Origin: Acidimicrobiaceae bacterium
GTDB taxonomy: Bacteria > Actinomycetota > Acidimicrobiia > Acidimicrobiales > RAAP-2
Assembly (NCBI GenBank): GCA_003158855.1
Contig: PMLJ01000043.1
Span: 1-64,000, forward strand
Length of the DNA stretch: 64,000 nucleotides
Direction of reading: 5' to 3'
The number at the start of each line of letters is the position of its first letter. The stretch's first letter is position 1. The notes under the pieces are model-generated. The model ran no database searches, was not told where the DNA came from, and saw nothing but the letters and a program-made list of their open reading frames with translations. The translations under genes and the position numbers were made by a program. Below, one piece after another: positions 1 to 64,000 of this stretch.

Positions 1-389
1 GTGTGCTCGTGACGCTGGTCGAACTGAAAGATATCCAATTGCCCGACACCATGAAGCGGGCAATGGCACGCCAAGCGGAAGCGGAGAGGGAGAAGCGGGC
101 GAAGATCATTGCTGCCGAAGGTGAGTCTCTCGCAGCCACCGCGCTGGGGCAAGCATCGGACATCATGATGGAGCACCCCCTCGCCCTCCAGTTGCGCAAC
201 CTCCAGACTCTGATCGAGATTGGCGTCGACAAGAACACGACGGTGGTGTTCCCCGGGCCGCTCATGAGCACCATTCAGGAGATGGGGGCCTTTCTCACTC
301 GAGAGACAAATGCGATTGACAAGTTGGCGAAGCCTCTTGCCGGCGAGGGTCCTTCGCAGAAGGTTGATCCGGGCGAGGTTGAGTCGTGA
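1..389 (+). CDS. SPFH/Band 7 (slipin-like) protein, C-terminal part
   Basis: The reading frame is already open at base 1, so only the last 129 or so residues are present. The visible part has the SPFH C-terminal pattern: a charged helix ([19 protein letters not shown]) followed by AAEGES and an Ala-rich stretch, then a segment near [12 protein letters not shown] and VVFPGPL. This helix-plus-AEGE pattern is typical of slipins/stomatins, membrane-anchored oligomeric scaffold proteins. The N-terminal membrane anchor lies outside the window. A prohibitin/FtsH-modulator (HflK/C-like) role cannot be separated from slipin on this fragment. The next gene is 213 bases downstream on the same strand; no NfeD partner is visible downstream. 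Confidence 0.8.
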
Positions 390-602
390 CCCTGAAGGAC
401 CTCGCGCGGCTGGCTTCCAATCGAGGTGGTCGCGAATCAGAGTCTTTCGGAGTCTGCCTTTTTAACAAGGTGGGCCTCGCCGTGGCAATTGCCAGTGTCT
501 GGCCGCAAATCTGTTCCGTCGGGCCGGCAACGTGTCGACTGGCGTGCCCTGACCGTTGTTGAGACTGGGGTTGACGGTTCGAGATGGGAAAGGAAAGTGA
601 CC

Positions 603-1226
603 ATGGGCGAGCTGCAATTCACATTCGGCGTTTCCGTACGTTGCAGTGATGGGGAGTGTGGCGAGGTTGTTCGGGTGGTCGTCGACCCCCTTGCACGGAA
701 AGCTACCCACATCGTGGTCGAGCCGAGGCATCGGCAGGGTCTGGGCAGGCTCGTTCCCCTCGACTTTGTCGAATCCTCGAATGACGAAGTCATGCTTCGC
801 TGCACCGTGGACGAGTTCGAGATGTTTGACGTTGCCGAAGTGACTGACTTCCTACCGGGAACCGCCGACTACGAGGGTCACGACGGACAGTTCGTGTTGC
901 CATTGCCCTACATTCCATTGGCCTCGGGCAGTGCGACGTTGCCGGTCACGCATGACAAGATTCCGATCGGTGAGGTGGCCGTGCGCCGAGGCGTTCCCGT
1001 CCTCGCCAAGGACGGCGAGATCGGAAGAGTCGAAGGGCTCGTCATAGATCCCGGCGACCATCACGTCACCCACGTGCTGCTCCAGGAAGGGCATCTGTGG
1101 GGCCGCAAAGAAGTGGCAATCCCGATCAGCGCTGTGGTTGATTTTGGATCCGAGATCCGAATCGGCATCACCAAACAGCAAGTGCAGGACCTGCCGCCCG
1201 TGGACGTCGACCATCGGGGCGAGTAG
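603..1226 (+). CDS. PRC-barrel-like domain protein, two repeats
   Basis: A 207-residue soluble protein made of two related halves. Each half has the pattern G-x-V/I-x-x-V-V-x-D-P followed by TH(I/V)(V/L): EVVRVVVDPLARKATHIVV near residues 20-38 and EGLVIDPGDHHVTHVLL near 140-156, then a Gly-rich turn (GLGRLVPLDFV / LWGRKEVAIPI). That is how PRC-barrel-like beta-barrels look; such domains occur in RNA-processing factors and in many uncharacterised actinobacterial proteins. The ATG at 603 follows a purine-rich GGAAAGGAAAG element and starts exactly where similarity to the fold begins; the frame is open further upstream to 426, but that extension lacks support. Function is unknown. Confidence 0.7.
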   Translation: MGELQFTFGVSVRCSDGECGEVVRVVVDPLARKATHIVVEPRHRQGLGRLVPLDFVESSNDEVMLRCTVDEFEMFDVAEVTDFLPGTADYEGHDGQFVLPLPYIPLASGSATLPVTHDKIPIGEVAVRRGVPVLAKDGEIGRVEGLVIDPGDHHVTHVLLQEGHLWGRKEVAIPISAVVDFGSEIRIGITKQQVQDLPPVDVDHRGE

Positions 1227-1599
1227 CCCGACCGCACCTCCTGCGGCCAGCAGATCCGAACCGGAAGAGCGAGGCGCCCGAAGCGCTGAGAGTGGGCTTG
1301 CTCGGCTCCGCGCCTATGGGAATGACCTTCGAGAGCGCCTTGATCGCTCAAGAAGGGAGCAGAGTCAGTGCCGTCGCCGTTCGAATCCCTCATGCCAGGT
1401 GGCAGGACTGCCACTTCGGGCCTGCGGCACCGCTTCGGCATTATGGAAACGCTCCTAGCTTGGTGGTAGATCTGGTGGAGGATGATTCGTGAACCGAGAC
1501 CACCATGCTGTTGTGTCTGATGGTCCACGACCGGGCGTGCAGGAGACCTCATGAGAGGATGGTTCCCCTTTGGGGTCTGGATGTACTGGAGCGACGACA
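1227..1599. other. Intergenic stretch with a short palindrome
   Basis: No convincing gene is seen between the PRC-barrel-like gene and the diguanylate cyclase gene. A palindrome GTGGCAG-GA-CTGCCAC lies at 1399-1414; it could be an operator, or form a short hairpin, but nothing else supports either role. The bases just before 1600 contain the GGAG of the next gene's ribosome binding site. Confidence 0.4.
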
Positions 1600-2562
1600 A
1601 TGAGAGATGAACGCCGTGCACTCATCGAATCTGTTCTGCTCAGCCCGAGTAGATCTGCCGTTGTCTTCTTTCTTGCCGGCGCCATTGCGGGTCTCGGCGT
1701 ACTGCCCGGATGGCACGGGTCGCACCGCTCCCTTCTCGTCATGCTCATTCTCATCACGAGTGCCTTGGCCGGAGCGGGGATATGGTGGGCGTTGGGTGAC
1801 CGGATTCCGGCGTGGGGCCTACAAGTGTCCCTGGTCATCTCAACAGTGATTGTCAGTGTTGCCGCTGCTATCGGACCAAGTGCACGGGTCAACTTCGCAG
1901 TGCTGTACGTCTGGGGCGCCTTGTACGCCTCACTGTACTTCCGGCCCGTCGCGGTGGCTCTCCAGATCTCGTTTGCTGGAATTGCCTACGTGGTCGTGCT
2001 CATCGCCAACCACTCAAGCATGCGGACATTACTCGTGACGTGGATCCCGGTATTCGGCACGGCAGTGGTACTGAGCGCCGTGGTATTCGGCTTGGTGGGC
2101 CAGCTTCGCCGGAGTGGCCGTGAGGACCCTTTGACCCGTCTGGCCAACCGGCGGGTCTGGGAAGAGCGAATCGATGAAGAGATGGAGCGAGCCCGACGCA
2201 ACCGTCTTCCACTGTCGCTTGCGGTCATTGATATCGACAACTTCAAGGCTGTGAACGATCGCGATGGCCATCTTGCTGGCGATCGGCTCTTGCGCAAGTT
2301 TGCCGACGGATGGGTCGGCGTAGTTCGTGGGAGTGGTGACCTCGTGGCACGGCTCGGCGGCGACGAGTTCGGGCTGCTGGCACCTGGCTCAGACGACGCG
2401 GGCCTGCAGACTATTGTCGGTCGGCTCCATGGGATTTCGCCCGACGACGTATCGTGCTCGATTGGTACGGCCACTTGGGACCGAGCCGAGACTGCTGCGG
2501 ACTTGTTCCGACGGGCCGACGAGGCGATGTACCTGGCCAAACACAATTCGAGGAAGACCTGA
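1600..2562 (+). CDS. Membrane diguanylate cyclase (GGDEF)
   Basis: A 320-residue protein with about six hydrophobic segments in residues 20-165 and a C-terminal GGDEF domain (about 170-320). It would make cyclic di-GMP from two GTP in response to a membrane signal. The signature GGDEF is intact at 253-257 and the DxD-type metal site is seen in VIDIDNFK. The inhibitory I-site RxxD, expected nine residues before the signature, reads GSGD, with an Arg one position too early, so allosteric product inhibition is probably lost. The start at 1600 is preceded by GGAG with suitable spacing; an in-frame ATG at 1570 would add ten low-complexity residues and has no better site. The N-terminal sensor does not match a family I can name. 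Confidence 0.87.
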   Translation: MRDERRALIESVLLSPSRSAVVFFLAGAIAGLGVLPGWHGSHRSLLVMLILITSALAGAGIWWALGDRIPAWGLQVSLVISTVIVSVAAAIGPSARVNFAVLYVWGALYASLYFRPVAVALQISFAGIAYVVVLIANHSSMRTLLVTWIPVFGTAVVLSAVVFGLVGQLRRSGREDPLTRLANRRVWEERIDEEMERARRNRLPLSLAVIDIDNFKAVNDRDGHLAGDRLLRKFADGWVGVVRGSGDLVARLGGDEFGLLAPGSDDAGLQTIVGRLHGISPDDVSCSIGTATWDRAETAADLFRRADEAMYLAKHNSRKT

Positions 2563-2764
2563 TCTTCAACCATGCGATCAGACCAATCGACGACATCGTT
2601 CGCCAAGCGGGTGCAGGTGCGCGGCGGTTGCCAGTCTGAACTCATGTGACTAGTGGCACACTCGGGATGTCCGGCTTCGGACACCTGGCCTATGCAGTCT
2701 CGGCGCGGCCGAGACGTACGTGCTGTCAACGGAGTTCTAGAGGGTGTGGGACAGAGACTGTTCC

Positions 2765-5700
2765 TCAGTTTCCAAAAACCCGCCCGACCATGGCTGCCGC
2801 CTCGTCGGCCGGCACCGCGGGCGAGAAGAGGAAGCCCTGACCGAGTCCGCAACCAAAGTGGCGCAGAAGGTCGAGTTGCGCCTGGGTTTCGATGCCCTCG
2901 GCGAGCATGGTCACGTCGAGCTTGTTGCCGAGAGAGATGATCGTCTCAAGAAGCGTGTCGTTGCGAGCACTCTCGTGGCTGGGGCGCACGAAGGACTGGT
3001 CGATCTTGATGATCCTCGGATCCAAGGCCGCGAGGTAGGAGAGCGACGAGAATCCGGTACCGAAGTCATCGAGCGCAATACCGACCCCAAGTCGGTTGAG
3101 GCGATCCATCACACTAATTGTTTCGGCGATGTCGAGAAGCGCAACGCCCTCGGTGATCTCGATGACGAGCCGTTCTGGTCCGAGTGCGCTCCGCGCGAGT
3201 GTTTCCTCGATCATCGACACCAAGCCCGCTTCGCGGAACTGGTGCGCGGAGAGATTGACCGTGACGTAGGGCCGACTGCTGCGACCTCTGGCCTGTGTCC
3301 ACGAACTTGCGGCGTTGACCGCCTCGTGCAGCGCGAAGGAGCCCAGCTCAACGATGAGTGTGCTCATTTCGGCGAGCGGTATGAACACACTGGGAGGAAC
3401 CCATCCCCGCTCGGGGTGGTTCCAGCGCATCAGTGCCTCGAAACCAACTATCTCGGTGGTCGCGAGCTCGACAATGGGCTGATAGTGCATGGAGAGCTCA
3501 CCGGATTGGAGAGCGTGGCGCAGCTCTTGAGCGAGAGCGAAGCGGCTGGTTGCCTGCTGGTGCATGCCTGGAGTAAAGACCGCGTAGCTGCCCTTGTTCT
3601 GGCGCTTGGCCTCGTACTGCGCAACGTCAGCATCTTGGACGATCTCGGCACTGTCTACGTTGGTCTCGTCCCAGATCACGACGCCGATGCTCGCGTGCTG
3701 CTCGAGGTGCAGCCCACCGAAGGTGAAGGGCTCGGCGAGTACGTCGAGAAGACGTTTCGCAACTTCCTCGGCCTCATCTGGCGACGTCAGCCCCTCGGCC
3801 AGGTAGAGGAACTCATCGCCCCCGAAGCGACAGAGCGTGTCCGAGGAACGAGTCACCATTTCGAAGCGGCGCGCGATTCCCACCAGCAACTGGTCGCCAA
3901 CGAGGTGGCCGTGAGTGTCGTTTACACCCTTGAAGTCATCGAGATCCAACAACAGCACCGCGCCCATCCCGCCTTGGCGAACGGCCCTGGCGTGCGCCTG
4001 GAAGAGACGGTCCTCGAAGAGCGTCCGGTTGGCGAGCCCCGTGAGCGGGTCGTGGAGAGCTTGGTGGGAGAGCTGGGTGGCAAGCGTTCGCTCTTCGGTG
4101 ATGTCGCGTTCCGACGCGACGAAGTACAGCACCTTTCCCGTATCGTCGCGTGCTGCGGACCTCGACACCTCGGAGACCACCACTCGACCGTCCTTTCGCT
4201 GATAGCGCTTCACGTAGCGAACCTGACCTATCTCGCCGGAGGCCAGACGAAGGTGGGACTCTTCGGTGATGCCCACGTCGTCGGGATAGGTGAACTGTGT
4301 TGAATCGTGACCGAGGAGTTCTTCTCTGGTGAATCCGACCATCTGGCAGAAAGCGTCGTTGACCGCGATGGCCCGGTCCTCCAGATCGCTGAAGATCATG
4401 GGGGCCATGTTGTCCTCGAACGCGAGGCGGAAGCGCTGTTCAGTTTCCCTCAAAGTGTTGATGGCGGCGGCAGTCTCCTCCAAGGCCGTCTTGGTCTCTC
4501 GAACCGACCGGACGTGCGCTACCGCCATCTCAGTCTGCAGGACGATCTCCTTGAGTCCTTCGGTTACCAACTCCTCGAACGCGAAGCGGTCGTGCGAGTA
4601 GACGCTTAGGACGCCTGACGGCAAGTCCAGCCTGCTCGGAATCGCTATCGAAGAACCAAATCCGAATTGGGTCGCCCGTTCACGCCAAGAGCCGTACAGT
4701 TCATCATTGGACAGATCGTTGACGGCCCGTGTCTCGCCGGTTCTCAGCGCCGTCCCAGTCGGACCAACACCGCTCGGCTCGGACGCCGTTGTTGAAACGA
4801 TGCCATCGAAAAGGTAGTCGGTGGCTCCTGCGGCACACAAGATGTTGACGTCCCCCTCGCGGTCACTGGAAGTCATCCCAATCCAAGCGAGCGCATAGCC
4901 GCCCTCATCCACCAGGGCGCTGCAGAGCTTTTGGAGGATCTCAACCTCGTCCGAGGCAGTGATCGCATGTCGATTGACCGCTCCCAAGACGGAGAAGATG
5001 CGGTTGTTTCGGACCTGATCGGTGCAATCACGCACGGACGAGACGAAGTAGAGCGTCTGTCCGTTCTCATCTCGGGCGGGAGATATCGACACCTCGACGT
5101 CGACTACGCGCCCATTCTGGTGGAGGAGATGTTTGACGTAGCGAAGGTGATCAATCTCGCCCGAATTGATGCGGCGGTAGACCTCATTGCTGATACCCAC
5201 GTCGTCAGGGAGAGTGAAGATCGACGAGTCGTTTCCGATGAGTTCATCTCTATTGCGTCCGACTATCTCGCAGAACGCGTCATTCACGGCTTGGATAAGT
5301 CCGTCGCCGTCGCTAAAGACCATCGGCGCCATGTTGTCTTCAAACGCGAGGCGGAATCGCTGTTCGCTTTCGGCTAGGGCGCTGGAGGCAGCGGCTTGGA
5401 CAGCGTTGGCGTGGTCCAAGGCAATGATGCGCGCGGTTTCGGCGTCCATCTGTGCGCTGTTGTCGCGGATTACCAGCAGTACCAATTGTTGGCCATCCAG
5501 AATGAGTGGCGAAAGTGCGAATTCGACCGAGAGTTCGCTGTCGTCCTTGCACTTGATCGAAAGGCTCCGATTGCGCCACTTCTGCCAGCCGCTCGGATCT
5601 CTCGTGACTTCGCGACTGGCGGTCGCATGCTCGTCCTGGTTCCACTTCGGTACAAGAACTGTGGCATCTTGCCCGATGAGCTCGTCTCGCCCGTAACCAG

Positions 5701-5824
5701 TCAAGATCTCAAGGTCTCGATTGATGTCGAGAATCTTGCTGTCTTGGTCCAGGAAGGCGATTCCACTCGGCATGAGATCGAGCACTTCGCGAATGGATGC
5801 CGAGCGGTCTTCGAAGATTCCCAC
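2765..5824 (-). CDS. PAS-PAS-GAF-PAS-GGDEF-EAL cyclic-di-GMP signalling protein
   Basis: A 1019-residue cytoplasmic protein. Approximate order: PAS 10-125, PAS 155-275, GAF 280-440, PAS 462-578, GGDEF 590-750, EAL 770-1010. Both catalytic domains look intact: FGGDEF (668-672), an I-site RSSD nine residues before it, EALMRW (796 on), EITEG, LDDFGTGFSS, KIDQSF and AEGIET. It could therefore both make and degrade cyclic di-GMP. PAS 2 and PAS 3 begin with almost the same run (EQRFRLAFEDNMAPM plus V or I), a sign of internal duplication. The start codon is GTG at 5824 with GGAGG eight bases upstream. A possible -10 element TAGGGT lies at 5863-5868. No transmembrane segment is visible, so the input signal is probably intracellular. 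Confidence 0.93.
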   Translation of the reverse strand: MGIFEDRSASIREVLDLMPSGIAFLDQDSKILDINRDLEILTGYGRDELIGQDATVLVPKWNQDEHATASREVTRDPSGWQKWRNRSLSIKCKDDSELSVEFALSPLILDGQQLVLLVIRDNSAQMDAETARIIALDHANAVQAAASSALAESEQRFRLAFEDNMAPMVFSDGDGLIQAVNDAFCEIVGRNRDELIGNDSSIFTLPDDVGISNEVYRRINSGEIDHLRYVKHLLHQNGRVVDVEVSISPARDENGQTLYFVSSVRDCTDQVRNNRIFSVLGAVNRHAITASDEVEILQKLCSALVDEGGYALAWIGMTSSDREGDVNILCAAGATDYLFDGIVSTTASEPSGVGPTGTALRTGETRAVNDLSNDELYGSWRERATQFGFGSSIAIPSRLDLPSGVLSVYSHDRFAFEELVTEGLKEIVLQTEMAVAHVRSVRETKTALEETAAAINTLRETEQRFRLAFEDNMAPMIFSDLEDRAIAVNDAFCQMVGFTREELLGHDSTQFTYPDDVGITEESHLRLASGEIGQVRYVKRYQRKDGRVVVSEVSRSAARDDTGKVLYFVASERDITEERTLATQLSHQALHDPLTGLANRTLFEDRLFQAHARAVRQGGMGAVLLLDLDDFKGVNDTHGHLVGDQLLVGIARRFEMVTRSSDTLCRFGGDEFLYLAEGLTSPDEAEEVAKRLLDVLAEPFTFGGLHLEQHASIGVVIWDETNVDSAEIVQDADVAQYEAKRQNKGSYAVFTPGMHQQATSRFALAQELRHALQSGELSMHYQPIVELATTEIVGFEALMRWNHPERGWVPPSVFIPLAEMSTLIVELGSFALHEAVNAASSWTQARGRSSRPYVTVNLSAHQFREAGLVSMIEETLARSALGPERLVIEITEGVALLDIAETISVMDRLNRLGVGIALDDFGTGFSSLSYLAALDPRIIKIDQSFVRPSHESARNDTLLETIISLGNKLDVTMLAEGIETQAQLDLLRHFGCGLGQGFLFSPAVPADEAAAMVGRVFGN

Positions 5825-6147
5825 ACCGAACCTCCGATCCTGTTGCTGGTGGGATGGACGCTACCCTAGCCCAATGAGTGTCCCAATTCGTCGCGACGAT
5901 GGCACTGGAAGGTGTGAAGGAATTGAGGTTGGCGAGAACTCTCGATTCGCCTGCTGAACATCAGGGGAGCCAGCCCATCAAGACACCAATGATCCACGCG
6001 GGAGCCATCGGTTCGCGGTTTCACACCGGCCACGCCGGGTCTCCGACACCAACAGGGGCTGGAACTGATAGTCCCGGCCCCTCCTCGGTCATTGGATTGC
6101 GGCTTGTAGCAGCATCGCTACGGTGGAGCACCCGCGGCACTCCAGCG
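5825..6147. other. Intergenic stretch, probable promoter region of the PAS-GGDEF-EAL gene
   Basis: About 320 bases between two minus-strand signalling genes. A GGAGG ribosome binding site (5832-5836) and a possible -10 hexamer TAGGGT (5863-5868, minus strand) sit at the edge next to the downstream gene. I see no gene, tRNA or strong hairpin in the rest. Confidence 0.4.
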
Positions 6148-7068
6148 TCACGGAGGAGGCGGCTTATCACCGCGAATGGCTTCCCAGGGGGAGGCGCCAT
6201 CGTCATGATCGGCTTGGAGAACCGCTGCACGATCTCTGCGATTGTCGCCGTAGAGCACGCACAGCCCTCGCCCGTGCTGCTTCGCGTCGTACATCGCAGT
6301 GTCGGCTGCGGCGACCACGTCATCCGCTCTTTCGAATCCCTCGGGTCCCACAGCGACGCCAATGCTGGCCGTGACGATTCGCCAGACGGTCTCCAGTTGG
6401 TAAGGCGCCGCGAGAGCCGCGCTGAGGCGGTTGGCGACGATCAACGCTGCGTCCTTCGTTGCCGCATCGTCAATGAGGACGAGGAACTCATCGCCACCCA
6501 TTCGTGCGGCGCTGTCGCCTGCGCGCAGCGCGCCGCGAATGCGCGACGCAACGTCGACGAGCAGTCGATCACCTACGGCGTGGCCCTGGGTGTCGTTGAT
6601 CTCCTTGAACTTGTCGAGATCGGCGAATATCACGGCAAAACCCGTTCGACGTCGATTGGCAATACTCATCCGATGCGACAAGCGATCCCAGAACAGCGTG
6701 CGGTTTGGCAGCCCGGTCAGTTCGTCATGCAGTGCTCGGAGGGCGAGCTGTTCAGTGATGACGCCGAGTTCAGCGGTTCGGTCCGCGACCTTGCGCTCAA
6801 TCTCGCTGTACGACGCCTGAAGCTCCTCGCCAAGGAAGTTCACGCCGGCTGCGACAGCATCGATGATGTCCCCCCGGGAACTGACCTGGGCGCGACCGCC
6901 GAAGCGCAGAGATGCGTACTCCTGGATTGTGCTGGCGATGTCCTCCAACCGCTTGGCATCGTGAATTTGAATGTCGTCTTGGGTCGGTGGCGGTTCGTGA
7001 GCAGCTGGACTCAGCTCGTCCCCGATTCGTGAAGAAACCGCGTCGGGCGGTCCGGATCGCGTGGTCAC
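6148..7068 (-). CDS. Soluble diguanylate cyclase (GGDEF)
   Basis: A 306-residue protein without membrane segments. Residues 35-110 are helical and charged (VSSRGDIIDAVAAGVNFLGEE, then ERKVADRTAEL), a HAMP-like or coiled-coil signalling linker; residues 112-280 form a GGDEF domain with GGDEF at 191-195, an intact I-site RAGD at 182-185 and the metal motif FADLDKFK. It should synthesise cyclic di-GMP with product inhibition. The GTG start at 7068 overlaps the TGA of the upstream STAS-like gene (GTGA), so the two are probably translated together and the small protein is a likely regulator or sensor for this enzyme. Confidence 0.88.
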   Translation of the reverse strand: MTTRSGPPDAVSSRIGDELSPAAHEPPPTQDDIQIHDAKRLEDIASTIQEYASLRFGGRAQVSSRGDIIDAVAAGVNFLGEELQASYSEIERKVADRTAELGVITEQLALRALHDELTGLPNRTLFWDRLSHRMSIANRRRTGFAVIFADLDKFKEINDTQGHAVGDRLLVDVASRIRGALRAGDSAARMGGDEFLVLIDDAATKDAALIVANRLSAALAAPYQLETVWRIVTASIGVAVGPEGFERADDVVAAADTAMYDAKQHGRGLCVLYGDNRRDRAAVLQADHDDGASPWEAIRGDKPPPP

Positions 7069-7451
7069 GCGGTGAACTCCCCGAGCCAGGCGATCGCGGA
7101 CGACTCATCGTCGAAGAGCCGTGTCGGCGCCATCGGCTTGCTTACGGCAATGAAGAAGTTACCTATCAATCGGCTGAGCGGCGTGGCCACAATCACGCCG
7201 ACGGCCGACACGAGGTCTCCCCGGTGCGCGAATTCGGCGCGCGCCAGCCGGTCCTGCGGTCCGGCATCGTGTGCGTCCACCAAGAGGGGACATGGACGCC
7301 CACCGGTGAGTTTGGTCATGACTTCAGTGGCCGCAAGCGCGTCCTCGAGGCTCATCACCGCAGCGGTGACCCAGACGAGTTGAACGATGCCGTCAGGCCG
7401 GAGCCACATTCGGAACTTCGGATGGATGTTCTCAGCGGTTTCGTTATCCAT
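7065..7451 (-). CDS. STAS-like small protein coupled to a diguanylate cyclase
   Basis: A 128-residue protein starting at ATG 7451, preceded by GGAGC; an in-frame extension to 7541 lacks a good site. The sequence alternates strand and helix (IVQLVWVTAAVMSLEDAL, then RPCPLLVDAHD, then GVIVATPLSRLIGNFF, then PTRLFDDESSAIAWL), matching the SpoIIAA/STAS-like layout of small proteins found beside actinobacterial GGDEF genes. A phosphorylatable Ser cannot be assigned. The stop overlaps the start of the following diguanylate cyclase by four bases, which implies a stoichiometric partnership. The family call rests on layout only. Confidence 0.6.
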   Translation of the reverse strand: MDNETAENIHPKFRMWLRPDGIVQLVWVTAAVMSLEDALAATEVMTKLTGGRPCPLLVDAHDAGPQDRLARAEFAHRGDLVSAVGVIVATPLSRLIGNFFIAVSKPMAPTRLFDDESSAIAWLGEFTA

Positions 7452-7847
7452 TGGGTGCTCCGTTGTGCTTGGGCTCAATGCGAATTCGAACGTCCATCGT
7501 TTGGAATCGCTGGTTCCGATGGTACTCCGGACTTCAGTCACGAACTTGGCCGTTCATGCCCACTGTCGATCGCGAACACGCTCCCGATGTCGCGTCTCAC
7601 GGTTGCGATTCCTTTCACCTTGGCGAACGTGGCACCGAGTACTTCGGTGAGGGGCGAACGTGGTGGTGTTCAACGATTCTGCACGCGTGCCGAGACGTGC
7701 GAGCAAAGCTTTCACTTACCTTCTTCGTTGGACTCGTGGCGGGGAAGACCATTTCGCAGGTCTGACGCGCGTCATATCTCTTGTGTCCCTGCTTCGAGGT
7801 TGCAGCGAGGAATTCCGTGCTGTGAAATGGGCGCAGGAATCATCCAG
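7452..7847. other. Intergenic stretch without recognisable features
   Basis: Roughly 400 bases between the end of the oxidoreductase gene and the start of the STAS-like gene. Only the GGAGC ribosome binding site beside 7451 is recognisable. No open frame with a start signal, no tRNA and no strong inverted repeat was found. Confidence 0.4.
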
Positions 7848-9293
7848 TTAGTCTGCTGCAACCAACTCTGCCTTCGCTCCTGCCAAATGGGCAATGACAT
7901 CCAAGGCGCTGTAGTCGGCCCTTTCGACCAGGAGGGTGCGAATCTCGTTGATGCAGTCGCCGCTCGTCACGATCGGTGGCTCCTTGACACCATCCTCGCG
8001 AAGTTGTCCCAGCCCGCACGTCGCCATCAGCCCATTGCAGAGGCAATCTCGTCCGATGGTCTCTTCTATCTCGCCACCTTTCCTGAGATACATCTCCACA
8101 GGCTCTCCGGGACAGCGATATCCCACTGCCCCGTTTGACTTGACGAATGGTTCCCTGAGGTAGCCCAGATCGCAAATGCGTTCCCTAGCCTCTTGGACCG
8201 AGGTCTCCGACATCGTTCCTTCAATTGATGCGACCTTGAACGGGTATCCCGTGGACGAAGCCCGGACTGAGGTCGAGACCTTCACCGAATCATCGACGAT
8301 GGAGGCGAGGACACGTTGACGCAGAGAAGGTTCCATTCCCGACTCTCGACAGTACGCAAAGAGCGTGCCGACCTGGACTCCGGCCGCCCCGACATCGAAC
8401 GCGTCCTGGACATCTTGGGCCGACGTGATTCCTCCGCCGATCCAGAACGGCGCCCCCAGGCCCCCTAGGGCATCGAAATCGACGCGATCGCGCTCCCCGT
8501 ATTCCGGGTTGCCGTCGACGTCCAGTGTGAACTTGCCCCTCGGGGGCGCATTGTGCCCTCCGGCGTTGGGGCGCTCGACAACGAAGCCATCAACGGGACC
8601 GTTGCTGCGCTTCGCGAGCGCCGTTGCCAGCACGTGGGATGAAACAATGCCGAGGAACTTTGGCCGTCGAAGGCTGTTCGAGGGGAGGTAGGGCGACGGG
8701 TCGAATTCGAGCATCGGGATATGGCTCGGTTCGCCGCCCCCAGAGATGTCGAGCGGAACGCTGATCCGCTGTCCGAGAGCGAGCTGCTCGAGCAGTCCGG
8801 GAATATGGGTGGGAACCCCCGCACCCATGAGGACGTAGTCCACCCCTGCGAGGATCGCTCCGAACAGCGTCGGCACAGTCGGGATCTGCACCTTGGTCAG
8901 CAGGTTGATCCCAACGACGCCGTCGTGTCCCTGCTTCGCCATCGAGACTTCGACGAAGGCGGCGAGAACCAGCAGGTCGATCGATCGCTGCACATGGCGA
9001 TGCGTCATCATCTGGATTGTCTGATACGGTTCGGATTCTTCTCGTCGCGAGGAGGCGAATCGTTCAACGACCTCGCTGACGACAGTCGGCAAAGGGAACC
9101 GGTCCAGGGCTGCCCGCAAAGACTCGTCCACCCCTTGGTCTTGAAGCCGTCGGATGAAGACGTTATCGATGGCGGTACCCGATACCACGCCGAGTTGACC
9201 CGCGCTCGAAACAGCCCGCGCCAGCGGCCAGCCAGAGATTGCGATTCCCATCCCGCCTTGAATCAGCCACGGAGTGCCGACTTCTCTATTCAT
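7848..9293 (-). CDS. FMN oxidoreductase, nitronate monooxygenase / PfaD-like
   Basis: A 481-residue TIM-barrel flavoprotein of the 2-nitropropane dioxygenase/FabK superfamily. Visible family marks are the N-terminal IQGGMGIAISG, the central GVDYVLMGAGVP, the signature VERPNAGGHNAPP, and the FMN phosphate-binding run APFWIGGGITSAQDV followed by GAAGVQVGTLFAYC. A Cys-containing C-terminal region (RDCLCNGLMATCGLGQ) is typical of the longer, PfaD-related branch. It is soluble and stands alone; no polyketide or fatty-acid genes adjoin it, so the substrate is open (nitronate oxidation or an enoyl-reductase-type step). ATG 9293 was chosen because GAGGG lies just before it and homology begins with IQGG; the frame extends to 9341. 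Confidence 0.8.
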   Translation of the reverse strand: MNREVGTPWLIQGGMGIAISGWPLARAVSSAGQLGVVSGTAIDNVFIRRLQDQGVDESLRAALDRFPLPTVVSEVVERFASSRREESEPYQTIQMMTHRHVQRSIDLLVLAAFVEVSMAKQGHDGVVGINLLTKVQIPTVPTLFGAILAGVDYVLMGAGVPTHIPGLLEQLALGQRISVPLDISGGGEPSHIPMLEFDPSPYLPSNSLRRPKFLGIVSSHVLATALAKRSNGPVDGFVVERPNAGGHNAPPRGKFTLDVDGNPEYGERDRVDFDALGGLGAPFWIGGGITSAQDVQDAFDVGAAGVQVGTLFAYCRESGMEPSLRQRVLASIVDDSVKVSTSVRASSTGYPFKVASIEGTMSETSVQEARERICDLGYLREPFVKSNGAVGYRCPGEPVEMYLRKGGEIEETIGRDCLCNGLMATCGLGQLREDGVKEPPIVTSGDCINEIRTLLVERADYSALDVIAHLAGAKAELVAAD

Positions 9294-9588
9294 GCTGCCC
9301 TCAATTGCGCCGTTGACCCGCGAAGCGAAACTTGGGGACACGTCTTTGTTCGGCGCCCCCCCAGTCTAGGTTCGCACCGGTAAGCTCCCAGCGGTTCAAG
9401 GCCGGAGGAACCTTGTCGTTCGAGAGGCCCGATGGGCGCAACGTCTCGTGCGCCGTTTCACAAATGCTTCGCGTTTCTCGTGGAGTTTGGACTTTCTCGG
9501 CGCGCGGTCGACTGAAACTCGACTTGATCAGGAACTAGCTGCGGTTGGTTCTTCGGCGATGATCGGCCGCTCGGGTCATCGAGATTCC

Positions 9589-11232
9589 TCAGGGGTTGCG
9601 GACCGAGTTGACGCGATCAAGAACAGCGATAGTGCTCGAAAGTCCATCCAGATCGGTGTAGCAACCCTGCAAATGCCGCCCGCCCGTGCTCGACTCCACG
9701 AACGCGGAGCGGGCGTGAAGGAGCCGAGTGTTGTCAAAGATCAGACAGTCGCCCGGCTCGAGGCGAAACGTCAGCAAGAGGTCGGGTCGAGCAATGATTT
9801 CAGCGAAGCACCGGTAGGCGTCGTAGTACGCAGCCACGTTGTCAAAGTCGAGCTGCAACGCCTGCATCGATCGATTATTGAAGCGCACGCCGCGCACGCG
9901 GCCCCGCGGGTCCACTTCGATGATGGGGCGCTGCGCTCGCAGGTAGTTGTGCTCGTCGGTCCAGGCGAACGTCACTGGCGTGCCCGCCAGCACGTCGAAG
10001 TACTTCGGATACTCGTCGCGCAAGATAGCGGACGCCAGAAAACCATCGACGAGACCCGACTCGCCACCGTCGACGTTGCTTGACAGGCAGTGGAGCAGCT
10101 GCATTGTCGGCACGGGATCCCGGTACGGATTGTCCGTGTGCGGGGAAATCGCCAGTCCGGTAAAGGCAAGGTTGCTCGGGTTCGCTTCCACGCGCACCTC
10201 AAACAGTTCGCCGTAGTTCGTTGACCGCACGAACCCGAACGTTCGCACGACCTCCACCACCATTCCATCGACGGTCGGCGTGTCGTGGAGAATCGCGAAT
10301 CCGAAGCGCTCGATCCCGCGAAGGATTCGGAGACGCTCGTCGTCGTCGTTGCAGTACGTCGGCCAATCGGAACGCTGCGCGTCCGGGTCCAAGTCACCGG
10401 CGCGCCAGAGCTGCTTGTCCTGCTCGGTGCGGCCGTCGCCGCGCCCACCCGGAGACTGCGCCGCCAGCCAGTCGCGCGAGAACACCGAGCGGTGGTCGTC
10501 GGGAGAGAACCTCACGATGACCTGATCGCCGGTCAACTGGACGTCCGCTACGGAGAGCCCTTCGGGCAACTCGGTGATCTGGAAGAGCTTCTGGTCACTT
10601 CGTGGGTCGCGGCAACATTCGCACGGGCAGTTGTCGCGCAGCCAGAGTGCCGGGAACGCCAGGTCTCGTGGGGGCGGCGCCGACCCGGTGGCCAGTTCTC
10701 GCACGAGGACCTCGTAGTCGCGAAGATGGCCCGTCTCGAGCCCGAACGTCTTGGCGGTGTCGTCCCAGGAACGAAGCGCCAAGGCCGCCTCGAAGCCGGG
10801 GTGCGATTCGAAACGCGCGCGTTCCTCGTGGTTCAAGGAGCCGCCCTGGAGTATGAACGTCTCTTGCGACGCCGGCGAAAGCTCGTCGAAGTAGTCCGGG
10901 TCAATGGTGCAGCGCCATCGTTTGGCTGTGACGTGCAATGCGACCGGCTGGGCGACCGCGGGACCGAGGATCGGTGAAAGGACGCGGGCGCCGAGTGCCG
11001 CGTGGTCGTCATCGATGGGTGCGAATCCTTCGTCGCCCCCCACGTCGGTCACGAGCCAGCCAACGTCGTGAAAGAGCGCCGCGGCGATCAGCGCGTCGGT
11101 GGCGCCCTGGGCTCGGGCGAGGGCCGCGCACTGCAGGCCGTGCTCCAATCCCGTCACGAGCTCGCCGTAGTGCAAGTGCCCCCTCGCCTCGTAGAGGGCG
11201 AACAGCTCCTCGACGGTCGCGGGTGCCTTCAC
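9589..11232 (-). CDS. HD oxygenase fused to Fe/2OG dioxygenase (TmpB-TmpA-like phosphonate enzyme)
   Basis: A 547-residue two-enzyme fusion. Residues 1-185 match PhnZ/TmpB mixed-valent diiron oxygenases: YGE (22-24), H31, HD (55-56), H77, H100, D157 with PhnZ-like spacing, AKRW, and the diagnostic FILQGG and LALRSWDD. Residues 195-547 match gamma-butyrobetaine hydroxylase/TmpA: a zinc module (C202, C204, C207, H247), Fe ligands HTD (365-367) and H506, and R519 for 2-oxoglutarate. In the known pair, TmpA hydroxylates 2-trimethylaminoethylphosphonate and TmpB cleaves the product to glycine betaine and phosphate; the fusion would do both. All ligands are present in both halves. GTG start with GAGGGG upstream. 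No phosphonate transporter is adjacent, and another alkylphosphonate substrate is possible. Confidence 0.85.
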   Translation of the reverse strand: MKAPATVEELFALYEARGHLHYGELVTGLEHGLQCAALARAQGATDALIAAALFHDVGWLVTDVGGDEGFAPIDDDHAALGARVLSPILGPAVAQPVALHVTAKRWRCTIDPDYFDELSPASQETFILQGGSLNHEERARFESHPGFEAALALRSWDDTAKTFGLETGHLRDYEVLVRELATGSAPPPRDLAFPALWLRDNCPCECCRDPRSDQKLFQITELPEGLSVADVQLTGDQVIVRFSPDDHRSVFSRDWLAAQSPGGRGDGRTEQDKQLWRAGDLDPDAQRSDWPTYCNDDDERLRILRGIERFGFAILHDTPTVDGMVVEVVRTFGFVRSTNYGELFEVRVEANPSNLAFTGLAISPHTDNPYRDPVPTMQLLHCLSSNVDGGESGLVDGFLASAILRDEYPKYFDVLAGTPVTFAWTDEHNYLRAQRPIIEVDPRGRVRGVRFNNRSMQALQLDFDNVAAYYDAYRCFAEIIARPDLLLTFRLEPGDCLIFDNTRLLHARSAFVESSTGGRHLQGCYTDLDGLSSTIAVLDRVNSVRNP

Positions 11233-11355
11233 GCCGCGCGCCCCTCAGCGTTGTGCGCGGACGTCGATCGAACGGGGACGGGGTTCTCGGGCTGCAGGTG
11301 ATGGGCCAACGCAGTGGGGGCGAGCATCGTTGGCACGGTTTCACAGTACGAGTGG

Positions 11356-11399
11356 GAAGTTAAGGACCCGTGTCGGTTGCGACACGGGTCCTTAACTTC
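11356..11399 (-). terminator. 20-bp perfect hairpin after tRNA-Ser(UGA)
   Basis: Arms 11356-11375 and 11380-11399 are perfect inverted repeats around a GTTG loop. The hairpin lies 23 bases past the CCA end of the minus-strand tRNA gene and before the next minus-strand gene. There is no U-tract, so it resembles the U-less hairpins often found at actinobacterial gene ends. Confidence 0.7.
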
Positions 11400-11421
11400 T
11401 CGATTCACGGCAAATTCACTC

Positions 11422-11509
11422 TGGCGGAGGGAGTGGGATTTGAACCCACGGTGGGCAAGCCCACGCCGGTTTTCAAGACCGGTACATTCGTCCGCTCTGT
11501 CATCCCTCC
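11422..11509 (-). tRNA. tRNA-Ser (anticodon UGA)
   Basis: Reads GGAGGGA ... TCCCTCC plus G and an encoded CCA on the minus strand. The anticodon arm is CCGGT-CTTGAAA-ACCGG, giving UGA; a long variable arm (GTGGGCTTGCCCAC) marks a class II serine tRNA; the T arm GTGGG-TTCAAAT-CCCAC is canonical. Length is 88 with CCA. Confidence 0.96.
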
Positions 11510-11516
11510 GTGGACG

Positions 11517-11522
11517 ATTCTA
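11517..11522 (-). promoter_or_regulatory. Possible -10 element of tRNA-Ser(UGA)
   Basis: TAGAAT on the minus strand, seven bases before the mature tRNA 5' end, just past the typA stop codon. No good -35 is visible, so the assignment is tentative. Confidence 0.4.
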
Positions 11523-11535
11523 GTTGAAAGGCCCC

Positions 11536-13353
11536 TCAGCCCTTCTTGCGCGCGCGTGCGCGCGAGGGCTGGTCGAGGATGACCTTGCGGAGCCGAACCG
11601 ACTTGGGGGTGACCTCGACAGCTTCGTCGTCGGCGATGAACTCGAGGGCCTGCTCCAAGGACAGGATCGTCGCCGGCGTGATCCGCTCGGTGTGGTCGCT
11701 GCCCGAGGCGCGCATGTTCGTGAGCTTCTTTTCCTTCGTGGGGTTGACGTTCATCTCTTCGGAACGCGAGTTCTCGCCCACGATCATGCCTTCGTACACC
11801 TCGGTGCCCGGACCGACGAACAACGTCCCGCGGCTCTCGAGGTCGATGAGGGCGTTCGCCGTCGTGTCGCCACGGCGGTCCGAGACGAGCACGCCGTTCT
11901 GGCGCAGGCGGATGTCGCCGTACCAGGGGGCGTAGCCGTCGAAGTTGGTGTGCATCATGCCGCCGCCGCGCGTCTCGGTCATGAACTCGGTGCGGATTCC
12001 GACGAGTCCTCGGGCGGGAATGCGCCATTCGAGTCGAACCCAGCCGGTGCCGTGGTTGACCATGTCGATCATGCTGCCCTTGCGAGTCGCGAGCAGCGTC
12101 GTCACCGCGCCCACGAACTCCTCGTGGACGTCGATCGTGACGTGCTCGAGCGGCTCGTGCAGCTTGCCGTCGACCATCTTCGTGACGACCTGGGGCTTTC
12201 CGACGGTGAGCTCGAACCCTTCGCGGCGCATGGTCTCGATGAGGATCGCCAGTTGGAGCTCGCCGCGGCCCTGGACCTCCCAGGCGTCGGGACGCTCGGT
12301 CGGCAGGACGCGAAGCGACACGTTGCCGACGAGCTCCTTGTCGAGGCGGTCCTTCACCATTCGCGCGGTGAGGAGCTTTCCTTCGGTCCCGGCGAGGGGC
12401 GAGGTGTTGATGCCGATGGTCATTGACAAGCTCGGCTCGTCGACGTGCAGCGGCTCGAGGGCTATAGGGTTCTCGGGGTCGGCCAGGGTCTCGCCGATGA
12501 AGATGTCCTCGAAGCCGGCCACGGCGACGATGTCGCCGGGACCCGCGCTCTGGGCGGGGATGCGCTCGAGCGCTTCGGTGATGAAGAGTTCGGTGATCTT
12601 GGCGTGCTCGATGGTCCCGTCGATGCGGCACCACGCGACGCGCTGTCCGCGCTCGAGGGTTCCGTTGATGACGCGGCACAGGGCGAGTCGTCCGAGGTAG
12701 GGCGACGCGTCGAGGTTGCAGACGAGCGCCTGGAGGCCGTGTCCCTCTTCGTACTCGGGAGCAGGCACGAAGTCCGCGATGGTCTGGAAGAGGGGTGTGA
12801 GGTCACCGCCGGTGTCCTCGGGGTTCTTCGAAGCCCAGCCCTGACGCGCGCTCGCGTAGAGGATCGGGAAGGAGATCTGGTGCTCGTCGGCGTCGAGGTC
12901 GAGGAAGAGATTCTCCACCTCCTCGACGACTTCGGCGATCCTCGCATCGGGACGGTCGACCTTGTTGATGACGAGCACGACGGGCAGGCGCTTCTCGAGG
13001 GTCTTGCGCAGGACGAAACGGGTCTGGGGAAGGGGGCCCTCGGCGGCGTCGACGAGCAGGATCACGGCGTCGACCATGGAGAGGCCGCGCTCGACCTCCC
13101 CGCCAAAGTCGGCGTGACCAGGCGTGTCGATGATGTTGATCGTGAGGTCGTTCCACTTCACGGCGGTGTTCTTGGCGAGGATGGTGATGCCTTTTTCGCG
13201 CTCGAGGTCGCCCGAGTCCATGACCCGGTCGGTCATCTCCTCGTGGGCGGTGAATGAGCCGGTTTGACGCAGCATCTTGTCAACCAGGGTGGTTTTTCCG
13301 TGGTCAACGTGCGCGATGATAGCGATATTTCGAAGGGAAGTACGTAGTGTCAT
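11536..13353 (-). CDS. typA: GTPase TypA/BipA
   Basis: A 605-residue translational GTPase related to EF-G and LepA that binds ribosomes and affects 50S assembly and stress growth. Seen: P-loop AHVDHGKTT near residues 14-22, switch II DTPGHADFG, NKVDRPDAR for guanine recognition, then the beta-barrel (domain II), two EF-G-like domains and the TypA-specific C-terminus ending in an Arg-rich tail (RARARKKG). Length agrees with the family. ATG at 13353 is the first codon of the conserved MTLRTSLRNIAIIAHVDHG start; no Shine-Dalgarno is visible, and a -10-like TAGCGT lies nine bases upstream. The stop is followed directly by the tRNA-Ser(UGA) promoter region. Confidence 0.97.
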   Translation of the reverse strand: MTLRTSLRNIAIIAHVDHGKTTLVDKMLRQTGSFTAHEEMTDRVMDSGDLEREKGITILAKNTAVKWNDLTINIIDTPGHADFGGEVERGLSMVDAVILLVDAAEGPLPQTRFVLRKTLEKRLPVVLVINKVDRPDARIAEVVEEVENLFLDLDADEHQISFPILYASARQGWASKNPEDTGGDLTPLFQTIADFVPAPEYEEGHGLQALVCNLDASPYLGRLALCRVINGTLERGQRVAWCRIDGTIEHAKITELFITEALERIPAQSAGPGDIVAVAGFEDIFIGETLADPENPIALEPLHVDEPSLSMTIGINTSPLAGTEGKLLTARMVKDRLDKELVGNVSLRVLPTERPDAWEVQGRGELQLAILIETMRREGFELTVGKPQVVTKMVDGKLHEPLEHVTIDVHEEFVGAVTTLLATRKGSMIDMVNHGTGWVRLEWRIPARGLVGIRTEFMTETRGGGMMHTNFDGYAPWYGDIRLRQNGVLVSDRRGDTTANALIDLESRGTLFVGPGTEVYEGMIVGENSRSEEMNVNPTKEKKLTNMRASGSDHTERITPATILSLEQALEFIADDEAVEVTPKSVRLRKVILDQPSRARARKKG

Positions 13354-13362
13354 GACTGAACC

Positions 13363-13368
13363 ACGCTA
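13363..13368 (-). promoter_or_regulatory. -10 element of typA
   Basis: TAGCGT on the minus strand, nine bases before the ATG, implying a leader of only two or three bases and fitting the lack of a ribosome binding site. Confidence 0.45.
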
Positions 13369-13392
13369 GTAGGCGTGGCCCGTGGCTAAATC

Positions 13393-14199
13393 CTAAGCCG
13401 CCATTAAAGCACGGATTCGTTGCTGTGCGACCGCGGTTCGCACCAAATCACGCGCTCCGCTTCGAAGATCGGCCATCGTAGCGTCCACGCTGAGGGCCAC
13501 CCCCGCTTCGGGCCACACGCCGATGAACCTGGCGGGCGCGAGGCCGCCGGGGTGGGCCAGCGTCTCGATGGTGAGGTCACTGCGCAGGCCCGGACCAGCG
13601 CTTTTGCCGGGAGATCCCGCACGGACACGGATGACAACGCGGTGCTCGTCGAAGGCAACCACGAGGTCACGTCGCCCCCGAAGTGTCGTCCTCGCGGTCG
13701 CCACGTCATAATAGGCGTCGCTCGGGGCGATCCGCCAGTCATTTTCGATGCCCTCTGCGATTTCGGTGACCTGGGTGGCCCAGTTGAGTGCTTCGGCGGT
13801 GATGAGTCCGAGCTCGGGTACCGACGCGTTCGCGAGCCAGTAGCTGAGCGATCCTCCCCGGGCGTAACCGGACGCCGCTCGAAGCAGCTGATCGGTGATC
13901 TCGTCACTGACGGCTTCGCCGATCGACAACGCTGGGGAAGAGGCGATCCGTCGAAGGGCACCGCTTCCGAGAACTCGTCGCGCGGTCGTTGGCGACCAGC
14001 GAAAACTCCTCTGGGCTCTTGCGGCCCGCTCGACGGTCCAGGCGTCCAGGCGGCGGTGGTCGCTTGCCGGCACGGCGCGGAAACGGGCGCTGAGCGAGCG
14101 CCGGTGATCATCGCTCAAGCTCACCGGGGTCGTCGGCGCGGAGTCGATCAGCGCGTTGAGTTCGTTGCGGGTGAGTCGTCGGTGGATGAGGGCGCTCAC
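13393..14199 (-). CDS. Uncharacterised protein, possible degenerate nuclease-like fold
   Basis: A 268-residue soluble protein with no family I can name firmly. The C-terminal half has GRRDLVVAFDEHRVVIRVRAG, then LAPARFIGVWPEAGVALSV and LRSGARDLVRTAVAQQRIRA; Asp, strand, strand, helix order recalls PD-(D/E)XK nuclease folds, but a catalytic Lys is not evident. It is the second gene of a pair: its GTG at 14199 overlaps the TGA of the upstream gene (GTGA). An in-frame ATG at 14211 is an alternative start with no better ribosome binding site. The tight overlap suggests the two proteins work together. Function is unknown. Confidence 0.6.
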   Translation of the reverse strand: MSALIHRRLTRNELNALIDSAPTTPVSLSDDHRRSLSARFRAVPASDHRRLDAWTVERAARAQRSFRWSPTTARRVLGSGALRRIASSPALSIGEAVSDEITDQLLRAASGYARGGSLSYWLANASVPELGLITAEALNWATQVTEIAEGIENDWRIAPSDAYYDVATARTTLRGRRDLVVAFDEHRVVIRVRAGSPGKSAGPGLRSDLTIETLAHPGGLAPARFIGVWPEAGVALSVDATMADLRSGARDLVRTAVAQQRIRALMAA

Positions 14200-14993
14200 G
14201 GCTTGCTCCATTGATTCGCAATGGCGGCCAGAACCTCCTCGGCACTGCGTATCAGGAGTTCGGCGTCGACGTCGAGCGACCACATCTCTCCCGTCGCCGT
14301 CGAGAAGGTCGACGTGCGAAGCGGCACGATCGACGTGCGAAGGGTCTGGACGAGCGCGTGGTAGCGCATCGTTCGTTCGCTTCCTTCTCCGAGCGGCGAG
14401 GTCGTGACGTCAAAGAGCGCCACGCTCGCCACGTCGTTGGCGGTGGTGCCGACCATGAGGTCGATTACGTCGCGAAGCTGGACAGCCCCACCGCACAGCT
14501 GCTGGGTCGCGCGCACGGCGCTGCGCGGAAGCCAGCGGCTGGGCACCGGACCGAGCGAACGGATCAGCGTTATCGAGTGGGCGGTCACGTCAGTCTCGAG
14601 CCGTGCCCGTTCGTCGCTGGCGAGCTGGTCCACGTATTCGAGCAGTTCGCCGGCTCCGCACTCGAGGCGCCACGCCTGAAGCGCGTCGTCGAAGGGACTG
14701 AGGACCGACGTGCCCACGCTCAGAAGCCGAAGAACCTGATTGACGAGTATTCCGCGAACCCTGCCGTGGGGCGACAGGGAGATGTCGGTGCTTTGGGTGA
14801 GTTGGCGCAGCGACGAGGAGCGGATGACGAGAGGCGAGTCCGGCTTCTCGGCGCCGAGGACCTCGAAGATCCCGTCCTCGAGCACCGAGCGCAGTCCGGG
14901 TGCGCTCGTCGTATCGGCGGGCGGACGCGTCTGGCGCTCGCCGCGCAGGGCGTCGACCACGAAACGGGGTGATGAATCAGTCAATGTGGCCAT
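14196..14993 (-). CDS. Uncharacterised protein, possible PD-(D/E)XK-like fold
   Basis: A 265-residue soluble protein, first gene of a translationally coupled pair. The C-terminal part runs VIDLMVG, then SVALFDVTTSPLG, then RYHALVQTLRTSIVPLRTST; this Asp ... hydrophobic-DV-x-T ... HALxQTLR arrangement resembles the core of RecB-type PD-(D/E)XK nucleases with the catalytic Lys replaced by Thr. The middle is Arg/Leu-rich and helical. No membrane segment or signal peptide is present. ATG 14993 has neither a clear Shine-Dalgarno nor a TANNNT box. The gene ends inside the start region of its partner. Function is not assigned; the fold suggestion is by eye only. Confidence 0.6.
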   Translation of the reverse strand: MATLTDSSPRFVVDALRGERQTRPPADTTSAPGLRSVLEDGIFEVLGAEKPDSPLVIRSSSLRQLTQSTDISLSPHGRVRGILVNQVLRLLSVGTSVLSPFDDALQAWRLECGAGELLEYVDQLASDERARLETDVTAHSITLIRSLGPVPSRWLPRSAVRATQQLCGGAVQLRDVIDLMVGTTANDVASVALFDVTTSPLGEGSERTMRYHALVQTLRTSIVPLRTSTFSTATGEMWSLDVDAELLIRSAEEVLAAIANQWSKP

Positions 14994-15003
14994 GGAACAA
15001 CTT

Positions 15004-15032
15004 TTGCGCAGACCTGTGACACGACCTAGCGT
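15004..15032 (+). promoter_or_regulatory. Leaderless promoter of the 39-residue membrane protein
   Basis: -35 TTGCGC (15004-15009), a 17-base spacer and -10 TAGCGT (15027-15032), six bases before the GTG at 15039. Confidence 0.6.
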
Positions 15033-15038
15033 GGCACT

Positions 15039-15158
15039 GTGTTTGCCGCGGTCTTCTCCATCTTCATCATCGCCATGGTGGTGCTCACCGTGTTGACGGT
15101 GCGCTTCGTCATCCGACGCGACCGCGAGCGCCGCGGCGGCGTCAACGACCGACCCTAG
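15039..15158 (+). CDS. Small single-pass membrane protein (39 residues)
   Basis: A 39-codon frame starting at GTG 15039. Residues 2-24 form one strongly hydrophobic helix (FAAVFSIFIIAMVVLTVLTV then RFVI), followed by a basic tail RRDRERRGG, so the C-terminus should face the cytoplasm. Support comes from a well-placed -35/-10 promoter whose -10 ends six bases before the GTG, the leaderless pattern common in this window. It ends tail-to-tail with, and overlaps by four bases, the minus-strand coiled-coil gene. No homologue is recognised; similar tiny membrane proteins are often regulators of larger membrane complexes, but nothing here says which. Confidence 0.55.
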   Translation: MFAAVFSIFIIAMVVLTVLTVRFVIRRDRERRGGVNDRP

Positions 15159-15388
15159 GAGTCGAGCCGCTCCTTGATCTCGCGGATCTCGCGGTCGAGG
15201 TCGGCGATGGCTCGCTCGATGACCGAGAGTCGGGCCGAAAGAGAAACCTCCACCCGCTCGTCCACGCGGTGATCGACCTGGTCACGGAGTTTGGTGTCGA
15301 TCGAATCGACCAACGGCTGGGTGAACTGCTTCAAGCGTGACCGCAGATCCTGGGGCTTGTTGGCGTTGGTTTCGTTGGAGTCGCTCAC
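15155..15388 (-). CDS. Small coiled-coil protein
   Basis: A 77-residue hydrophilic protein. Residues 15-77 are helical with regular charge alternation, ending in a heptad-like run (ARLSVIERAIADLDREIREIKERL) that should form a coiled coil. No membrane segment, no Cys. GTG start at 15388 with a TAGGCT -10 element six bases upstream, so it is probably leaderless. It faces the 39-residue membrane protein gene tail to tail. No family is recognised. Confidence 0.7.
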   Translation of the reverse strand: MSDSNETNANKPQDLRSRLKQFTQPLVDSIDTKLRDQVDHRVDERVEVSLSARLSVIERAIADLDREIREIKERLDS

Positions 15389-15394
15389 GCTGCG

Positions 15395-15400
15395 AGCCTA
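15395..15400 (-). promoter_or_regulatory. Leaderless -10 element of the coiled-coil gene
   Basis: TAGGCT on the minus strand, six bases before GTG 15388. Confidence 0.5.
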
Positions 15401-15403
15401 GGT

Positions 15404-17458
15404 CTACGCCGGAGGGCAGTACACGCCGGCGTTGAACTGGAGGGTGTTGAACTGGCCCGACCACGGCGGGTTCACCAGCGTCGCCTCCTGGGACTTCAGC
15501 GTCGACGTCGGCGTGCAGGTTGCGTCGAAGGCAATGAAGCCGCGGACGTTGCTGCCGCTCGCCCCAGCGATCTGTACGGGCCCTCCGCCGGCGAATGCCA
15601 CGGCCATGAATACCGGCATTGTCTGACTGGTGAGCCCGTAGTTGCGGTACTCGGACTGTGAGGCGTAGACGCCAGCCTTCAAGGACGGGTCGACCGAGGC
15701 GATGCCACTCGACCAGCCGTTCAGCATCGAGGTCCAGTAAGTGGCGTACAGGGCCATGGTGGCCTTCGACGAGCCACCAGGGGCGTCGAGCCCGGAGTGG
15801 TTGTCGGGGTAGCCCTCGGGGTCGAAGATCACCCAGTCGGGCTTCAGCCCGACGCCTAGGTTGCGGTACTGGTCGATCTGCGTGGCGACCCACGCGCCCG
15901 AGGCGAACCCGTGGCTGTAGTAGGTCGTGGGCGTCTGCTGTTCGTTGGCGAGCGGCCCACTGACGGTCCAGAAGGAGAGCCACGTGACCCGCTTGTGCGC
16001 GTTGTAGATGCTCTGGCTCATGAGGAAGTCCGGCGACGTCGCGACGCTCTTGGCGCTGGTGAAGCCCACCCACGGCGCGCTCTGCGTGCCGAGACCGCCG
16101 GTGCCGCTGATGATGGGCCAGCCATTCGAGATGGCCTTGCCCCAGTCGCTGGAAGGTATCGCGTAGAGCCCGACGCCCTGGGGTGGAGGCGAGCTCACGC
16201 CGGCGGCGAACAGCGAGAAGCTCGTGCCGATCGTCATGCCGGTGACACCGGGGCCCACGCTGCGCGCCGAGCTGCCACCGGTCACCGAGACGTCAGTCGA
16301 GGTCCACGTTGACGTGCCAACGGCGCTGGTCAGGACGAAGAGGTCGCCCCAGTTGAGGGCTTGGCCCGCGATCGCCACCTGGGTGGGTGACGCGTACAGG
16401 TAGATGGATCCGTCGAGCGGCGGCGAGCCCGCCGCGGCGGCAGTGACCGCGAGCGCGGTCCAGCCCGAGGCAGTGGACGACGCGTGCGTCGTGATCGCCA
16501 ACGATGTGAACGTCGAGACGGGGGTGGAGTAGAGCTCGACGTTGCCACTCGTGCTGAGAGCAGCCAGGTAGGAGGTCGTCGACGTGCCCGTCGCGGCGAG
16601 GGCGCCTGCGCTGAGAGGCGTCGACGTCAGCGCGGTCAGATTCTGGGCGCTCCACGAACTTAGCGATGATCCAGTGTTGGTGAAGATTTCGAGGCTCCCG
16701 GCGGTCGTCGTCGCCGCGAAGACGTCCACGGATTCGGGCAGGGCGATGGGGTCGTTGGCGATCACGCCCACCGACGCCGCACTCGAAACGTTGATGGCTC
16801 CAGAGTTGAGCGAGGGAATCCTTTGGCCGAACAGCCAGCTGAGCGGGATCACCTCGGCGTTGTTGGCGAGCGAGCGAAAGGCGATGAAGCCGTTGAAGCC
16901 GCTCACGCGCACGCTCGGCTGGCCCGAGGCGGCGCCGACGCCTGCTTCGATGGTGAGGTCGGTGGAGGTCCAGGGGCTCCACGGGGTCGACTGCGTAGTG
17001 CGCGCGCTGAGCGGAGCCCGTGTCCCGTTCGTCGACAGCAAGATGAGGTGGTTCGACGTGCTCACGTAGAGGATGTCGAGCATTCCCATGGGGTCGAAGA
17101 AGGGGACCGGATCAGAACCCGGGGTGGGGGTGTCGACGACGGTGGAGACGTCGGCCCACGTCGAAGCGCGGTTGGTGCTGCTCACGTAGAGGCCCAACTG
17201 CGAGTTGGCCATGCGGTAGGCGAGGGCCGCTTCACCTGTCTCGCTCGCGGCGTGGGGATTGCCCAGCATCTTGGTGTTGTTGATCGCGCTTTCGAATGAG
17301 ACCGCGTTCCAAGGCAAGGCGCCGGTGCCGGAGTTGACGAACTGGTAGAGCGGCAGCGCGCCCGCGGCGTTGGGCGTCGTGACCGGCAGCATGACGACGG
17401 GAAGGGTCGACCCGATTATCACTATGTTCGCCGCCAATGCGGCCCGCCGGAACTTCAC
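15404..17458 (-). CDS. Secreted protein with C-terminal glycoside-hydrolase-like domain
   Basis: A 684-residue exported protein. Residues 1-33 are a signal peptide (basic start, hydrophobic core, VTTPNAAGA). Residues 35-450 are Ser/Thr/Gly-rich with recurring strand patterns such as STWADVSTVV, SPWTSTDLTI, SWSAQNLTAL and STWTSTDVSV, consistent with a beta-propeller or repeated beta-sandwich. Residues 460-684 hold WVGFTSAKSVATSPDFL, VTWLSFWTVSG, KPDWVIFDPEGYPDN and GVYASQSEYRNYG, resembling a TIM-barrel of the DUF1906/GH25-like type, with the Asp and Glu of FDPEG as candidate catalytic residues. GTG 17458 follows AAAGGA. It is next to a secreted peptidase, so a surface or extracellular polymer role is likely. 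Confidence 0.6.
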   Translation of the reverse strand: MKFRRAALAANIVIIGSTLPVVMLPVTTPNAAGALPLYQFVNSGTGALPWNAVSFESAINNTKMLGNPHAASETGEAALAYRMANSQLGLYVSSTNRASTWADVSTVVDTPTPGSDPVPFFDPMGMLDILYVSTSNHLILLSTNGTRAPLSARTTQSTPWSPWTSTDLTIEAGVGAASGQPSVRVSGFNGFIAFRSLANNAEVIPLSWLFGQRIPSLNSGAINVSSAASVGVIANDPIALPESVDVFAATTTAGSLEIFTNTGSSLSSWSAQNLTALTSTPLSAGALAATGTSTTSYLAALSTSGNVELYSTPVSTFTSLAITTHASSTASGWTALAVTAAAAGSPPLDGSIYLYASPTQVAIAGQALNWGDLFVLTSAVGTSTWTSTDVSVTGGSSARSVGPGVTGMTIGTSFSLFAAGVSSPPPQGVGLYAIPSSDWGKAISNGWPIISGTGGLGTQSAPWVGFTSAKSVATSPDFLMSQSIYNAHKRVTWLSFWTVSGPLANEQQTPTTYYSHGFASGAWVATQIDQYRNLGVGLKPDWVIFDPEGYPDNHSGLDAPGGSSKATMALYATYWTSMLNGWSSGIASVDPSLKAGVYASQSEYRNYGLTSQTMPVFMAVAFAGGGPVQIAGASGSNVRGFIAFDATCTPTSTLKSQEATLVNPPWSGQFNTLQFNAGVYCPPA

Positions 17459-17580
17459 ACGCGTCCTTTGTTGAGGTTGGGACCCCGCAAGATTATGGGT
17501 GTGCTCTTCACGAAAGCCTAGAGACGGTCGCCGCTCGCATAGGTGGTTCCAGCTCGACGCCGGCGCGAACGCTCATGAAC

Positions 17581-19968
17581 CTACCCGAGCGTCTTCACGC
17601 GCGTCGCCACGGAACTCGCGCTAGTTCCCTTCGCGTTGCGCGCACGAACCACGACGACATACGCGCGGGCCCTGGTCAGATGGCCCACCGTGACGGTGCG
17701 CGTGACCTTCGAGATGTTGTGCCAAGTCCTTCCGGAATCGATCGAGTACTGGTAGAGGGTGATGGCACTTGCGCCACTTGAGGTTGGTGGCACAACGACG
17801 AGTTTGAATCCGCCGACGAGTGCCGTGACGCGCTTGATGGCTGGCTTGCCCGGTGCCGCCGTGTTCGCCTTGGCCGTGGTGAAGTTCAAGGTCGTGGTGT
17901 AGAGGGTCTGGCCCGCGTAGGTGATGGCAACGACGACGGGGCCTGCGGTGTTCGACGTCACCGTGAAGCTCGCGGAGCCCGTCGAATCGGAGTTGACGTC
18001 GTAGTTGGCCTTGCCCGGGCTCGTGGTACTCGAGGAGTCACCGTTGATGAGAATCGTCCCCGAGGCCGCCGTCGCGCTGACGTGGACGAGCGCGTTGGCG
18101 ACCGGAGCGGAGCTCGAGTTCTTGAGCCCCGCGGTAACGGTCGCCGAGGTGTTGACGCGGAGGCTCTGGCTCGACGTTGAGAACGAGCTCTTCGTGGCGT
18201 CGAGCTTCGCCGGGCACAGACCGTTGATGAACGCGATTCCGCTCGGGCTGCCCAGACCCGACGCCATGTCGTAACCGACGCCGGCGCTGTAACCAGCGAC
18301 GCTGGAGATCTCATTGTTGCCGGTCGTCACGTCGTTGAATCCGACTCCGGCGCTCGCCATGGCGTACAGGGACGGGTTGATGAAACCGATCCGGCTGACC
18401 GAGCACGACTGGGCCGCGACTGCGACGAGCGAGCTCACAATCGGCGCGCCAATGGAGGTGCCACCGATGATTCCCCACCCATTGGTGCAGTTCCGATGGC
18501 ATATCCCAGTTCCCGAACCCGTGTAGTACTCGATGAAGCCGGTGGCGGGGTCGGCCATCACCGAGAGGTCCGGCACGAGCCGCATGGTCTCGGACGTCGT
18601 GATCCCCGGCGCGCTCTGCCACGATGGGCGTGACCAGAGAGTCGACACCCCGCCGCCGCCGGAACCGCTGTTGGCGCCCGCGCCGGTATTCCAGACGGTT
18701 TCGACCAGCGGGCTGATGCTCGAAACGGAGAGGCCGCCCACACCCGTGACGTAGGGCTGGGACGCCGGATCGTCGACCGCCAGGCTCTTGGGCGCGTAGC
18801 CGTCACTGTTGGCGGCGCAGTCCGAGGACCCGCTGTCGCCGGCCGCCGCGATGACCGTCTGTCCCTGGGCGGCCATCTGCTCGAAGATGGCCTGTTCGGC
18901 GACGACGGCTCCGTCGGGGTCGGGCTCGCAGATGCCCCAGGACGTCGTGACGATGGTCGCGGTATTGTCGTCCGCGATCTGCTGGTAGATGTCGGTTGGA
19001 CCGGAGTTGTTGTTCGGTCCCTCGTAGACCTTGACCGCGGCGCCCGGCGCCAGGGCCGCGGTCTCTTCGATGTCAAGGGTCGCCTCCTCTGAGGCGGAAC
19101 CCACGTTGTAGCCCGACGAGATTCCTCCGTCGACGATGGTCTGGGTGACTGAGGAGGTGAGTCCGTAGCAGGAGAAGTACGTGGCCAGGTCGCTCTGGCC
19201 ATAGAGCCCGAGTTCGTAGACGGCGATCGTCTGGCCGACGCCGGTGTCGCCGCTCGCGTAAGCGGTGTTGAGGCCGTAGAGCTGGGCTTGCTGCTGGGCG
19301 GTGAAGCCGCCCGAGGAAGTCTGCGCGTTGTTCGCCGCGGGGCACGATATGGGTGCGGTGGCCTTCGACGTGGCCTTCGACGTGGCTTTCGATACGAGCG
19401 ACGGGGTTGGGGTCGCGACCGACGAGAGGCCCACCACGCCCTTCACGTCGCGGGCGATCGAAGAGGGAAGCGTCGCCCTAGTCGCGAACTGGGCGGCTAA
19501 CGCTCCGCTGCTCGTGCGAACGGTCTCGACCGGGGCGTCGAAGGCCCGGGCGATGTCCGCGGTGGACCCGGTGACGTGCAGCAGAATGCGGCCCTTGCTG
19601 AGGCCCCCGAACCTGAGGCCGTACGTCGAGAGATACGAGCGCACCGCGGAGACGGACGCAGGTGTCGCGCCGAAGTCCTTCGCGAACTCGGCGGGGGTGA
19701 GGAAGCGGCGGTAGTTGGGCGACGCGGTGTCGGAGAGGCTCGCAACATAGGAAGTGAGACCCGTCGGATCGGATTGGCGAAGCAGGATGTCAAAAGACGT
19801 CGTGATCGATCGTTTGATGACGCGGTCTGCTGTGGGAACCGGGGAGACTTTCGCGACAACAACCCGGGGCTCGCTCGCGATCGCTGGCGTGACGGCGAGT
19901 GCGAAGGCGGCCAGCGTCAGGCTGAGTCCAGTGAGGGCGAGGTGGGTGAGTCGAGATTGGCGTCGCAT
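17581..19968 (-). CDS. Secreted S53 (sedolisin/kumamolisin) peptidase with pro-domain
   Basis: A 795-residue secreted acid peptidase. Signal peptide 1-31; activation pro-domain about 45-185; catalytic domain about 205-585; C-terminal Ig-like domain (590-700) and a fibronectin type III-like domain (710-795). The S53 residues are visible: E295 and D299 in EEATLD, the oxyanion D378 in AAGDSGSSD, nucleophile S505 in GGTSIGAP, and a calcium site near FNDVTTGNN (544-552). The family works at low pH. The linker between pro-domain and catalytic domain holds three SKAT repeats. ATG 19968 has TAGGCT six bases upstream. The neighbour downstream is another exported protein, suggesting shared extracellular degradation. 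Confidence 0.93.
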   Translation of the reverse strand: MRRQSRLTHLALTGLSLTLAAFALAVTPAIASEPRVVVAKVSPVPTADRVIKRSITTSFDILLRQSDPTGLTSYVASLSDTASPNYRRFLTPAEFAKDFGATPASVSAVRSYLSTYGLRFGGLSKGRILLHVTGSTADIARAFDAPVETVRTSSGALAAQFATRATLPSSIARDVKGVVGLSSVATPTPSLVSKATSKATSKATAPISCPAANNAQTSSGGFTAQQQAQLYGLNTAYASGDTGVGQTIAVYELGLYGQSDLATYFSCYGLTSSVTQTIVDGGISSGYNVGSASEEATLDIEETAALAPGAAVKVYEGPNNNSGPTDIYQQIADDNTATIVTTSWGICEPDPDGAVVAEQAIFEQMAAQGQTVIAAAGDSGSSDCAANSDGYAPKSLAVDDPASQPYVTGVGGLSVSSISPLVETVWNTGAGANSGSGGGGVSTLWSRPSWQSAPGITTSETMRLVPDLSVMADPATGFIEYYTGSGTGICHRNCTNGWGIIGGTSIGAPIVSSLVAVAAQSCSVSRIGFINPSLYAMASAGVGFNDVTTGNNEISSVAGYSAGVGYDMASGLGSPSGIAFINGLCPAKLDATKSSFSTSSQSLRVNTSATVTAGLKNSSSAPVANALVHVSATAASGTILINGDSSSTTSPGKANYDVNSDSTGSASFTVTSNTAGPVVVAITYAGQTLYTTTLNFTTAKANTAAPGKPAIKRVTALVGGFKLVVVPPTSSGASAITLYQYSIDSGRTWHNISKVTRTVTVGHLTRARAYVVVVRARNAKGTSASSVATRVKTLG
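19358..19393 (-). repeat. Three 12-base tandem repeats inside the S53 peptidase gene
   Basis: Units at 19358-19369 and 19370-19381 are identical; the third (19382-19393) differs at two positions. In frame they encode the SKAT repeat in the linker between pro-domain and catalytic domain, so copy number changes would not shift the frame. Confidence 0.85.
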
Positions 19969-19974
19969 GCTTCC

Positions 19975-19980
19975 AGCCTA
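19975..19980 (-). promoter_or_regulatory. Leaderless -10 element of the S53 peptidase gene
   Basis: TAGGCT on the minus strand, six bases before ATG 19968; no Shine-Dalgarno is present. Confidence 0.55.
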
Positions 19981-20041
19981 GGAAAGAGTTCACCACCGCA
20001 TCAGAGTGAGGAGGAAACTTCACACAACTGTTAGAAAACTC

Positions 20042-20545
20042 TTAACTCTGGGGATATCCCGCAGCGGCGTAACGGGCGGAGAGGTCTCCGCACTCGACGC
20101 AGATCGAGTCGGGGACGACTCCGGCACGGATGAGCCAGCCGAAGATGGTGCACCCGAGGCAGTACCCGAGGAATCCCTCGAGCGATGCGGCGGCGATCAG
20201 CGGCAGCAGGATCCAGCGAGCCATTGACCAGCTGTCGAGCAGCCAGACGCTGGTCGCGGTGAGCGTCAAGACGGCGCCGATGCCCTGGGCGAAACGCTTG
20301 GGCGGGCCCGGCACGAACTTCTGCCACGCCTTGATGCGCGGGCCCGACACGCGCACCGCGAACTGGCCCAGCGGCGAAAGAGTGGGCCCCGCCGCGACGC
20401 GAGCGAGGAAACCGTACGTGAGGGGGATAAGGATCCACGCCTGATTCGTGGCGAAGGCGACCACGGACATCGTGACCACACCGAGGGCAACGGTTCGCGC
20501 CGATGCGTCGTTGACGGGGTTCGGGAAAGAGAATAGCTTCTTCAT
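20042..20545 (-). CDS. DUF4395 membrane protein
   Basis: A 167-residue membrane protein with four hydrophobic segments (about 18-35, 37-52, 85-105, 110-128). It matches the DUF4395 layout: an N-terminal PNPVNDASARTVA, a loop GPRIKAWQKFVPGPPKRFAQGIG, and a paired-Cys motif GYCLGC near 127-132, plus a later CVEC (about 149-152). DUF4395 proteins are often found near thioredoxin or sulfur-handling genes; here a TauE-like permease gene lies upstream on the same strand, though each has its own promoter. ATG 20545 has TAAGAT seven bases upstream. Biochemical function is unknown. Confidence 0.85.
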   Translation of the reverse strand: MKKLFSFPNPVNDASARTVALGVVTMSVVAFATNQAWILIPLTYGFLARVAAGPTLSPLGQFAVRVSGPRIKAWQKFVPGPPKRFAQGIGAVLTLTATSVWLLDSWSMARWILLPLIAAASLEGFLGYCLGCTIFGWLIRAGVVPDSICVECGDLSARYAAAGYPQS

Positions 20546-20552
20546 CCCATAA

Positions 20553-20558
20553 ATCTTA
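20553..20558 (-). promoter_or_regulatory. Leaderless -10 element of the DUF4395 gene
   Basis: TAAGAT on the minus strand, seven bases before ATG 20545. Confidence 0.55.
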
Positions 20559-20581
20559 GTGAAATTATCGAGATTCCGCCA

Positions 20582-21352
20582 CTACTTCCAGGCGAGGCGG
20601 ATTGTGGTGGCGGCGCCGATGAGAATTATCAGGATACGTACTACTTTCGGGGAAAGGCGCTGAATCAGTAGCGTGCCGAGCCAGCCCCCGATCAGTGTGC
20701 CGACGAGCAGCATGTACACCGCGTCAACGGCCAGGTGACCACGGAAGATGAAGATGATCGCGGCGCAGCTGTTGATGATCAGCGACAGGAGGTTGCGCAG
20801 CCCTTGAAGCTCGGCCATGTCGAAGGGCAAACTGATCGCCATGACGGCGAGCAGCAGGATGCCGAGGCCGGCGCCGAAGTAGCCGCCGTAGATCGAGGCG
20901 ACGAAGATTCCGATGTAGAGGGTCCAGCGCCTCCCGGGATGCGAATGGTCGATGTGGGCGAGGCGCTTGGTGATGCGCGGGGCGAGGGCGAAGAGCAGTG
21001 TTGCGGTGCCGATGAGCCAGGGAACGACCGCGCGGAACGTTCCCGGTGAGGCGCTGAGCAGGAGGACGCAGCCAAGTGACGCGCCCAGCAGGCATGAAGG
21101 TAACAGCGCACGTACGAGTTTCGTATGGTCGCTGATCTGATGGCGAAACCCCCGTATGCCGCCCACGTAGCTCGGCAGGACGCCGACCGACGTCGAGACA
21201 TTGGCCTGCAGCGCCTGGATTCCCGTCGCCAGCAGGGTTGGGAAGGTGATGAAGGTTCCACCCCCGGCGACGCCGTTCGCGACGCCGGCCCCGACGCCGG
21301 CGAACAGAAAGATAATGAGCCGCCAGAAGAGCGGGAGGGCTGCGCCAAACAT
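20582..21352 (-). CDS. TauE/SafE-family permease
   Basis: A 256-residue integral membrane protein with about eight hydrophobic segments and the family's repeated motif: GVGAGVANGVAGGGTFITFP in the first half and IYGGYFGAGLGILLLAV in the second. Members export or import sulfite, sulfonates or other anions; the substrate cannot be read from sequence. ATG 21352 is preferred to the GTG at 21358 because TAGAGT lies seven bases before it, giving a leaderless transcript. The promoter region is shared with the divergent Nudix gene. The DUF4395 gene follows 36 bases after the stop. Confidence 0.9.
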   Translation of the reverse strand: MFGAALPLFWRLIIFLFAGVGAGVANGVAGGGTFITFPTLLATGIQALQANVSTSVGVLPSYVGGIRGFRHQISDHTKLVRALLPSCLLGASLGCVLLLSASPGTFRAVVPWLIGTATLLFALAPRITKRLAHIDHSHPGRRWTLYIGIFVASIYGGYFGAGLGILLLAVMAISLPFDMAELQGLRNLLSLIINSCAAIIFIFRGHLAVDAVYMLLVGTLIGGWLGTLLIQRLSPKVVRILIILIGAATTIRLAWK

Positions 21353-21359
21353 TGTCACT

Positions 21360-21365
21360 ACTCTA
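21360..21365 (-). promoter_or_regulatory. Leaderless -10 element of the TauE-like gene
   Basis: TAGAGT on the minus strand, seven bases before ATG 21352. It decides the start in favour of ATG 21352. Confidence 0.5.
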
Positions 21366-21425
21366 CGTAGGTGAAATCTTGGCGAACTCTTCGTGGTATG
21401 ACATTTGGTGCCATGATTTTTCCTC

Positions 21426-21431
21426 TACGGT
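21426..21431 (+). promoter_or_regulatory. Leaderless -10 element of the Nudix gene
   Basis: TACGGT on the plus strand, seven bases before GTG 21439; a TTTGGT at 21404-21409 could be the -35. It decides the start. Confidence 0.5.
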
Positions 21432-21438
21432 TAGCGAC

Positions 21439-21903
21439 GTGTACCTCTTGAGCGGCGAACTGATTATCCCAAGGGACGCCCCGAATGACCTCATTCGAGC
21501 GGCGGGTGGAATTGTTCACCGCTTCGTGCCCGGGGGTCGCGTCGAGATCGCGTGCATCTACCGCGAAGCGCGCGGCGACTGGACGTTCCCCAAGGGCAAG
21601 CTCGACCCGGGCGAGACGTTCGAGCAGGCCGCGCTGCGTGAGGTCGTCGAAGAGACCAACATGCTCTGCGAAGTTGTCCGGTTCGTCGGCACCACGAACT
21701 ACACGCACCGCAAGGGCAAGCCCAAGATCGTCGCCTACTACCTCATGACGGTGAGCGAAGGGGACTTCGAGCCCAACGCTGAAGTGGACGAGCTCGTGTG
21801 GCTTCCCCTCGAGCAGGTGCGCGCCCACCTGACGTGGGACCGCGACCAGGAACTCTTCGATCTCGTGCTGCAGTTGCCAGAGCTTCGCGCCCAGGCGTCC
21901 TAG
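21439..21903 (+). CDS. Nudix hydrolase
   Basis: A 154-residue soluble hydrolase. The Nudix box is complete: GKLDPGE, seven residues, then REVVEET, matching G-x5-E-x7-R-E-x2-E-E. The preceding GDWTFPKGKLDPGE pattern and the internal HRKGKPKIVAYY region resemble small enzymes acting on diadenosine polyphosphates, oxidised nucleotides or related pyrophosphates; the substrate is not determinable. GTG 21439 is chosen over the far upstream ATG 21352 because the latter would overlap the divergent permease gene and because a -10 element sits seven bases before the GTG. The gene ends four bases inside the stop region of the convergent ABC ATPase gene. Confidence 0.88.
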   Translation: MYLLSGELIIPRDAPNDLIRAAGGIVHRFVPGGRVEIACIYREARGDWTFPKGKLDPGETFEQAALREVVEETNMLCEVVRFVGTTNYTHRKGKPKIVAYYLMTVSEGDFEPNAEVDELVWLPLEQVRAHLTWDRDQELFDLVLQLPELRAQAS

Positions 21904-22634
21904 CGAACCCGCTCCAGGAACTTCCTCGTCGCTTCCTCGCGGGGATGATTGAAGACCTGATCGGGTGCGCCCTGCTCGACCAGCACGCCCTTTTCCAGGA
22001 AGACGATCTGCTGGGCGACGTCGCGGGCGAAATTCATCTCGTGGGTCGCAATCAGCATCGTCGTCCCGTTGTGCGCGAGGTCGGTGAGCAGGTCGAGCAC
22101 CTCGCCCACCAACGTGGGATCGAGCGCACTCGTGACCTCGTCGAGCAGCAACAGCGACGGCTGCATGGCCAGCGAGCGCACGATCGCCACCCGCTGCTGT
22201 TGGCCGCCCGACAGCCGTTCGGGGTACTCGTCGGCGCGGTCGCGCAGGCCGATCCGGTCGAGGAGAGCGAGGGCCTCGTCATACGCGTCGGCGCGCTTGC
22301 GCTTCAGCGCGTACACGGGTCCCAGGAGGATGTTGTCGATCACGCTCAAGTGGGGGAAGAGGTTGAAGGACTGGAACACCATGCCCATATGGCGGCGCAC
22401 CAGATCCGGGTCGATTCGCCTGTCGCCGAGTGGCTGGCCGAAGAGAGAGATCGAGCCGCCGTCGATCGTCTCGAGCAGGTTCGCGCAGCGCAGCAGCGTC
22501 GACTTGCCCGATCCCGAGGCGCCGATCAGGCACGCGACCTCGTGGCGGTGCAGCTTCAGCGAGACACCGCGAAGAACCTCGTTGTCGGCGAAGCGCTTTA
22601 CGACCCCGTCGAGCTCGAGGACCACCTCGCTCAC
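21900..22634 (-). CDS. Polar amino-acid ABC transporter ATPase
   Basis: A 244-residue ATPase that powers the adjacent permease. Seen: Walker A GASGSGKST, Q-loop in MVFQSFNLFPHLSV, signature LSGGQQQR, Walker B LLLLDEVTSAL and switch His in ATHEM. This matches GlnQ/HisP-type subunits. The GTG start at 22634 overlaps the stop of the permease gene (GTGA), giving the order binding protein, permease, ATPase in one operon. The frame stays open upstream to 23318 but that part runs antiparallel to nothing useful and overlaps the permease gene, so it was cut off. Confidence 0.96.
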   Translation of the reverse strand: MSEVVLELDGVVKRFADNEVLRGVSLKLHRHEVACLIGASGSGKSTLLRCANLLETIDGGSISLFGQPLGDRRIDPDLVRRHMGMVFQSFNLFPHLSVIDNILLGPVYALKRKRADAYDEALALLDRIGLRDRADEYPERLSGGQQQRVAIVRSLAMQPSLLLLDEVTSALDPTLVGEVLDLLTDLAHNGTTMLIATHEMNFARDVAQQIVFLEKGVLVEQGAPDQVFNHPREEATRKFLERVR

Positions 22635-23521
22635 GAGCCGGCCAGTCTGCGGGCCCGGTCGCGGGCCATCAGCCGGTCCGTATAGCGAGTCATGGGGATG
22701 GTGAGCGCGAGGAAGAACAACGCCGCGACGGTGAGGCCGCTCTCGTTGAACACGGTCGCCGAGAAGATCTGAGCTGCCCTGGTCACCTCGATGGCTCCGA
22801 GGATTGACACCAGTGCCGTGTCCTTCTGCAGCGAGATGAAATCGTTGAGCAGCGGCGGTATGACCGTGCGAATCGCCTGGGGCAGGATGACCCGGCGCAT
22901 CGTCGAGGTCTGGGTGAGCCCGAGCGAGCGGGCGGCGAGCAGTTGGCCGTGGGGCACCGAGAAGATTCCGGCGCGAATCACCTCTGAGACGTAGGCGCTG
23001 TAGTTGAGGGTCAGGGCGATCACGCCGTAGACCGCGGGGGACTGATGCGAGAGGAACCCGAAGTTGAGGGTCGGCAGGCCGTAGCCGACGATCATGACCA
23101 CGAGCAGGGTCGGGACGCCCCGCAGAATGTCGGTGTAGAGGGTCGCGAGGAGCCGGAAGGGCACGAACACCGGCGATTGGCTGAAGCGGATCCAGGCGAT
23201 CGAGATGCCCAGCGCCAGGACCAGCACCTCGCTCACGAGGAACATCCACACGTTGGTGAAGATGCCGTCTCGAATCGCCAGCAGTCCGATGCGGGGATTG
23301 CCGATCCACGCCACCCACATCTCGTGGGGATTGAAGAAGGCGTAGCGGACGGTCGCCCCGCCGGGGGTGACGAAGAGGACCGAGACAATCAGCCCGAAGA
23401 CGATGGCGGTTGAGAGGCTGCTCGCGGCGATCCCGCGCTTGCCAACGAACAGCCGGCGCCTTCGCGGTGCGAAGAGGTTGGGCGTCGCGTCCGACGAATC
23501 AACGTCGGTCTTGAGCTTCAC
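22631..23521 (-). CDS. Polar amino-acid ABC transporter permease
   Basis: A 296-residue membrane protein with about six hydrophobic segments: one near residues 32-52, others from about 95 on. The permease signature is visible: YTDILRGVPTLLVVM and later the EAA-type loop GQLLAARSLGLTQTSTMRRVILPQAIRTVIPP. It belongs to the HisM/GlnP class. GTG 23521 sits five bases after the stop of the binding-protein gene, with TAGGA covering that junction, so translation is coupled. With one permease gene only, a homodimeric transporter is expected. The cytoplasmic N-terminus carries a basic run, PRRRRLFVGKRG. Confidence 0.92.
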   Translation of the reverse strand: MKLKTDVDSSDATPNLFAPRRRRLFVGKRGIAASSLSTAIVFGLIVSVLFVTPGGATVRYAFFNPHEMWVAWIGNPRIGLLAIRDGIFTNVWMFLVSEVLVLALGISIAWIRFSQSPVFVPFRLLATLYTDILRGVPTLLVVMIVGYGLPTLNFGFLSHQSPAVYGVIALTLNYSAYVSEVIRAGIFSVPHGQLLAARSLGLTQTSTMRRVILPQAIRTVIPPLLNDFISLQKDTALVSILGAIEVTRAAQIFSATVFNESGLTVAALFFLALTIPMTRYTDRLMARDRARRLAGS

Positions 23522-23526
23522 GATTC

Positions 23527-24402
23527 CTATGGCTTGATCACGGGAACGCTGGTGTAGATGTCCAGCCACTTCTTCTGCAGCGACGCGAGGGTACCGTTCG
23601 CCACGAGGGCGTCGATGCCCGCGTTGATGCAGCCGACGATCGGGTTGCCCTTGGCGAACAGGAGCCCGTAGTGCTCGCCGACGCTCGGGAACTGGCCGAC
23701 CTGGCTCGCGACCAGCTTCTTCTGGGTATTCACGATCTGGGACGATGCCATGTACTGGCCGGTCGGGGTGTCGATGACGATCGCGTCGATTTGGCCCGTC
23801 TGCAACGCGAGCACGGCCTGGTCGAGGGTGTTGTAGACGCGCGCGGTCTTCGTGGGCTTGATGTAGCTGTTGATGTAGGCGAGGCCGGTGGTGCCAATCT
23901 GGTCGCCGTACTGGTAGCTCTTCAGTTGAGCGGGCGAGTGGTTCTTCACGATCTTGTCGGTCTTGAGCGCCACGATTGACTGCTGGACGTCGTAGTAGCT
24001 GGTCGAGAACGTCACGGCCTTGGCGCGCGGGGGCGTGTACGAGATTTCGTTGATGTCGAAGTCGAACGACTTGGGACCGGGCGCGTAACTCGAGTCGAAG
24101 GGTTCGGTGACCCACTTCACGTCGCTCTTGGAGACGCCGAGCACGTGGGCGAGCGCGTACACGACGGCGGACTCGTAGCCCCTCCCGTTGGTCGGCTTGT
24201 TATTGACGAACCACGGCGTGTAGACCGGGTTGTCAGTGGCGACGGTGAGCTTGCCCTTGGCGTATTCCTCTGAAGAGATCGAAGTCTTGCACGAGGCGAG
24301 CGACGGCGTCGAGGCGTGGGCAGCGACCCCCGCAGTTAGGGAGACAGCTGTGAGCACAGAGGCACCCATGAGACCAGCAAGAGCGAGTCGGAGGTTACGC
24401 AT
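23527..24402 (-). CDS. Polar amino-acid ABC transporter substrate-binding protein
   Basis: A 291-residue exported binding protein. Residues 1-29 form a signal peptide (RNLRLALAGLMGASVLTAVS ... AAHA) without a lipobox Cys, so membrane attachment, if any, is by another route. The mature part has the SBP_bac_3 pattern: GKLTVATDNPVYTPWFV, GRGYESAVVYALAHVLG, FDFDINEISYTPPRAKAVTFS, and QVGQFPSVGEHYGLLFAKGNP. The substrate is a polar amino acid or similar; cationic versus acidic cannot be decided. ATG 24402 follows GGAAGGG at good spacing. First gene of the operon, with an inverted repeat 34-58 bases upstream as a possible operator. Confidence 0.93.
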   Translation of the reverse strand: MRNLRLALAGLMGASVLTAVSLTAGVAAHASTPSLASCKTSISSEEYAKGKLTVATDNPVYTPWFVNNKPTNGRGYESAVVYALAHVLGVSKSDVKWVTEPFDSSYAPGPKSFDFDINEISYTPPRAKAVTFSTSYYDVQQSIVALKTDKIVKNHSPAQLKSYQYGDQIGTTGLAYINSYIKPTKTARVYNTLDQAVLALQTGQIDAIVIDTPTGQYMASSQIVNTQKKLVASQVGQFPSVGEHYGLLFAKGNPIVGCINAGIDALVANGTLASLQKKWLDIYTSVPVIKP

Positions 24403-24435
24403 GTGATTCCCTTCCAAGTGGATAGCCATTTTGGC

Positions 24436-24460
24436 ATTTCCTAGTGTAACGCTAGGAAAT
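24436..24460. promoter_or_regulatory. Inverted repeat, candidate operator of the amino-acid transporter
   Basis: ATTTCCTAG, a 7-base spacer and CTAGGAAAT, perfect over nine bases each side. It is AT-rich against its surroundings and lies just upstream of the binding-protein gene, where a repressor site would be expected. Confidence 0.45.
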
Positions 24461-24654
24461 AGCCGTAACTCTTCGCCAAAACTACTCATTTCGCTCAGCA
24501 GGGGGCTCGACCGAGGGTCTTTGGCGCAGTCTGAGACGACCACCGGCCAAGGCGCACAAGTCCTCGCCGACGAACTGTCTCGGGCCCAGGCGAGGGGCGC
24601 AGTCAGCCGCTCGTGTCATCACCGGGACTCATTCTGGGCGCCGCGCTCGAGAAC

Positions 24655-24683
24655 TTGCTTGAGCGAATGAAAGAATTTACCCT
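24655..24683 (+). promoter_or_regulatory. Promoter of tRNA-Ser(GCU)
   Basis: -35 TTGCTT (24655-24660), 17-base spacer, -10 TACCCT (24678-24683), about 33 bases before the mature tRNA. Confidence 0.55.
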
Positions 24684-24716
24684 CGGTAACTCGTGTTTAC
24701 TAGGATAAATCTGCTG

Positions 24717-24810
24717 GGAGAGGTGGGTGAGTTCGGTTTAAACCACATTCCTGCTAAGAATGCGGCCTGCGAAAGTGGGCCCGAGGGTTCAAATCCCTCC
24801 CTCTCCGCCA
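24717..24810 (+). tRNA. tRNA-Ser (anticodon GCU)
   Basis: Acceptor GGAGAGG pairs with CCTCTCC, then G and encoded CCA. The anticodon arm ATTC-CTGCTAA-GAAT gives GCU; the long variable arm marks a class II serine tRNA; the T arm GAGGG-TTCAAAT-CCCTC is canonical. Length 94 with CCA. Confidence 0.96.
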
Positions 24811-24811
24811 T

Positions 24812-24840
24812 CAACACCGAGCGCCCAGCGCTCGGTGTTG
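24812..24840 (+). terminator. Hairpin terminator of tRNA-Ser(GCU)
   Basis: Perfect 13-bp inverted repeat (24812-24824 and 24828-24840) with a 3-base loop, starting two bases after the tRNA CCA end. There is no U-tract. Confidence 0.7.
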
Positions 24841-24861
24841 GCATGTATAGAGGAGACGTTC

Positions 24862-26172
24862 TTGCGGTACTGGATCGAGACACTCGGGTGCCCAAAGAAC
24901 CACGTGGACTCCGACAAACTGGCGGGACTCCTGGAGTCCCAGGGCTACGGCCCCGCGACCTCGGCGGAAGAGGCCGATCTCGTCGTCGCCAACACCTGCG
25001 CGTTCATTGAGGCCGCGCGCGAGGAGTCGATCGAGACGGTCCTCGAACTCGCCGAGCGCAAGCCGGGCGGCGCGCGCCTCGTCGTCACCGGATGCATGGC
25101 CGAGCGCTACGGCGACGAGCTGTCCGCGGCGCTGCCCGAAGTCGACCTTGTCGCTGGTTTCGGCGAGAGCCTGACCGAGTCGTTGTCGACGCCTTCGACA
25201 CCGGTGGCTCTGCGCAAGCGGCCGACGCCGGCGTTCGACCTCTTGAACCTGCCGCGACCAAAGACGACATCGCCGTGGGCGTACGTGAAGATCGCCGAGG
25301 GATGCGACCGGCGTTGCGGCTTCTGCGCCATCCCGACCTTCCGCGGTGATCAGCGATCACGCTCTACCGAGGAGATCCTCGGTGAGGCCCGCGCGCTCGC
25401 CGAAGGTGGCGTCAAGGAGCTGGTGCTGATCGCCCAGGACCTCGCGAGCTGGGGCCACGACCGTCGTCGCGCGGGCCGCGGCGAGGCGGTCGAGGTGCTT
25501 GACGAGGGAGGCACGCAGCCACTCATCGAGCTCACCAGGACCCTGAGCCGTGAGATAGAGCGGGTCCGTCTGCTGTACCTCTACCCGTCGGGGCTGACGG
25601 GCGGACTCATCGAGACGATTCTCGAGACCGGCGTTCCCTACTTCGACCTCTCGCTGCAGCACGCCTCGCGCTCGATGCTTCGCGCGATGCGTCGCTGGGG
25701 AGACTCGGTCAGGTTCCTGGAGCGGATCGAGGCAATCCGTGCGGCCGATCCCAACGCGACCTTCAGGTCCTCGTTCATCCTGGGTTACCCGGGCGAGACC
25801 GAGGATGACCAGCGCGAGCTGTTGGAGTTCATCGAAGAGGCGCAACTCGACTGGGCCGGATTCTTCACCTTCTCGCGCGAAGAGGGCACGTTCGCCAACG
25901 ACCTCGAGGGTCAGGTAGCGCACGGACTCGCGCTAGAGCGCCTGCGCGAGGTGAGTGAGTTGCAGGACTCCATCACGGCCCAGCGCCGCGACGCACTGGT
26001 CGGCACGCGACAGCGCCTGTTGATCGATTCCCCCGGAGTTGGACGTAGCGTCCGAGAGTGCCCAGAGATTGACGGCATCGTGATCGTTGATGCGACGCTC
26101 GACGTCGGAACAATGGTTGAATGTGAAATCGTGGCGAGCCACGGGACGGATCTGGAGGGGGTGCGCGTATGA
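24862..26172 (+). CDS. rimO: Ribosomal protein S12 methylthiotransferase
   Basis: A 436-residue radical SAM enzyme that puts a methylthio group on an Asp of ribosomal protein S12. Order: UPF0004 domain (about 1-130) starting RYWIETLGCPKNHVDSDKL with Cys residues for the auxiliary cluster, radical SAM domain with CDRRCGFC (C-x3-C-x2-C) followed by AIPTFRGDQRSR typical of RimO, and a C-terminal TRAM domain. The start is TTG 24862, six bases after AGGAG; a longer in-frame start at 24760 lies inside the tRNA gene and is not credible. First gene of the rimO-pgsA-cinA operon; its stop overlaps pgsA (ATGA). Confidence 0.95.
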   Translation: MRYWIETLGCPKNHVDSDKLAGLLESQGYGPATSAEEADLVVANTCAFIEAAREESIETVLELAERKPGGARLVVTGCMAERYGDELSAALPEVDLVAGFGESLTESLSTPSTPVALRKRPTPAFDLLNLPRPKTTSPWAYVKIAEGCDRRCGFCAIPTFRGDQRSRSTEEILGEARALAEGGVKELVLIAQDLASWGHDRRRAGRGEAVEVLDEGGTQPLIELTRTLSREIERVRLLYLYPSGLTGGLIETILETGVPYFDLSLQHASRSMLRAMRRWGDSVRFLERIEAIRAADPNATFRSSFILGYPGETEDDQRELLEFIEEAQLDWAGFFTFSREEGTFANDLEGQVAHGLALERLREVSELQDSITAQRRDALVGTRQRLLIDSPGVGRSVRECPEIDGIVIVDATLDVGTMVECEIVASHGTDLEGVRV

Positions 26173-26744
26173 GAACTGAAGAACGCACCTACGGCGAATC
26201 CGCGCTGCTCACCCCGGCGAATCTGATGACGGCGTTTCGCCTTCTCATCGCACCTGTCTTCATCTACATGATCATCATCGACCGCATCTCGTGGTGGACC
26301 TCGCTGGTGGGTTTCCTCGCGGCGGCTTCCGACTACTTCGACGGGATCGTCGCGCGCCGTCACGGCACCACGACGTCGGGAGCGTTCCTCGACCCACTCG
26401 CCGACAAGGTGATTGTGCTCGGCGGCCTCTACGCGCTGATCATCTCGCGCACCCACGGACTGAAGAGCTTCATCGTCCCCGCGATCATCATTACCCTTCG
26501 AGAGATCTGGATGAGCGTCTACCGGTCGAGGGCCGCAAAGCGCGGCGTTTCGATTCCCGCGAGCCGGATTGCGAAGTGGAAGACCTTCGTCCAGGACTGG
26601 GCCATCGCCTTTTGCGTGCTGCCCGTCACCGCCCATCACCAGTGGATCGGCGTCGCCACGATCTGGGTTGCCGCGGCCATGACGGTCTATACCGGATGGC
26701 GCTACTACGTGGACGGCAAGAAGGTTCTCGCCAGTGCGGGTTGA
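26169..26744 (+). CDS. pgsA: CDP-diacylglycerol-glycerol-3-phosphate phosphatidyltransferase
   Basis: A 191-residue membrane enzyme of the CDP-alcohol phosphatidyltransferase family, making phosphatidylglycerophosphate for PG and cardiolipin. The catalytic motif is complete: DYFDGIVARRHG, then GAFLDPLADK (D-x2-D-G-x2-A-R ... G-x3-D-x3-D), preceded by the N-terminal NLMTAFRLLIAP. About five hydrophobic segments. Position between rimO and cinA, as in many actinobacteria, supports PgsA rather than PIS or cardiolipin synthase. It overlaps rimO at its start (ATGA) and cinA at its end by 11 bases. Confidence 0.92.
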   Translation: MRTEERTYGESALLTPANLMTAFRLLIAPVFIYMIIIDRISWWTSLVGFLAAASDYFDGIVARRHGTTTSGAFLDPLADKVIVLGGLYALIISRTHGLKSFIVPAIIITLREIWMSVYRSRAAKRGVSIPASRIAKWKTFVQDWAIAFCVLPVTAHHQWIGVATIWVAAAMTVYTGWRYYVDGKKVLASAG

Positions 26745-27993
26745 AATAGTCGCGGTCGGAACGGAGTTACTGCTCGGGCAAATCCCCGACACCAACTCGC
26801 AGTGGCTCGGCGAGCAGCTCGCCGCCAACGGGATCGCTTCGCACTTCCACCAGCACGTCGGCGACAACCACGAGAGGATCGTGCTGGCTTTTCGAACCGC
26901 GCTCGCGCGAAGCGACGCGGTCATTGTCTGCGGCGGGCTCGGACCGACCCAGGATGACATCACGCGCGCGGCGCTTGCCGAGGTGATGAATGCTCCGCTC
27001 GAACGCCACGAGGACATTGTGGAGAGCATCCGCAAGATGTTCGACAGCCGGGGCCGCACCATGCCCGACAACAATCTGTTCCAGGCCGACGTTCCCCGGG
27101 GAGCCTCCATCATCGTCCAGACCAGGGGAACCGCCCCGGGACTCATCTGCCCCGTGGGCCTGAAAGTCGTCTACGCGGTGCCGGGCGTGCCCTACGAGAT
27201 GACCGACATGTTCGAACGCGCGATACTGCCCGACCTGCTGGCGCGCGAGCGCGCTGGCGGAACGACGTCGGTTATCACCAGTCGGGTGCTTCGCACGTGG
27301 GGAGCGAGCGAATCGGCCCTCGCCGAGGCGGTCGGCGAGCGGTTCGAGGCCTTGAGCGACGATGGCCGCGTGACGATCGCCTTCCTCGCGTCGGGCATCG
27401 AGGGGATCAAGGTCCGCATCACCGCGCGAGGCGACGATGCTGAGCACGCCCGGTCGCTGCTCGAGAACGAGGAGCTTCTCGTGCGAAGGCTCATCAGCGA
27501 GCGGTTCGGCGATATCATCTTCGGCGTCGACGAGGAGACAATGGAGGACGCGATCGCGTCGCGGCTGCTCGAGCGGGGACTCACCCTGGGCGTCGCCGAA
27601 TCGGTGACCGGCGGGCTCATTGCGAGCCGCCTCGTCAACATCGCCGGCGCCTCGAAATGGTTCCGCGGCGGGGTCGTGAGCTACGCCTCCGAGGTGAAGT
27701 TCGATCTCCTGGGCGTGGCGCCCGGTCCGGTCGTGAGCGGCGACGCCGCCAAGGCCATGGCCACGGGGGTTCGCCGGGTGCTCGGTTCGGACATCGGACT
27801 CAGCGTCACCGGCGTGGCGGGACCCGAGGAGCAGGACGGCCAACCCGCCGGCACGGTCTTCGTGGGAATCGCCATCGGCGACGACGTGGAAGAGGTGGCG
27901 CTGCGCCTGCCGGGAGACAGGCCGAGGATCCGCAGCTACAGCGCCATCAGCGCGCTCGACGCTCTTCGCAGGGCCCTCGACAGACTGGGATAG
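26734..27993 (+). CDS. cinA: CinA-family protein (competence/damage-inducible, NMN deamidase)
   Basis: A 419-residue two-domain protein. The N-terminal MoCF-type domain (1-170) has VAVGTELLLGQIPDTNSQWL and GGLGPTQDDITRAAL; it carries ADP-ribose pyrophosphatase activity in studied members. The C-terminal PncC domain (about 265-419) has LTLGVAESVTGGLIASRL and SVTGVAGPEEQDGQPAG, deamidating nicotinamide mononucleotide in the pyridine nucleotide cycle. GTG 26734 overlaps the end of pgsA. In many bacteria cinA is followed directly by recA; here recA is about 2.3 kb away with three unrelated genes between. Confidence 0.95.
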   Translation: MRVEIVAVGTELLLGQIPDTNSQWLGEQLAANGIASHFHQHVGDNHERIVLAFRTALARSDAVIVCGGLGPTQDDITRAALAEVMNAPLERHEDIVESIRKMFDSRGRTMPDNNLFQADVPRGASIIVQTRGTAPGLICPVGLKVVYAVPGVPYEMTDMFERAILPDLLARERAGGTTSVITSRVLRTWGASESALAEAVGERFEALSDDGRVTIAFLASGIEGIKVRITARGDDAEHARSLLENEELLVRRLISERFGDIIFGVDEETMEDAIASRLLERGLTLGVAESVTGGLIASRLVNIAGASKWFRGGVVSYASEVKFDLLGVAPGPVVSGDAAKAMATGVRRVLGSDIGLSVTGVAGPEEQDGQPAGTVFVGIAIGDDVEEVALRLPGDRPRIRSYSAISALDALRRALDRLG

Positions 27994-28040
27994 TCCTTCC
28001 CACTCACGTAGTCTCGGTTCAGGGCCACGAGGGGGTAACG

Positions 28041-29270
28041 ATGTCGTCACTGGAGATTCGAGTGGATCCGTCGTCACTGGGATTCGACCCCCAGCGACTT
28101 GAGAGGATTCAGACGCACTTCGACCAGTACGTCGCCGATCGGCGTCTCGCGGGATGGCTCGTGACGGTGTCGCGCGGGGGCGAACTCGCCTGGACCGGCA
28201 AAGCCGGACACCGCAACCGCGAGAGGGATCTCGAAGTGACCGACGACACCATATGGCGCATGTACTCCATGACCAAGCCGGTCACGTCGATTGCCGCGAT
28301 GATGCTCTACGAGCAAGGCCTCTTCGATCTCAACGATGACGCGGGAAAATGGATTGAAGAGTTGCGAAACCCGCGGGTGTACGACTCGGGTCCCCCGATT
28401 TCTCCCAAGACCGTTCCCGCAACCGAGCCGGTTCGAATCCACCACCTGCTGTCGCACACGAGCGGACTGACCTACGGCTTCCAGAACACGCACCCGGTCG
28501 ACGCGATCTACCGAGCCAAGGGCTACGAATGGGGATACCCAAAGGGTGCCAGCCTGGAGCAGCTCGTCCACGACGCGTGCACGAGCCCGTTGGTCTTCCA
28601 ACCCGGAAGCGCCTGGAACTACTCGGTGGCGACCGACGTGCTCGGGCGACTGATCGAGATCTGGAGCGGGCAGTCCCTCGACGTCTTCTTTCGCGAGCGA
28701 ATCCTTGGTCCGCTGGGCATGAATGAGACGGACTGGCAGTGTTCCGAGGAGAACCGTGAGCGCCTCTCGATGCTGTACACGCCGCGCGGCGGCGACTCGA
28801 TCTCGAACGAGGCATGGGCCGAGAGCGCGATCCACCCACCGCAACTGTTGAGCGGCGGCGGAGGGCTACTCTCCACCGCGCACGACTACAACCGATTCAT
28901 GACGATGCTGCTCGGCGGCGGCGAACTCGATGACGTTCGTTTGGTGTCGAGCCGCACGCTCGAGCTCATGACGGAGAACCACCTCCCGGGAGGCGTCGAC
29001 CTCGAGGAGTACGCGACCGGCTTGTTCGCCGAGACGGACTTCGCCGGCATTGGTTTCGGACTCGGCTTTTCGGTGGTGACTGATCGGGTGGCGAACAAGA
29101 GCCTCACCTCCGAGGGGAGCTTCGCGTGGGGTGGCGCGGCGTCGACGGCCTTCTGGGTCGATCCCGTCGAGGACCTGACCGTCGGTTTCTTCACGCAGTT
29201 GCTACCGAGCAGCACTTATCCGATCCGTCGGGAACTGCAGCGCCTGGTGTATCAGGCATTGTCGGACTAG
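28041..29270 (+). CDS. Beta-lactamase-fold serine hydrolase (class C / EstB-like)
   Basis: A 409-residue protein of the beta-lactamase/penicillin-binding-protein fold. The S-x-x-K nucleophile motif is SMTK at 76-79, with the second-motif Tyr in WNYSVATDVLGRL and a later GSFAWGGAASTAFWVDP in place of the KTG region, as in EstB-type esterases rather than true beta-lactamases. No signal peptide or membrane segment, so it is cytoplasmic and likely an esterase or lactonase. ATG 28041 follows GAGGGGG; the frame extends upstream to 27657 but that part lies within cinA. It stands between cinA and recA as an apparent insertion. Confidence 0.88.
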   Translation: MSSLEIRVDPSSLGFDPQRLERIQTHFDQYVADRRLAGWLVTVSRGGELAWTGKAGHRNRERDLEVTDDTIWRMYSMTKPVTSIAAMMLYEQGLFDLNDDAGKWIEELRNPRVYDSGPPISPKTVPATEPVRIHHLLSHTSGLTYGFQNTHPVDAIYRAKGYEWGYPKGASLEQLVHDACTSPLVFQPGSAWNYSVATDVLGRLIEIWSGQSLDVFFRERILGPLGMNETDWQCSEENRERLSMLYTPRGGDSISNEAWAESAIHPPQLLSGGGGLLSTAHDYNRFMTMLLGGGELDDVRLVSSRTLELMTENHLPGGVDLEEYATGLFAETDFAGIGFGLGFSVVTDRVANKSLTSEGSFAWGGAASTAFWVDPVEDLTVGFFTQLLPSSTYPIRRELQRLVYQALSD

Positions 29271-29380
29271 TTCCATCTGCGCGACGAGGGGTACCGGTCC
29301 CAATTCGCTGCGCCAGTGCTCGCAGGGTCAGCCTCGTTCTTCGCCGCCGCTGGCGCTCACCGCGTCCGCGGACGTCGCCT

Positions 29381-29677
29381 CTAGCTGGAATGGGGTTCGT
29401 CCGTCGGTGGCGCCTCATGCTCGGCCAACCACCTCGGATGACCGGGATTCCTGGGGTCCAAGAGGTCGTCAGATACGTCGTGCGCGTCGCCCTCGGCGGT
29501 TGTCTGCGCTGTGATCTCTTGGTCGGTGGGGATGCGCTCGACTCTGACGTTGCGGAAGAACCCGAATGAATTTGCTATCGGAACGCGGACAACATCGAAG
29601 CGCTTGTGCTTCGCCGCAACTGCGGTCAGGACCGTAGTAACAACGATGACAATTACGAGGATGATGACGAGCAACAT
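29381..29677 (-). CDS. Small membrane-anchored hypothetical protein
   Basis: A 98-residue protein with one N-terminal membrane helix (LLVIILVIVIVVTTVLTAVA) followed by KHKR and a hydrophilic, acidic cytoplasmic or external tail. ATG 29677 follows AGGGGGT at eight bases. No family is recognised. Codon use and the clean single-helix layout favour a real gene. Confidence 0.55.
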   Translation of the reverse strand: MLLVIILVIVIVVTTVLTAVAAKHKRFDVVRVPIANSFGFFRNVRVERIPTDQEITAQTTAEGDAHDVSDDLLDPRNPGHPRWLAEHEAPPTDEPHSS

Positions 29678-29913
29678 CGTGCTGACCCCCTGGGTTCGCT
29701 ACCAACAGTTAGGGCCCGGGCAACGTGAGGAGAGGTGCGAGCCGGCGATTAGGTGAACCGATCTGATCCAATTGACGAAATGAAGATTGTTCTCTGGCGC
29801 AGCCGCTAGAACCGCGAAAGCTCATTCGGCGGCCACTACGACACCACCAATGAAGATCGCTGAACCGACTGCCAGCCATTCGCTCCGGTGCTGTCAACTT
29901 CCATTGACCGAGC

Positions 29914-30099
29914 CTAAGCCTCTGCTTCTGGCTCCTCGGGCTCCTCATTGGGGGCGTCCACGCCGCCCTCGACCCCTGGGTCGCTGATGATGTCAGGCTG
30001 CGCTTCCTCGACGCCAGCGCCGCCCAAAATGGCTTCCAGGGCCTCTTCGGGCTCCATGTCGAGGCTGAACTTCTCGTTGGGGTCGTAGCGGTCGGACAT
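29914..30099 (-). CDS. Small acidic hypothetical protein
   Basis: A 61-residue, very acidic protein (DRYDPNEKFSLDMEPEEALE then AILGGAGVEE and a Glu/Pro-rich tail). The first part looks like a conserved short helix; the tail is probably disordered. ATG 30099 has TAGGAT seven bases upstream, a leaderless arrangement, which argues against the longer frame from 30165. Function unknown. Confidence 0.65.
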   Translation of the reverse strand: MSDRYDPNEKFSLDMEPEEALEAILGGAGVEEAQPDIISDPGVEGGVDAPNEEPEEPEAEA

Positions 30100-30106
30100 G
30101 CGAACC

Positions 30107-30112
30107 ATCCTA
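30107..30112 (-). promoter_or_regulatory. Leaderless -10 element of the small acidic protein gene
   Basis: TAGGAT on the minus strand, seven bases before ATG 30099; it decides the start. Confidence 0.5.
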
Positions 30113-30181
30113 GGTGGAGGTCGGTAGTTTGGTTGGAGGGGGTGAGGGCGTTTCTTTGCGCACACAGCGCCAATTCCACAT

Positions 30182-30199
30182 TACGAACATTTGTTCGTA
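30182..30199 (+). promoter_or_regulatory. SOS box (LexA operator) of recA
   Basis: TACGAACA-TT-TGTTCGTA, an 18-base perfect palindrome containing CGAAC-N4-GTTCG, the LexA operator of Gram-positive and actinobacterial genomes. It lies about 84 bases before the recA start. Confidence 0.9.
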
Positions 30200-30282
30200 T
30201 ATCCTGAATGAGAGGTGGAGACCGACCTATGTCACACAAGGCACATAACGTGCCAGCGATGACGAACAATAAGGAGACAGCA

Positions 30283-31338
30283 ATGGCAACTGACGATCGC
30301 GCAAAGGCCCTCGATGCTGCCCTCGGGCAGATAGAGAAGCAGTTCGGCAAGGGATCGATCATGCGCATGGGTGAGAACATGCATATGAACATCGAGTCGA
30401 TTCCGACCGGCGCCCTCGCCCTCGACATGGCCTTGGGAATCGGCGGACTTCCACGAGGTCGCATCGTCGAGTTGTACGGTCCCGAGTCTTCGGGCAAGTC
30501 GACGCTCGCCATGCACGTGGTCGCCGAAGCGCAGCGTAACGGCGGCGTGTGCGCCTATATCGACGCGGAGCACGCCATGGATCCGGTGTACGCGCGAGCC
30601 ATTGGCGTCAACGTCGACGACCTGCTGATCAGCCAGCCCGACACCGGCGAGCAGGCGCTCGAGATCTGCGACATGTTGATCCGCTCGGGCGCCCTCGACG
30701 TCATCGTCATCGATTCGGTGGCGGCCCTTACGCCGCGCGCCGAGATCGAAGGGGACATGGGCGACAGCCACGTCGGCCTCCAGGCCCGTCTCATGAGCCA
30801 GGCCCTTCGCAAGTTGACGGGCGGCCTGTCGAAGTCGAATACCGTCGCGGTTTTCATCAACCAGCTGCGCGAGAAGATCGGCGTCATGTACGGCTCGCCC
30901 GAAGTGACCCCCGGTGGACGCGCGCTGAAGTTCTACGCATCGGTCCGCCTCGACATCCGACGCATCGAGTCGATCAAGGACGGCACCGAAATCGTGGGAA
31001 ACCGCACCCGCGTGAAGGTCGTGAAGAACAAGTGCGCCGCGCCGTTCAAGCAGGCGGAGTTCGACATCATGTACGGCCAGGGCATCAGCCGCGAAGGCTC
31101 GGTGCTTGACGTCGCAGTCGAGCTGGGCTTCGTCAAGAAGGCCGGCGCGTGGTTCACCTACGAGGGCGAACAGATGGGTCAGGGCCGTGAGAACGTGAAG
31201 AATTTCCTGCGCGAGAATCCTCAGACCATGGCCGAAATCGACGGGCGCGTGCGCGAGCATCTGGCGAATTCGCTCGCACCGGATGTAGTCGGCGCCGTCG
31301 TCGAGATCGATATCGACTCTCCGATCTCGCTCGACTGA
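30283..31338 (+). CDS. recA: Recombinase RecA
   Basis: A 351-residue DNA strand-exchange ATPase and SOS coprotease. Walker [10 protein letters not shown] at 66-74, Walker [11 protein letters not shown], the L1/L2 region ([20 protein letters not shown], then [15 protein letters not shown]) and the C-terminal domain are intact and of normal length. ATG 30283 follows AAGGAG at seven bases; an in-frame upstream ATG at 30208 lies beyond this site and is unlikely. Regulated by the LexA box upstream. A 15-bp hairpin follows the stop. recX, often next to recA, is absent here. Confidence 0.98.
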
Positions 31339-31350
31339 GACGACGTACGC

Positions 31351-31384
31351 GAACATGCCCGGCGCCCGTGCGCCGGGCATGTTC
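31351..31384 (+). terminator. recA terminator hairpin
   Basis: Perfect 15-bp stem (31351-31365 with 31370-31384) and a CCGT loop, 12 bases after the recA stop. No U-tract. Confidence 0.75.
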
Positions 31385-31498
31385 CATGTGGATCGGATCG
31401 CGCAGCTCTGAGCGTCAGGATCGGCGTCAATGATTGACGGACTCAGGACCTCTTCCCGAGGCCGCGCCGCGTGCGGGCTGTCACCGTGCGGTTGAAGG

Positions 31499-31504
31499 TA
31501 GCGT
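31499..31504 (+). promoter_or_regulatory. Leaderless -10 element of the acyltransferase gene
   Basis: TAGCGT, seven bases before GTG 31512. Confidence 0.5.
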
Positions 31505-31511
31505 TGCCCGG

Positions 31512-32156
31512 GTGAGTCCGCGTATCCGCTTCCGCCAGTTCCTGGGTGAATGGATTCGTCGCGCGCGCCGTTACTTCAACGAGGTCGCGACCGTCGGCCC
31601 CAGCGACCCGTACGCGAAGAAGTTCCACTATTTCGGCGACCGCGCGGCGCTCATGGCCCCCCAAGGTGTCGTTTACAACGAGCGCTACCTTTCCATTGGC
31701 GACGAGACGCTTATCGGTCCGAATGTGTGTCTGACCGCCGGGATAAGCGGTGACCAGGAGATGCTGCTGTGCCCGACGGTGGCCATTGGCAGGAAGTGCA
31801 TTATCGGGCGCGGATCGCACATCATTGGCCATTGGTCCATCGAGCTCGGCGACGAGATTCAGACGGGCCCATACGTGTACATCACCGATCAGAATCATTC
31901 GTACGACGACCCCAACGCTCCGGTCGGTTGGCAGACGCCTCAAGAGGCCGCGGTGCGCATTGGCTCGGGTAGCTGGCTCGGGGCGAACGTGGTGATTCTG
32001 CCGGGCACGGTGCTCGGTCGGAACACGGTCGTCGCGGCCGGGGCCGTGGTGAGGGGCACGTTCCCCGATCACGTGGTGCTCGGTGGAGTGCCGGCCAAGG
32101 TTCTACGGCACTACGACCCCGCGACCGGCTGGCAACCCGGGTCGGCTCCGGCGTGA
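31512..32156 (+). CDS. Hexapeptide-repeat acyltransferase
   Basis: A 214-residue left-handed beta-helix protein. From about residue 70 it shows hexapeptide-type turns (SIGDETLIGPNVCLTAG, TVAIGRKCIIGRGSHIIG, IELGDEIQTGPYVYITDQNH) and ends with the standard IGSGSWLGANVVILPG, VLGRNTVVAAGAVV, GGVPAKVLR of acetyl- or acyl-CoA transferases; the His of DQNHSYDD is the likely catalytic base. GTG 31512 fits with the TAGCGT box upstream; the frame opens at 31434. The stop overlaps the GTG of the next gene, an MFS exporter, so an acylated small molecule may be exported. Substrate unknown. Confidence 0.85.
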   Translation: MSPRIRFRQFLGEWIRRARRYFNEVATVGPSDPYAKKFHYFGDRAALMAPQGVVYNERYLSIGDETLIGPNVCLTAGISGDQEMLLCPTVAIGRKCIIGRGSHIIGHWSIELGDEIQTGPYVYITDQNHSYDDPNAPVGWQTPQEAAVRIGSGSWLGANVVILPGTVLGRNTVVAAGAVVRGTFPDHVVLGGVPAKVLRHYDPATGWQPGSAPA

Positions 32157-33430
32157 ACGAGCGCAAACTCGGCGTCGACCTCACCCCACTTCGTGTCTCC
32201 AAGCAGTACCGCCGTCTCTACTTCGCGGGCTTCATCAGCGCGCTGGGCAGCCAAGCCACGTACGTCGTCGTGCCGTTCCAACTGAAGCAACTGACGGATT
32301 CTCCGTTGAAGGTCGGGGCGCTGGGCTTGGTCGAGCTCGTCCCGCTCGTGGTGTTCGGCCTCTACGGAGGTGTCCTTGCGGACCGGCTCAATCGCCGTCG
32401 GCTGATCATCTCGATGGAGCAGCTCTTGATGGTGACCACGGTGGTGCTTTTCGTGAACGCGTTACTGAGCCATCCTCAGGTGTGGATCCTCTACTGCGAC
32501 GCCGTGCTCGCCGCCGCGGCGTCGAGCATGCAGAGCCCGAGCATTGACGCCCTGAATCAGATGTTCGTGCCCCACGACCTGCAGCGTTCCGCTTCGATCC
32601 TGTCCAATATCCGCTACACCACCGCCTCGATCATCGGTCCGGCCCTCGGAGGACTCGCCGCCGTCGCGATTGGACCGGCGTCGGTCTACGCAGCGAACCT
32701 CGTGACGTTCACGTTCTCGCTCCTTCTCCTGTTCTCGCTGCGGGCGACATCGTCGGCTCCATCGTTCGAAGGTGGGGACTTCGCGGCGATGAAGGACGGG
32801 CTTCGCTACGCGCGCTCGCGCCCCGACATAGTCGGCACGTACGTCATCGATCTGCTGGCGATGATCTTGGCCTTTCCAGTCGTCATGCTGCCGTTCGTGG
32901 CGTCCCGTTTCCACGAGACGTACGCGCTGGCGGTGCTCTACTGCGCGCTGCCGCTCGGTGCGCTCGTGGCGACGTTGACGTCAAGTTGGACCCGAAGGGT
33001 CCACCGCTACGGGCGCGCAATAGTCGCGGCGGCGACCGTCTGGGGACTGGGGATCGCGGTCTTCGGCTACTCGTCGATGCTTTGGCTGGTCCTGCTCGGA
33101 CTCGTCATCGCCGGCGGTGCGGACTCGATCAGCGGGGTGTTCCGCTCGACGATGTGGAACGAGTCGATTCCGCCCGACACGAGGGGGCGGATGGCCGGGA
33201 TTGAAATGATCTCCTACTCGCTCGGACCCACCGCTGGTCAGTTCCGGGCGGGCGTCATGGCGGCGTGGACGACCTTGCGCTTCTCGCTCACCTTCGGTGG
33301 CCTCGCCTGCACCGGCTCGGTGGGGATCGTGACCGCGGCGCTGCCGAGGCTGTGGACCTTCGACGCTCGAACCGATGTCAATGTCGCCGCCGTTCGCGAA
33401 CTTCGCGCGAGGGACGACCATTCGAAGTGA
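32153..33430 (+). CDS. MFS transporter, EntS-like exporter
   Basis: A 425-residue membrane protein with about twelve hydrophobic segments. The N-terminal part (RLYFAGFISALGSQATYVVVPFQLKQLT) and the loop GVLADRLNRRRLI match the MFS_3 branch, whose best known member EntS exports the siderophore enterobactin. GTG 32153 overlaps the stop of the acyltransferase gene (GTGA). The coupling suggests export of a product of that enzyme, but no siderophore synthesis genes are in the window. Confidence 0.85.
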   Translation: MNERKLGVDLTPLRVSKQYRRLYFAGFISALGSQATYVVVPFQLKQLTDSPLKVGALGLVELVPLVVFGLYGGVLADRLNRRRLIISMEQLLMVTTVVLFVNALLSHPQVWILYCDAVLAAAASSMQSPSIDALNQMFVPHDLQRSASILSNIRYTTASIIGPALGGLAAVAIGPASVYAANLVTFTFSLLLLFSLRATSSAPSFEGGDFAAMKDGLRYARSRPDIVGTYVIDLLAMILAFPVVMLPFVASRFHETYALAVLYCALPLGALVATLTSSWTRRVHRYGRAIVAAATVWGLGIAVFGYSSMLWLVLLGLVIAGGADSISGVFRSTMWNESIPPDTRGRMAGIEMISYSLGPTAGQFRAGVMAAWTTLRFSLTFGGLACTGSVGIVTAALPRLWTFDARTDVNVAAVRELRARDDHSK

Positions 33431-33448
33431 TGGACTCGTCGCAGCCTC

Positions 33449-33454
33449 TACGCT
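33449..33454 (+). promoter_or_regulatory. Leaderless -10 element of serB
   Basis: TACGCT, six bases before ATG 33461; no Shine-Dalgarno is present. Confidence 0.55.
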
Positions 33455-33460
33455 CGTTAT

Positions 33461-34642
33461 ATGGAAAAGTCGACCTATCTCGTCACCGTGAGTGGTCCAG
33501 ACCGGGTCGGCGTCGGTGCTGAGCTGTTCGCCGCCCTCTCGTCGTTGAGCGAGAGGAACGCTCACGTGATCGACGTGGCCCAGATCACCATCCGCGGGAC
33601 CCTGGTGTTGTGCGCCGAGATCGTCGTCGACAGCTCGGTGGGCCCCGGCGAGGTTGAAGAGGCGCTCCATGCGCGCAACATCGTCGGCGAGGGAATCAGC
33701 GCGACCGTGCAGCTGGTCAACCCGAGCGACGTCGTGCACGGCGGGCGACTCCTCGTGACCCTTCTCGCCCCGTCCATCAGCGCGCTCCAGCTCGAGCAGA
33801 TCTTTGGAGCCATCGCGAAAAGCGATTCCACGTGCGAGCGGATCGTGCACCTGGCGAGCTACCCCGTTGACTGCTACGAACTGGTGGTTCGCGGGCCCGA
33901 GGAGAGTAGCCTGCGCGAAGCGCTGGCGGCTGTCGCGAAGAGTGCGGATCTCGACCTCGCGGTCCAGCGGGCAGGGCTTCACCGTCGGGCCAAGCACCTG
34001 GTCGTCATGGACGCGGACTCGACGCTGCTCCAGCAGGAGGTCATCGACCTGCTCGCCGACGCCTGCGGCTGCGCCGAGGAGGTTTCCAGGATCACCGAGG
34101 CGGCCATGGCCGGGGAGATTGATTTCGCCGAATCGCTGCGACGACGCGTGGCGCTGCTGGCGGGACTTCCGGAGTCCGTGATCGACGACGTTCGCGCCAA
34201 GCTGAAGCTCACGCCCGGCGCACGCACGCTTCTGCACACGCTGCATCGGCTCGGTTACGTACCGGCGGTGGTGTCCGGAGGATTTGTGGAGGTCCTCGCG
34301 CCGCTGCTCGCCGAGCTCCACGTCGACCACCTCGAGGCGAACCGGCTCGAGATCATCGATGGAAAGCTGACGGGTCGGCTCGCCGCGCCGATCGTTGACC
34401 GCGCGGGCAAGGCCCGCGCGCTCGAGCGCTTCGCGAAGGAGGTCGGCGTTCCGCTCGAGCAGACCGTGGCGGTGGGCGACGGTGCGAACGATATCGACAT
34501 GATCTCGGTCGCCGGGCTCGGGATCGCCTTCAACGCCAAGCCCGTCGTGCAAGAGCACGCGGACGCCGCGTTGTCGGTGCCGTATCTGGACGCGGTGCTG
34601 TACTTCCTTGGCATCAGCCGTGAAGAGATCGAGACGCAGTAA
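33461..34642 (+). CDS. serB: Phosphoserine phosphatase with two ACT domains
   Basis: A 393-residue last enzyme of serine synthesis. Residues 1-170 hold two ACT domains (TYLVTVSGPDRVGVGAELF; a second from about RLLVTLLAPSISAL) for serine feedback, as in mycobacterial SerB2. The HAD phosphatase domain follows with DADST (nucleophile and acid/base Asp), SGGF, and GDGANDIDM. All catalytic residues are present. The start at 33461 is leaderless by its TACGCT box. It is followed at seven bases by an HSL-type hydrolase. Confidence 0.95.
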   Translation: MEKSTYLVTVSGPDRVGVGAELFAALSSLSERNAHVIDVAQITIRGTLVLCAEIVVDSSVGPGEVEEALHARNIVGEGISATVQLVNPSDVVHGGRLLVTLLAPSISALQLEQIFGAIAKSDSTCERIVHLASYPVDCYELVVRGPEESSLREALAAVAKSADLDLAVQRAGLHRRAKHLVVMDADSTLLQQEVIDLLADACGCAEEVSRITEAAMAGEIDFAESLRRRVALLAGLPESVIDDVRAKLKLTPGARTLLHTLHRLGYVPAVVSGGFVEVLAPLLAELHVDHLEANRLEIIDGKLTGRLAAPIVDRAGKARALERFAKEVGVPLEQTVAVGDGANDIDMISVAGLGIAFNAKPVVQEHADAALSVPYLDAVLYFLGISREEIETQ

Positions 34643-34649
34643 CGGGCCA

Positions 34650-35537
34650 ATGGGCGTCCGCATCCCTCCACACGTGCAGCGCTTGGGACTGCGCACGCTT
34701 CGCCGGCTCGTGTTTCGCCCCGATGTGCCCTGGGTGAAGCAGAGGGCCCGTCTTCGCACCGCGACCATCGGTACTCGACCGCTGTTCGATGTCGGCGTCG
34801 AGAACGTGACGATCGGCGGCGTCGCGTGCGCGCGCATGACGCCGCCGAATTACCGGAAGAGCCGCATCATCGTGTACGTCCACGGCGGCGGCTACTGCGT
34901 GGGCTCAGCCTCGATGGGTTACTCGCTGTGCTCGTATCTTGCGGCGTCTCTGGAGGCGCAGGCGATCGGGGTCAACTACCGGCTGGCGCCCGAGCACCCC
35001 TCCCCGGCCGCCCTCGAGGACGTGGAGGTGGTGCTGCGTAGCTTGGCCGGGCGAACGGTGGTCGCCCTGGCCGACTCCGCGGGCGCGGGGGTCCTGTCGA
35101 GCGCGCTGCAGCGCGATCCGCACGACGTGCGATCCGTCGCGCTCGTGTCGCCGTGGCTCGACCTCAGCGTCGACCGCAGCCTCGACGCCGATCTGGTGGC
35201 GCGAGACCCGTTGCTCTCGCCGCAGTGGCTCGCGGCCTGCGCGCAGGCCTACGCCGGCGATGATGTGGCGAACCCCGAAGTGTCGCCGTTGCTCGGTTCG
35301 TGGGACCAGATGCCACCGACCCTGGCGCTCGGCGGCAGCGACGATATCCTCGCCCCCGACCTCAAGCGGCTCGACGCACTCTGTCTCGAGCAGATTCGGG
35401 TGCGCGAATTTCCCGAGTTCTGGCACGACTTCGCCCTCTCGGTCGGCCAGCTCGCAATGGCCGACGAGACGGCTCGGCTGGTCGGCGCCCACTTCGCGAC
35501 GGGCACCGGCTGGCGGGCCCGCACGTTGATGTCTTGA
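34650..35537 (+). CDS. Alpha/beta hydrolase, hormone-sensitive lipase family
   Basis: A 295-residue esterase-type protein. The oxyanion motif HGGGY and NYRLAPEHPSPA are typical of the HSL family (type IV). The nucleophile elbow reads ADSAGAG instead of the usual GDSAGG; the acid lies in GGSDDILAPD and the His in EFWHDF. The triad is therefore complete despite the changed Gly. ATG 34650 begins seven bases after the serB stop, so it may be read from the serB transcript; the frame also opens at 34608 inside serB. Substrate unknown; it precedes a ferredoxin/P450 operon that could need ester hydrolysis. Confidence 0.85.
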   Translation: MGVRIPPHVQRLGLRTLRRLVFRPDVPWVKQRARLRTATIGTRPLFDVGVENVTIGGVACARMTPPNYRKSRIIVYVHGGGYCVGSASMGYSLCSYLAASLEAQAIGVNYRLAPEHPSPAALEDVEVVLRSLAGRTVVALADSAGAGVLSSALQRDPHDVRSVALVSPWLDLSVDRSLDADLVARDPLLSPQWLAACAQAYAGDDVANPEVSPLLGSWDQMPPTLALGGSDDILAPDLKRLDALCLEQIRVREFPEFWHDFALSVGQLAMADETARLVGAHFATGTGWRARTLMS

Positions 35538-35584
35538 GTAGTTACTCGGTAGTAGAGTCTCGATAACACCACGAAGGAGGGGTC

Positions 35585-35779
35585 GTGAAAGTACGAATCG
35601 ACGCTGATCTCTGTCAGGGACAGGGACGTTGTTTTTCGATAGCTCCCAACATCTTTGGATTCGACGATCTGGGCAACGGCGTCGTGCTCGGTGACGGAGA
35701 GCTGACGGATGAGACCATTGAAAGCGCGCGTCTGGCTCAGTCCAACTGCCCAGAGCACGCCATCTTCATCGAGGAATGA
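35585..35779 (+). CDS. 3Fe-4S ferredoxin, P450 redox partner
   Basis: A 64-residue ferredoxin. The cluster-binding pattern CQGQGRC (C-x5-C) with a distant CPEHAI indicates a single [3Fe-4S] cluster, the type that delivers electrons to actinobacterial P450s. GTG 35585 lies six bases after AAGGAGGGG. Its stop overlaps the start of the first P450 gene (ATGA), which fixes its partner. No ferredoxin reductase gene is nearby, so a genomic reductase must serve. Confidence 0.93.
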   Translation: MKVRIDADLCQGQGRCFSIAPNIFGFDDLGNGVVLGDGELTDETIESARLAQSNCPEHAIFIEE

Positions 35780-36990
35780 CGATGACCGACAAGCCCCTCG
35801 TCCAGGACTTCGCCAGCGACTGGGACCACACCGACCCCAAGTGGGTCGCTGACCCGTACCCCATCTGGGAAGACCTGCGCAAGCGCTGCCCCGTGGCGCA
35901 CACTGATCGTTACGGCGGCGGTTGGTTCCCCGTGACCCACGCCGGCGTATCGGCCGTCGCGAAGGACACTGAGCACTTCACCAGCCGCACCGTCGTCATC
36001 GGTAACGGGCGACCCGGGGAAGAGGACATGCCCGCCCCCATTGGTGTCGCGCCACCGATCTCATCCGACCCGCCATTTCACGCGATTGCTCGGCGAATCA
36101 TGCTGCCCGCGCTGTCGCCCGCGGCGGTGAACGCGCTCGAGCCGCAGATTCGCGCGCTCTGCGTGGAGTTGCTCGACAAGATCGGTGATCGCGAGTTGAT
36201 CAACGCCGGTTCCGAGTACTCACAGTTCATCTCGGTCGGCGTCATCAAGCAGCTGCTGGGATTCCCCCCGGACGACGAGGACCTCTTTCGCGAGTTCGTG
36301 CACATCGTGCTTGAGGGAGTCGATCACCCCCAGGAGCAGCGCATCGAGGAGTTTGAGCCCATCGAGGCATACTTCACGAAGCAGATCGAGGATCACCAGG
36401 AGAACCCCCGCGACGACCTAACGTCGTATCTGCTGAACGTCGAGATCGAGGGCCAGAAGCTGGCGCCCGAGCACGTCTTCGGAACGATGGTTCTGACGCT
36501 CATCGCGGGCATCGACACCACTTGGTCGGCGATCGCCTCGTCACTCTGGCATCTGTCGACCCACCCCGACGACCTAGCGCGTCTCGTGAACGAGCCCGAC
36601 CTCATGCCGGTCGCCATCGAGGAGTTCCTGCGTTACTACGCGCCGGTGACGATGGCCCGTTTGGTAAAGGAGGACATGCAGTACCTGGGCTGTCCGATGA
36701 AGAAGGATGACTGGATTCTGCTGGGCTTCCCCGCGGCGAACCGCGACCCTTCGGTCTTTCCCGACGCCGGCAAGTTCATCATCGACCGTGCGGAGAACCG
36801 CCACCTCGCCTTTGGCCTCGGGATCCACCGCTGCGCCGGGTCGAACCTGGCTCGCACCGAGCTGCGCGTCGCGGTGGAGGAGTTCATTAAGCGCTTCCCG
36901 CGTTTCGAGCTCAGCGATCCCGGCGCGGTGACGTGGTCGATTGGCCAGGTGCGCGGAGCGCGTAACCTGCCCTTTCGTATTCTCAAGTAG
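35776..36990 (+). CDS. Cytochrome P450 (first of tandem pair)
   Basis: A 404-residue soluble class I P450. I-helix LIAGIDTTWSA with the acid-Thr pair, K-helix EFLRYY (E-x-x-R), and heme loop FGLGIHRCAG with the ligand C353. ATG 35776 overlaps the ferredoxin stop; MTMTDK allows an alternative at 35782. Very similar to the next gene over its whole length, including NEPDLM, KEDMQYLGCPMKKDDWILLGFPAANRDP. Small size, lack of membrane anchor and the ferredoxin neighbour fit the bacterial type. Substrate unknown. Confidence 0.95.
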   Translation: MTMTDKPLVQDFASDWDHTDPKWVADPYPIWEDLRKRCPVAHTDRYGGGWFPVTHAGVSAVAKDTEHFTSRTVVIGNGRPGEEDMPAPIGVAPPISSDPPFHAIARRIMLPALSPAAVNALEPQIRALCVELLDKIGDRELINAGSEYSQFISVGVIKQLLGFPPDDEDLFREFVHIVLEGVDHPQEQRIEEFEPIEAYFTKQIEDHQENPRDDLTSYLLNVEIEGQKLAPEHVFGTMVLTLIAGIDTTWSAIASSLWHLSTHPDDLARLVNEPDLMPVAIEEFLRYYAPVTMARLVKEDMQYLGCPMKKDDWILLGFPAANRDPSVFPDAGKFIIDRAENRHLAFGLGIHRCAGSNLARTELRVAVEEFIKRFPRFELSDPGAVTWSIGQVRGARNLPFRILK

Positions 36991-37034
36991 ACAGTCACGC
37001 TGAAGTTCGGCGGGTCATTAGCCAGGGGGAGCAA

Positions 37035-38240
37035 ATGGCTGACAAGGAATCGGTGCTTGATTTTGCGACCGACTGGGATCACACCGATCCGCAGTGGGTC
37101 GATAATCCCTATCCAATCTGGGAGGACCTTCGAGAACGCTGCCCGGTGGCGCACACCGAGCGCTACGGCGGCGGTTGGTTCCCGACGACCCACGAGGTCG
37201 TGTCGGCGATCGCGAACGATACCGAGCACTTCACCAGCCGTCAAGTCGTCGTCTCGAAGAACAAGTACCCCGAGTTTGCACCACCCGCACCAATCGGTGG
37301 CGCGCCGCCCATCACGTCGGATCCGCCCTTCCACCAGATCGCCCGTCGACTCCTCCTGCCCGCGTTCGCTCCTGGTCCGATCAACGCGCTCGAGCCGCAG
37401 ATCCGGGCACTCTGCCGCCAGCACCTCGACGGGCTGAAGGGCCGGGAGTTCATCGACGCGGGCCTCGAGTACGCGCAGTTCATCCCGCCGGGCGTCATCT
37501 CGCACATGCTGGGCTTTCCTCCAGAGGACGGCGACCAGTTCCGCGAGTTCGTCCACGTCGTGCTCGACCTCATCGATCTCGAACCCGAGGTGCGCGCGCC
37601 GCTGTTTGAGCCCATGGCCGAGTACTTCACCGTGCAGATCGAGGATCACATCCAGAACCCTCGCGACGACCTGACGAGCTACCTGCTGAACGTCGAGGTG
37701 AACGGCCAGAGGCTGGCGCCCGAGCACGTGCGCGGATCGATGGTGCTCATCCTCGTCGCCGGCATCGACACCACGTGGTCCGCCATTGGATCGTCGCTCT
37801 GGCACCTGGCGACCCACCCCGGCGACCTGGCGCGTCTGGTGAACGAGCCCGACTTGATGGCGCTCGCCGTCGAGGAGTTCCTGCGCTTCTACGCGCCGGT
37901 CACGATGGCGCGAATGGTGAAGGAGGACATGGAGTACGCCGGCTGCCCGATGAAGAAGGACGACTGGATCCTTCTGGGCTTTCCCGCCGCGAACCGTGAC
38001 CCGGCGGCATTCGAGGATGCGGACGAGTTCATCATCGACCGCGCCGTCAACCGTCACGCCGCCTTCGGTCTTGGGATTCATCGTTGCGCGGGATCGAACC
38101 TGGCCCGCCTCGAACTTCGAGTCGCCCTGGAGGAGTTCATCAAGCGTTATCCGAAGTTCCAGATCGATGACTCGAGCGACGTCACCTGGGCGCAGGGTCA
38201 GGTCCGAGGACCTCGCCATATTCCCATGAAGGTTGCTTGA
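37035..38240 (+). CDS. Cytochrome P450 (second of tandem pair)
   Basis: A 401-residue paralogue of the preceding P450. I-helix LVAGIDTTWSA, E-x-x-R EFLRFY, heme loop FGLGIHRCAG with C351. The two share most residues around the heme, I helix and C-terminus but differ in the early substrate-recognition regions (for example SKNKYPEFAPPAP against a shorter, acidic stretch), so they probably take related but different substrates. ATG 37035 follows GGGGAGCA. It is 44 bases after the first P450 stop, probably in the same transcript, and sits tail to tail with the aminopeptidase gene. Confidence 0.95.
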   Translation: MADKESVLDFATDWDHTDPQWVDNPYPIWEDLRERCPVAHTERYGGGWFPTTHEVVSAIANDTEHFTSRQVVVSKNKYPEFAPPAPIGGAPPITSDPPFHQIARRLLLPAFAPGPINALEPQIRALCRQHLDGLKGREFIDAGLEYAQFIPPGVISHMLGFPPEDGDQFREFVHVVLDLIDLEPEVRAPLFEPMAEYFTVQIEDHIQNPRDDLTSYLLNVEVNGQRLAPEHVRGSMVLILVAGIDTTWSAIGSSLWHLATHPGDLARLVNEPDLMALAVEEFLRFYAPVTMARMVKEDMEYAGCPMKKDDWILLGFPAANRDPAAFEDADEFIIDRAVNRHAAFGLGIHRCAGSNLARLELRVALEEFIKRYPKFQIDDSSDVTWAQGQVRGPRHIPMKVA

Positions 38241-38244
38241 GGCG

Positions 38245-39738
38245 TCAGAGGCCGAGGTTGACTGGTCCGCGCGACCAGAGTTCGGCCATCCACGACTCGA
38301 CGTCGTTCGCCTCGCGCGGAAGCGCGGCTGAGAGGTTCTTCGAACCGGTAGCGGTGACGAGCACGTCGTCCTCGATTCGCACGCCGATACCCCGGTACTC
38401 CTCGGGAACGGTGAGGTCGTTCGCCTGGAAGTAGAGACCCGGCTCCACGGTGAGCACGTAACCCTCGTGGAGATCGCCCAGGTAGTGCTCATTGCGGGCG
38501 TTCGCGCAGTCGTGCACGTCGATGCCGAGCATGTGGCTGACCCCGTGCAGGGTGTAGCGGCGGTGCAGTTGGCGGTCGCGCCGCAGCGCCGCTTCGGGGT
38601 CCTCTTTCAAGATGCCTAGCTCGTGCAATCCCTCAGCGAGGACCTTCATGGCGGCGTCGTTCGCGGCCATGAACGCGACTCCCGGCTTCACCGCGGCGAT
38701 GCCCGCCTCTTGGGCGCGAAGGACCAACTCGTAGATGCGTCGCTGGGCGGGAGAGAACGTGCCGTTGACCGGCATGGTGCGCGTGACGTCGGCGGTGTAG
38801 AGGTTCTGGCATTCGACGCCGGCGTCGAGCAGCAGCATGTCGCCGCGTCGGACCGCTCCGTCGTTGCGCGTCCAGTGCAGGATCGTCGCGTGCGCTCCGC
38901 TCGCCGCGATGGTGTCGTAGCCAACGTCGTTGCCCTCGACGCGGGCTCGGAGATTGAAGATGCCCTCAATGACGCGCTCGCCGCGGCCTTCGGCGTTGGG
39001 GAGCGCTCGAACCACGTCCTCGAAGCCCTTTACGGTGTACGCAATGGCGACCTGCAACTGGGCGATCTCGAACTCGTCCTTCACGAGGCGGTGCTCGCTC
39101 AGGACAACGGCGACCTGCTCGTCGTCGGCGCTCGCGGTGATCAACGAGTCGATCTTCGCGTCAAAGCCGCGAAGGGTCAGCACCTCGGTGGCGGCGAGCG
39201 AGGTCAGGTCCTTCTCCAGGTACTCGAGTGGCGCGGACTCGATCTCGTAGTAGGCGCTCGCCTCGTCGACGCCGCGGCGCGGCCCGACCCAGAGTTCGCC
39301 GTAGCGGGCGTCGGTGAAGAATTCGTGGGTGTGGTGGTCTCGGCGCTGGGGCACGTAGAGCGTCGATCGCGGTCCCGCGGCGCTCGGGGCGATCACCAGC
39401 ACGGCGTCGGGCTCGGAGCAGCCGGTCAGGTAGAAGAAGTCGGTGCCCGCGCGGAATCGGAAGTCGGTGTCGTTGGCCCGGACCTTGGGGTTACCGGTCG
39501 GGATGACCAGTGTCTTGCCGGTGAAGTGCTCGCCGAGCCTCTTCCTTCGAGCGGCGCTGAACGCGCTCGCGGGATGGACGTCGCCGTTGACGCCGGTGAC
39601 GTCCCAGTTGCCCGTCATGTGCTCGAAGAGGACGCGCGGACACGGAGGACGATGGGGCCCAACCCAGACCCAGTTTTCGGAGATCGGGTTCTCCGCCGAG
39701 ACGTCGGGTTCGGGAACAGCTTGGTTGGTGTCGCTCAC
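38245..39738 (-). CDS. pepP: Xaa-Pro aminopeptidase (aminopeptidase P family)
   Basis: A 497-residue pita-bread metallopeptidase cleaving the residue before proline. The N-terminal creatinase-like domain has the AMP_N pattern (RRKRLGEHF, TDFFYLTGCSEPDAVL). The metal ligands are visible: LLLDAG ... YTADVTRTMP (two Asp), HGVSHMLGIDVHD (His), TVEPGLYF (Glu) and VRIEDDVLVT (Glu). The extra N-terminal 40 residues are Pro-rich. GTG 39738 has TAAGTT seven bases upstream, leaderless, facing the divergent enoyl-CoA hydratase-like gene. Confidence 0.94.
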   Translation of the reverse strand: MSDTNQAVPEPDVSAENPISENWVWVGPHRPPCPRVLFEHMTGNWDVTGVNGDVHPASAFSAARRKRLGEHFTGKTLVIPTGNPKVRANDTDFRFRAGTDFFYLTGCSEPDAVLVIAPSAAGPRSTLYVPQRRDHHTHEFFTDARYGELWVGPRRGVDEASAYYEIESAPLEYLEKDLTSLAATEVLTLRGFDAKIDSLITASADDEQVAVVLSEHRLVKDEFEIAQLQVAIAYTVKGFEDVVRALPNAEGRGERVIEGIFNLRARVEGNDVGYDTIAASGAHATILHWTRNDGAVRRGDMLLLDAGVECQNLYTADVTRTMPVNGTFSPAQRRIYELVLRAQEAGIAAVKPGVAFMAANDAAMKVLAEGLHELGILKEDPEAALRRDRQLHRRYTLHGVSHMLGIDVHDCANARNEHYLGDLHEGYVLTVEPGLYFQANDLTVPEEYRGIGVRIEDDVLVTATGSKNLSAALPREANDVESWMAELWSRGPVNLGL

Positions 39739-39745
39739 AGTGGCT

Positions 39746-39751
39746 AACTTA
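39746..39751 (-). promoter_or_regulatory. Leaderless -10 element of pepP
   Basis: TAAGTT on the minus strand, seven bases before GTG 39738. Confidence 0.5.
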
Positions 39752-39774
39752 CTCGGACCTTTTCTGGCCCGCCG

Positions 39775-39780
39775 TATGCT
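39775..39780 (+). promoter_or_regulatory. Leaderless -10 element of the enoyl-CoA hydratase-like gene
   Basis: TATGCT, six bases before ATG 39787; no Shine-Dalgarno. Confidence 0.55.
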
Positions 39781-39786
39781 TCGAAT

Positions 39787-40452
39787 ATGGACATTTCAGT
39801 CACGCAAGAGGGCCCGGTAGCGATCATCACCTGGAATGAGGGGGAGAATCGGATCAACCTCGACTCGCTCGGGCGCCTTCACGAGATCCTCGACGAGCTC
39901 GACACGATCAAGGGTCCCCTCGCCATCGTGCTCACGGGACGTGGGAAGTTCTTCTGCAATGGCCTCGACCTCGAACGCTTCGGCGACGACGCATCTCTGT
40001 TGGCTTCGTCGATCGGGGAACTCAATCGACTGATCGGTCGACTGCTCGTCTATCCCGCCTACACCGTCGCCGCGCTGAACGGCCACATCTTCGCCGGCGG
40101 CGCGCTCATCTCGTGCGCGTTCGACTACCGCGTAATGCGGGCCGACCGTGGTTTCTGGTGCATGAACGAGGTGGAGATCGGGCTTCCGCTCGACAAGCAG
40201 CTTTGGTCGATCCTCGACAACCGCCTGCCCCGTGCCACGGCGATTATCGCCGCTACCACGGCTCATCGTTTCTCCGGCCAGGACGCCCGCGCCCACGGCA
40301 TCGTCGAAGCCGTGGCGAATGAGGGCGAGGTCCTCAGCCACGCCGTCGCCGTCGCCGACAAGTACGCGACACTGAACCGGAGGGTCCTCGGGATCCATAA
40401 ACGCCTCATCCACGGGGCCGAGGCGGAACTCCTCGGTTACTCGGGCAATTGA
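39787..40452 (+). CDS. Enoyl-CoA hydratase/isomerase family protein
   Basis: A 221-residue crotonase-fold protein. The CoA and oxyanion region is GKFFCNGLDLERF, and the second oxyanion segment is NGHIFAGGALISCAFDYRVM. The Glu pair of true hydratases is not seen; NEVEIGLPL places a Glu where isomerases of the Delta3,Delta2-enoyl-CoA type have their base, so isomerase is more likely than hydratase. Short C-terminus. Leaderless start at 39787. Followed by a bidirectional hairpin, then the convergent bioY gene. Confidence 0.85.
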   Translation: MDISVTQEGPVAIITWNEGENRINLDSLGRLHEILDELDTIKGPLAIVLTGRGKFFCNGLDLERFGDDASLLASSIGELNRLIGRLLVYPAYTVAALNGHIFAGGALISCAFDYRVMRADRGFWCMNEVEIGLPLDKQLWSILDNRLPRATAIIAATTAHRFSGQDARAHGIVEAVANEGEVLSHAVAVADKYATLNRRVLGIHKRLIHGAEAELLGYSGN

Positions 40453-40484
40453 GAAAACGCCAGCCGCCAGGCTGGCGTTTTCTC
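40451..40484. terminator. Bidirectional terminator between the crotonase-like gene and bioY
   Basis: 15-bp perfect stem (40451-40465 with 40470-40484), GCCA loop, with a TTTT run on both strands inside the stem. It lies between two convergent genes. Confidence 0.8.
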
Positions 40485-40496
40485 CCCGGGGACTCT

Positions 40497-41087
40497 CTAG
40501 CGCTTGGTGGTGCGCTCCACAATCCGCCACGTCGATGGAAGGGCGATCCCGCACAACGCGGCCTTGATGATGTCGCCGGCGACGAACACCGCCATTCCCC
40601 AGTGCAAGGCCCAAAGGAGCGACTGGTGGGTGGCGACGGCCAACCACGGAACGCCAATCGCGTAGATCAGCAACTCGCCGGCGATCATCGAGATCACCGT
40701 GCGGATCACGTTGCGGTCGGCACCCCTCGAGGCGAGCCAGCCCGTCAGGGCGCCCGCGATGATGAAGCCGATGATGTACCCGAACGTCGCCGAGGGGTAG
40801 CCGCTCGTGTGGCTCGCGAACCACGGCACTCCCGCGATGCCCGCCACCAGGTACAGGCTCATCGCGAGCGAGGCCCGGCGCCATCCGAGTGCTGAGCCGG
40901 CGAGCAGCACGCCGAGCGTCTGTCCCGTGATGGGAACCGGCGTGTGCGGGATGTGAATCGAGATCTGCGCGAGCACGCCAACGAGAGCGGCAGCGCCGGT
41001 CACCAGTGCGATGTTCGCAACGAGTGTGTTGGACACGAGGTCCGCGAGTACAGGGCGACGCTGTGACGGAACGGCGATGGTTGACAT
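40497..41087 (-). CDS. bioY: Biotin transporter BioY
   Basis: A 196-residue membrane protein, the S component of an ECF-type biotin importer. About six hydrophobic segments; the family pattern includes ISIHIPHTPVPITGQTLGVLLAGSALG, AGVPWFA, PSATFGYIIGF and FVAGDIIKAALC. No BioM/BioN ATPase or T-component genes adjoin, so it either shares an ECF module coded elsewhere or works alone. ATG 41087 follows AGGAG. A possible -10 TAAAGT is about 35 bases upstream. No biotin operator could be recognised in the 100 bases before the gene. Confidence 0.93.
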   Translation of the reverse strand: MSTIAVPSQRRPVLADLVSNTLVANIALVTGAAALVGVLAQISIHIPHTPVPITGQTLGVLLAGSALGWRRASLAMSLYLVAGIAGVPWFASHTSGYPSATFGYIIGFIIAGALTGWLASRGADRNVIRTVISMIAGELLIYAIGVPWLAVATHQSLLWALHWGMAVFVAGDIIKAALCGIALPSTWRIVERTTKR

Positions 41088-41191
41088 TGGAGTCTCCTAG
41101 TTGTGAAAGGTATCGACACTTTAGGCGAGGTTGCGAGACGCGGCGGCTTACCGTTCAGTTACCCGACAGGGCCCTGTTGAAGCGTCGCTCG

Positions 41192-42511
41192 CTAGCGGGC
41201 CAGTGGCGGAACGAGATCGACGAAGGCGCGATCGGTGACTCGTTCCAAGTGCTCGGCAGCGTCGAGAAGTCGTGCCTCTCCGCCCCACGGAGCAAGCAGG
41301 TGGAGACCTATGGGGAGTTTGGAAGAGTGAAGTCCAATGGGAATCGATATGCCGGGAACTCCCGTCAGGTTGGCCAGCAGGGTCTGGCGCACGTTGGACA
41401 GATCCGCGAACGCACTTCCCGACGGCAGACTCACCCTCGGATCGTCGAGAGTGGGCGCCGGCGCCGGCGTCGTTGGCCAGCAGAGGAAGTCGGCCGACTG
41501 GAAGGCCTTGGCGAGCGATTCGCGCACCGCGGCTCGAACGCGATCGGCCCGCGGGATGAATCGCGCGGGAGCAAGCATTCCCGCGAGGAGTAGTGACCTG
41601 GTGGGTCGGCTGAGAGTCGCGAGGACGTCATTCGGTGGCACCCCGGTTTCGGCGATCAAGCGACTGAGAAATGCTGCGCTGGCGAGTTCGAGGTGATCGA
41701 GACGAACTTCATGGACGTGCCAACCGGCGGCGCCCAGCGCCCTTTCACCGGCGGCTGCGACTTCTGGGTCGACGTCGCTCCAGAACGGGTCTCGGATGAT
41801 CCCCACGCGAAGTCCGCTCCCGCTTTGCTGGGCAAGCGGGCGTTGCAGGAGTGCGGCGGCGAGCATTCTCGCGTCCCCGCCATCGCGGGCGAGAACGCCC
41901 GGCGCGCTGAACGTGGTCGCAGCTCCGAAGTATCCGTCGTACGGCACGGCGCCGTAGGTCAACTTGAGGCCAACCACGCCGCAGTAGGAGGCGGGAAGCC
42001 TGGTGGATCCGCCGCTGTCGCTGCCGAGACTTCCCGCTACCAGTCGAGCCGATACCGCGGCGGCACTGCCGCCGGAGGAACCTCCCGAGCAGTGCACTGG
42101 GTTCCAAGGATTGCCCATCCGTCCGTACGCGGACTCGGTTCCCGTCGTTCCAATCCCCAATTCGTGCTGGTTGGCGATGCCCACGATGACGACTCCCGAG
42201 TCGCGCAGGTTGCGGTAAGGGCCCGAAGCGCTCGCGGGAATGAGATCGAAGGATGTGCCGTTGCGTGCCGCCCGCCACGGCAGGGCGAACATGTCCTTCA
42301 CCGTTATAGGCACTCCGTGCAGCGGGCCCGGCGGGACCGGATTCAGCTCCTCACGATTGGTCGCTTCGAAGACGACCGGTGTCGAATTTATCGACGGGTC
42401 GCGCTCGATTATGCGCGCGATGGTCGCGTCCAAGAGTTCGCGGGCACTCAGGTCGCCTCGCCTCACGGCTTCAGCTTGTTGACGAAGGGTCCAGTCCTGC
42501 GGATGACTCAT
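41192..42511 (-). CDS. Amidase (amidase-signature family)
   Basis: A 439-residue Ser-Ser-Lys amidohydrolase. The Lys lies in ITVKDMF, the cis-Ser in HCSGGSSGGSAAAVSA, the nucleophile Ser in GSDSGGSTRLPASYCGVVGLK. These are the marks of GatA, AtzE and related amidases. ATG 42511 overlaps the stop of a 63-residue upstream protein (ATGA), reminiscent of GatC-GatA and AtzG-AtzE pairs. No GatB is present here, so it is unlikely to be the tRNA amidotransferase. Substrate unknown. Confidence 0.92.
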   Translation of the reverse strand: MSHPQDWTLRQQAEAVRRGDLSARELLDATIARIIERDPSINSTPVVFEATNREELNPVPPGPLHGVPITVKDMFALPWRAARNGTSFDLIPASASGPYRNLRDSGVVIVGIANQHELGIGTTGTESAYGRMGNPWNPVHCSGGSSGGSAAAVSARLVAGSLGSDSGGSTRLPASYCGVVGLKLTYGAVPYDGYFGAATTFSAPGVLARDGGDARMLAAALLQRPLAQQSGSGLRVGIIRDPFWSDVDPEVAAAGERALGAAGWHVHEVRLDHLELASAAFLSRLIAETGVPPNDVLATLSRPTRSLLLAGMLAPARFIPRADRVRAAVRESLAKAFQSADFLCWPTTPAPAPTLDDPRVSLPSGSAFADLSNVRQTLLANLTGVPGISIPIGLHSSKLPIGLHLLAPWGGEARLLDAAEHLERVTDRAFVDLVPPLAR

Positions 42512-42699
42512 GATGGCTTGGGCGCGTGACGCAAATCGATCCCGACCGCGGGGAACTTCTCCAAATCGATGTGGTCGAGGGCTTCGAGCTGATGGATCGT
42601 CCCGGCGTAGATGAGTTCGATGAGGGCAAGGTCGCTGGGGTCAACTTCGATGTTTGATTGGCGATAGGTGGCTCCAGCCCACTCTTCGAATTCACTCAT
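42508..42699 (-). CDS. Small protein coupled to the amidase (AtzG/GatC-like partner)
   Basis: A 63-residue acidic protein starting at ATG 42699 (the open frame extends to 42819). Sequence pattern: short N-terminal helix, then DPSDLALIELIYAGTIHQLE, then an extended tail DLEKFPAVGIDLRHAPKP. Its stop overlaps the amidase ATG, so it is made with it at similar amounts. In AtzEG and GatCAB a small subunit wraps around the amidase with an extended C-terminal tail; this is a plausible analogue. Homology to DUF4089/AtzG is not certain. An inverted repeat lies just upstream. Confidence 0.6.
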   Translation of the reverse strand: MSEFEEWAGATYRQSNIEVDPSDLALIELIYAGTIHQLEALDHIDLEKFPAVGIDLRHAPKPS

Positions 42700-42705
42700 C
42701 GAACG

Positions 42706-42734
42706 GTTCTCGCTTTCGTGCAATGAGTGAGAAC
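42706..42734. promoter_or_regulatory. Inverted repeat upstream of the amidase operon
   Basis: GTTCTCGCT, 11 bases, AGTGAGAAC; eight of nine positions match. It is seven bases before ATG 42699 and so could block transcription or translation start of the amidase operon. Confidence 0.4.
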
Positions 42735-42878
42735 TTCCACCCTTCCACTCCAGTTCGATGCTATCCACATCGCATGCCCGCGTGAGAAAGGAGGCCACAA
42801 TTGCCGAGTTCAAGCCCACGCATCAATTTCAGCATGTCATGTAGTGTGTTGAAAATTCACGCAAAAGGACGTTCGGGC

Positions 42879-43340
42879 ATGGGCGCTGAGGATCGCATGA
42901 TCGAACTGGGAATCATCCTTCCCGAGGCGTCGGTGCCCGTGGCCAATTACGTGATGGCGGTGAGGTCGGGGAGGCTGCTCTTTCTCGCCGGCCACGGCCC
43001 CTACGACCTTGACGGGACCGTCAGGGTTGGGAAGGTCGGCGCCGACCTTGCTCTGGAAGACGCGCGCGGCGCGGCGCGACTGGTGGCCCTCAACTTGCTG
43101 CACACGATTCGACGCGAGCTTGGTTCGCTCGACCGCGTCACTCGCATCGTTAAGGTCCTCGGAATGGTGAACTGCGCGCCAGGTTTCAATCAGACTCCCC
43201 AGGTCATCGATGGTTGCTCGGACGTGCTTGTCGACATCTTCGGCCAGGAGATCGGTAGCCACGCGCGCTCGGCCGTCGGGATGGCCGAGCTTCCATTCGA
43301 TATCGCCGTGGAAATTGAGATGATCTGCGAAGTCGAGTAG
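42879..43340 (+). CDS. RidA-family (YjgF/UK114) protein
   Basis: A 153-residue RidA-like protein; relatives deaminate reactive enamine/imine intermediates. Seen: FLAGHGPYDLDG in the first half, the NCAPGFNQTPQVIDGCSDVLVDIFG segment, and SHARSAVGMAELPFDIAVEIEM with the substrate-binding Arg and final Glu. It is longer than the 127-residue RidA type and belongs to a divergent subgroup. ATG 42879 follows AAAAGGA; ATG 42897 is an alternative. It is divergent from the amidase pair, and RidA-like proteins often accompany amide or pyrimidine catabolism. Confidence 0.9.
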   Translation: MGAEDRMIELGIILPEASVPVANYVMAVRSGRLLFLAGHGPYDLDGTVRVGKVGADLALEDARGAARLVALNLLHTIRRELGSLDRVTRIVKVLGMVNCAPGFNQTPQVIDGCSDVLVDIFGQEIGSHARSAVGMAELPFDIAVEIEMICEVE

Positions 43341-43397
43341 TCCCTGAGCTCGGTACTCTCGGGAACTCATCGTTGCGGCCAGTGATAGAAAGGCCCC

Positions 43398-44153
43398 ATG
43401 CTCCAATTTGAACGAAGTGGTGAAGGGACCCCGGTCGTGCTCGTGCACGGAATCACCGAGTCGCGACGATCGTGGGATCCTCTTCTTGAACGACTGGCTA
43501 GTTCCCACGACGTGATCGCGGTGGACCTGCGCGGTCACGGCGAGTCCGAGGTGATGGGACCCTACGACGTGATCACGCTGGCGTCCGACGTTCACGAGGT
43601 TGTCGAGGCCCTCAGGATCGAGAAACCCCTGCTCATCGGTCACTCACTGGGTGGCACCGTCGCGAGCGTGTACGCCGCGATGTACCCGTGCCGCGGGGTC
43701 GTCAACATCGATCAGCCCATGCGACTAGGCGATTTCCAGACCTCCCTGCGGCCGATCGAGTCGATGCTGCGCGGCGACGACGAAGCCTTCCAGCAGGCGA
43801 TGACCATCGTGTTCGAGTCGATGCGCGGGAGAGCCGACGATGTGGAGTGGAAGCGGCTGGCCTCGCTTCGTCGCGCTGATCACGAAGTCGTGCTCTCCAT
43901 CTGGGCCGCCGTGCTTGAAGCGGAGGCCGAGGACCTCGAAGCGATGGTCACGTCGTTGGCGAGCGCCATCACCGTGCCGTATCTGTCACTGCACGGGACC
44001 AACCCGGGTGAAGGTTACGAAGACTGGCTCTCGAACCTCGTGAGCGGAGCGCGCATCGAGCAGTGGCAAGGCGCCGGCCACTATCCGCATCTCGTCGAGC
44101 CCGAACGCTTCTTTGATCTGCTCGCCGAGTTCGAAGCGTCGCTCGAGCGCTGA
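43398..44153 (+). CDS. Alpha/beta hydrolase
   Basis: A 251-residue hydrolase. Oxyanion HGITESR, strand DLRGHGES, nucleophile elbow GHSLGG, acid in SLHGTNPG region not certain, His in GHYPHLVEPERF. This is the typical layout of esterases and C-C or lactone hydrolases; substrate unknown. ATG 43398 follows AAAGG at four bases. It comes 57 bases after the RidA-like gene on the same strand and may share its function. Confidence 0.85.
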   Translation: MLQFERSGEGTPVVLVHGITESRRSWDPLLERLASSHDVIAVDLRGHGESEVMGPYDVITLASDVHEVVEALRIEKPLLIGHSLGGTVASVYAAMYPCRGVVNIDQPMRLGDFQTSLRPIESMLRGDDEAFQQAMTIVFESMRGRADDVEWKRLASLRRADHEVVLSIWAAVLEAEAEDLEAMVTSLASAITVPYLSLHGTNPGEGYEDWLSNLVSGARIEQWQGAGHYPHLVEPERFFDLLAEFEASLER

Positions 44154-44176
44154 CCCGGAAGCCTTGAACGGGTTCG

Positions 44177-44962
44177 CTACTCGATCCAGCCCTGGTCGCG
44201 GGCGATCTGCTCCACGTCGCCGATGCGAAAACCATTGCGATGCTGGAGCGTGCGGATAAGTCCGCCGGCCTCGTAGAGCGATTCGTGGGTGCCGGTGTCG
44301 AGCCACGTGGTGGCGCGCGAGAGCACCTCCACCCGAAGTTCGCCCATCTCGAGGTATGCGTTGTTGAGGGCAGTGATCTCGAGTTCACCGCGCGCGCTGG
44401 GTTTGAGCTCGTGCGCCAGTTTCGTGGCGCGCTCGTCGTAGAAGTAGATCCCCGGCACGGCGTAGTTGCTCTTCGCCACGGCGGGCTTCTCCTCGATCGA
44501 GATGACCGTGCCGTGCTCGTCGAACTCCACGACCCCGTACGCGGAGGGGTCGCCCACCTCGTAGGCGAAGATGAGCGCGCCCACGACATCGATGTTCTGG
44601 CGAAGGTGGGTTCCCAGTCCGGGACCGTAGAAGAGATTGTCGCCGAGAATGAGCGCGCACTTGTCGCCGTTCAGGAACTCCTCGCCGAGGATGAGCGCCT
44701 GGGCGAGGCCGTTGGGCTGGTCCTGAACGACGTAGGAGATCTTGATACCCAGTTGCGATCCGTCACCGAGCAGACGCCGGAAGGCGTCCTGATCGTGGGG
44801 GGTCGTGATGAGGAGAATTTCGCGCAGTCCGCTCAGCATCAACGTACTCAGCGGATAGTAGATCATTGGCTTGTCGTAGATCGGCAGCAACTGCTTGGAA
44901 ACCGCGCGCGTGATGGGGTACAGGCGAGTCCCACTACCTCCGGCCAGAATGATTCCCTTCAC
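44177..44962 (-). CDS. rmlA: Glucose-1-phosphate thymidylyltransferase
   Basis: A 261-residue nucleotidyltransferase making dTDP-glucose, first step to dTDP-L-rhamnose. Seen: [13 protein letters not shown] (nucleotide binding), [43 protein letters not shown], and [10 protein letters not shown]. It is shorter than the about 290-residue E. coli type at the C-terminus, ending soon after [11 protein letters not shown]; such short forms exist. GTG 44962 has TATACT six bases upstream, so the transcript is probably leaderless. Divergent from rmlBC across 51 bases. Confidence 0.95.
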
Positions 44963-44968
44963 CTCATT

Positions 44969-44974
44969 AGTATA
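44969..44974 (-). promoter_or_regulatory. Leaderless -10 element of rmlA
   Basis: TATACT on the minus strand, six bases before GTG 44962, in the 51-base divergent region shared with rmlB. Confidence 0.6.
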
Positions 44975-45013
44975 GAAGTCTCAACACCCCTTTCTAAAGG
45001 CCGAGGTACCTCA

Positions 45014-45991
45014 ATGCGCGTAGTGATCACTGGGGCGGCCGGGTTCATTGGCTCCCGCTTTACTGAACTATTTCTCGAAGATGCCGAGCGACTTGGCTAC
45101 GACGAGGTCATCCTCCTCGACGCCTTGACGTACTCGGGGCGTCGTGAGAACATGACCCAGGCCCTCCTCGACTCGCGCGTCACCTTCGTCGAAGGTTCGA
45201 TCCTCGACGCGGAGATCACCGACGAGTTGCTCCGAAACGCCGACGCGGTGATGCACTTCGCCGCGGAGAGCCACGTTGACCGCTCCATCACCGGAGCGCG
45301 GGCGTTCTTCGAAACCAACGTTCTCGGCACTCAGCAGCTGCTCGAGAGCGCGCGACGCGGTGGGGTCGGGCGCTTCGTGCACGTCTCTACTGACGAGGTC
45401 TACGGGACAATTCCCGAGGGGTCGTGGCGCGAGGACCACCTCCTCGAGCCGAATTCGCCGTACTCATCGAGCAAGGCCGGCTCGGACCTGGCGGCGCTGG
45501 CGTACCACCGGACCTTCGGTCTGCCCGTCATGGTGACGAGGTGCTCGAACAACTACGGGCCGCGTCAGTTCCCCGAGAAGGTCATTCCGCTGTTCGTCAC
45601 CAACCTGAGCGACGGACTCAACGTGCCGCTCTACGGTGATGGGCTGAACGTTCGTGACTGGCTGCACGTCGATGACCATTGCCGCGGGATCCTGCTCGTC
45701 CTCGAGAGGGGCCGCGCCGGGGAGATCTACAACATCGGCGGCGGTACCGAATTGACCAACAAGGAGTTGACTCGTCGCCTGCTGGAGCTCTGCGGGTGTG
45801 ATGAGTCCAGGATCGAGCCCGTCACCGACCGTCTCGGCCACGACCGTCGCTACTCGGTGGACTGCACGAAGATCAGGGAAGAGCTCGGCTACGTGCCCCT
45901 CGTCAACTTCGACGAGGGCCTCGCCGCGACCGTGGAGTGGTACCACGACAACGAGGTGTGGTGGCGGCCGCTGAAGGAGACACAGTCATGA
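45014..45991 (+). CDS. rmlB: dTDP-glucose 4,6-dehydratase
   Basis: A 325-residue extended short-chain dehydrogenase. NAD-binding GAAGFIG at the N-terminus, STDEVYG with the Asp-Glu pair specific for the dehydratase, YSSSK (Tyr-x3-Lys), SNNYGPRQFPEKVIPLF and GDGLNVRDWLHVDDHC. It converts dTDP-glucose to the 4-keto-6-deoxy sugar. ATG 45014 follows GAGG. The stop overlaps rmlC (ATGA). Confidence 0.96.
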   Translation: MRVVITGAAGFIGSRFTELFLEDAERLGYDEVILLDALTYSGRRENMTQALLDSRVTFVEGSILDAEITDELLRNADAVMHFAAESHVDRSITGARAFFETNVLGTQQLLESARRGGVGRFVHVSTDEVYGTIPEGSWREDHLLEPNSPYSSSKAGSDLAALAYHRTFGLPVMVTRCSNNYGPRQFPEKVIPLFVTNLSDGLNVPLYGDGLNVRDWLHVDDHCRGILLVLERGRAGEIYNIGGGTELTNKELTRRLLELCGCDESRIEPVTDRLGHDRRYSVDCTKIREELGYVPLVNFDEGLAATVEWYHDNEVWWRPLKETQS

Positions 45992-46551
45992 AGTTGCGCG
46001 AACTCTCGATCCCCGGGCTCTTGGTGCTCGAGTCGCCCGTGCACGGTGACGACCGAGGATTCTTTCGCGAATGGTTCAAGCTCGGTGACGTCGAGGCGGC
46101 GGGCGTCTCGTTTCACACGGAGCAGGCGAACCTCTCGATGTCGAGCCGCGACGTCGTGCGGGGACTCCATTACTCGCTCGCTCCCCAGGGCCAGGCGAAG
46201 GTGGTCACGTGCGTCTTTGGTGAGTTGGATGACGTCATTGTCGACGTTCGCGTTGGTTCGCCCTCGTTCGGCTTCGTCGAAGTCGTCCACCTCAGCGCCA
46301 GCGATGGCCGGTCGGTCCTGCTTCCGGCGGGAGTGGCCCACGGGTTCTGCGTCACTAGCGAGACCGCGGCGCTTTCGTACCTCTTGTCGTCGCCATTCAA
46401 CGCGCCGTTCGAGTTGGAGATTGATCCGTTCGACCGGGAGATCAACGTCCCGTGGACGATCCACGGTGAACCCCTCCTGAGCCCCAAGGATGCCGCAGCG
46501 CCTTCACTGGCTGCGCGTCTGGCGGCGAACGAGCTCCCCGCCTTTGGCTAG
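45988..46551 (+). CDS. rmlC: dTDP-4-dehydrorhamnose 3,5-epimerase
   Basis: A 187-residue cupin epimerase. Seen: HGDDRGFFREWF, QANLSMSSRDVVRGLHYSLAPQGQAKVV (with the catalytic His in GLHY), VIVDVRVGSPSFG, LLPAGVAHGFCV, and a C-terminal DREINVPW. Coupled to rmlB by ATGA. rmlD, the final reductase, is not in this window and must be elsewhere for rhamnose synthesis. Confidence 0.95.
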   Translation: MKLRELSIPGLLVLESPVHGDDRGFFREWFKLGDVEAAGVSFHTEQANLSMSSRDVVRGLHYSLAPQGQAKVVTCVFGELDDVIVDVRVGSPSFGFVEVVHLSASDGRSVLLPAGVAHGFCVTSETAALSYLLSSPFNAPFELEIDPFDREINVPWTIHGEPLLSPKDAAAPSLAARLAANELPAFG

Positions 46552-46583
46552 GGATCGTTTGGGTTTTCGCGGCGGTTCGTTGC

Positions 46584-46589
46584 TAGCGT
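46584..46589 (+). promoter_or_regulatory. Leaderless -10 element of deoC
   Basis: TAGCGT, seven bases before GTG 46597. A GAGG also touches the start, so an SD reading is possible. Confidence 0.45.
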
Positions 46590-46596
46590 TGTTGAG

Positions 46597-47589
46597 GTGA
46601 GTACCGCGTCTCTTCGCCTCGTGAGCAAAGATGATTACGGCGTCAAGATTCCTCGCGCGAGCACTGTTCCTTCCGTCGGGTCCGAGGCGCAGCTTCGCGC
46701 GCATCTTGCGGCTCTTTCCGGCGTTGACGCCGCTGGCGCCGAGGCGCGAGCCGCCAAGCTGGCGACGCGATCGATCAAGAAGTCGACCAAGCTGGCGGCC
46801 ATTGATCTGGCGATCTCCATGGTGGACCTCACGACTCTGGAAGGCGCCGACACGCCCGGTCGGGTGAGTTCGCTCTGCGCCAAGGCCCTTCGACCCGACC
46901 CTCGCGACCTCACCGTACCGTCGGTCGCTGCGGTGTGCGTGTACCCGGACTTGGTCGCACACGCGCGTTCGGTGCTCGCCGCCTCACCCGTGGCAGTTGC
47001 CTCGGTCGCGACGGCGTTCCCATCGGGACGCGCGTCGTTCAACGTAAAGCTGCTCGATGTCCACGAGGCGGTCGTCGCGGGGGCCAACGAGATCGACATG
47101 GTGATCGACCGCGGGGCGTTCCTCTCCGGGCGTTTGGGGCAGGTCTTCGACGAAGTGGTCGCGGTGAAAGAGGCGTGCGGCGAAGCGCACCTGAAGGTCA
47201 TCCTGGAAACGGGAGAACTGGTCACCTACGACAACGTTCGCCGAGCCAGTTGGCTCGCGATGCTCGCTGGCGCCGACTTCATCAAGACTTCCACCGGCAA
47301 GGTCGCGGTGAGCGCCACGACGCCCGTCGCGCTGGTCATGCTCGAAGCGGTTCGTGACTTCGCCGAGACCACGGGTCGGATAGTCGGGGTGAAGGTGGCG
47401 GGCGGGATCCGCAACACCAAGGACGCGATGAAGTACCTGGTCCTCGTCAATGAGACCGTGGGCTCGACGTGGCTCACGCCTGATCTGTTCCGCTTCGGAG
47501 CGTCGTCATTGCTCAATGATCTCCTGATGCAACGACTCAAGCAGCGACGCGGGGCGTACGTTCGACCCGACGGATTCAGCGGGGACTGA
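46597..47589 (+). CDS. deoC: Deoxyribose-phosphate aldolase
   Basis: A 330-residue class I aldolase cleaving deoxyribose-5-phosphate to acetaldehyde and glyceraldehyde-3-phosphate. Seen: AAVCVYPDLV, FPSGRASFNVKLLDVHEAV, GANEIDMVIDRGAF, KVILETGEL, ADFIKTSTGK and the Schiff-base Lys in GVKVAGGIR. The N-terminus is about 60 residues longer than the short bacterial type, as in other actinobacterial and animal forms. GTG 46597 is first in a run of five tightly spaced genes for nucleoside catabolism. Confidence 0.95.
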   Translation: MSTASLRLVSKDDYGVKIPRASTVPSVGSEAQLRAHLAALSGVDAAGAEARAAKLATRSIKKSTKLAAIDLAISMVDLTTLEGADTPGRVSSLCAKALRPDPRDLTVPSVAAVCVYPDLVAHARSVLAASPVAVASVATAFPSGRASFNVKLLDVHEAVVAGANEIDMVIDRGAFLSGRLGQVFDEVVAVKEACGEAHLKVILETGELVTYDNVRRASWLAMLAGADFIKTSTGKVAVSATTPVALVMLEAVRDFAETTGRIVGVKVAGGIRNTKDAMKYLVLVNETVGSTWLTPDLFRFGASSLLNDLLMQRLKQRRGAYVRPDGFSGD

Positions 47590-47590
47590 C

Positions 47591-49057
47591 ATGACCGAGA
47601 AGAAACTGGCGAACTCGCAACTGGGCTCACTCGAGTACGACCCGGCTCCCGAGTCCGCCTCGATCGCCCGTCTGAAGCCGAGCTACGGACTGTTCATCGG
47701 CGGTTCGTTCAGCGATCCATCCAAGCACGAGCAGTTCGTGACGCTGAATCCGGCGAATGAGGAGGTCCTCGCGACGGTCGCCCAGGCGAGCGCCGGTGAC
47801 GTGGACGCGGCGGTCGCAGCGGCTCGCCACGCCTACGAAACGGCCTGGTCCAAGACCACGGGCGCCGAGCGTTCGAAGTACCTCTTTCGCATCGCCCGGC
47901 TGATCCAGGAAAGGGCTCGCGAACTCGCGGTCGTGGAGACTCTCGACAACGGCAAGCCCATCCGCGAGTCGCGCGACGTCGACGTCCCGTTGGCCGCGGC
48001 GCACTTCTTCTACTACGCCGGCTGGGCGGACAAGCTCGACCATGCGGGATTCGGGGCGGATCCCCGACCCATTGGCGTTGCGGGCCAAATCATCCCTTGG
48101 AACTTCCCACTCTTGATGGCGGCGTGGAAACTCGCTCCCGCGCTCGCCGCCGGCAACACCTGCGTGTTGAAGCCCGCGGAGACGACCCCGCTCAGCGCGC
48201 TGATCCTCGCCGAGATCCTCCAACAGGCCGACCTGCCGCCCGGCGTCGTCAACATCGTCACCGGGAACGGCACGACGGGGGCGGCGCTCGTCGACCATCC
48301 CGGAGTGGACAAGATCGCGTTCACGGGATCGACCAACGTCGGAAGGCTGATCCAGCAGCGTGTCGCGTCGAGCCAGAAGCGACTCACACTCGAGCTCGGC
48401 GGCAAGGGAGCGAACATCGTGTTCGAGGACGCCCCGATCGATGAGATGATCGAAGGCATCATCGACGGCATCTTCTTCAACCAGGGTCATGTGTGCTGCG
48501 CAGGTTCGCGGCTCCTCGTGCAGGAGTCGATCGCCGACGAGGTGCTTCGCCGACTGGTTCGCCGTGTCGAACAGCTGCGCGTGGGCGACCCCATGGACAA
48601 GAACACCGACGTCGGGGCCATCAATTCGGCGGCGCAGTTGGCTCGCATCCAGGAACTCACCGCGTTCGGTGAGCGCGAGGGTGCGACGCGCTACACGAGC
48701 TCGTGCGTGCTTCCCGAGAAGGGCTACTGGTTCGCGCCGACGATCTTCGCCGACGTCTCGCAGTCGCACCGCATCGCGCGCGAGGAGATCTTCGGCCCGG
48801 TGCTTTCGGTGCTGACGTTCCGCACCCCCGAAGAAGCGGTCGCCAAGGCCAACAACACCAACTACGGGCTCGCGTGCGGTGTCTGGAGTGAGAAGGGGAG
48901 CCGAACCCTCTGGGTCGCCCAGCGCCTGCGTGCCGGAGTGATCTGGGCCAATACGTACAACCGTTTCGATCCGACGAGCCCCTTCGGGGGGGTCCGCGAA
49001 TCCGGCTTCGGGCGCGAAGGTGGCCGTCATGGTCTGGAGGCGTACCTCAATGTCTGA
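47591..49057 (+). CDS. Aldehyde dehydrogenase, catalytic
   Basis: A 488-residue NAD(P)-dependent aldehyde dehydrogenase. PWNFPLLMAAWKLAPAL, FTGSTNVGRLI, the catalytic Glu E268 in LELGG and catalytic Cys in GHVCCAGSR (C302 or C303) are all present, matching canonical positions. Two bases after deoC, it probably oxidises the acetaldehyde made by DeoC to acetate. Its stop lies inside the start of a second, shorter aldehyde dehydrogenase paralogue (8-base overlap), which lacks catalytic residues and may be a subunit. Confidence 0.93.
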   Translation: MTEKKLANSQLGSLEYDPAPESASIARLKPSYGLFIGGSFSDPSKHEQFVTLNPANEEVLATVAQASAGDVDAAVAAARHAYETAWSKTTGAERSKYLFRIARLIQERARELAVVETLDNGKPIRESRDVDVPLAAAHFFYYAGWADKLDHAGFGADPRPIGVAGQIIPWNFPLLMAAWKLAPALAAGNTCVLKPAETTPLSALILAEILQQADLPPGVVNIVTGNGTTGAALVDHPGVDKIAFTGSTNVGRLIQQRVASSQKRLTLELGGKGANIVFEDAPIDEMIEGIIDGIFFNQGHVCCAGSRLLVQESIADEVLRRLVRRVEQLRVGDPMDKNTDVGAINSAAQLARIQELTAFGEREGATRYTSSCVLPEKGYWFAPTIFADVSQSHRIAREEIFGPVLSVLTFRTPEEAVAKANNTNYGLACGVWSEKGSRTLWVAQRLRAGVIWANTYNRFDPTSPFGGVRESGFGREGGRHGLEAYLNV

Positions 49058-49907
49058 TAGCCGTCTCGACGTTCGAAAGACCTACAAGCTGCTCATCAAC
49101 GGCGCCTTTCCGCGCTCCGAGTCGGGCCGCAGTTACGAAGTGACCACCGCGACCGGTGAGTTCCTGGCCAACGTGGCCCAAGGGTCGCGCAAGGACCTTC
49201 GCGACGCCGTGGCGGCCGCCCGCGCAGCGCAGGCGAAATGGTGGGGGTCGACCGCGTACAACAGAGGCCAGGTCATCTACCGTCTCGCGGAGATGGCCGA
49301 ATCGCGCCGGGCCGAACTGGCCGAGCACGTGGCCTTCGCCGAGGGCCTCAGCGCGAAGAAGGCGCAGAAGAGCGTCTCGCGCGCCATCGACCGGATGGTC
49401 TGGTACGCCGGATGGACCGACAAGATCGCCCAGGTGTTCGGCGGAGCGAATCCGGTGGCGGGTCCGTTCTTCAACTTCTCGCTCCCGACCCCGAGCGGTG
49501 TCGTCGCGGTCATCGCTTCGCAGGATTCCTCGCTGGAGGGGTTCGTCGACGAGGTACTCGCGCCGATCTCGGCTGGCAACACCGTGGTCGTCATCTCGAG
49601 CGAGCGGCGTCCGACACCGAGCATCCTGCTCGGCGAGATGACCGCCACCTCGGACTTCCCGGCGGGTGTACTCAACATCGTCTCCGGTATCACCGCCGAG
49701 CTGGCGCCCACGCTGGCGTCGCACGAGGACGTTGACGGGATCGACCTCGCCGGGGTCGTCGGCGATGAGGCGAATGAACTGAGCATCACGGCGGCCGCGT
49801 CGATCAAGCGGGTCTTTCGGCCCAACGAAAACGACACCGCAACGACAACTCGACGGCTGCGGGCGTTCATCGAGATCTCGACCGTATGGCACACGATCGG
49901 ACAGTGA
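49050..49907 (+). CDS. Truncated, catalytically dead aldehyde dehydrogenase paralogue
   Basis: A 285-residue protein matching the N-terminal and NAD-binding half of aldehyde dehydrogenases: LINGAFPRSESGRSYEV, DLRDAVAAARAAQAKWW, RAIDRMVWYAGWTDKI, then NFSLPTPSGVVAVIA, PAGVLNIVSG. It stops before the catalytic Cys and has no LELGG; HEDVDGIDLAG replaces the usual F-T-G-S region. The frame ends cleanly and is coupled on both sides, so this is a maintained pseudo-enzyme, not a decayed gene. It may form a complex with the full-length enzyme made just upstream. Start ATG 49050. Confidence 0.85.
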   Translation: MSDSRLDVRKTYKLLINGAFPRSESGRSYEVTTATGEFLANVAQGSRKDLRDAVAAARAAQAKWWGSTAYNRGQVIYRLAEMAESRRAELAEHVAFAEGLSAKKAQKSVSRAIDRMVWYAGWTDKIAQVFGGANPVAGPFFNFSLPTPSGVVAVIASQDSSLEGFVDEVLAPISAGNTVVVISSERRPTPSILLGEMTATSDFPAGVLNIVSGITAELAPTLASHEDVDGIDLAGVVGDEANELSITAAASIKRVFRPNENDTATTTRRLRAFIEISTVWHTIGQ

Positions 49908-50725
49908 TGACGAACCCCTATGCATTGGCGCAACTCGCGGCGGATGAACTGCGCGAGAAGAGCGGCTTCGACTCGTACGATATCGCGATCGTGCTGGGCT
50001 CGGGGTGGAGGGAGGGCGCCGGGGCCCTCGGCGAGGCGAAGAGCGTCGTCGCGACGTCCGGACTGTCCGGATTCGTCGCGCCTACCGTCGCCGGGCACAG
50101 CGGACAGATCCTGTCGCTCGTCGTCAACGGGCGAAAGGTCGCCCTCGTTGCGGGGCGCGTGCACCTCTACGAGGGGAACACCGCGCACCAGGTGGTTCAT
50201 CCGGTGCGCACCGTTATCGCCGCCGGAGCCAGCAAGGTCGTGCTCACCAATGCCTGCGGCGGCATCGATCCCGCGCACGGGGCGGGAACCGTCGTGGTCA
50301 TCCGTGACCACATCAATCTGACGTCGACTTCGCCAATGGAGGGAGCCTCGCCTCCCGAGGGGTACGGTTCACGCTTCGTCGACTTGACCGATCTCTACAG
50401 CGCGCGTCTGCGCGCCGTTGTGAAGCACGCCTCCCCTGCGCTCGGCGAGGGCGTCTACGCGGGCTTTCGCGGACCTCACTACGAGACCCCCGCGGAGATC
50501 ACGATGGCGAAGACCATGGGTGCGACGCTCGTGGGCATGTCGACCGTTCTCGAAGCGATCGCGGCGCGCCACCTTGGTGTCGAAGTGCTGGGTCTCAGCC
50601 TGATTTCGAACCTGGCGGCGGGGGTGTCGCACACCGCGCTCAACCACCTGGAGGTGCTCGAAGCGGGACAGAACGCCGCCGGCTCCCTCGGTGCGCTGCT
50701 GGCCGAGCTCGTGCCCGCCCTGTGA
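49907..50725 (+). CDS. Purine nucleoside phosphorylase
   Basis: A 272-residue trimeric-type PNP splitting inosine and guanosine (and deoxy forms) to base and (deoxy)ribose-1-phosphate. Seen: IVLGSGWR, AGHSGQ, GRVHLYEGNTAHQVV, TNACGGI, GFRGPHYETPAEI, STVLEAIAARHLG and SLISNLAAG. ATG 49907 overlaps the previous stop (TGATGA); ATG 49886 is an alternative. The stop overlaps the next gene (GTGA). The product feeds the mutase and DeoC. Confidence 0.93.
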   Translation: MTNPYALAQLAADELREKSGFDSYDIAIVLGSGWREGAGALGEAKSVVATSGLSGFVAPTVAGHSGQILSLVVNGRKVALVAGRVHLYEGNTAHQVVHPVRTVIAAGASKVVLTNACGGIDPAHGAGTVVVIRDHINLTSTSPMEGASPPEGYGSRFVDLTDLYSARLRAVVKHASPALGEGVYAGFRGPHYETPAEITMAKTMGATLVGMSTVLEAIAARHLGVEVLGLSLISNLAAGVSHTALNHLEVLEAGQNAAGSLGALLAELVPAL

Positions 50726-52380
50726 ACGGTGAGTTGATCCACGAGGTCGAGGAGTGGATCGCGGGCGATCCCGATGATGAGGATCGGGCCACGCTGCAGC
50801 AACTGCTCGATCAGGGCGACGAAGAAGAGCTGAGTCGCCGGTTCGGATCCCGCCTGAACTTCGGGACCGCCGGACTTCGCGGCCCAGTGATGGCGGGTCC
50901 GGCGGGCATGAACCGCTACACGGTGCGCCGCGCGACGCAAGGAGTCGTCGCGTGGCTCGACGAGATCGGCGTCGAGCCCTCGAGGGGAGTCGTCGTCGGG
51001 CGTGATGCTCGACGCGGATCCGAGAAGTTCAACGATGAAGTCATCGCTGTCTTGCTGGGCGCCGGCGTCACCGTCTACGAGATGCCCCGCCCGCTCCCGA
51101 CACCATTCGTGGCCTACGCCGTGAAGGTCCTGCGCGCGGGCGCGGGAATCATGATCACGGCGAGCCACAACCCACCCAAGGACAATGGCTACAAGCTCTA
51201 CGGACCCGACGGCTCCCAGATCATCCCGCCGAGCGACGAGATCGTCGAACGCTACGCTAACGCGTCGACGACCCCGGCGCTCGGTGTCCGCTCGAGCGAC
51301 CGGCACCATGCGGTCTCGGATCAGGTTCTCGCCTCGTACCATGAGCACTTCGCGCGACGTTTCGCCGTCGCGGGTGGTAGTGACCTGAAGATCACATACA
51401 CGCCGCTCCACGGCGTCGGCGGCGAGCCGATGATGTCGCTCTTCGGCCAAGCCGGGTTTCGCTCCATCGCCGTCGTCGAGCAGCAGTTCGCCCCCGACGG
51501 ACGTTTCCCGACCCTGCCGTTCCCGAATCCCGAGGAGCCGGGCGCGCTCGACCTCGCGATGGCGAAGGCCGATGAGGCACTATCGACACTGGTCATCGCC
51601 AACGATCCCGACGCGGACCGATTAGGAGTGGCGGCAAGGGCCAGCACCGGCTGGCGCACGCTTCGCGGCGACGAGATCGGCTGGCTGCTCGCATCAGCGT
51701 TACTCGACGAGATGACGTCGCCCGATGACGTCGTCGCCACGACCATCGTTTCGTCCACGATGCTCGAGGAGATGGCGCGCGACGCCGGCGTCCGCTTCGC
51801 GGCGACGCTCACCGGATTCAAGTGGATCTCTCGCGCCGCCAGCGACGGCGTCCTGCGCTTCGGCTACGAGGAGGCGCTCGGCTATGCGGTCGATCCCCTG
51901 GTCGCGGACAAGGACGGGATGTCGGCGGCGCTGGCGGTGTGCCGATTGGCGCACGAGCTGGCCGAGAAAGGGAAAACGCTCTTCGATCGTTTGGATGAGC
52001 TCGAGAGCCGCTTCGGGGTCCACGCCGGAGCTCAATTTTCCCTGCGCGCGGACGGTCCAAGCGGGCTGAAGGCGATTCGCGACACGGTCAACAAGGTCCG
52101 AGCGGCTCCTCCCTCGACGCTGGGCGCGATCGCGGTTACCGAGGTGATCGACCTCGCGAAAGGGTGGAACGGACTGCTCCCCACCGACGGCCTAATGCTC
52201 CAGCTGGGCGAAAGCGGCCGCGTCGTCATTCGCCCTTCGGGGACCGAGCTGAAGTTGAAGGCCTACATGGAAGTGAAACTTGCGCCTGGCCAGGAACATT
52301 CACTAAGCGAGCAAAGGGCTGTTGGTGCAGAGCAACTCGCGGCGGTTCGCCGCGATCTGGAGATACTCTTGCACTTCTAG
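50722..52380 (+). CDS. Phosphosugar mutase, probable phosphopentomutase (PGM2-like)
   Basis: A 552-residue alpha-D-phosphohexomutase-family enzyme. Active-site Ser in ITASHNPPKDNGYK, metal loop NDPDADRLGVA, sugar loop GYEEALGYAVDP, phosphate-binding loop RPSGTELKLKAYME. Its position straight after PNP (GTGA overlap) and its PGM2-like length point to interconverting ribose-1-P and deoxyribose-1-P with the 5-phosphates, the step between PNP and DeoC; phosphomannomutase, the common annotation, is less fitting here. Ends four bases inside the convergent add gene. Confidence 0.9.
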   Translation: MNGELIHEVEEWIAGDPDDEDRATLQQLLDQGDEEELSRRFGSRLNFGTAGLRGPVMAGPAGMNRYTVRRATQGVVAWLDEIGVEPSRGVVVGRDARRGSEKFNDEVIAVLLGAGVTVYEMPRPLPTPFVAYAVKVLRAGAGIMITASHNPPKDNGYKLYGPDGSQIIPPSDEIVERYANASTTPALGVRSSDRHHAVSDQVLASYHEHFARRFAVAGGSDLKITYTPLHGVGGEPMMSLFGQAGFRSIAVVEQQFAPDGRFPTLPFPNPEEPGALDLAMAKADEALSTLVIANDPDADRLGVAARASTGWRTLRGDEIGWLLASALLDEMTSPDDVVATTIVSSTMLEEMARDAGVRFAATLTGFKWISRAASDGVLRFGYEEALGYAVDPLVADKDGMSAALAVCRLAHELAEKGKTLFDRLDELESRFGVHAGAQFSLRADGPSGLKAIRDTVNKVRAAPPSTLGAIAVTEVIDLAKGWNGLLPTDGLMLQLGESGRVVIRPSGTELKLKAYMEVKLAPGQEHSLSEQRAVGAEQLAAVRRDLEILLHF

Positions 52381-53468
52381 GCTTCGCGGAGCGCGGCGTA
52401 GCTCGGCTTAATGACCGTGTTGATCATCTCCAGGCGCTGGTCGAAATGGAGGAACGAACTCTTCGCCGCGTTGAGCGTCAGCCACTCCATGTCCTCGAGC
52501 GTCCAGCCAAACGCGTTCGCGCACGCCTCGAACTCGCTGCTCATGGTGATGCCGCTCATGAGCCGATTGTCGGTGTTGAGCGTGACGCGAAACCGCAGCT
52601 TGCGAAGGAGATCGATCGGGTGGGTCGCAATTGATGAAGCCGCGCCGGTGTGGACATTCGAAGTCGGGCACACCTCGAGCGGGATTCGTCGGTCCCGGAT
52701 GTAACTCGCGAGGCGCCCGAGTTCGTAGCGGTCGCCGACGCGGGTGATGTCGTCGGCGATTCGAACGCCGTGCCCGAGACGCTCGGCGTCACAGAACTGC
52801 ACCGCCTCCCAGATCGACGGCAGCCCGAAGGCTTCACCGGCGTGGATAGTCATGTGGAAGTTCTCGCGCTGGATGAGATGGAAGGCGCTCAGGTGCTCGG
52901 TCGGGGGAAATCCGTCCTCGGGCCCGGCGATGTCGAAGCCGCAGACGCCGGCGTCACGGAACGACACGGCCAGACGAGCGATCTCCTCGCTGCGACTGTT
53001 CTGTCGCATCGCCGAGAGGATGGCCCGCACGACGATTCTGTGTCCCTCGACGGCCGCCTGCTCGGTCCCGTGTTCGAGGCCGTTGAGCACGGCCATCACG
53101 ATCTCGTCGAGCGACAGTCCACGTCCGGTGTGCAGCTCGGGGGCGAAGCGAATCTCGGCGTAGACCACGCCATCGCGCGCGAGATCGAGCGCGCTCTCAC
53201 TGGCGACCCGCTCGAGTTGATCCCTGGCCTGCATCACGGCGGTGGTGTGGGAGAAGCCTTCGAGATAGCGCACGAGGTCGCTGCCCGGAGCGTCCGCGAT
53301 GAACCATTCGGCCAACTCATCGGGGTCGCTCGTCGGAAGTCCCTTGTAGTTGATCTCGCGGGCCAATTCCAGAACCGTCGTAGGACGCAGGCCCCCGTCG
53401 AGGTGCTCGTGGAGCACCACTTTGGGGGCTCTCTGAATCAGTTCTCGGGTGAGGGAGGTTCCAGACAT
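52377..53468 (-). CDS. add: Adenosine deaminase
   Basis: A 363-residue metal-dependent deaminase turning adenosine and deoxyadenosine to inosine forms. Zinc ligands and catalysis: HEHLDGG near the N-terminus, HAGEAFG, EVCPTSNVHTG, LNTDNRLMSG. Length and motif order match add. ATG 53468 has TAGCCT six bases upstream, a leaderless promoter within the 26-base gap after deoA, so it can be expressed apart from deoA. Product is the substrate of the convergent PNP operon. Confidence 0.95.
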   Translation of the reverse strand: MSGTSLTRELIQRAPKVVLHEHLDGGLRPTTVLELAREINYKGLPTSDPDELAEWFIADAPGSDLVRYLEGFSHTTAVMQARDQLERVASESALDLARDGVVYAEIRFAPELHTGRGLSLDEIVMAVLNGLEHGTEQAAVEGHRIVVRAILSAMRQNSRSEEIARLAVSFRDAGVCGFDIAGPEDGFPPTEHLSAFHLIQRENFHMTIHAGEAFGLPSIWEAVQFCDAERLGHGVRIADDITRVGDRYELGRLASYIRDRRIPLEVCPTSNVHTGAASSIATHPIDLLRKLRFRVTLNTDNRLMSGITMSSEFEACANAFGWTLEDMEWLTLNAAKSSFLHFDQRLEMINTVIKPSYAALREA

Positions 53469-53474
53469 GGATCA

Positions 53475-53480
53475 AGGCTA
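53475..53480 (-). promoter_or_regulatory. Leaderless -10 element of add
   Basis: TAGCCT on the minus strand, six bases before ATG 53468. Confidence 0.55.
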
Positions 53481-53494
53481 GCTAACCCGACGTC

Positions 53495-54778
53495 TCAGCC
53501 CGCCGTGATTTTCTCCAACAGGATGGGCTCCTGGCGCGCTGATTCTTCTCCCAGCTTCACGGCCCTGACGATGGTCTCACGGCCCCTCGAGAGGTGTTCA
53601 TCGTCGTCGGCGAAGAGCTCGAAGAGCGGCTGGCCGGCTTCGACGTAGTCACCCTCCCGCACGAGGCACATCACGCCGGCGCCGGCACTCACCGGGTCCT
53701 CTTTCCGAGCGCGTCCCGCGCCGAGGCGCCACGCCGCGATTCCCACGTTCAGCGCATCAACGGACTGGACGATGCCGTCCTGGGGGGCGAGGACGGCATC
53801 CCTGAACGTGGCGACCTCGAGCGCGGCGTCCGGGTCGCCACCCTGCGCTTTGATCATCGCGCGAAAGACCTCGTTCGCGGAGCCGTCATCGAGCTTGGCC
53901 GCGGGGTCCTCGTTGATGCCGACGAGCTCGAGCATGATGCGCGCGAGTCCGAGGGTCAGGTCCCTGACGTCGAGCGGACCTCCGCCCTGGAGCACCTCGA
54001 CCGCCTCGGTCACTTCGAGGGCGTTGCCGACCGCTCGTCCGAGCGGCTGGTTCATTGACGTGAGCTGGGCGACGGTGGCGACGCCGTGGCTCGTTCCGAG
54101 CGACACCATGGTGGTGGCGAGTTCGCGCGCGCGTTCGATGGACTTGATGAATGCGCCGCGCCCGACCTTCACGTCGAGCACGAGCGCCTTGGTGCCTTCG
54201 GCGATCTTCTTGGACATGATCGAGGAGGAGATGAGGGGAATCGATTCGACCGTCGCGGTCACGTCGCGCAGCGCGTAGAGCTTTCGATCGACGGGAGCAA
54301 GTCCCTGGCCAGCGGCGCAGATGACCGCGCCGACGCTTTCGAGCTGGTCACGCATCTCGTCGTTCGAGAGGAGGGCCCGCCATCCGGGAATCGACTCGAG
54401 CTTGTCGAGCGTGCCACCGGTGTGGCCGAGGCCACGGCCCGAGAGCTGGGGAACCGCCGCTCCGCACGACGCGACGAGCGGGGCCAGGATCAGGGAGATC
54501 TTGTCCCCGACGCCGCCCGTCGAATGCTTGTCGACGGTGGGGCGCGAGAGTCCCTGGAGGTTCAATTGCTCGCCCGACGCGATCATGCAGTCGGTCCACG
54601 TCAGCAGCTCGTGCGACCCAAGTCCGTTGAAGAAGATGGCCATGAGGAGCGCGGACATCTGCTCGTCGGCGACCTCGCCCTTCGCGTAGGCGTCGAGCAT
54701 CCATGCGATGGCCTCGTCGTTGAGCGCGGCTCCGTCACGTTTGGCGCTGATGATGTCGACTGCGGAGAATGAACTCAT
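53495..54778 (-). CDS. deoA: Thymidine phosphorylase
   Basis: A 427-residue pyrimidine nucleoside phosphorylase. Seen: DKHSTGGVGDKISL (family signature), GRGLGHTGGTLDKLESIPG, LYALRDVTATVESIPLI, SSSIMSKKIAEG and VLDVKVGRGAFI. It splits thymidine, deoxyuridine and perhaps uridine. ATG 54778 overlaps the stop of cdd (ATGA) with AGAAGAA before it; the longer frame to 54922 runs into cdd. It is the natural next step after cytidine deaminase. Confidence 0.95.
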   Translation of the reverse strand: MSSFSAVDIISAKRDGAALNDEAIAWMLDAYAKGEVADEQMSALLMAIFFNGLGSHELLTWTDCMIASGEQLNLQGLSRPTVDKHSTGGVGDKISLILAPLVASCGAAVPQLSGRGLGHTGGTLDKLESIPGWRALLSNDEMRDQLESVGAVICAAGQGLAPVDRKLYALRDVTATVESIPLISSSIMSKKIAEGTKALVLDVKVGRGAFIKSIERARELATTMVSLGTSHGVATVAQLTSMNQPLGRAVGNALEVTEAVEVLQGGGPLDVRDLTLGLARIMLELVGINEDPAAKLDDGSANEVFRAMIKAQGGDPDAALEVATFRDAVLAPQDGIVQSVDALNVGIAAWRLGAGRARKEDPVSAGAGVMCLVREGDYVEAGQPLFELFADDDEHLSRGRETIVRAVKLGEESARQEPILLEKITAG

Positions 54779-55194
54779 TTTGTTCTTCTCACGTCCAAGT
54801 CGTCTGGACCGAAGGCGTGTGGCAGGAGGTCGTGTAGGTGGGAGGGCGCCTTGTCGGGGCCATTGTCGACGAGTAGCCCGCCTCCGCCGTGCTCGAAGAG
54901 GAGTTGGCGACAACGGCCGCACGGGGCGATGGGCTCGAGGTCACCGGCCACGACGGCGACCGCCGCGAGTCGTCCGCCGCCAAGGCGAATGAGATCGCTG
55001 ACGAGCGAACACTCGGCGCAGAGCGTGAGGCCGTAGCTGGCGTTTTCGACGTTGGCGCCCGTCACGAAGCGTCCATCGGTGGTGTAGCCGGCGGCCCCGA
55101 CGTGCACCTTCGAGTACGGCGCGTAGGAGGAGGAGGTGGCGTTGCGGGCTCGCTCTCGGAGCTCGCTCCAGGGGATTTCGCTAAGAGAACTCAC
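54775..55194 (-). CDS. cdd: Cytidine deaminase
   Basis: A 139-residue homotetrameric-type deaminase. Zinc site CAE (in LTLCAECSLV) and PCGRC (in IAPCGRCRQLL), with YAPYSKVHVGAA and GANVENASYG at the N-terminus. It converts (deoxy)cytidine to (deoxy)uridine for DeoA. GTG 55194 has TACTGT six bases upstream; the gene lies 25 bases from the divergent psuG. Confidence 0.95.
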   Translation of the reverse strand: MSSLSEIPWSELRERARNATSSSYAPYSKVHVGAAGYTTDGRFVTGANVENASYGLTLCAECSLVSDLIRLGGGRLAAVAVVAGDLEPIAPCGRCRQLLFEHGGGGLLVDNGPDKAPSHLHDLLPHAFGPDDLDVRRTK

Positions 55195-55200
55195 GGTCAA

Positions 55201-55206
55201 ACAGTA
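55201..55206 (-). promoter_or_regulatory. Leaderless -10 element of cdd
   Basis: TACTGT on the minus strand, six bases before GTG 55194. It overlaps the plus-strand -10 candidate of psuG by two bases. Confidence 0.55.
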
Positions 55207-55210
55207 CACT
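55205..55210 (+). promoter_or_regulatory. -10 candidate of psuG
   Basis: TACACT, nine bases before ATG 55220, overlapping the cdd -10 on the other strand. Confidence 0.4.
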
Positions 55211-55219
55211 TCGCATGGA

Positions 55220-56149
55220 ATGGACAACTCTTTCGAATCCTTGGTCGTGCTGCACGATGAAGTGGCTACCGCGCTCTTCGAAGGCCGTGGCGTGGTCGCC
55301 CTCGAGACCACGATCGTGGTACAGGGCCTGCCGACGCCGACGAATCTGGAGGTCGCCCGCCAGTGCGAGGCCGCGGTGCGCGAGGGCGGGTCGGTGCCCG
55401 CGACCGTTGGTATCTTGAACGGCAGTATCATCGTCGGACTCACCATCGAGCAGCTCGAGGAGCTCGCGTCACCCTCGCGCAATGCCGCCAAGCTTTCGGC
55501 GCGCGATTTGGGTGTGGCGCTCGCCAGCGGCGTTGATGGCGCGACGACCGTCGCGGGGACAATTGCGGTCGCCCATCGCGTCGGCATCGACGTCATGGCG
55601 ACGGGAGGTCTCGGCGGGGTGCACCGCGACGCCGTACGCAGTTTCGACGAGTCCGCTGACCTCACGGCGATGTCGAGGACCCCGGTGCTCGTCGTTGCAT
55701 CGGGCGTGAAGTCGATTCTCGATATCGGAGCGACCCTCGAGCGACTCGATTCGCTCGGCGTTCCGATCGTGGGATTCCGCACGAGGAAGTTCCCCGGCTT
55801 CTATCGAAGCGACAGCGGTTACGAGCTCGACTGGTCGCTCGAGAGTGCCGAGGAAGCTGCTCGGGCGTTTCTCCATCATCGCCGCTTTTCCCCGACCGGT
55901 TTTCTGGTGGCGAACCCTGTCGCCGAAGAGCATCAGCTCGATGGCCAACTTCACGACCAGGCCTTAGAGAGCGCGCTCGAGAAGGCCCAGCTACTCGGCG
56001 TCACGGGAAACCAAGTGACCCCGGTGCTGCTCGCGGAGTTCGCTCGATTCAGCGAAGGACGCAGCGTGCAGGTCAACATGGACCTCGTGGTGTCCAACGC
56101 CGGACTCGCCGGGCACATCGCCGCGGAAGTCTCACGGGCGCGGAAATGA
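55220..56149 (+). CDS. psuG: Pseudouridine-5'-phosphate glycosidase
   Basis: A 309-residue enzyme that splits pseudouridine-5-phosphate into uracil and ribose-5-phosphate. Seen: VALETTIVVQGLP with the Glu, VPATVGILNGSIIVGL, KLSARDLGVALASG, GATTVAGTI, FATGGLGGVHR-like MATGGLGGVHRDA, VVASGVKSILDI, FRTRKFPGFY and NPVAEEHQL. ATG 55220 is used because the ATG at 55215 is out of frame; the frame extends to 55136 inside cdd. Stop overlaps the kinase gene (ATGA). Confidence 0.95.
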   Translation: MDNSFESLVVLHDEVATALFEGRGVVALETTIVVQGLPTPTNLEVARQCEAAVREGGSVPATVGILNGSIIVGLTIEQLEELASPSRNAAKLSARDLGVALASGVDGATTVAGTIAVAHRVGIDVMATGGLGGVHRDAVRSFDESADLTAMSRTPVLVVASGVKSILDIGATLERLDSLGVPIVGFRTRKFPGFYRSDSGYELDWSLESAEEAARAFLHHRRFSPTGFLVANPVAEEHQLDGQLHDQALESALEKAQLLGVTGNQVTPVLLAEFARFSEGRSVQVNMDLVVSNAGLAGHIAAEVSRARK

Positions 56150-57021
56150 CCAAACGCATTGTCGTCATTGGCGACGCGATGCTGGACGTGGTGGTGCGCC
56201 CCGAGGAACCTCTGGCGCCCACGAGTGACACGAAGTCGAAGGTCCGCTTCAGTCGCGGAGGTTCCGCCGCGAACATGGCCGTGGCGCTCGGCGCCCATCA
56301 CGATGTGGTCTACGTCGGCGTTGTCGGAAACGACGAGCCAGGCGAGATGTTTGCCCGTGACCTCGAGGACGCCGGCATCGGAGCGGAACTCCAGGTTGAG
56401 GAAGGGTCGACGGGAGTCGTCGTCGCAATAGTCGCCGATGATGGCCAGCGCGCGATGATGACCGACCGCGGGGTCAACTCCCTGTTGTCGATCGACACCG
56501 TCAATGACGCCCTGAGTGGTCATTTTGATCACTTGCACGTGTCGGGCTACACGATTCTCGACGACGCCACCCGTCCGGTCGCGGCGAGCGCCCTCGAGAC
56601 TGCTCGCGCCCGAGGTGCGTCAACCTCGGTGGACGCGTGCTCGGTGGGTCCACTCGCGATGCTCGGTGCCGTGGAGTTCCTGGAGTCTGCGGGCCACGTC
56701 ACGATGCTCTTCGCGAACGAGGAGGAGGCGCTGCTGCTGTCGGGAGCGGACGACGTCAAGGGGGCCGGTGCCGCACTTCGCGTCGCGGGTGACGAGGTCG
56801 TGATCACTCGCGGGACCAACGGAGCCGTTGTCGCTCGAGGGAACGACGAGTGGACGCAGCTCTCGAGGAATGTGGAAATTGTCGACACGACCGGAGCCGG
56901 CGACGCCGCGACGGGAGCCTATCTGTCAGCTCGCTTGAACGGCCTCGACTGCGACGAGTCGCTCAGACTCGCCATGGAGAGCGCGTCGTCGGTAGTCGGA
57001 GGTCTTGGCTCTCGCGGCTAG
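56146..57021 (+). CDS. psuK: PfkB-family kinase, probable pseudouridine kinase
   Basis: A 291-residue ribokinase-like kinase. N-terminal IVVIGDAMLDVVV, substrate loop SRGGSAANMAVALG, and the C-terminal DTTGAGDAATGAYL with the catalytic Asp and anion hole. ATGA overlap with psuG makes it the likely pseudouridine kinase supplying PsuG, although adenosine or ribose kinases cannot be excluded by sequence alone. It ends convergent with, and overlaps by four bases, the permease gene of the nucleoside transporter. Confidence 0.88.
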   Translation: MTKRIVVIGDAMLDVVVRPEEPLAPTSDTKSKVRFSRGGSAANMAVALGAHHDVVYVGVVGNDEPGEMFARDLEDAGIGAELQVEEGSTGVVVAIVADDGQRAMMTDRGVNSLLSIDTVNDALSGHFDHLHVSGYTILDDATRPVAASALETARARGASTSVDACSVGPLAMLGAVEFLESAGHVTMLFANEEEALLLSGADDVKGAGAALRVAGDEVVITRGTNGAVVARGNDEWTQLSRNVEIVDTTGAGDAATGAYLSARLNGLDCDESLRLAMESASSVVGGLGSRG

Positions 57022-58316
57022 TCGCGGCGGTACGGGACGCCGTCCGCACCGGGTGGACGCACGCGTCCGATCAGGCCGGCAACCACGATGATCGTGATGA
57101 TGTACGGGAACATCTGCAGCACGTAGAGGGACACCGGCACGTCGTACGAGACCAGGGTGTACGAGAGGAAGACGGAGATACCGAAGATCATCGAGGCGAC
57201 CACCGCACCGGAAGGCCGCCACCGGCCAAAAATCATGGCCGCGAGCGCGATGTATCCGAGCCCCGAGGTATACCCCGGCTGGAACTGCCCTTGGGAGGCC
57301 ATGAAGGCGACGCCACCAATTCCGGCGATGGCCCCGCCCAGGACCACGTTGATGTAGCGCACTCGCGAAACGCTGATACCGACCGTGGCGGCCGCGTGCG
57401 GGTGCTCGCCGACGGCGCGCACGTGGAGTCCGTAGCGGGTCTTGAAGAGCGCGAAGCTGACGAGCGCCACCAGCACGATCATCAGGTAGAAGAAGCCGCT
57501 CTGGTTAAAGAGGACCGGACCGAGGATCGGAATCTTCGACAACAGGGGAATGGCGAGGTTGGGCGCGAGGTTGCCCGTGTTGTACTGCGGGAAGGGAGTC
57601 AAGACCTGCAGGTTCAGGTAGGACGAGAGCGAGCTCATCATGGTGACGATCACCACGCCGACGATGATCTGGTCGACCAGGTAGCGCAGGGCGAGGAAGG
57701 CCAGTAGGAGCCCCAGCAGACCGCCGACGAGGGCCCCGACGATGGCGGCGTAGAAGAAGTTGTGGGTGGTCGAGACGACCATCGAACCAAAGAAGGCGCC
57801 GGCAACGTACTGACCCTCGATGGCGATGTTGACCACGCCCGAGCGCTCGCACATTACGCCCGAGAGCGAGCCGAAGATGAGGACCATGACGACCTCGGTG
57901 CTGCCGGTCAGGATGTCGGTCAGATTGATGAACGAGACCGGCGAGGGTCCGGGAGTACGGGCCGCCCAGAAGAGCAACGCGAGGAGGAAGAGCACAGCCA
58001 CTACCCCGAAGCGACCCATGACGAAGCTCTTCGGCTGGCGCAGGAAGACCTCGACGCCCAATCCGATCATCACGAGTGCCAACACGACGACGGTCCATCG
58101 CGTCGTCAGTGTGAGGCTGCCGAGATGCAACGGAGCGGAGTTACTGAGGTTGATCGGGCTGAAGTTGAGCGTTGAGTGTGCAGTGGCGGCGCTCCCCATT
58201 CCGAATACCAGCAGCGTCAAGAGACCGACGATGGCCATGATGACGGCGATGACCCTCGTGCGGCCTTCGGGCTTGACAGCGAGGGCCTGCTCGGTGGTCG
58301 ATTCGGCGATCGTCAC
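57018..58316 (-). CDS. BMP-type nucleoside ABC transporter permease
   Basis: A 432-residue membrane protein with about ten hydrophobic segments. The BPD_transp_2 pattern is clear: MCERSGVVNIAIEGQYVAGAFFG, GALVGGLLGLLLAFLAL and the loop RYGLHVRAVGEHPHAAATVGISVSRVRY. N-terminal 100 residues hold two extra segments. GTG 58316 overlaps the stop of the preceding permease gene (GTGA). Last gene of the importer operon. Confidence 0.93.
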   Translation of the reverse strand: MTIAESTTEQALAVKPEGRTRVIAVIMAIVGLLTLLVFGMGSAATAHSTLNFSPINLSNSAPLHLGSLTLTTRWTVVVLALVMIGLGVEVFLRQPKSFVMGRFGVVAVLFLLALLFWAARTPGPSPVSFINLTDILTGSTEVVMVLIFGSLSGVMCERSGVVNIAIEGQYVAGAFFGSMVVSTTHNFFYAAIVGALVGGLLGLLLAFLALRYLVDQIIVGVVIVTMMSSLSSYLNLQVLTPFPQYNTGNLAPNLAIPLLSKIPILGPVLFNQSGFFYLMIVLVALVSFALFKTRYGLHVRAVGEHPHAAATVGISVSRVRYINVVLGGAIAGIGGVAFMASQGQFQPGYTSGLGYIALAAMIFGRWRPSGAVVASMIFGISVFLSYTLVSYDVPVSLYVLQMFPYIITIIVVAGLIGRVRPPGADGVPYRRD

Positions 58317-59572
58317 GTTCCCCATCCCTGGGTTGCGAGTTTCAGGGTGGCCACGGGTCCGGCGCGCAAGCGGAAGATCTCCTTCACCAGCACCGGCGTG
58401 GCGACGAAGAGCACGATCACGGATTGGATCACCGTCGCGAGGTCGAGGGGGATGCCCGTCTGGGATTGCATGGCGCGACCGCCGACGCCGAGCGCTGCGA
58501 AGAGCAACGAGGACCAGAGGATGCCCATTGGCCGGTTGCGGCCTAGCAGCGCGATGGTGATGGCGGTGAAACCGATCCCCGCGTTGCCGATGAGGAAGCC
58601 ACCGTCGATCTCGTGGGTGGTGCTCGCCGCCTGGACGAATCCCGCGAGGCCCGCGAGGCCGCCCGAGATCACGAAGACCAGCACGACGACCGACCGGGCG
58701 GAGATGCCGGACGCCCGCGCGGCGGAGGGGTTGGCGCCGGTGACCCGAAAGTCGAAGCCGAGTGAGGACCGGTCGAGGAACCACCAGGCGAAGACCACGA
58801 CCATTGCCGCCACCAGGACGCCGTAACTCACGCGTAGTCCCGACGCCGTACCGAAGAGCGGCGGAAATTGGGCCGAGCCGTCAAAGGTCCGTGAGATGTC
58901 GTTCTGCTGTCCCGGCTGCTGAAAGGGCGTGGAGAGCACCGCGAAGAGCAGGAAGGCGTAGACCACGTAGTTCAGCATGATTGTCACGATGACCTCGTGG
59001 GCTCCGGTGAACGCCTTCAAGATGCCTGGTACCGATCCGGCGACCATGCCGCCCGCCACGCCGGCGAGCAGGGCGAGGGGCAGGTGGATGACCATCGGCA
59101 GGTGCACCATTGTGGCGACGACTCCGCCCGCGATGCCGCCGAGGACGGCCTGGCCGTTGGCGCCGATGTTGAAGATTCCGGTCTGGAAGGCGATACCCAC
59201 GCCGATGCTGACAATGACGAGGGGAGTCGCGTAGGTCAGCGTCTCAGAGATCGGCGTGAGCGTCACGGGCCAGTTCTTGCCCGTGGTCAGCGAATGCCAG
59301 AGGCTGTTGGGATCGACGACCGAGCCAGTGAACATCGTTCGGTAGGCGGCACCGACGTTGTCGAAGGTCAACTTGATGGCGTGGCCCGGGGCGCCCCAGT
59401 TGTGGAAGATCCCGCGCCAAGCATCGAGGACACTGGCGGTCGTCGTCATGATGATGATCGCCCCGACGAGGAAGCCGAGGATGAGGGCGAAGATCGTGAC
59501 GACGATCGGATGCTGGGAGGTGAGTTGAGCCCACACCCGGCGATGGAGCCTTACGGGGGTCGCCTCAGTCAC
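58313..59572 (-). CDS. BMP-type nucleoside ABC transporter permease
   Basis: A 419-residue membrane protein, partner of the following permease. About nine hydrophobic segments; FQTGIFNIGANGQAVLGGIAGG and GSVPGILKAFTGAHEVIVTIMLNYV, and later DFRVTGANPSAARASGISAR match the family loop. The ATPase gene upstream ends at 59565, eight bases inside this gene's start, so expression is coupled. Confidence 0.93.
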   Translation of the reverse strand: MTEATPVRLHRRVWAQLTSQHPIVVTIFALILGFLVGAIIIMTTTASVLDAWRGIFHNWGAPGHAIKLTFDNVGAAYRTMFTGSVVDPNSLWHSLTTGKNWPVTLTPISETLTYATPLVIVSIGVGIAFQTGIFNIGANGQAVLGGIAGGVVATMVHLPMVIHLPLALLAGVAGGMVAGSVPGILKAFTGAHEVIVTIMLNYVVYAFLLFAVLSTPFQQPGQQNDISRTFDGSAQFPPLFGTASGLRVSYGVLVAAMVVVFAWWFLDRSSLGFDFRVTGANPSAARASGISARSVVVLVFVISGGLAGLAGFVQAASTTHEIDGGFLIGNAGIGFTAITIALLGRNRPMGILWSSLLFAALGVGGRAMQSQTGIPLDLATVIQSVIVLFVATPVLVKEIFRLRAGPVATLKLATQGWGT

Positions 59573-61079
59573 GGGACTGCTCCACCCTCGTACCGGTCAT
59601 CAGCAGGCCTATCGTCTCGCGGCTGGTCGAGGGGTCGACGACACCACTGATCTTGCCGTCGTACATGACGGCGATTCGATCGCCGAGGGCGAGAACCTCG
59701 TCGAGCTCGGAGGAGACGACGAGCGCCGCGTTGCCGTTGTTGCGGTGGTCGACCATCTGGCGGTGGACGTACTCGATGGAGCCGACGTCTAGACCTCGGG
59801 TGGGCTGGGAGGCTACGAGGAATTCGAGTGACCGCGAGAGTTCGCGCGCCACGATCACCTTTTGCTGGTTACCACCCGAGAGGGAGCTGACGAGTTCCTG
59901 GGGTGATTCGGTGCGAATGTCGAAGTCCTTGATGAGTTGAGCCGCGTGGGCTTGGACGGCTACGAGATTTCGTGTACCGCGTCGGGCGAAGGGGGCCCGT
60001 CGGGGCGTGTTCAGCACCAGATTGTCGGCCACCGACATCGACATCACGAGTCCGTCGCGCTGGCGGTCTTCGGGGATGTGGCCGAGTCCGGCGTCGAGCA
60101 CCTGGCGAGGTGAGTGGTTGGTGATGTCGCGGCCGTTCAGGGTTATCGAACCGGACTCCACGGGCCGCATCCCAGCGATTGCTTCGACGAGTTCGGTCTG
60201 GCCGTTGCCCTGCACGCCCGCGAGGGCGAGGATTTCGCCGGCCCGGACGCTGAGCGAGACGCCGTTGACTGCGGGCAGCCCCCTCTCGTCACGGACGACC
60301 AGGTCGCGGATCTCGAAGACGTCACCGCCGGGAGAGAAGGGTTCCTTGTGGACCGTCAACTCGACGTCTCGACCGACCATCATCGAGGCGAGTTCTGACT
60401 CCGACGCCGTTGGTTCGGCGGTGCCCACGACCCGGCCCTGACGGATAATCGTTATCACGTCGGCGACGGCTTTGACCTCCTTCAACTTGTGGGTGATGAA
60501 CAGGATCGACTTGCCGGCGGCGGCGAGTGAGCGCATGATCTCCATCAATGCGTCGATCTCCTGAGGAGTGAGTACTGCGGTCGGCTCGTCGAGGATCAGC
60601 AGCTCGGCGTCGTGGCTGAGGGCCTTCAGGATCTCGACTCGCTGCTGGAGGCCAATAGGCAGGCGTTCGACCACCGCGTCCGGGTCGACCTCGAGATTGA
60701 ATTGCCGCGACAGGTGCAGGATGTCCTCGGTTGCCTTGCGGTAGTCGACCCGATTGAGTGACTTCGTCGGCTCGAAGCCCAGCACCACGTTCTCGGTCAC
60801 GGTGAACACGGGCACGAGCATGAAGTGCTGGTGGACCATGCCGAGGCCCCGCCGCACGGCATCACCGGAGTTGGTGATTTGCACGGGCTCGCCATTGATG
60901 AGAATCTCGCCTTCGTCGGGCGTCAACAGCCCGAAGAGAACGTTCATGAGTGTGGACTTGCCCGCGCCGTTCTCTCCGAGTAGTGAGTGAATCTGTCCGG
61001 GCTCGACAGTGATGCTGATCTGGTCATTGGCGGTCAGCGAGCCGAATCGCTTCGTGATCCCGCGCAGTTCCAGTCGCAT
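59565..61079 (-). CDS. BMP-type nucleoside ABC transporter ATPase (double NBD)
   Basis: A 504-residue fused ATPase. First domain: Walker A GENGAGKST, signature region LPIGLQQRVEIL, Walker B LLILDEPTAVL, ITHKLKEV. Second domain: degenerate Walker A GVQGNGQTELV, signature LSGGNQQK, and ASQPTRGLDVG where Walker B Asp is changed. This asymmetry is typical of RbsA/BmpB-like ATPases. ATG 61079 is preferred; an in-frame GTG at 61097 lies in the arm of a strong hairpin. The hairpin separates it from the binding-protein gene. Confidence 0.93.
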   Translation of the reverse strand: MRLELRGITKRFGSLTANDQISITVEPGQIHSLLGENGAGKSTLMNVLFGLLTPDEGEILINGEPVQITNSGDAVRRGLGMVHQHFMLVPVFTVTENVVLGFEPTKSLNRVDYRKATEDILHLSRQFNLEVDPDAVVERLPIGLQQRVEILKALSHDAELLILDEPTAVLTPQEIDALMEIMRSLAAAGKSILFITHKLKEVKAVADVITIIRQGRVVGTAEPTASESELASMMVGRDVELTVHKEPFSPGGDVFEIRDLVVRDERGLPAVNGVSLSVRAGEILALAGVQGNGQTELVEAIAGMRPVESGSITLNGRDITNHSPRQVLDAGLGHIPEDRQRDGLVMSMSVADNLVLNTPRRAPFARRGTRNLVAVQAHAAQLIKDFDIRTESPQELVSSLSGGNQQKVIVARELSRSLEFLVASQPTRGLDVGSIEYVHRQMVDHRNNGNAALVVSSELDEVLALGDRIAVMYDGKISGVVDPSTSRETIGLLMTGTRVEQSRD

Positions 61080-61091
61080 TGGGTCAATCGT

Positions 61092-61139
61092 AGCCACGAC
61101 AAGGACCCGGGTTACTTGACCCGGGTCCTTGTCGTGGCT
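61092..61139 (-). terminator. Long hairpin between binding-protein and ATPase genes
   Basis: Perfect 20-bp stem (61092-61111 with 61120-61139), loop of eight with one further pair. No U-tract. In ABC operons such hairpins usually end part of the transcripts or protect the 3' end of the binding-protein mRNA, so this is probably an attenuator rather than a full stop. Confidence 0.65.
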
Positions 61140-61160
61140 GGCCGCTGGGCGGCACGGTCG

Positions 61161-62261
61161 TTACTTGACGACTGGGTAGTTGTTCGGGTTCACCGAGATG
61201 GTGCCGGCGATGATGCCCGCCTTCGCCGTGGCGATCTTCGCCTTCAGCGCGGAGGGAATCGTCACACCGCCGTACTCCAGCGCAGTGCCTTTGTTGGCCA
61301 AAGTCCCGACGTACGAACCGGCCTTGAAAGTGCCCTTCGCGGCGGAAAGCACAGCGGCCTCGACGGACGGCTCAACACCCTTGGCGACGGTGCCGACGAA
61401 GAGGCTGCAGTCCGAGGGGTCCTTGGTGCAGCCGTTGCTGTCAACCCACATGACGTAGTGGCCCTTGCCGGCCTGCTTTGCAGCGGCGACGGACCCAAGG
61501 CCCACCGATCCGGCGACCGGGAAGACGATGTCGGCACCTTCGGAGAAGAAGGTTGACGTGTCGGTCTTGCCGGCGGTCTGGTCGGTGAAGTTACCGGTGA
61601 AGGTGCCCTTGCCATTGCATGTCGAGAGGCTGCACGCGCCCTTGGCCGGCGTCCAGCCGAGGGCCTTCACCTTGGCGTGGTAGGTCTTGTCGTAGTATCG
61701 AACACCCGCGACGAAGCCGTTCATGTACAGGGTTACCGATGGGAACGGTTCACCACCGTAGGTGGCAACGGCCCCTTTCTTGGACATCCCGGCGGCCAGC
61801 ATGCCACCGAGAAATCCGGCCTGGTCCGTTTCGTACTGCAGGCCGAGGACGCTGGTCCCCTTCTTCACCACTGGCGCGTCGTCAACGATCGCGAACTTCT
61901 GGGTTGGGTGGGCGTTGGCGGCTGACGTGGTCGCGGCGTCCATCAGGAAGCCGACCGTCACGATGACGCCGCAGCTCTCATGAATGAATGTGTTGATGTT
62001 GGGCACGTAGTCGGCGGACGACGTCGACGACAGGTACGAAATCGAAATGCTCGGGTCAGACTTCTTGGCATCTCCCAAGCCAGCCCACGCTGACGCGTTG
62101 AACGACTTGTCGTTGATGCCACCGGTGTCAGTTACCACGCAGGCCTTGAACTTGGTAGCGGCCGATGCCGATACCGTTGTCGCGACCACGCTTACAGTCA
62201 AGGTGCCTAGAACTAGTGAAGCTGCTCCGAGCATCGTGCTGAGGCGGCGAATGCTCCTCAT
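61161..62261 (-). CDS. BMP-family (PnrA/Med-like) nucleoside-binding protein
   Basis: A 366-residue exported binding protein. Signal peptide 1-35 (basic start, LGAASLVLGTLTVSVVATTV, AXA-type site), no lipobox Cys. Family marks: VVTDTGGINDKSFNASAWAGL, TVGFLMDAATTSAANAHPTQKF, GMLAAGMSKKGAVATYGGEPFPSV, YMNGFVAGV, VFPVAGSVGLGS and a purine-site MWVDSNG. Such proteins bind purine nucleosides in studied bacteria. ATG 62261 follows GGGAGAAA. First gene of the importer operon in a nucleoside salvage region, which supports a nucleoside substrate. Confidence 0.93.
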   Translation of the reverse strand: MRSIRRLSTMLGAASLVLGTLTVSVVATTVSASAATKFKACVVTDTGGINDKSFNASAWAGLGDAKKSDPSISISYLSSTSSADYVPNINTFIHESCGVIVTVGFLMDAATTSAANAHPTQKFAIVDDAPVVKKGTSVLGLQYETDQAGFLGGMLAAGMSKKGAVATYGGEPFPSVTLYMNGFVAGVRYYDKTYHAKVKALGWTPAKGACSLSTCNGKGTFTGNFTDQTAGKTDTSTFFSEGADIVFPVAGSVGLGSVAAAKQAGKGHYVMWVDSNGCTKDPSDCSLFVGTVAKGVEPSVEAAVLSAAKGTFKAGSYVGTLANKGTALEYGGVTIPSALKAKIATAKAGIIAGTISVNPNNYPVVK

Positions 62262-62281
62262 TATTTCTCCCTTTATGTAGT

Positions 62282-62307
62282 CAGTCCAAATACGCAAGAC
62301 TGTCCAA
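62282..62307. promoter_or_regulatory. Repeat/inverted-repeat motif upstream of the BMP operon
   Basis: CAGTCCAA (62282-62289) and CTGTCCAA (62300-62307) are 18 bases apart, and CAGTC ... GACTG also forms a short inverted repeat. Located 20-46 bases before the binding-protein start; a possible operator, weak evidence. Confidence 0.3.
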
Positions 62308-62435
62308 TCGTGTGTATTCTCCCGACATGGTCCTGTCACACGGTCAGATGTTTATCATCGCGAGATTAGCCCTGAAAGCGCGAGGCCGCCGGCTGGGCCG
62401 CGTGAATTCTTGACCATATTCGGCTTTTTCCGTCC

Positions 62436-63881
62436 CTAATGCTTGGCCGCGAGGCCGGCGCCTCGCGGAACGGCGAGGCTGGCGAGCAGCGCAATGAGCG
62501 TGATGAGTGCCGAGATCTCAAAGGCTCGTTGGTAGCCGCTCACGAGGGCGAGGCCCGAATCCGGGTTCATGAACGTGGCGCTTCGGTCGGCCGCGACGGT
62601 GCCGAGGATGGCCAACGCGAGGGAACCTCCCACTTGGCGAGCCGTGTTCAGCACGCCCGACGCCAGACCGGCGTCCGCCCGGTCGACGCCCGCCGTCGCG
62701 GTATTGGCGAGGGGGGAAAAGAGTAGTCCCATTGCGAACGCGCACATCATCGCCGGCACGAGGATCGAACCCCAGTAGGAACTGTCCACCCTGATGAGCG
62801 ATATCCAGAGGAAGCCCAGCGTCGCAATCGCGGCACCCGTGAGGAGTATTGGTCGCGCCCCGGTCTTTACGAGAAGCCGTGAACTGATCTGGGCACCCGC
62901 GATGATGGCGATTGCCATGGGTAAGAAAGCGAAGCCCGCCTTCACGGGGCCGTAGTGGAGGATGTACTGGAAGTAGAAGGTCAGGAAGTACCACATGGCG
63001 AAGAACGCGCCGCCCACGAGGAACATCACGATGTTCGCCGACGAGAGTGAGCGGGACTTGAAGATGCGAAAGGGCACCAGCGGGTGCGACGCCACGTTCG
63101 CTTCCCAGAAGAGGAAGGCCACGAGGCCAATGCCTCCGCCAATGAACCATGACAGCGTCGTCGTCGATCCCCAGCCCTTCGTCGTGGTGTTGACGACGCC
63201 GTAGATGATTGACGCCAACGATGCAGTGACGAGGACCGCGCCGGTGACGTCGAGCTTGACGGCGGCGTCTCGGTTGCGCATCTCCCGCAAGTACATCGAA
63301 GCGACGATCGCGGCGACGATGCCGAAGGGCACGTTGATGAAGAAGACCCAGCGCCACGAGAACCAACCGGTGAGGATTCCGCCCAGGAGTCCCCCGACGG
63401 CTCCGCCGGCTCCGGCGACGGCGCTCCATGCGCCGATGGCCTTGGGCATGCGCGGCCCGTGGAACGTGGTGACGATGATCGTGAGTGTGGCCGGTGAGAG
63501 TATCGCGCCGCCGAGCCCCTGCAGCGCGCGCACCGCAACCATCTGGGTGCCGGTGGCGGCGAAGCCGGCGCCGATGCTCGCCATCGTGAAGATGAACAGT
63601 CCGGTCATGTAGACGCGTCGTCGCCCGAAGATGTCCGCCGCCCGACCTCCGAGCAGTAGGAATCCCGCGAAGGTCAACACGTACGCGTTTACAACCCACT
63701 GTGCGCTCGAGACGGTGAAGTGAAGGTCGCGGCCCATGCGCGGAAGCGCCACGTTGACGATCGAGACGTCCAAGACCACCATGAACTGGGCCAGGCAGGC
63801 AATCGTGAGAATGATCCAGTCGGGGGCGTGACGATGAGGGGACTTCGTCGTTTGAGAATCGTGCTTGGTTTTCTCTGGCAT
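62436..63881 (-). CDS. MFS drug exporter, DHA2 (14-TMS) family
   Basis: A 481-residue membrane protein with about fourteen hydrophobic segments. DHA2 marks: LAQFMVVLDVSIVNVALP (motif D1), GGRAADIFGRRRVYM (motif A), VRALQGLGGAILSPATL (motif C-like) and GWFSWRWVFFINVPFG. Such proteins expel antibiotics or biocides. ATG 63881 has TACACT six bases upstream (leaderless); the frame opens to 63989. No regulator gene is adjacent. Divergent from the ettA-like gene. Confidence 0.94.
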   Translation of the reverse strand: MPEKTKHDSQTTKSPHRHAPDWIILTIACLAQFMVVLDVSIVNVALPRMGRDLHFTVSSAQWVVNAYVLTFAGFLLLGGRAADIFGRRRVYMTGLFIFTMASIGAGFAATGTQMVAVRALQGLGGAILSPATLTIIVTTFHGPRMPKAIGAWSAVAGAGGAVGGLLGGILTGWFSWRWVFFINVPFGIVAAIVASMYLREMRNRDAAVKLDVTGAVLVTASLASIIYGVVNTTTKGWGSTTTLSWFIGGGIGLVAFLFWEANVASHPLVPFRIFKSRSLSSANIVMFLVGGAFFAMWYFLTFYFQYILHYGPVKAGFAFLPMAIAIIAGAQISSRLLVKTGARPILLTGAAIATLGFLWISLIRVDSSYWGSILVPAMMCAFAMGLLFSPLANTATAGVDRADAGLASGVLNTARQVGGSLALAILGTVAADRSATFMNPDSGLALVSGYQRAFEISALITLIALLASLAVPRGAGLAAKH

Positions 63882-63887
63882 GGGGCG

Positions 63888-63893
63888 AGTGTA
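63888..63893 (-). promoter_or_regulatory. Leaderless -10 element of the DHA2 exporter
   Basis: TACACT on the minus strand, six bases before ATG 63881; it decides the start. Confidence 0.5.
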
Positions 63894-63963
63894 ATGGCGT
63901 CGATTTTCTTGTCCAGCGGCGCCGCGGAAGACGTCTCCGGGGATATGCGCCACACTGGAGGGC

Positions 63964-64000
63964 ATGGCTGCCCAGTTCATTTTCACCATGCGAGACCTTC
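63964..64000 (+). CDS. ettA: EttA-like ABC-F translational throttle protein, 5' end only
   Basis: Twelve codons are present, MAAQFIFTMRDL, preceded by GGAGGG. The pattern M-A-x-x-F-I-x-T-M-x-x-L is the opening of actinobacterial EttA (energy-dependent translational throttle A), an ABC-F ATPase that binds the ribosomal E site. Everything diagnostic (Walker motifs) lies beyond the window, so the call is provisional. Confidence 0.6.
   Translation, partial: MAAQFIFTMRDL

Follow-up and report, generated by a model that had tools for sequence, protein, structure and literature searches.

A one-chain fusion of an HD-domain oxygenase and a TmpA-type hydroxylase in Acidimicrobiia: a candidate enzyme for two-step phosphonate cleavage

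The window, as the whole analysed stretch of 64,000 nucleotides is called here, originates from a soil bacterium of the Acidimicrobiaceae and carries on its reverse strand a gene in which an HD-domain oxygenase and an iron- and 2-oxoglutarate-dependent hydroxylase are joined (Table 1). The gene starts with GTG, ends with TGA and comprises 547 codons without an internal stop. Between residues 170 and 214 the only start-like codon was GTG 177, located within the last HD helix. A preliminary description, made from the letters of the window, had placed both halves on one gene and had named a stop or an internal start between them as evidence to the contrary. The single open frame, which is also open in relatives of the same genus, bears out the one-gene assignment. 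The residues named at that time (Y22, E24, H31, H55, D56, H77, H100, D157, the HTD motif, H506 and R519) were all found at their places.

Table 1 Features of the fusion locus and of a related three-domain protein
Feature	Position	Strand	Remarks
HD oxygenase-linker-TmpA-type hydroxylase fusion gene	9589..11232	-	547 aa and stop
HD-domain (PhnZ/TmpB-like) oxygenase domain	10699..11217	-	residues 6-178; models, phmmer, fold match
YGE loop	11161..11169	-	residues 22-24; one residue shorter than YxxE of PhnZ/TmpB
HDVGW motif	11056..11070	-	residues 55-59; W59 in place of the His of HDxGH
Linker	10660..10698	-	residues 179-191; variable, frame always kept; pLDDT <50 at 184-189
TmpA-type (GBBH/TauD family) Fe(II)/2OG hydroxylase domain	9613..10662	-	residues 191-540; Pfam, NCBIfam and PDB matches
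NNRS	9868..9879	-	residues 452-455; N453 and R454 match phosphonate-binding N287 and R288 of TmpA
Gene of 497 aa, weak FabK-model match	7848..9341	-	next downstream; neighbour only
tRNA-Ser(TGA)	11422..11509	-	upstream of the fusion; neighbour only
typA/bipA	11536..13353	-	upstream; locus marker also present with the G029 fusion and with six of the seven solo W-type HDs
Three-domain protein, 771 aa	L135:5372-7684	+	other loci: L059, L061, L064, L067, L072, L127

For the fusion protein, Pfam matches were obtained with GBBH-like_N and TauD only. The NCBIfam model for TmpA (NF049936) matched residues 191-540 with 429 bits, above its curated cut-off of 400; the fusions of two relatives also passed this model (G017, 419.5 bits; G451, 427 bits). 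Residues from about 6 to 178 were matched by the HD models TIGR03276 (Phn-HD, 180 bits, cut-off 214.6), PhnZ1 (158.6 bits) and TmpB (NF049941, 125.9 bits, cut-off 300), all below their cut-offs. Thus, the HMM searches proposed for both halves identified the hydroxylase, and none of the three HD models was passed. The other HD proteins scanned were below the HD cut-offs as well, e.g. the solo HD protein of G017 with 202.2 bits against 214.6 for TIGR03276. A phmmer search of the fusion against the PDB yielded TmpA (1.1e-85), TmpB (1.8e-24) and PhnZ (1.4e-20); human gamma-butyrobetaine hydroxylase (GBBH) and DfmD were also matched. In the AlphaFold2 model (74 rows, mean pLDDT 91.4, pTM 0.63) two well-predicted domains were obtained, and their relative placement is uncertain. 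With Foldseek each half of this model matched the expected fold: TmpA (6npb) with a TMt of 0.83, PhnZ (4n6w) and TmpB (6npa) with 0.86 each. The earlier suggestion that the hydroxylated intermediate is channelled between the halves finds no support in a model with this pTM and a pLDDT below 50 at residues 184-189, and was set aside.

The fusion was found with an open frame in four of 99 genomes of the genus, the window's own included, with identities of 100, 92, 76 and 70%. In all four, the frame is kept across a linker of 13-14 residues that varies freely in sequence. Over six pairs the dN/dS ratio (Nei-Gojobori) ranged from 0.15 to 0.26 in the HD part and from 0.14 to 0.20 in the TmpA part, indicating purifying selection on both. 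An assembly chimera or a frameshift was ruled out by the identical frame in four genomes and by dN/dS ratios well below 1. The survey of its spread, proposed in the preliminary description, thus showed the fusion to recur within the genus, and other architectures were detected across the class.

The alignment of the TmpA half showed the iron ligands H365, D367 (both of HTD) and H506 as well as R519, the 2-oxoglutarate-binding arginine. C202, C204, C207 and H247 form a Cys/His set of the GBBH type, which we take to be the equivalent of the zinc site of GBBH with a zinc-binding role. At three aromatic positions, presumably those of the cage residues by comparison with GBBH, the fusion has Tyr/Phe/Phe where TmpA has Tyr/Phe/Tyr. 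In PMC9296572, TmpA is described to bind the phosphonate through N187, N287 and R288, and human GBBH to use two Asn. The equivalents in the fusion are N354, N453 and R454; at the Arg position human GBBH has Ala. In the TmpA tree the fused proteins and a solo TmpA (G007) joined the TmpAs of an Embleya plasmid (L111) and of G807 at a node with support of 100/100, and human GBBH was outside the node uniting the TmpA rows. Of the rows compared, these two TmpAs are the nearest from beyond the genus, and both are located in unfused TmpA-TmpB pairs. It was considered whether the hydroxylase half could be a gamma-butyrobetaine hydroxylase with the HD half as an accidental partner. The Cys/His set fits this and TIGR02409 (GBBH) matched with 363.6 bits, but its cut-off of 414.75 was missed, R454 is present and the tree keeps human GBBH apart. 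Hence, this identity was rejected and we give it hardly any credence.

Among 47 TmpA-like rows compared, the equivalent of R288 was present in 28, and that of both N187 and R288 in 23. An HD of the PhnZ/TmpB-like family was fused or encoded in the adjacent gene at 21 of 22 loci with N187 and R288, and at none of 23 loci without both within the flank, mostly 1.5 kb; this signature was picked after viewing the rows, many of which are close kin. The exception was G007, with TmpA alone and a solo HD on another contig; by tblastn no HD remnant was detected at its solo TmpA. At three of the loci without both residues (L066, L107, L110) the GBBH-like gene has as its neighbour an HD gene that is only remotely related (HDLGD or HDIGD, 17-24 bits). 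Possibly, these are another pair of 2OG oxygenase and HD protein with a different substrate.

According to the alignment, the HD half keeps all six diiron ligand residues, H31, H55, D56, H77, H100 and D157, and in addition Lys104, Ser122, Thr125 and Gln129. Two changes had not been mentioned in the preliminary description, YGE instead of YxxE and HDVGW instead of HDxGH. In PhnZ and TmpB the YxxE loop moves upon substrate binding, as described in PMC8177086. The solo HDs of the genus likewise have YxE rather than YxxE, except for YDD in L079. HDxGH, present in 47 of 60 HD rows, was not found in the HD half; HDxGW occurred in 11 rows, which are all 11 members of one clade. Among the remaining 49 rows there were, besides the 47 with His, one with Arg and one with Thr. 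The histidine of HDxGH (His62 in PhnZ) presumably contacts the substrate in PhnZ. TmpB handles the trimethylated substrate and yet keeps this histidine. Thus, W59 is not simply needed for a trimethylated substrate.

In the HD tree the TmpB clade comprised TmpB, two rows from Rhodobacterales plasmids and the proteins of G412, Embleya and G807. The HD half was outside this clade and among the genus' own HDs, where the four fused and seven solo HDs formed one clade inside the solo HDs of the genus (support 100/99, and 100/98 in a subset of 25 rows). Characterised PhnZ (4mlm) was a long branch joined to another long branch and was not grouped with the HDs of the genus; its placement is unsure. With the HD half alone phmmer gave 92.6 bits for TmpB versus 79.7 bits for PhnZ of HF130. 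The HDs of the genus are called PhnZ-like here because TIGR03276 was the best model where scanned and a phnY-like gene adjoins in G017, G298 and G006. The nearest kin of the HD half are the TIGR03276-type HD proteins of its own genus. The identification of the HD half as TmpB, proposed initially, was therefore rejected: 125.9 bits stand against the required 300, the protein is outside the TmpB clade and His is replaced by Trp beside the HD ligand pair. Taken together, the two trees indicate that the fused TmpA is kin to genes travelling with true TmpB, and that its present partner is a copy of a local HD.

The seven solo W-type HDs (L117-L123) are from genomes of the same genus, some of them incomplete, in which no second match was obtained at 1e-30 and hence no TmpA was found. 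No TmpA remnant was detected at these seven genes by tblastn, and inspection of their listed neighbours by eye revealed no recognised phosphonate genes. The HD tree places them within the fused group; a single clade of the four fused rows was not rejected (p-AU 0.177). They may have lost the TmpA half, or the fusion may have arisen beside them or after they had branched. In genomes without TmpA match this HD type may have another job. These results bear on the explanation that the TmpA half works whereas the HD half, with W59 and the short loop, changed its function and either fails to cleave hydroxylated 2-trimethylaminoethylphosphonate or acts on another substrate, so that a separate solo HD performs the C-P cleavage in the cell. 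The restriction of W59 to one clade and the solo W-type HDs without phosphonate neighbours fit such a change, as does G007 with its separate TmpA and HD. Furthermore, the genome of the window (G000) retains a solo HD protein with HDVGH (C37:80519), 72% identical. On the other hand, the metal ligands and the four further residues are retained in the fused HD half, its purifying selection is like that of the TmpA half, and the fusion was kept in four genomes. We consider a changed HD half unlikely, although it deserves to be kept in mind.

The fusion gene of the window is outside any phosphonate cluster, between tRNA-Ser/typA and the gene with the weak FabK match. A 96% identical copy of the latter is located behind the fusion of G029 as well. 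Around the solo W-type HDs, six of the seven stretches analysed contained typA, the exception being that of G009. The stretch of G451 was also without typA; it contains, downstream of its fusion, counterparts of two genes of 158 and 306 aa that the window carries farther downstream (75 and 72% identity). Between 9300 and 11560 no sigma-70-like promoter was detected, and the terminator scan of this region gave one site, inside the fusion gene, versus 1.4 expected. Upstream of the fusion, the coding strand showed no GTTCACC-like Pho box over 248 bases when up to one mismatch was allowed. A perfect inverted repeat of 20 bp with a loop of four bases was observed between tRNA-Ser and the fusion gene (11356-11399). 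It is perhaps the terminator of the tRNA, though it is without T run and absent from the terminator scan.

A different setting was found in G017. There, the fusion immediately precedes a PhnY-like gene, a solo HD, transport genes of the 2-aminoethylphosphonate (AEP) ABC type and a PhnX-like gene; a TIGR03364 FAD gene was the sole scanned phosphonate-type gene of this cluster above its cut-off. In the genome of the window the solo HD adjoins AEP-type ABC transport, PhnX-like and TIGR03364-like FAD genes, which were below the curated cut-offs where scanned. A search for PhnY in 14 genomes gave matches in five. Full-length or nearly full-length genes were present beside the solo HD in G017, G298 and G006 (in the last a frame of 251 aa, L045), and in G000 and G029 no more than C-terminal pieces were detected beside the solo HD. 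No PhnY match was obtained for G451 or G007 in this search. The phnY-like remnant of the window's genome (L036:6329-6520, corresponding to G000:C37:80328-80519) covers the last 60 codons or so, including a stop; the piece in G029 is similar. Apart from the fusion, these searches detected no phosphonate-type hydroxylase in the window's genome, a metagenome-assembled genome with 96.5% completeness. By such neighbours an identical two-step cleavage with AEP or an N-methyl derivative as main substrate, rather than 2-trimethylaminoethylphosphonate (TMAEP), is suggested: the HD half is kin to solo HDs beside phnY-like genes, the fusion of G017 adjoins AEP-type transport and FAD genes, and with phnY remnants only in G000 and G029 the fusion could have replaced phnY. 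However, the TmpA half passes the model of the TMAEP dioxygenase and keeps the aromatic residues Tyr/Phe/Phe, and in PMC10574752 TmpA is termed highly substrate-specific. AEP or an N-methyl derivative as main substrate seems rather improbable to us.

A hydroxylase and an HD oxygenase on one chain are indicated by the models, the fold matches, the metal ligands, the phosphonate-binding residues of the TmpA half and the setting in G017. The two-step TmpA/TmpB reading of the preliminary description holds in this respect, and fails for the HD half as TmpB. On balance, we favour a TmpA-type enzyme in which the role of TmpB was taken by a duplicated and altered local HD, giving sequential two-step C-P cleavage on one chain. 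One polypeptide would carry two separate oxygenase active sites acting one after the other. The C-terminal TmpA-type domain would hydroxylate C1 of a quaternary or N-methylated aminoethylphosphonate, with TMAEP as the likeliest substrate, and the N-terminal HD diiron domain would then cleave the C-P bond oxidatively to phosphate and a carboxylate, glycine betaine in the case of TMAEP. Presumably, this would serve phosphorus acquisition. The HD part would go back to a duplicate of a TIGR03276-type HD gene native to the genus, altered from His to Trp beside the metal site, and not from a gene of the TmpB clade. A flexible tether, providing 1:1 co-expression and a high local concentration, is probable rather than a tunnel. 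Counted against this two-step cleavage are the missed HD cut-offs, W59, the YGE loop, the position of the window gene outside a phosphonate cluster, the solo W-type HDs and the placement of PhnZ.

Further fusions were identified in the class. Forty of 395 genomes gave a match with the TmpA model at 1e-40, and five passed its cut-off. HD and TmpA were in one frame at nine of 38 loci examined, i.e. in the window, in G412 and in seven three-domain proteins; for the class nine is a lower bound, since the 38 loci cover part of the TmpA matches. G412 is the one genome with the reverse order TmpA-HD (L095:7040-8785, forward strand, 581 aa). Its HD half was matched best by the TmpB model (235 bits, cut-off 300) and grouped with true TmpB in the tree. 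The order phosphodiesterase-HD-TmpA was found in G434, G134, G438, G255, G426, G320 and G067, where a contig end truncates the protein. The additional N-terminal module has about 230-330 residues in open frame. In the four proteins scanned it was assigned to Pfam Phosphodiest, with NPP-type phosphodiesterases as best PDB matches. DxxGH and TTDHGG, which we take to be the NPP metal motifs, were present in all six modules checked. For the three of these proteins scanned with NCBIfam the TmpA parts were below the cut-off (270-311 bits) and the HD parts below all HD cut-offs. Thus, the substrate of the three-domain proteins is less certain; perhaps they represent the whole route from phosphonate ester to phosphate on one chain. 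In the HD tree as well as in the TmpA tree the three architectures were placed in three different clades (G067 is not in the trees), which points to separate fusions. None of 74 matching plasmid records covered 80% of the three-domain form in one place. In a phylum sample 10 of 396 genomes had a match at 1e-70, and no fusion was present at six new loci. Tentatively, one-chain phosphonate oxygenases may have arisen in Acidimicrobiia on three or more separate occasions: as HD-TmpA, with a neofunctionalised W59 HD standing in for TmpB, as TmpA-TmpB in the opposite order, and with an NPP phosphodiesterase for ester release followed by TmpA-like hydroxylation and HD cleavage. We regard this as plausible, at somewhat less than even chances.

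What surprises more is that a local HD with W59 has been swapped in, and that fusions recur in the class with their domains in different orders. If the proposed function is true, one bacterial enzyme would take a quaternary phosphonate all the way to phosphate, and it would follow that a local HD oxygenase domain can be recruited in place of TmpB. W59 is a natural Trp-for-His variant for probing the role of the HDxGH histidine in mixed-valent diiron oxygenases. The recurrence of such fusions within a class suggests that selection favoured proximity of the hydroxylated intermediate to the enzyme which cleaves it. The version with phosphodiesterase hints at phosphonate esters, such as lipid head groups or nucleotide conjugates, as a real substrate in the environment.

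In the preliminary description two such reactions on one chain were regarded as unusual. A precedent is given in PMC10574752 with PhoF of Fonsecaea multimorphosa, a fungal PhnY-PhnZ fusion described as the fourth version of the oxidative pathway. PhoF resembles the fusion of the window in that a single polypeptide combines a 2OG hydroxylase with an HD oxygenase for phosphonates, but it is fungal, of PhnY type and active towards AEP and aminopropylphosphonate (PMC10574752), whereas the hydroxylase described here is of the TmpA/GBBH type. The TmpA-type one-chain version in bacteria appears to be new, as do the other fusions in the class. No TmpA-HD fusion was found in titles or abstract openings on TmpA/TmpB, PhnZ, PhoF and phosphonates of Acidimicrobiia; an earlier mention is possible.

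TmpA and TmpB of Leisingera caerulea (6npb and 6npa) belong to the same two enzyme families and share with the fusion the metal-ligand residues and the phosphonate-binding residues of TmpA. They are encoded by two genes according to PMC10574752, in contrast to one gene here. Furthermore, TmpB of Leisingera has YLGE and HDIGH, the fused HD YGE and HDVGW, and the zinc Cys/His set of the GBBH type is present in the fusion but not in TmpA of Leisingera. The likeness to PhnY/PhnZ is restricted to the HD half, which is nearest to TIGR03276-type HDs of the genus that adjoin a PhnY-like gene in three genomes; the hydroxylase belongs to the TauD/GBBH family and is not PhnY-like, and the HD half has Trp instead of His. 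Of the rows compared, actinobacterial TmpA-TmpB pairs (L111 on the Embleya plasmid; L114 in G807) contain the TmpA that comes nearest from beyond the genus. These pairs are unfused, with TmpA first and an HD of the TmpB clade carrying YLGE and HDIGH.
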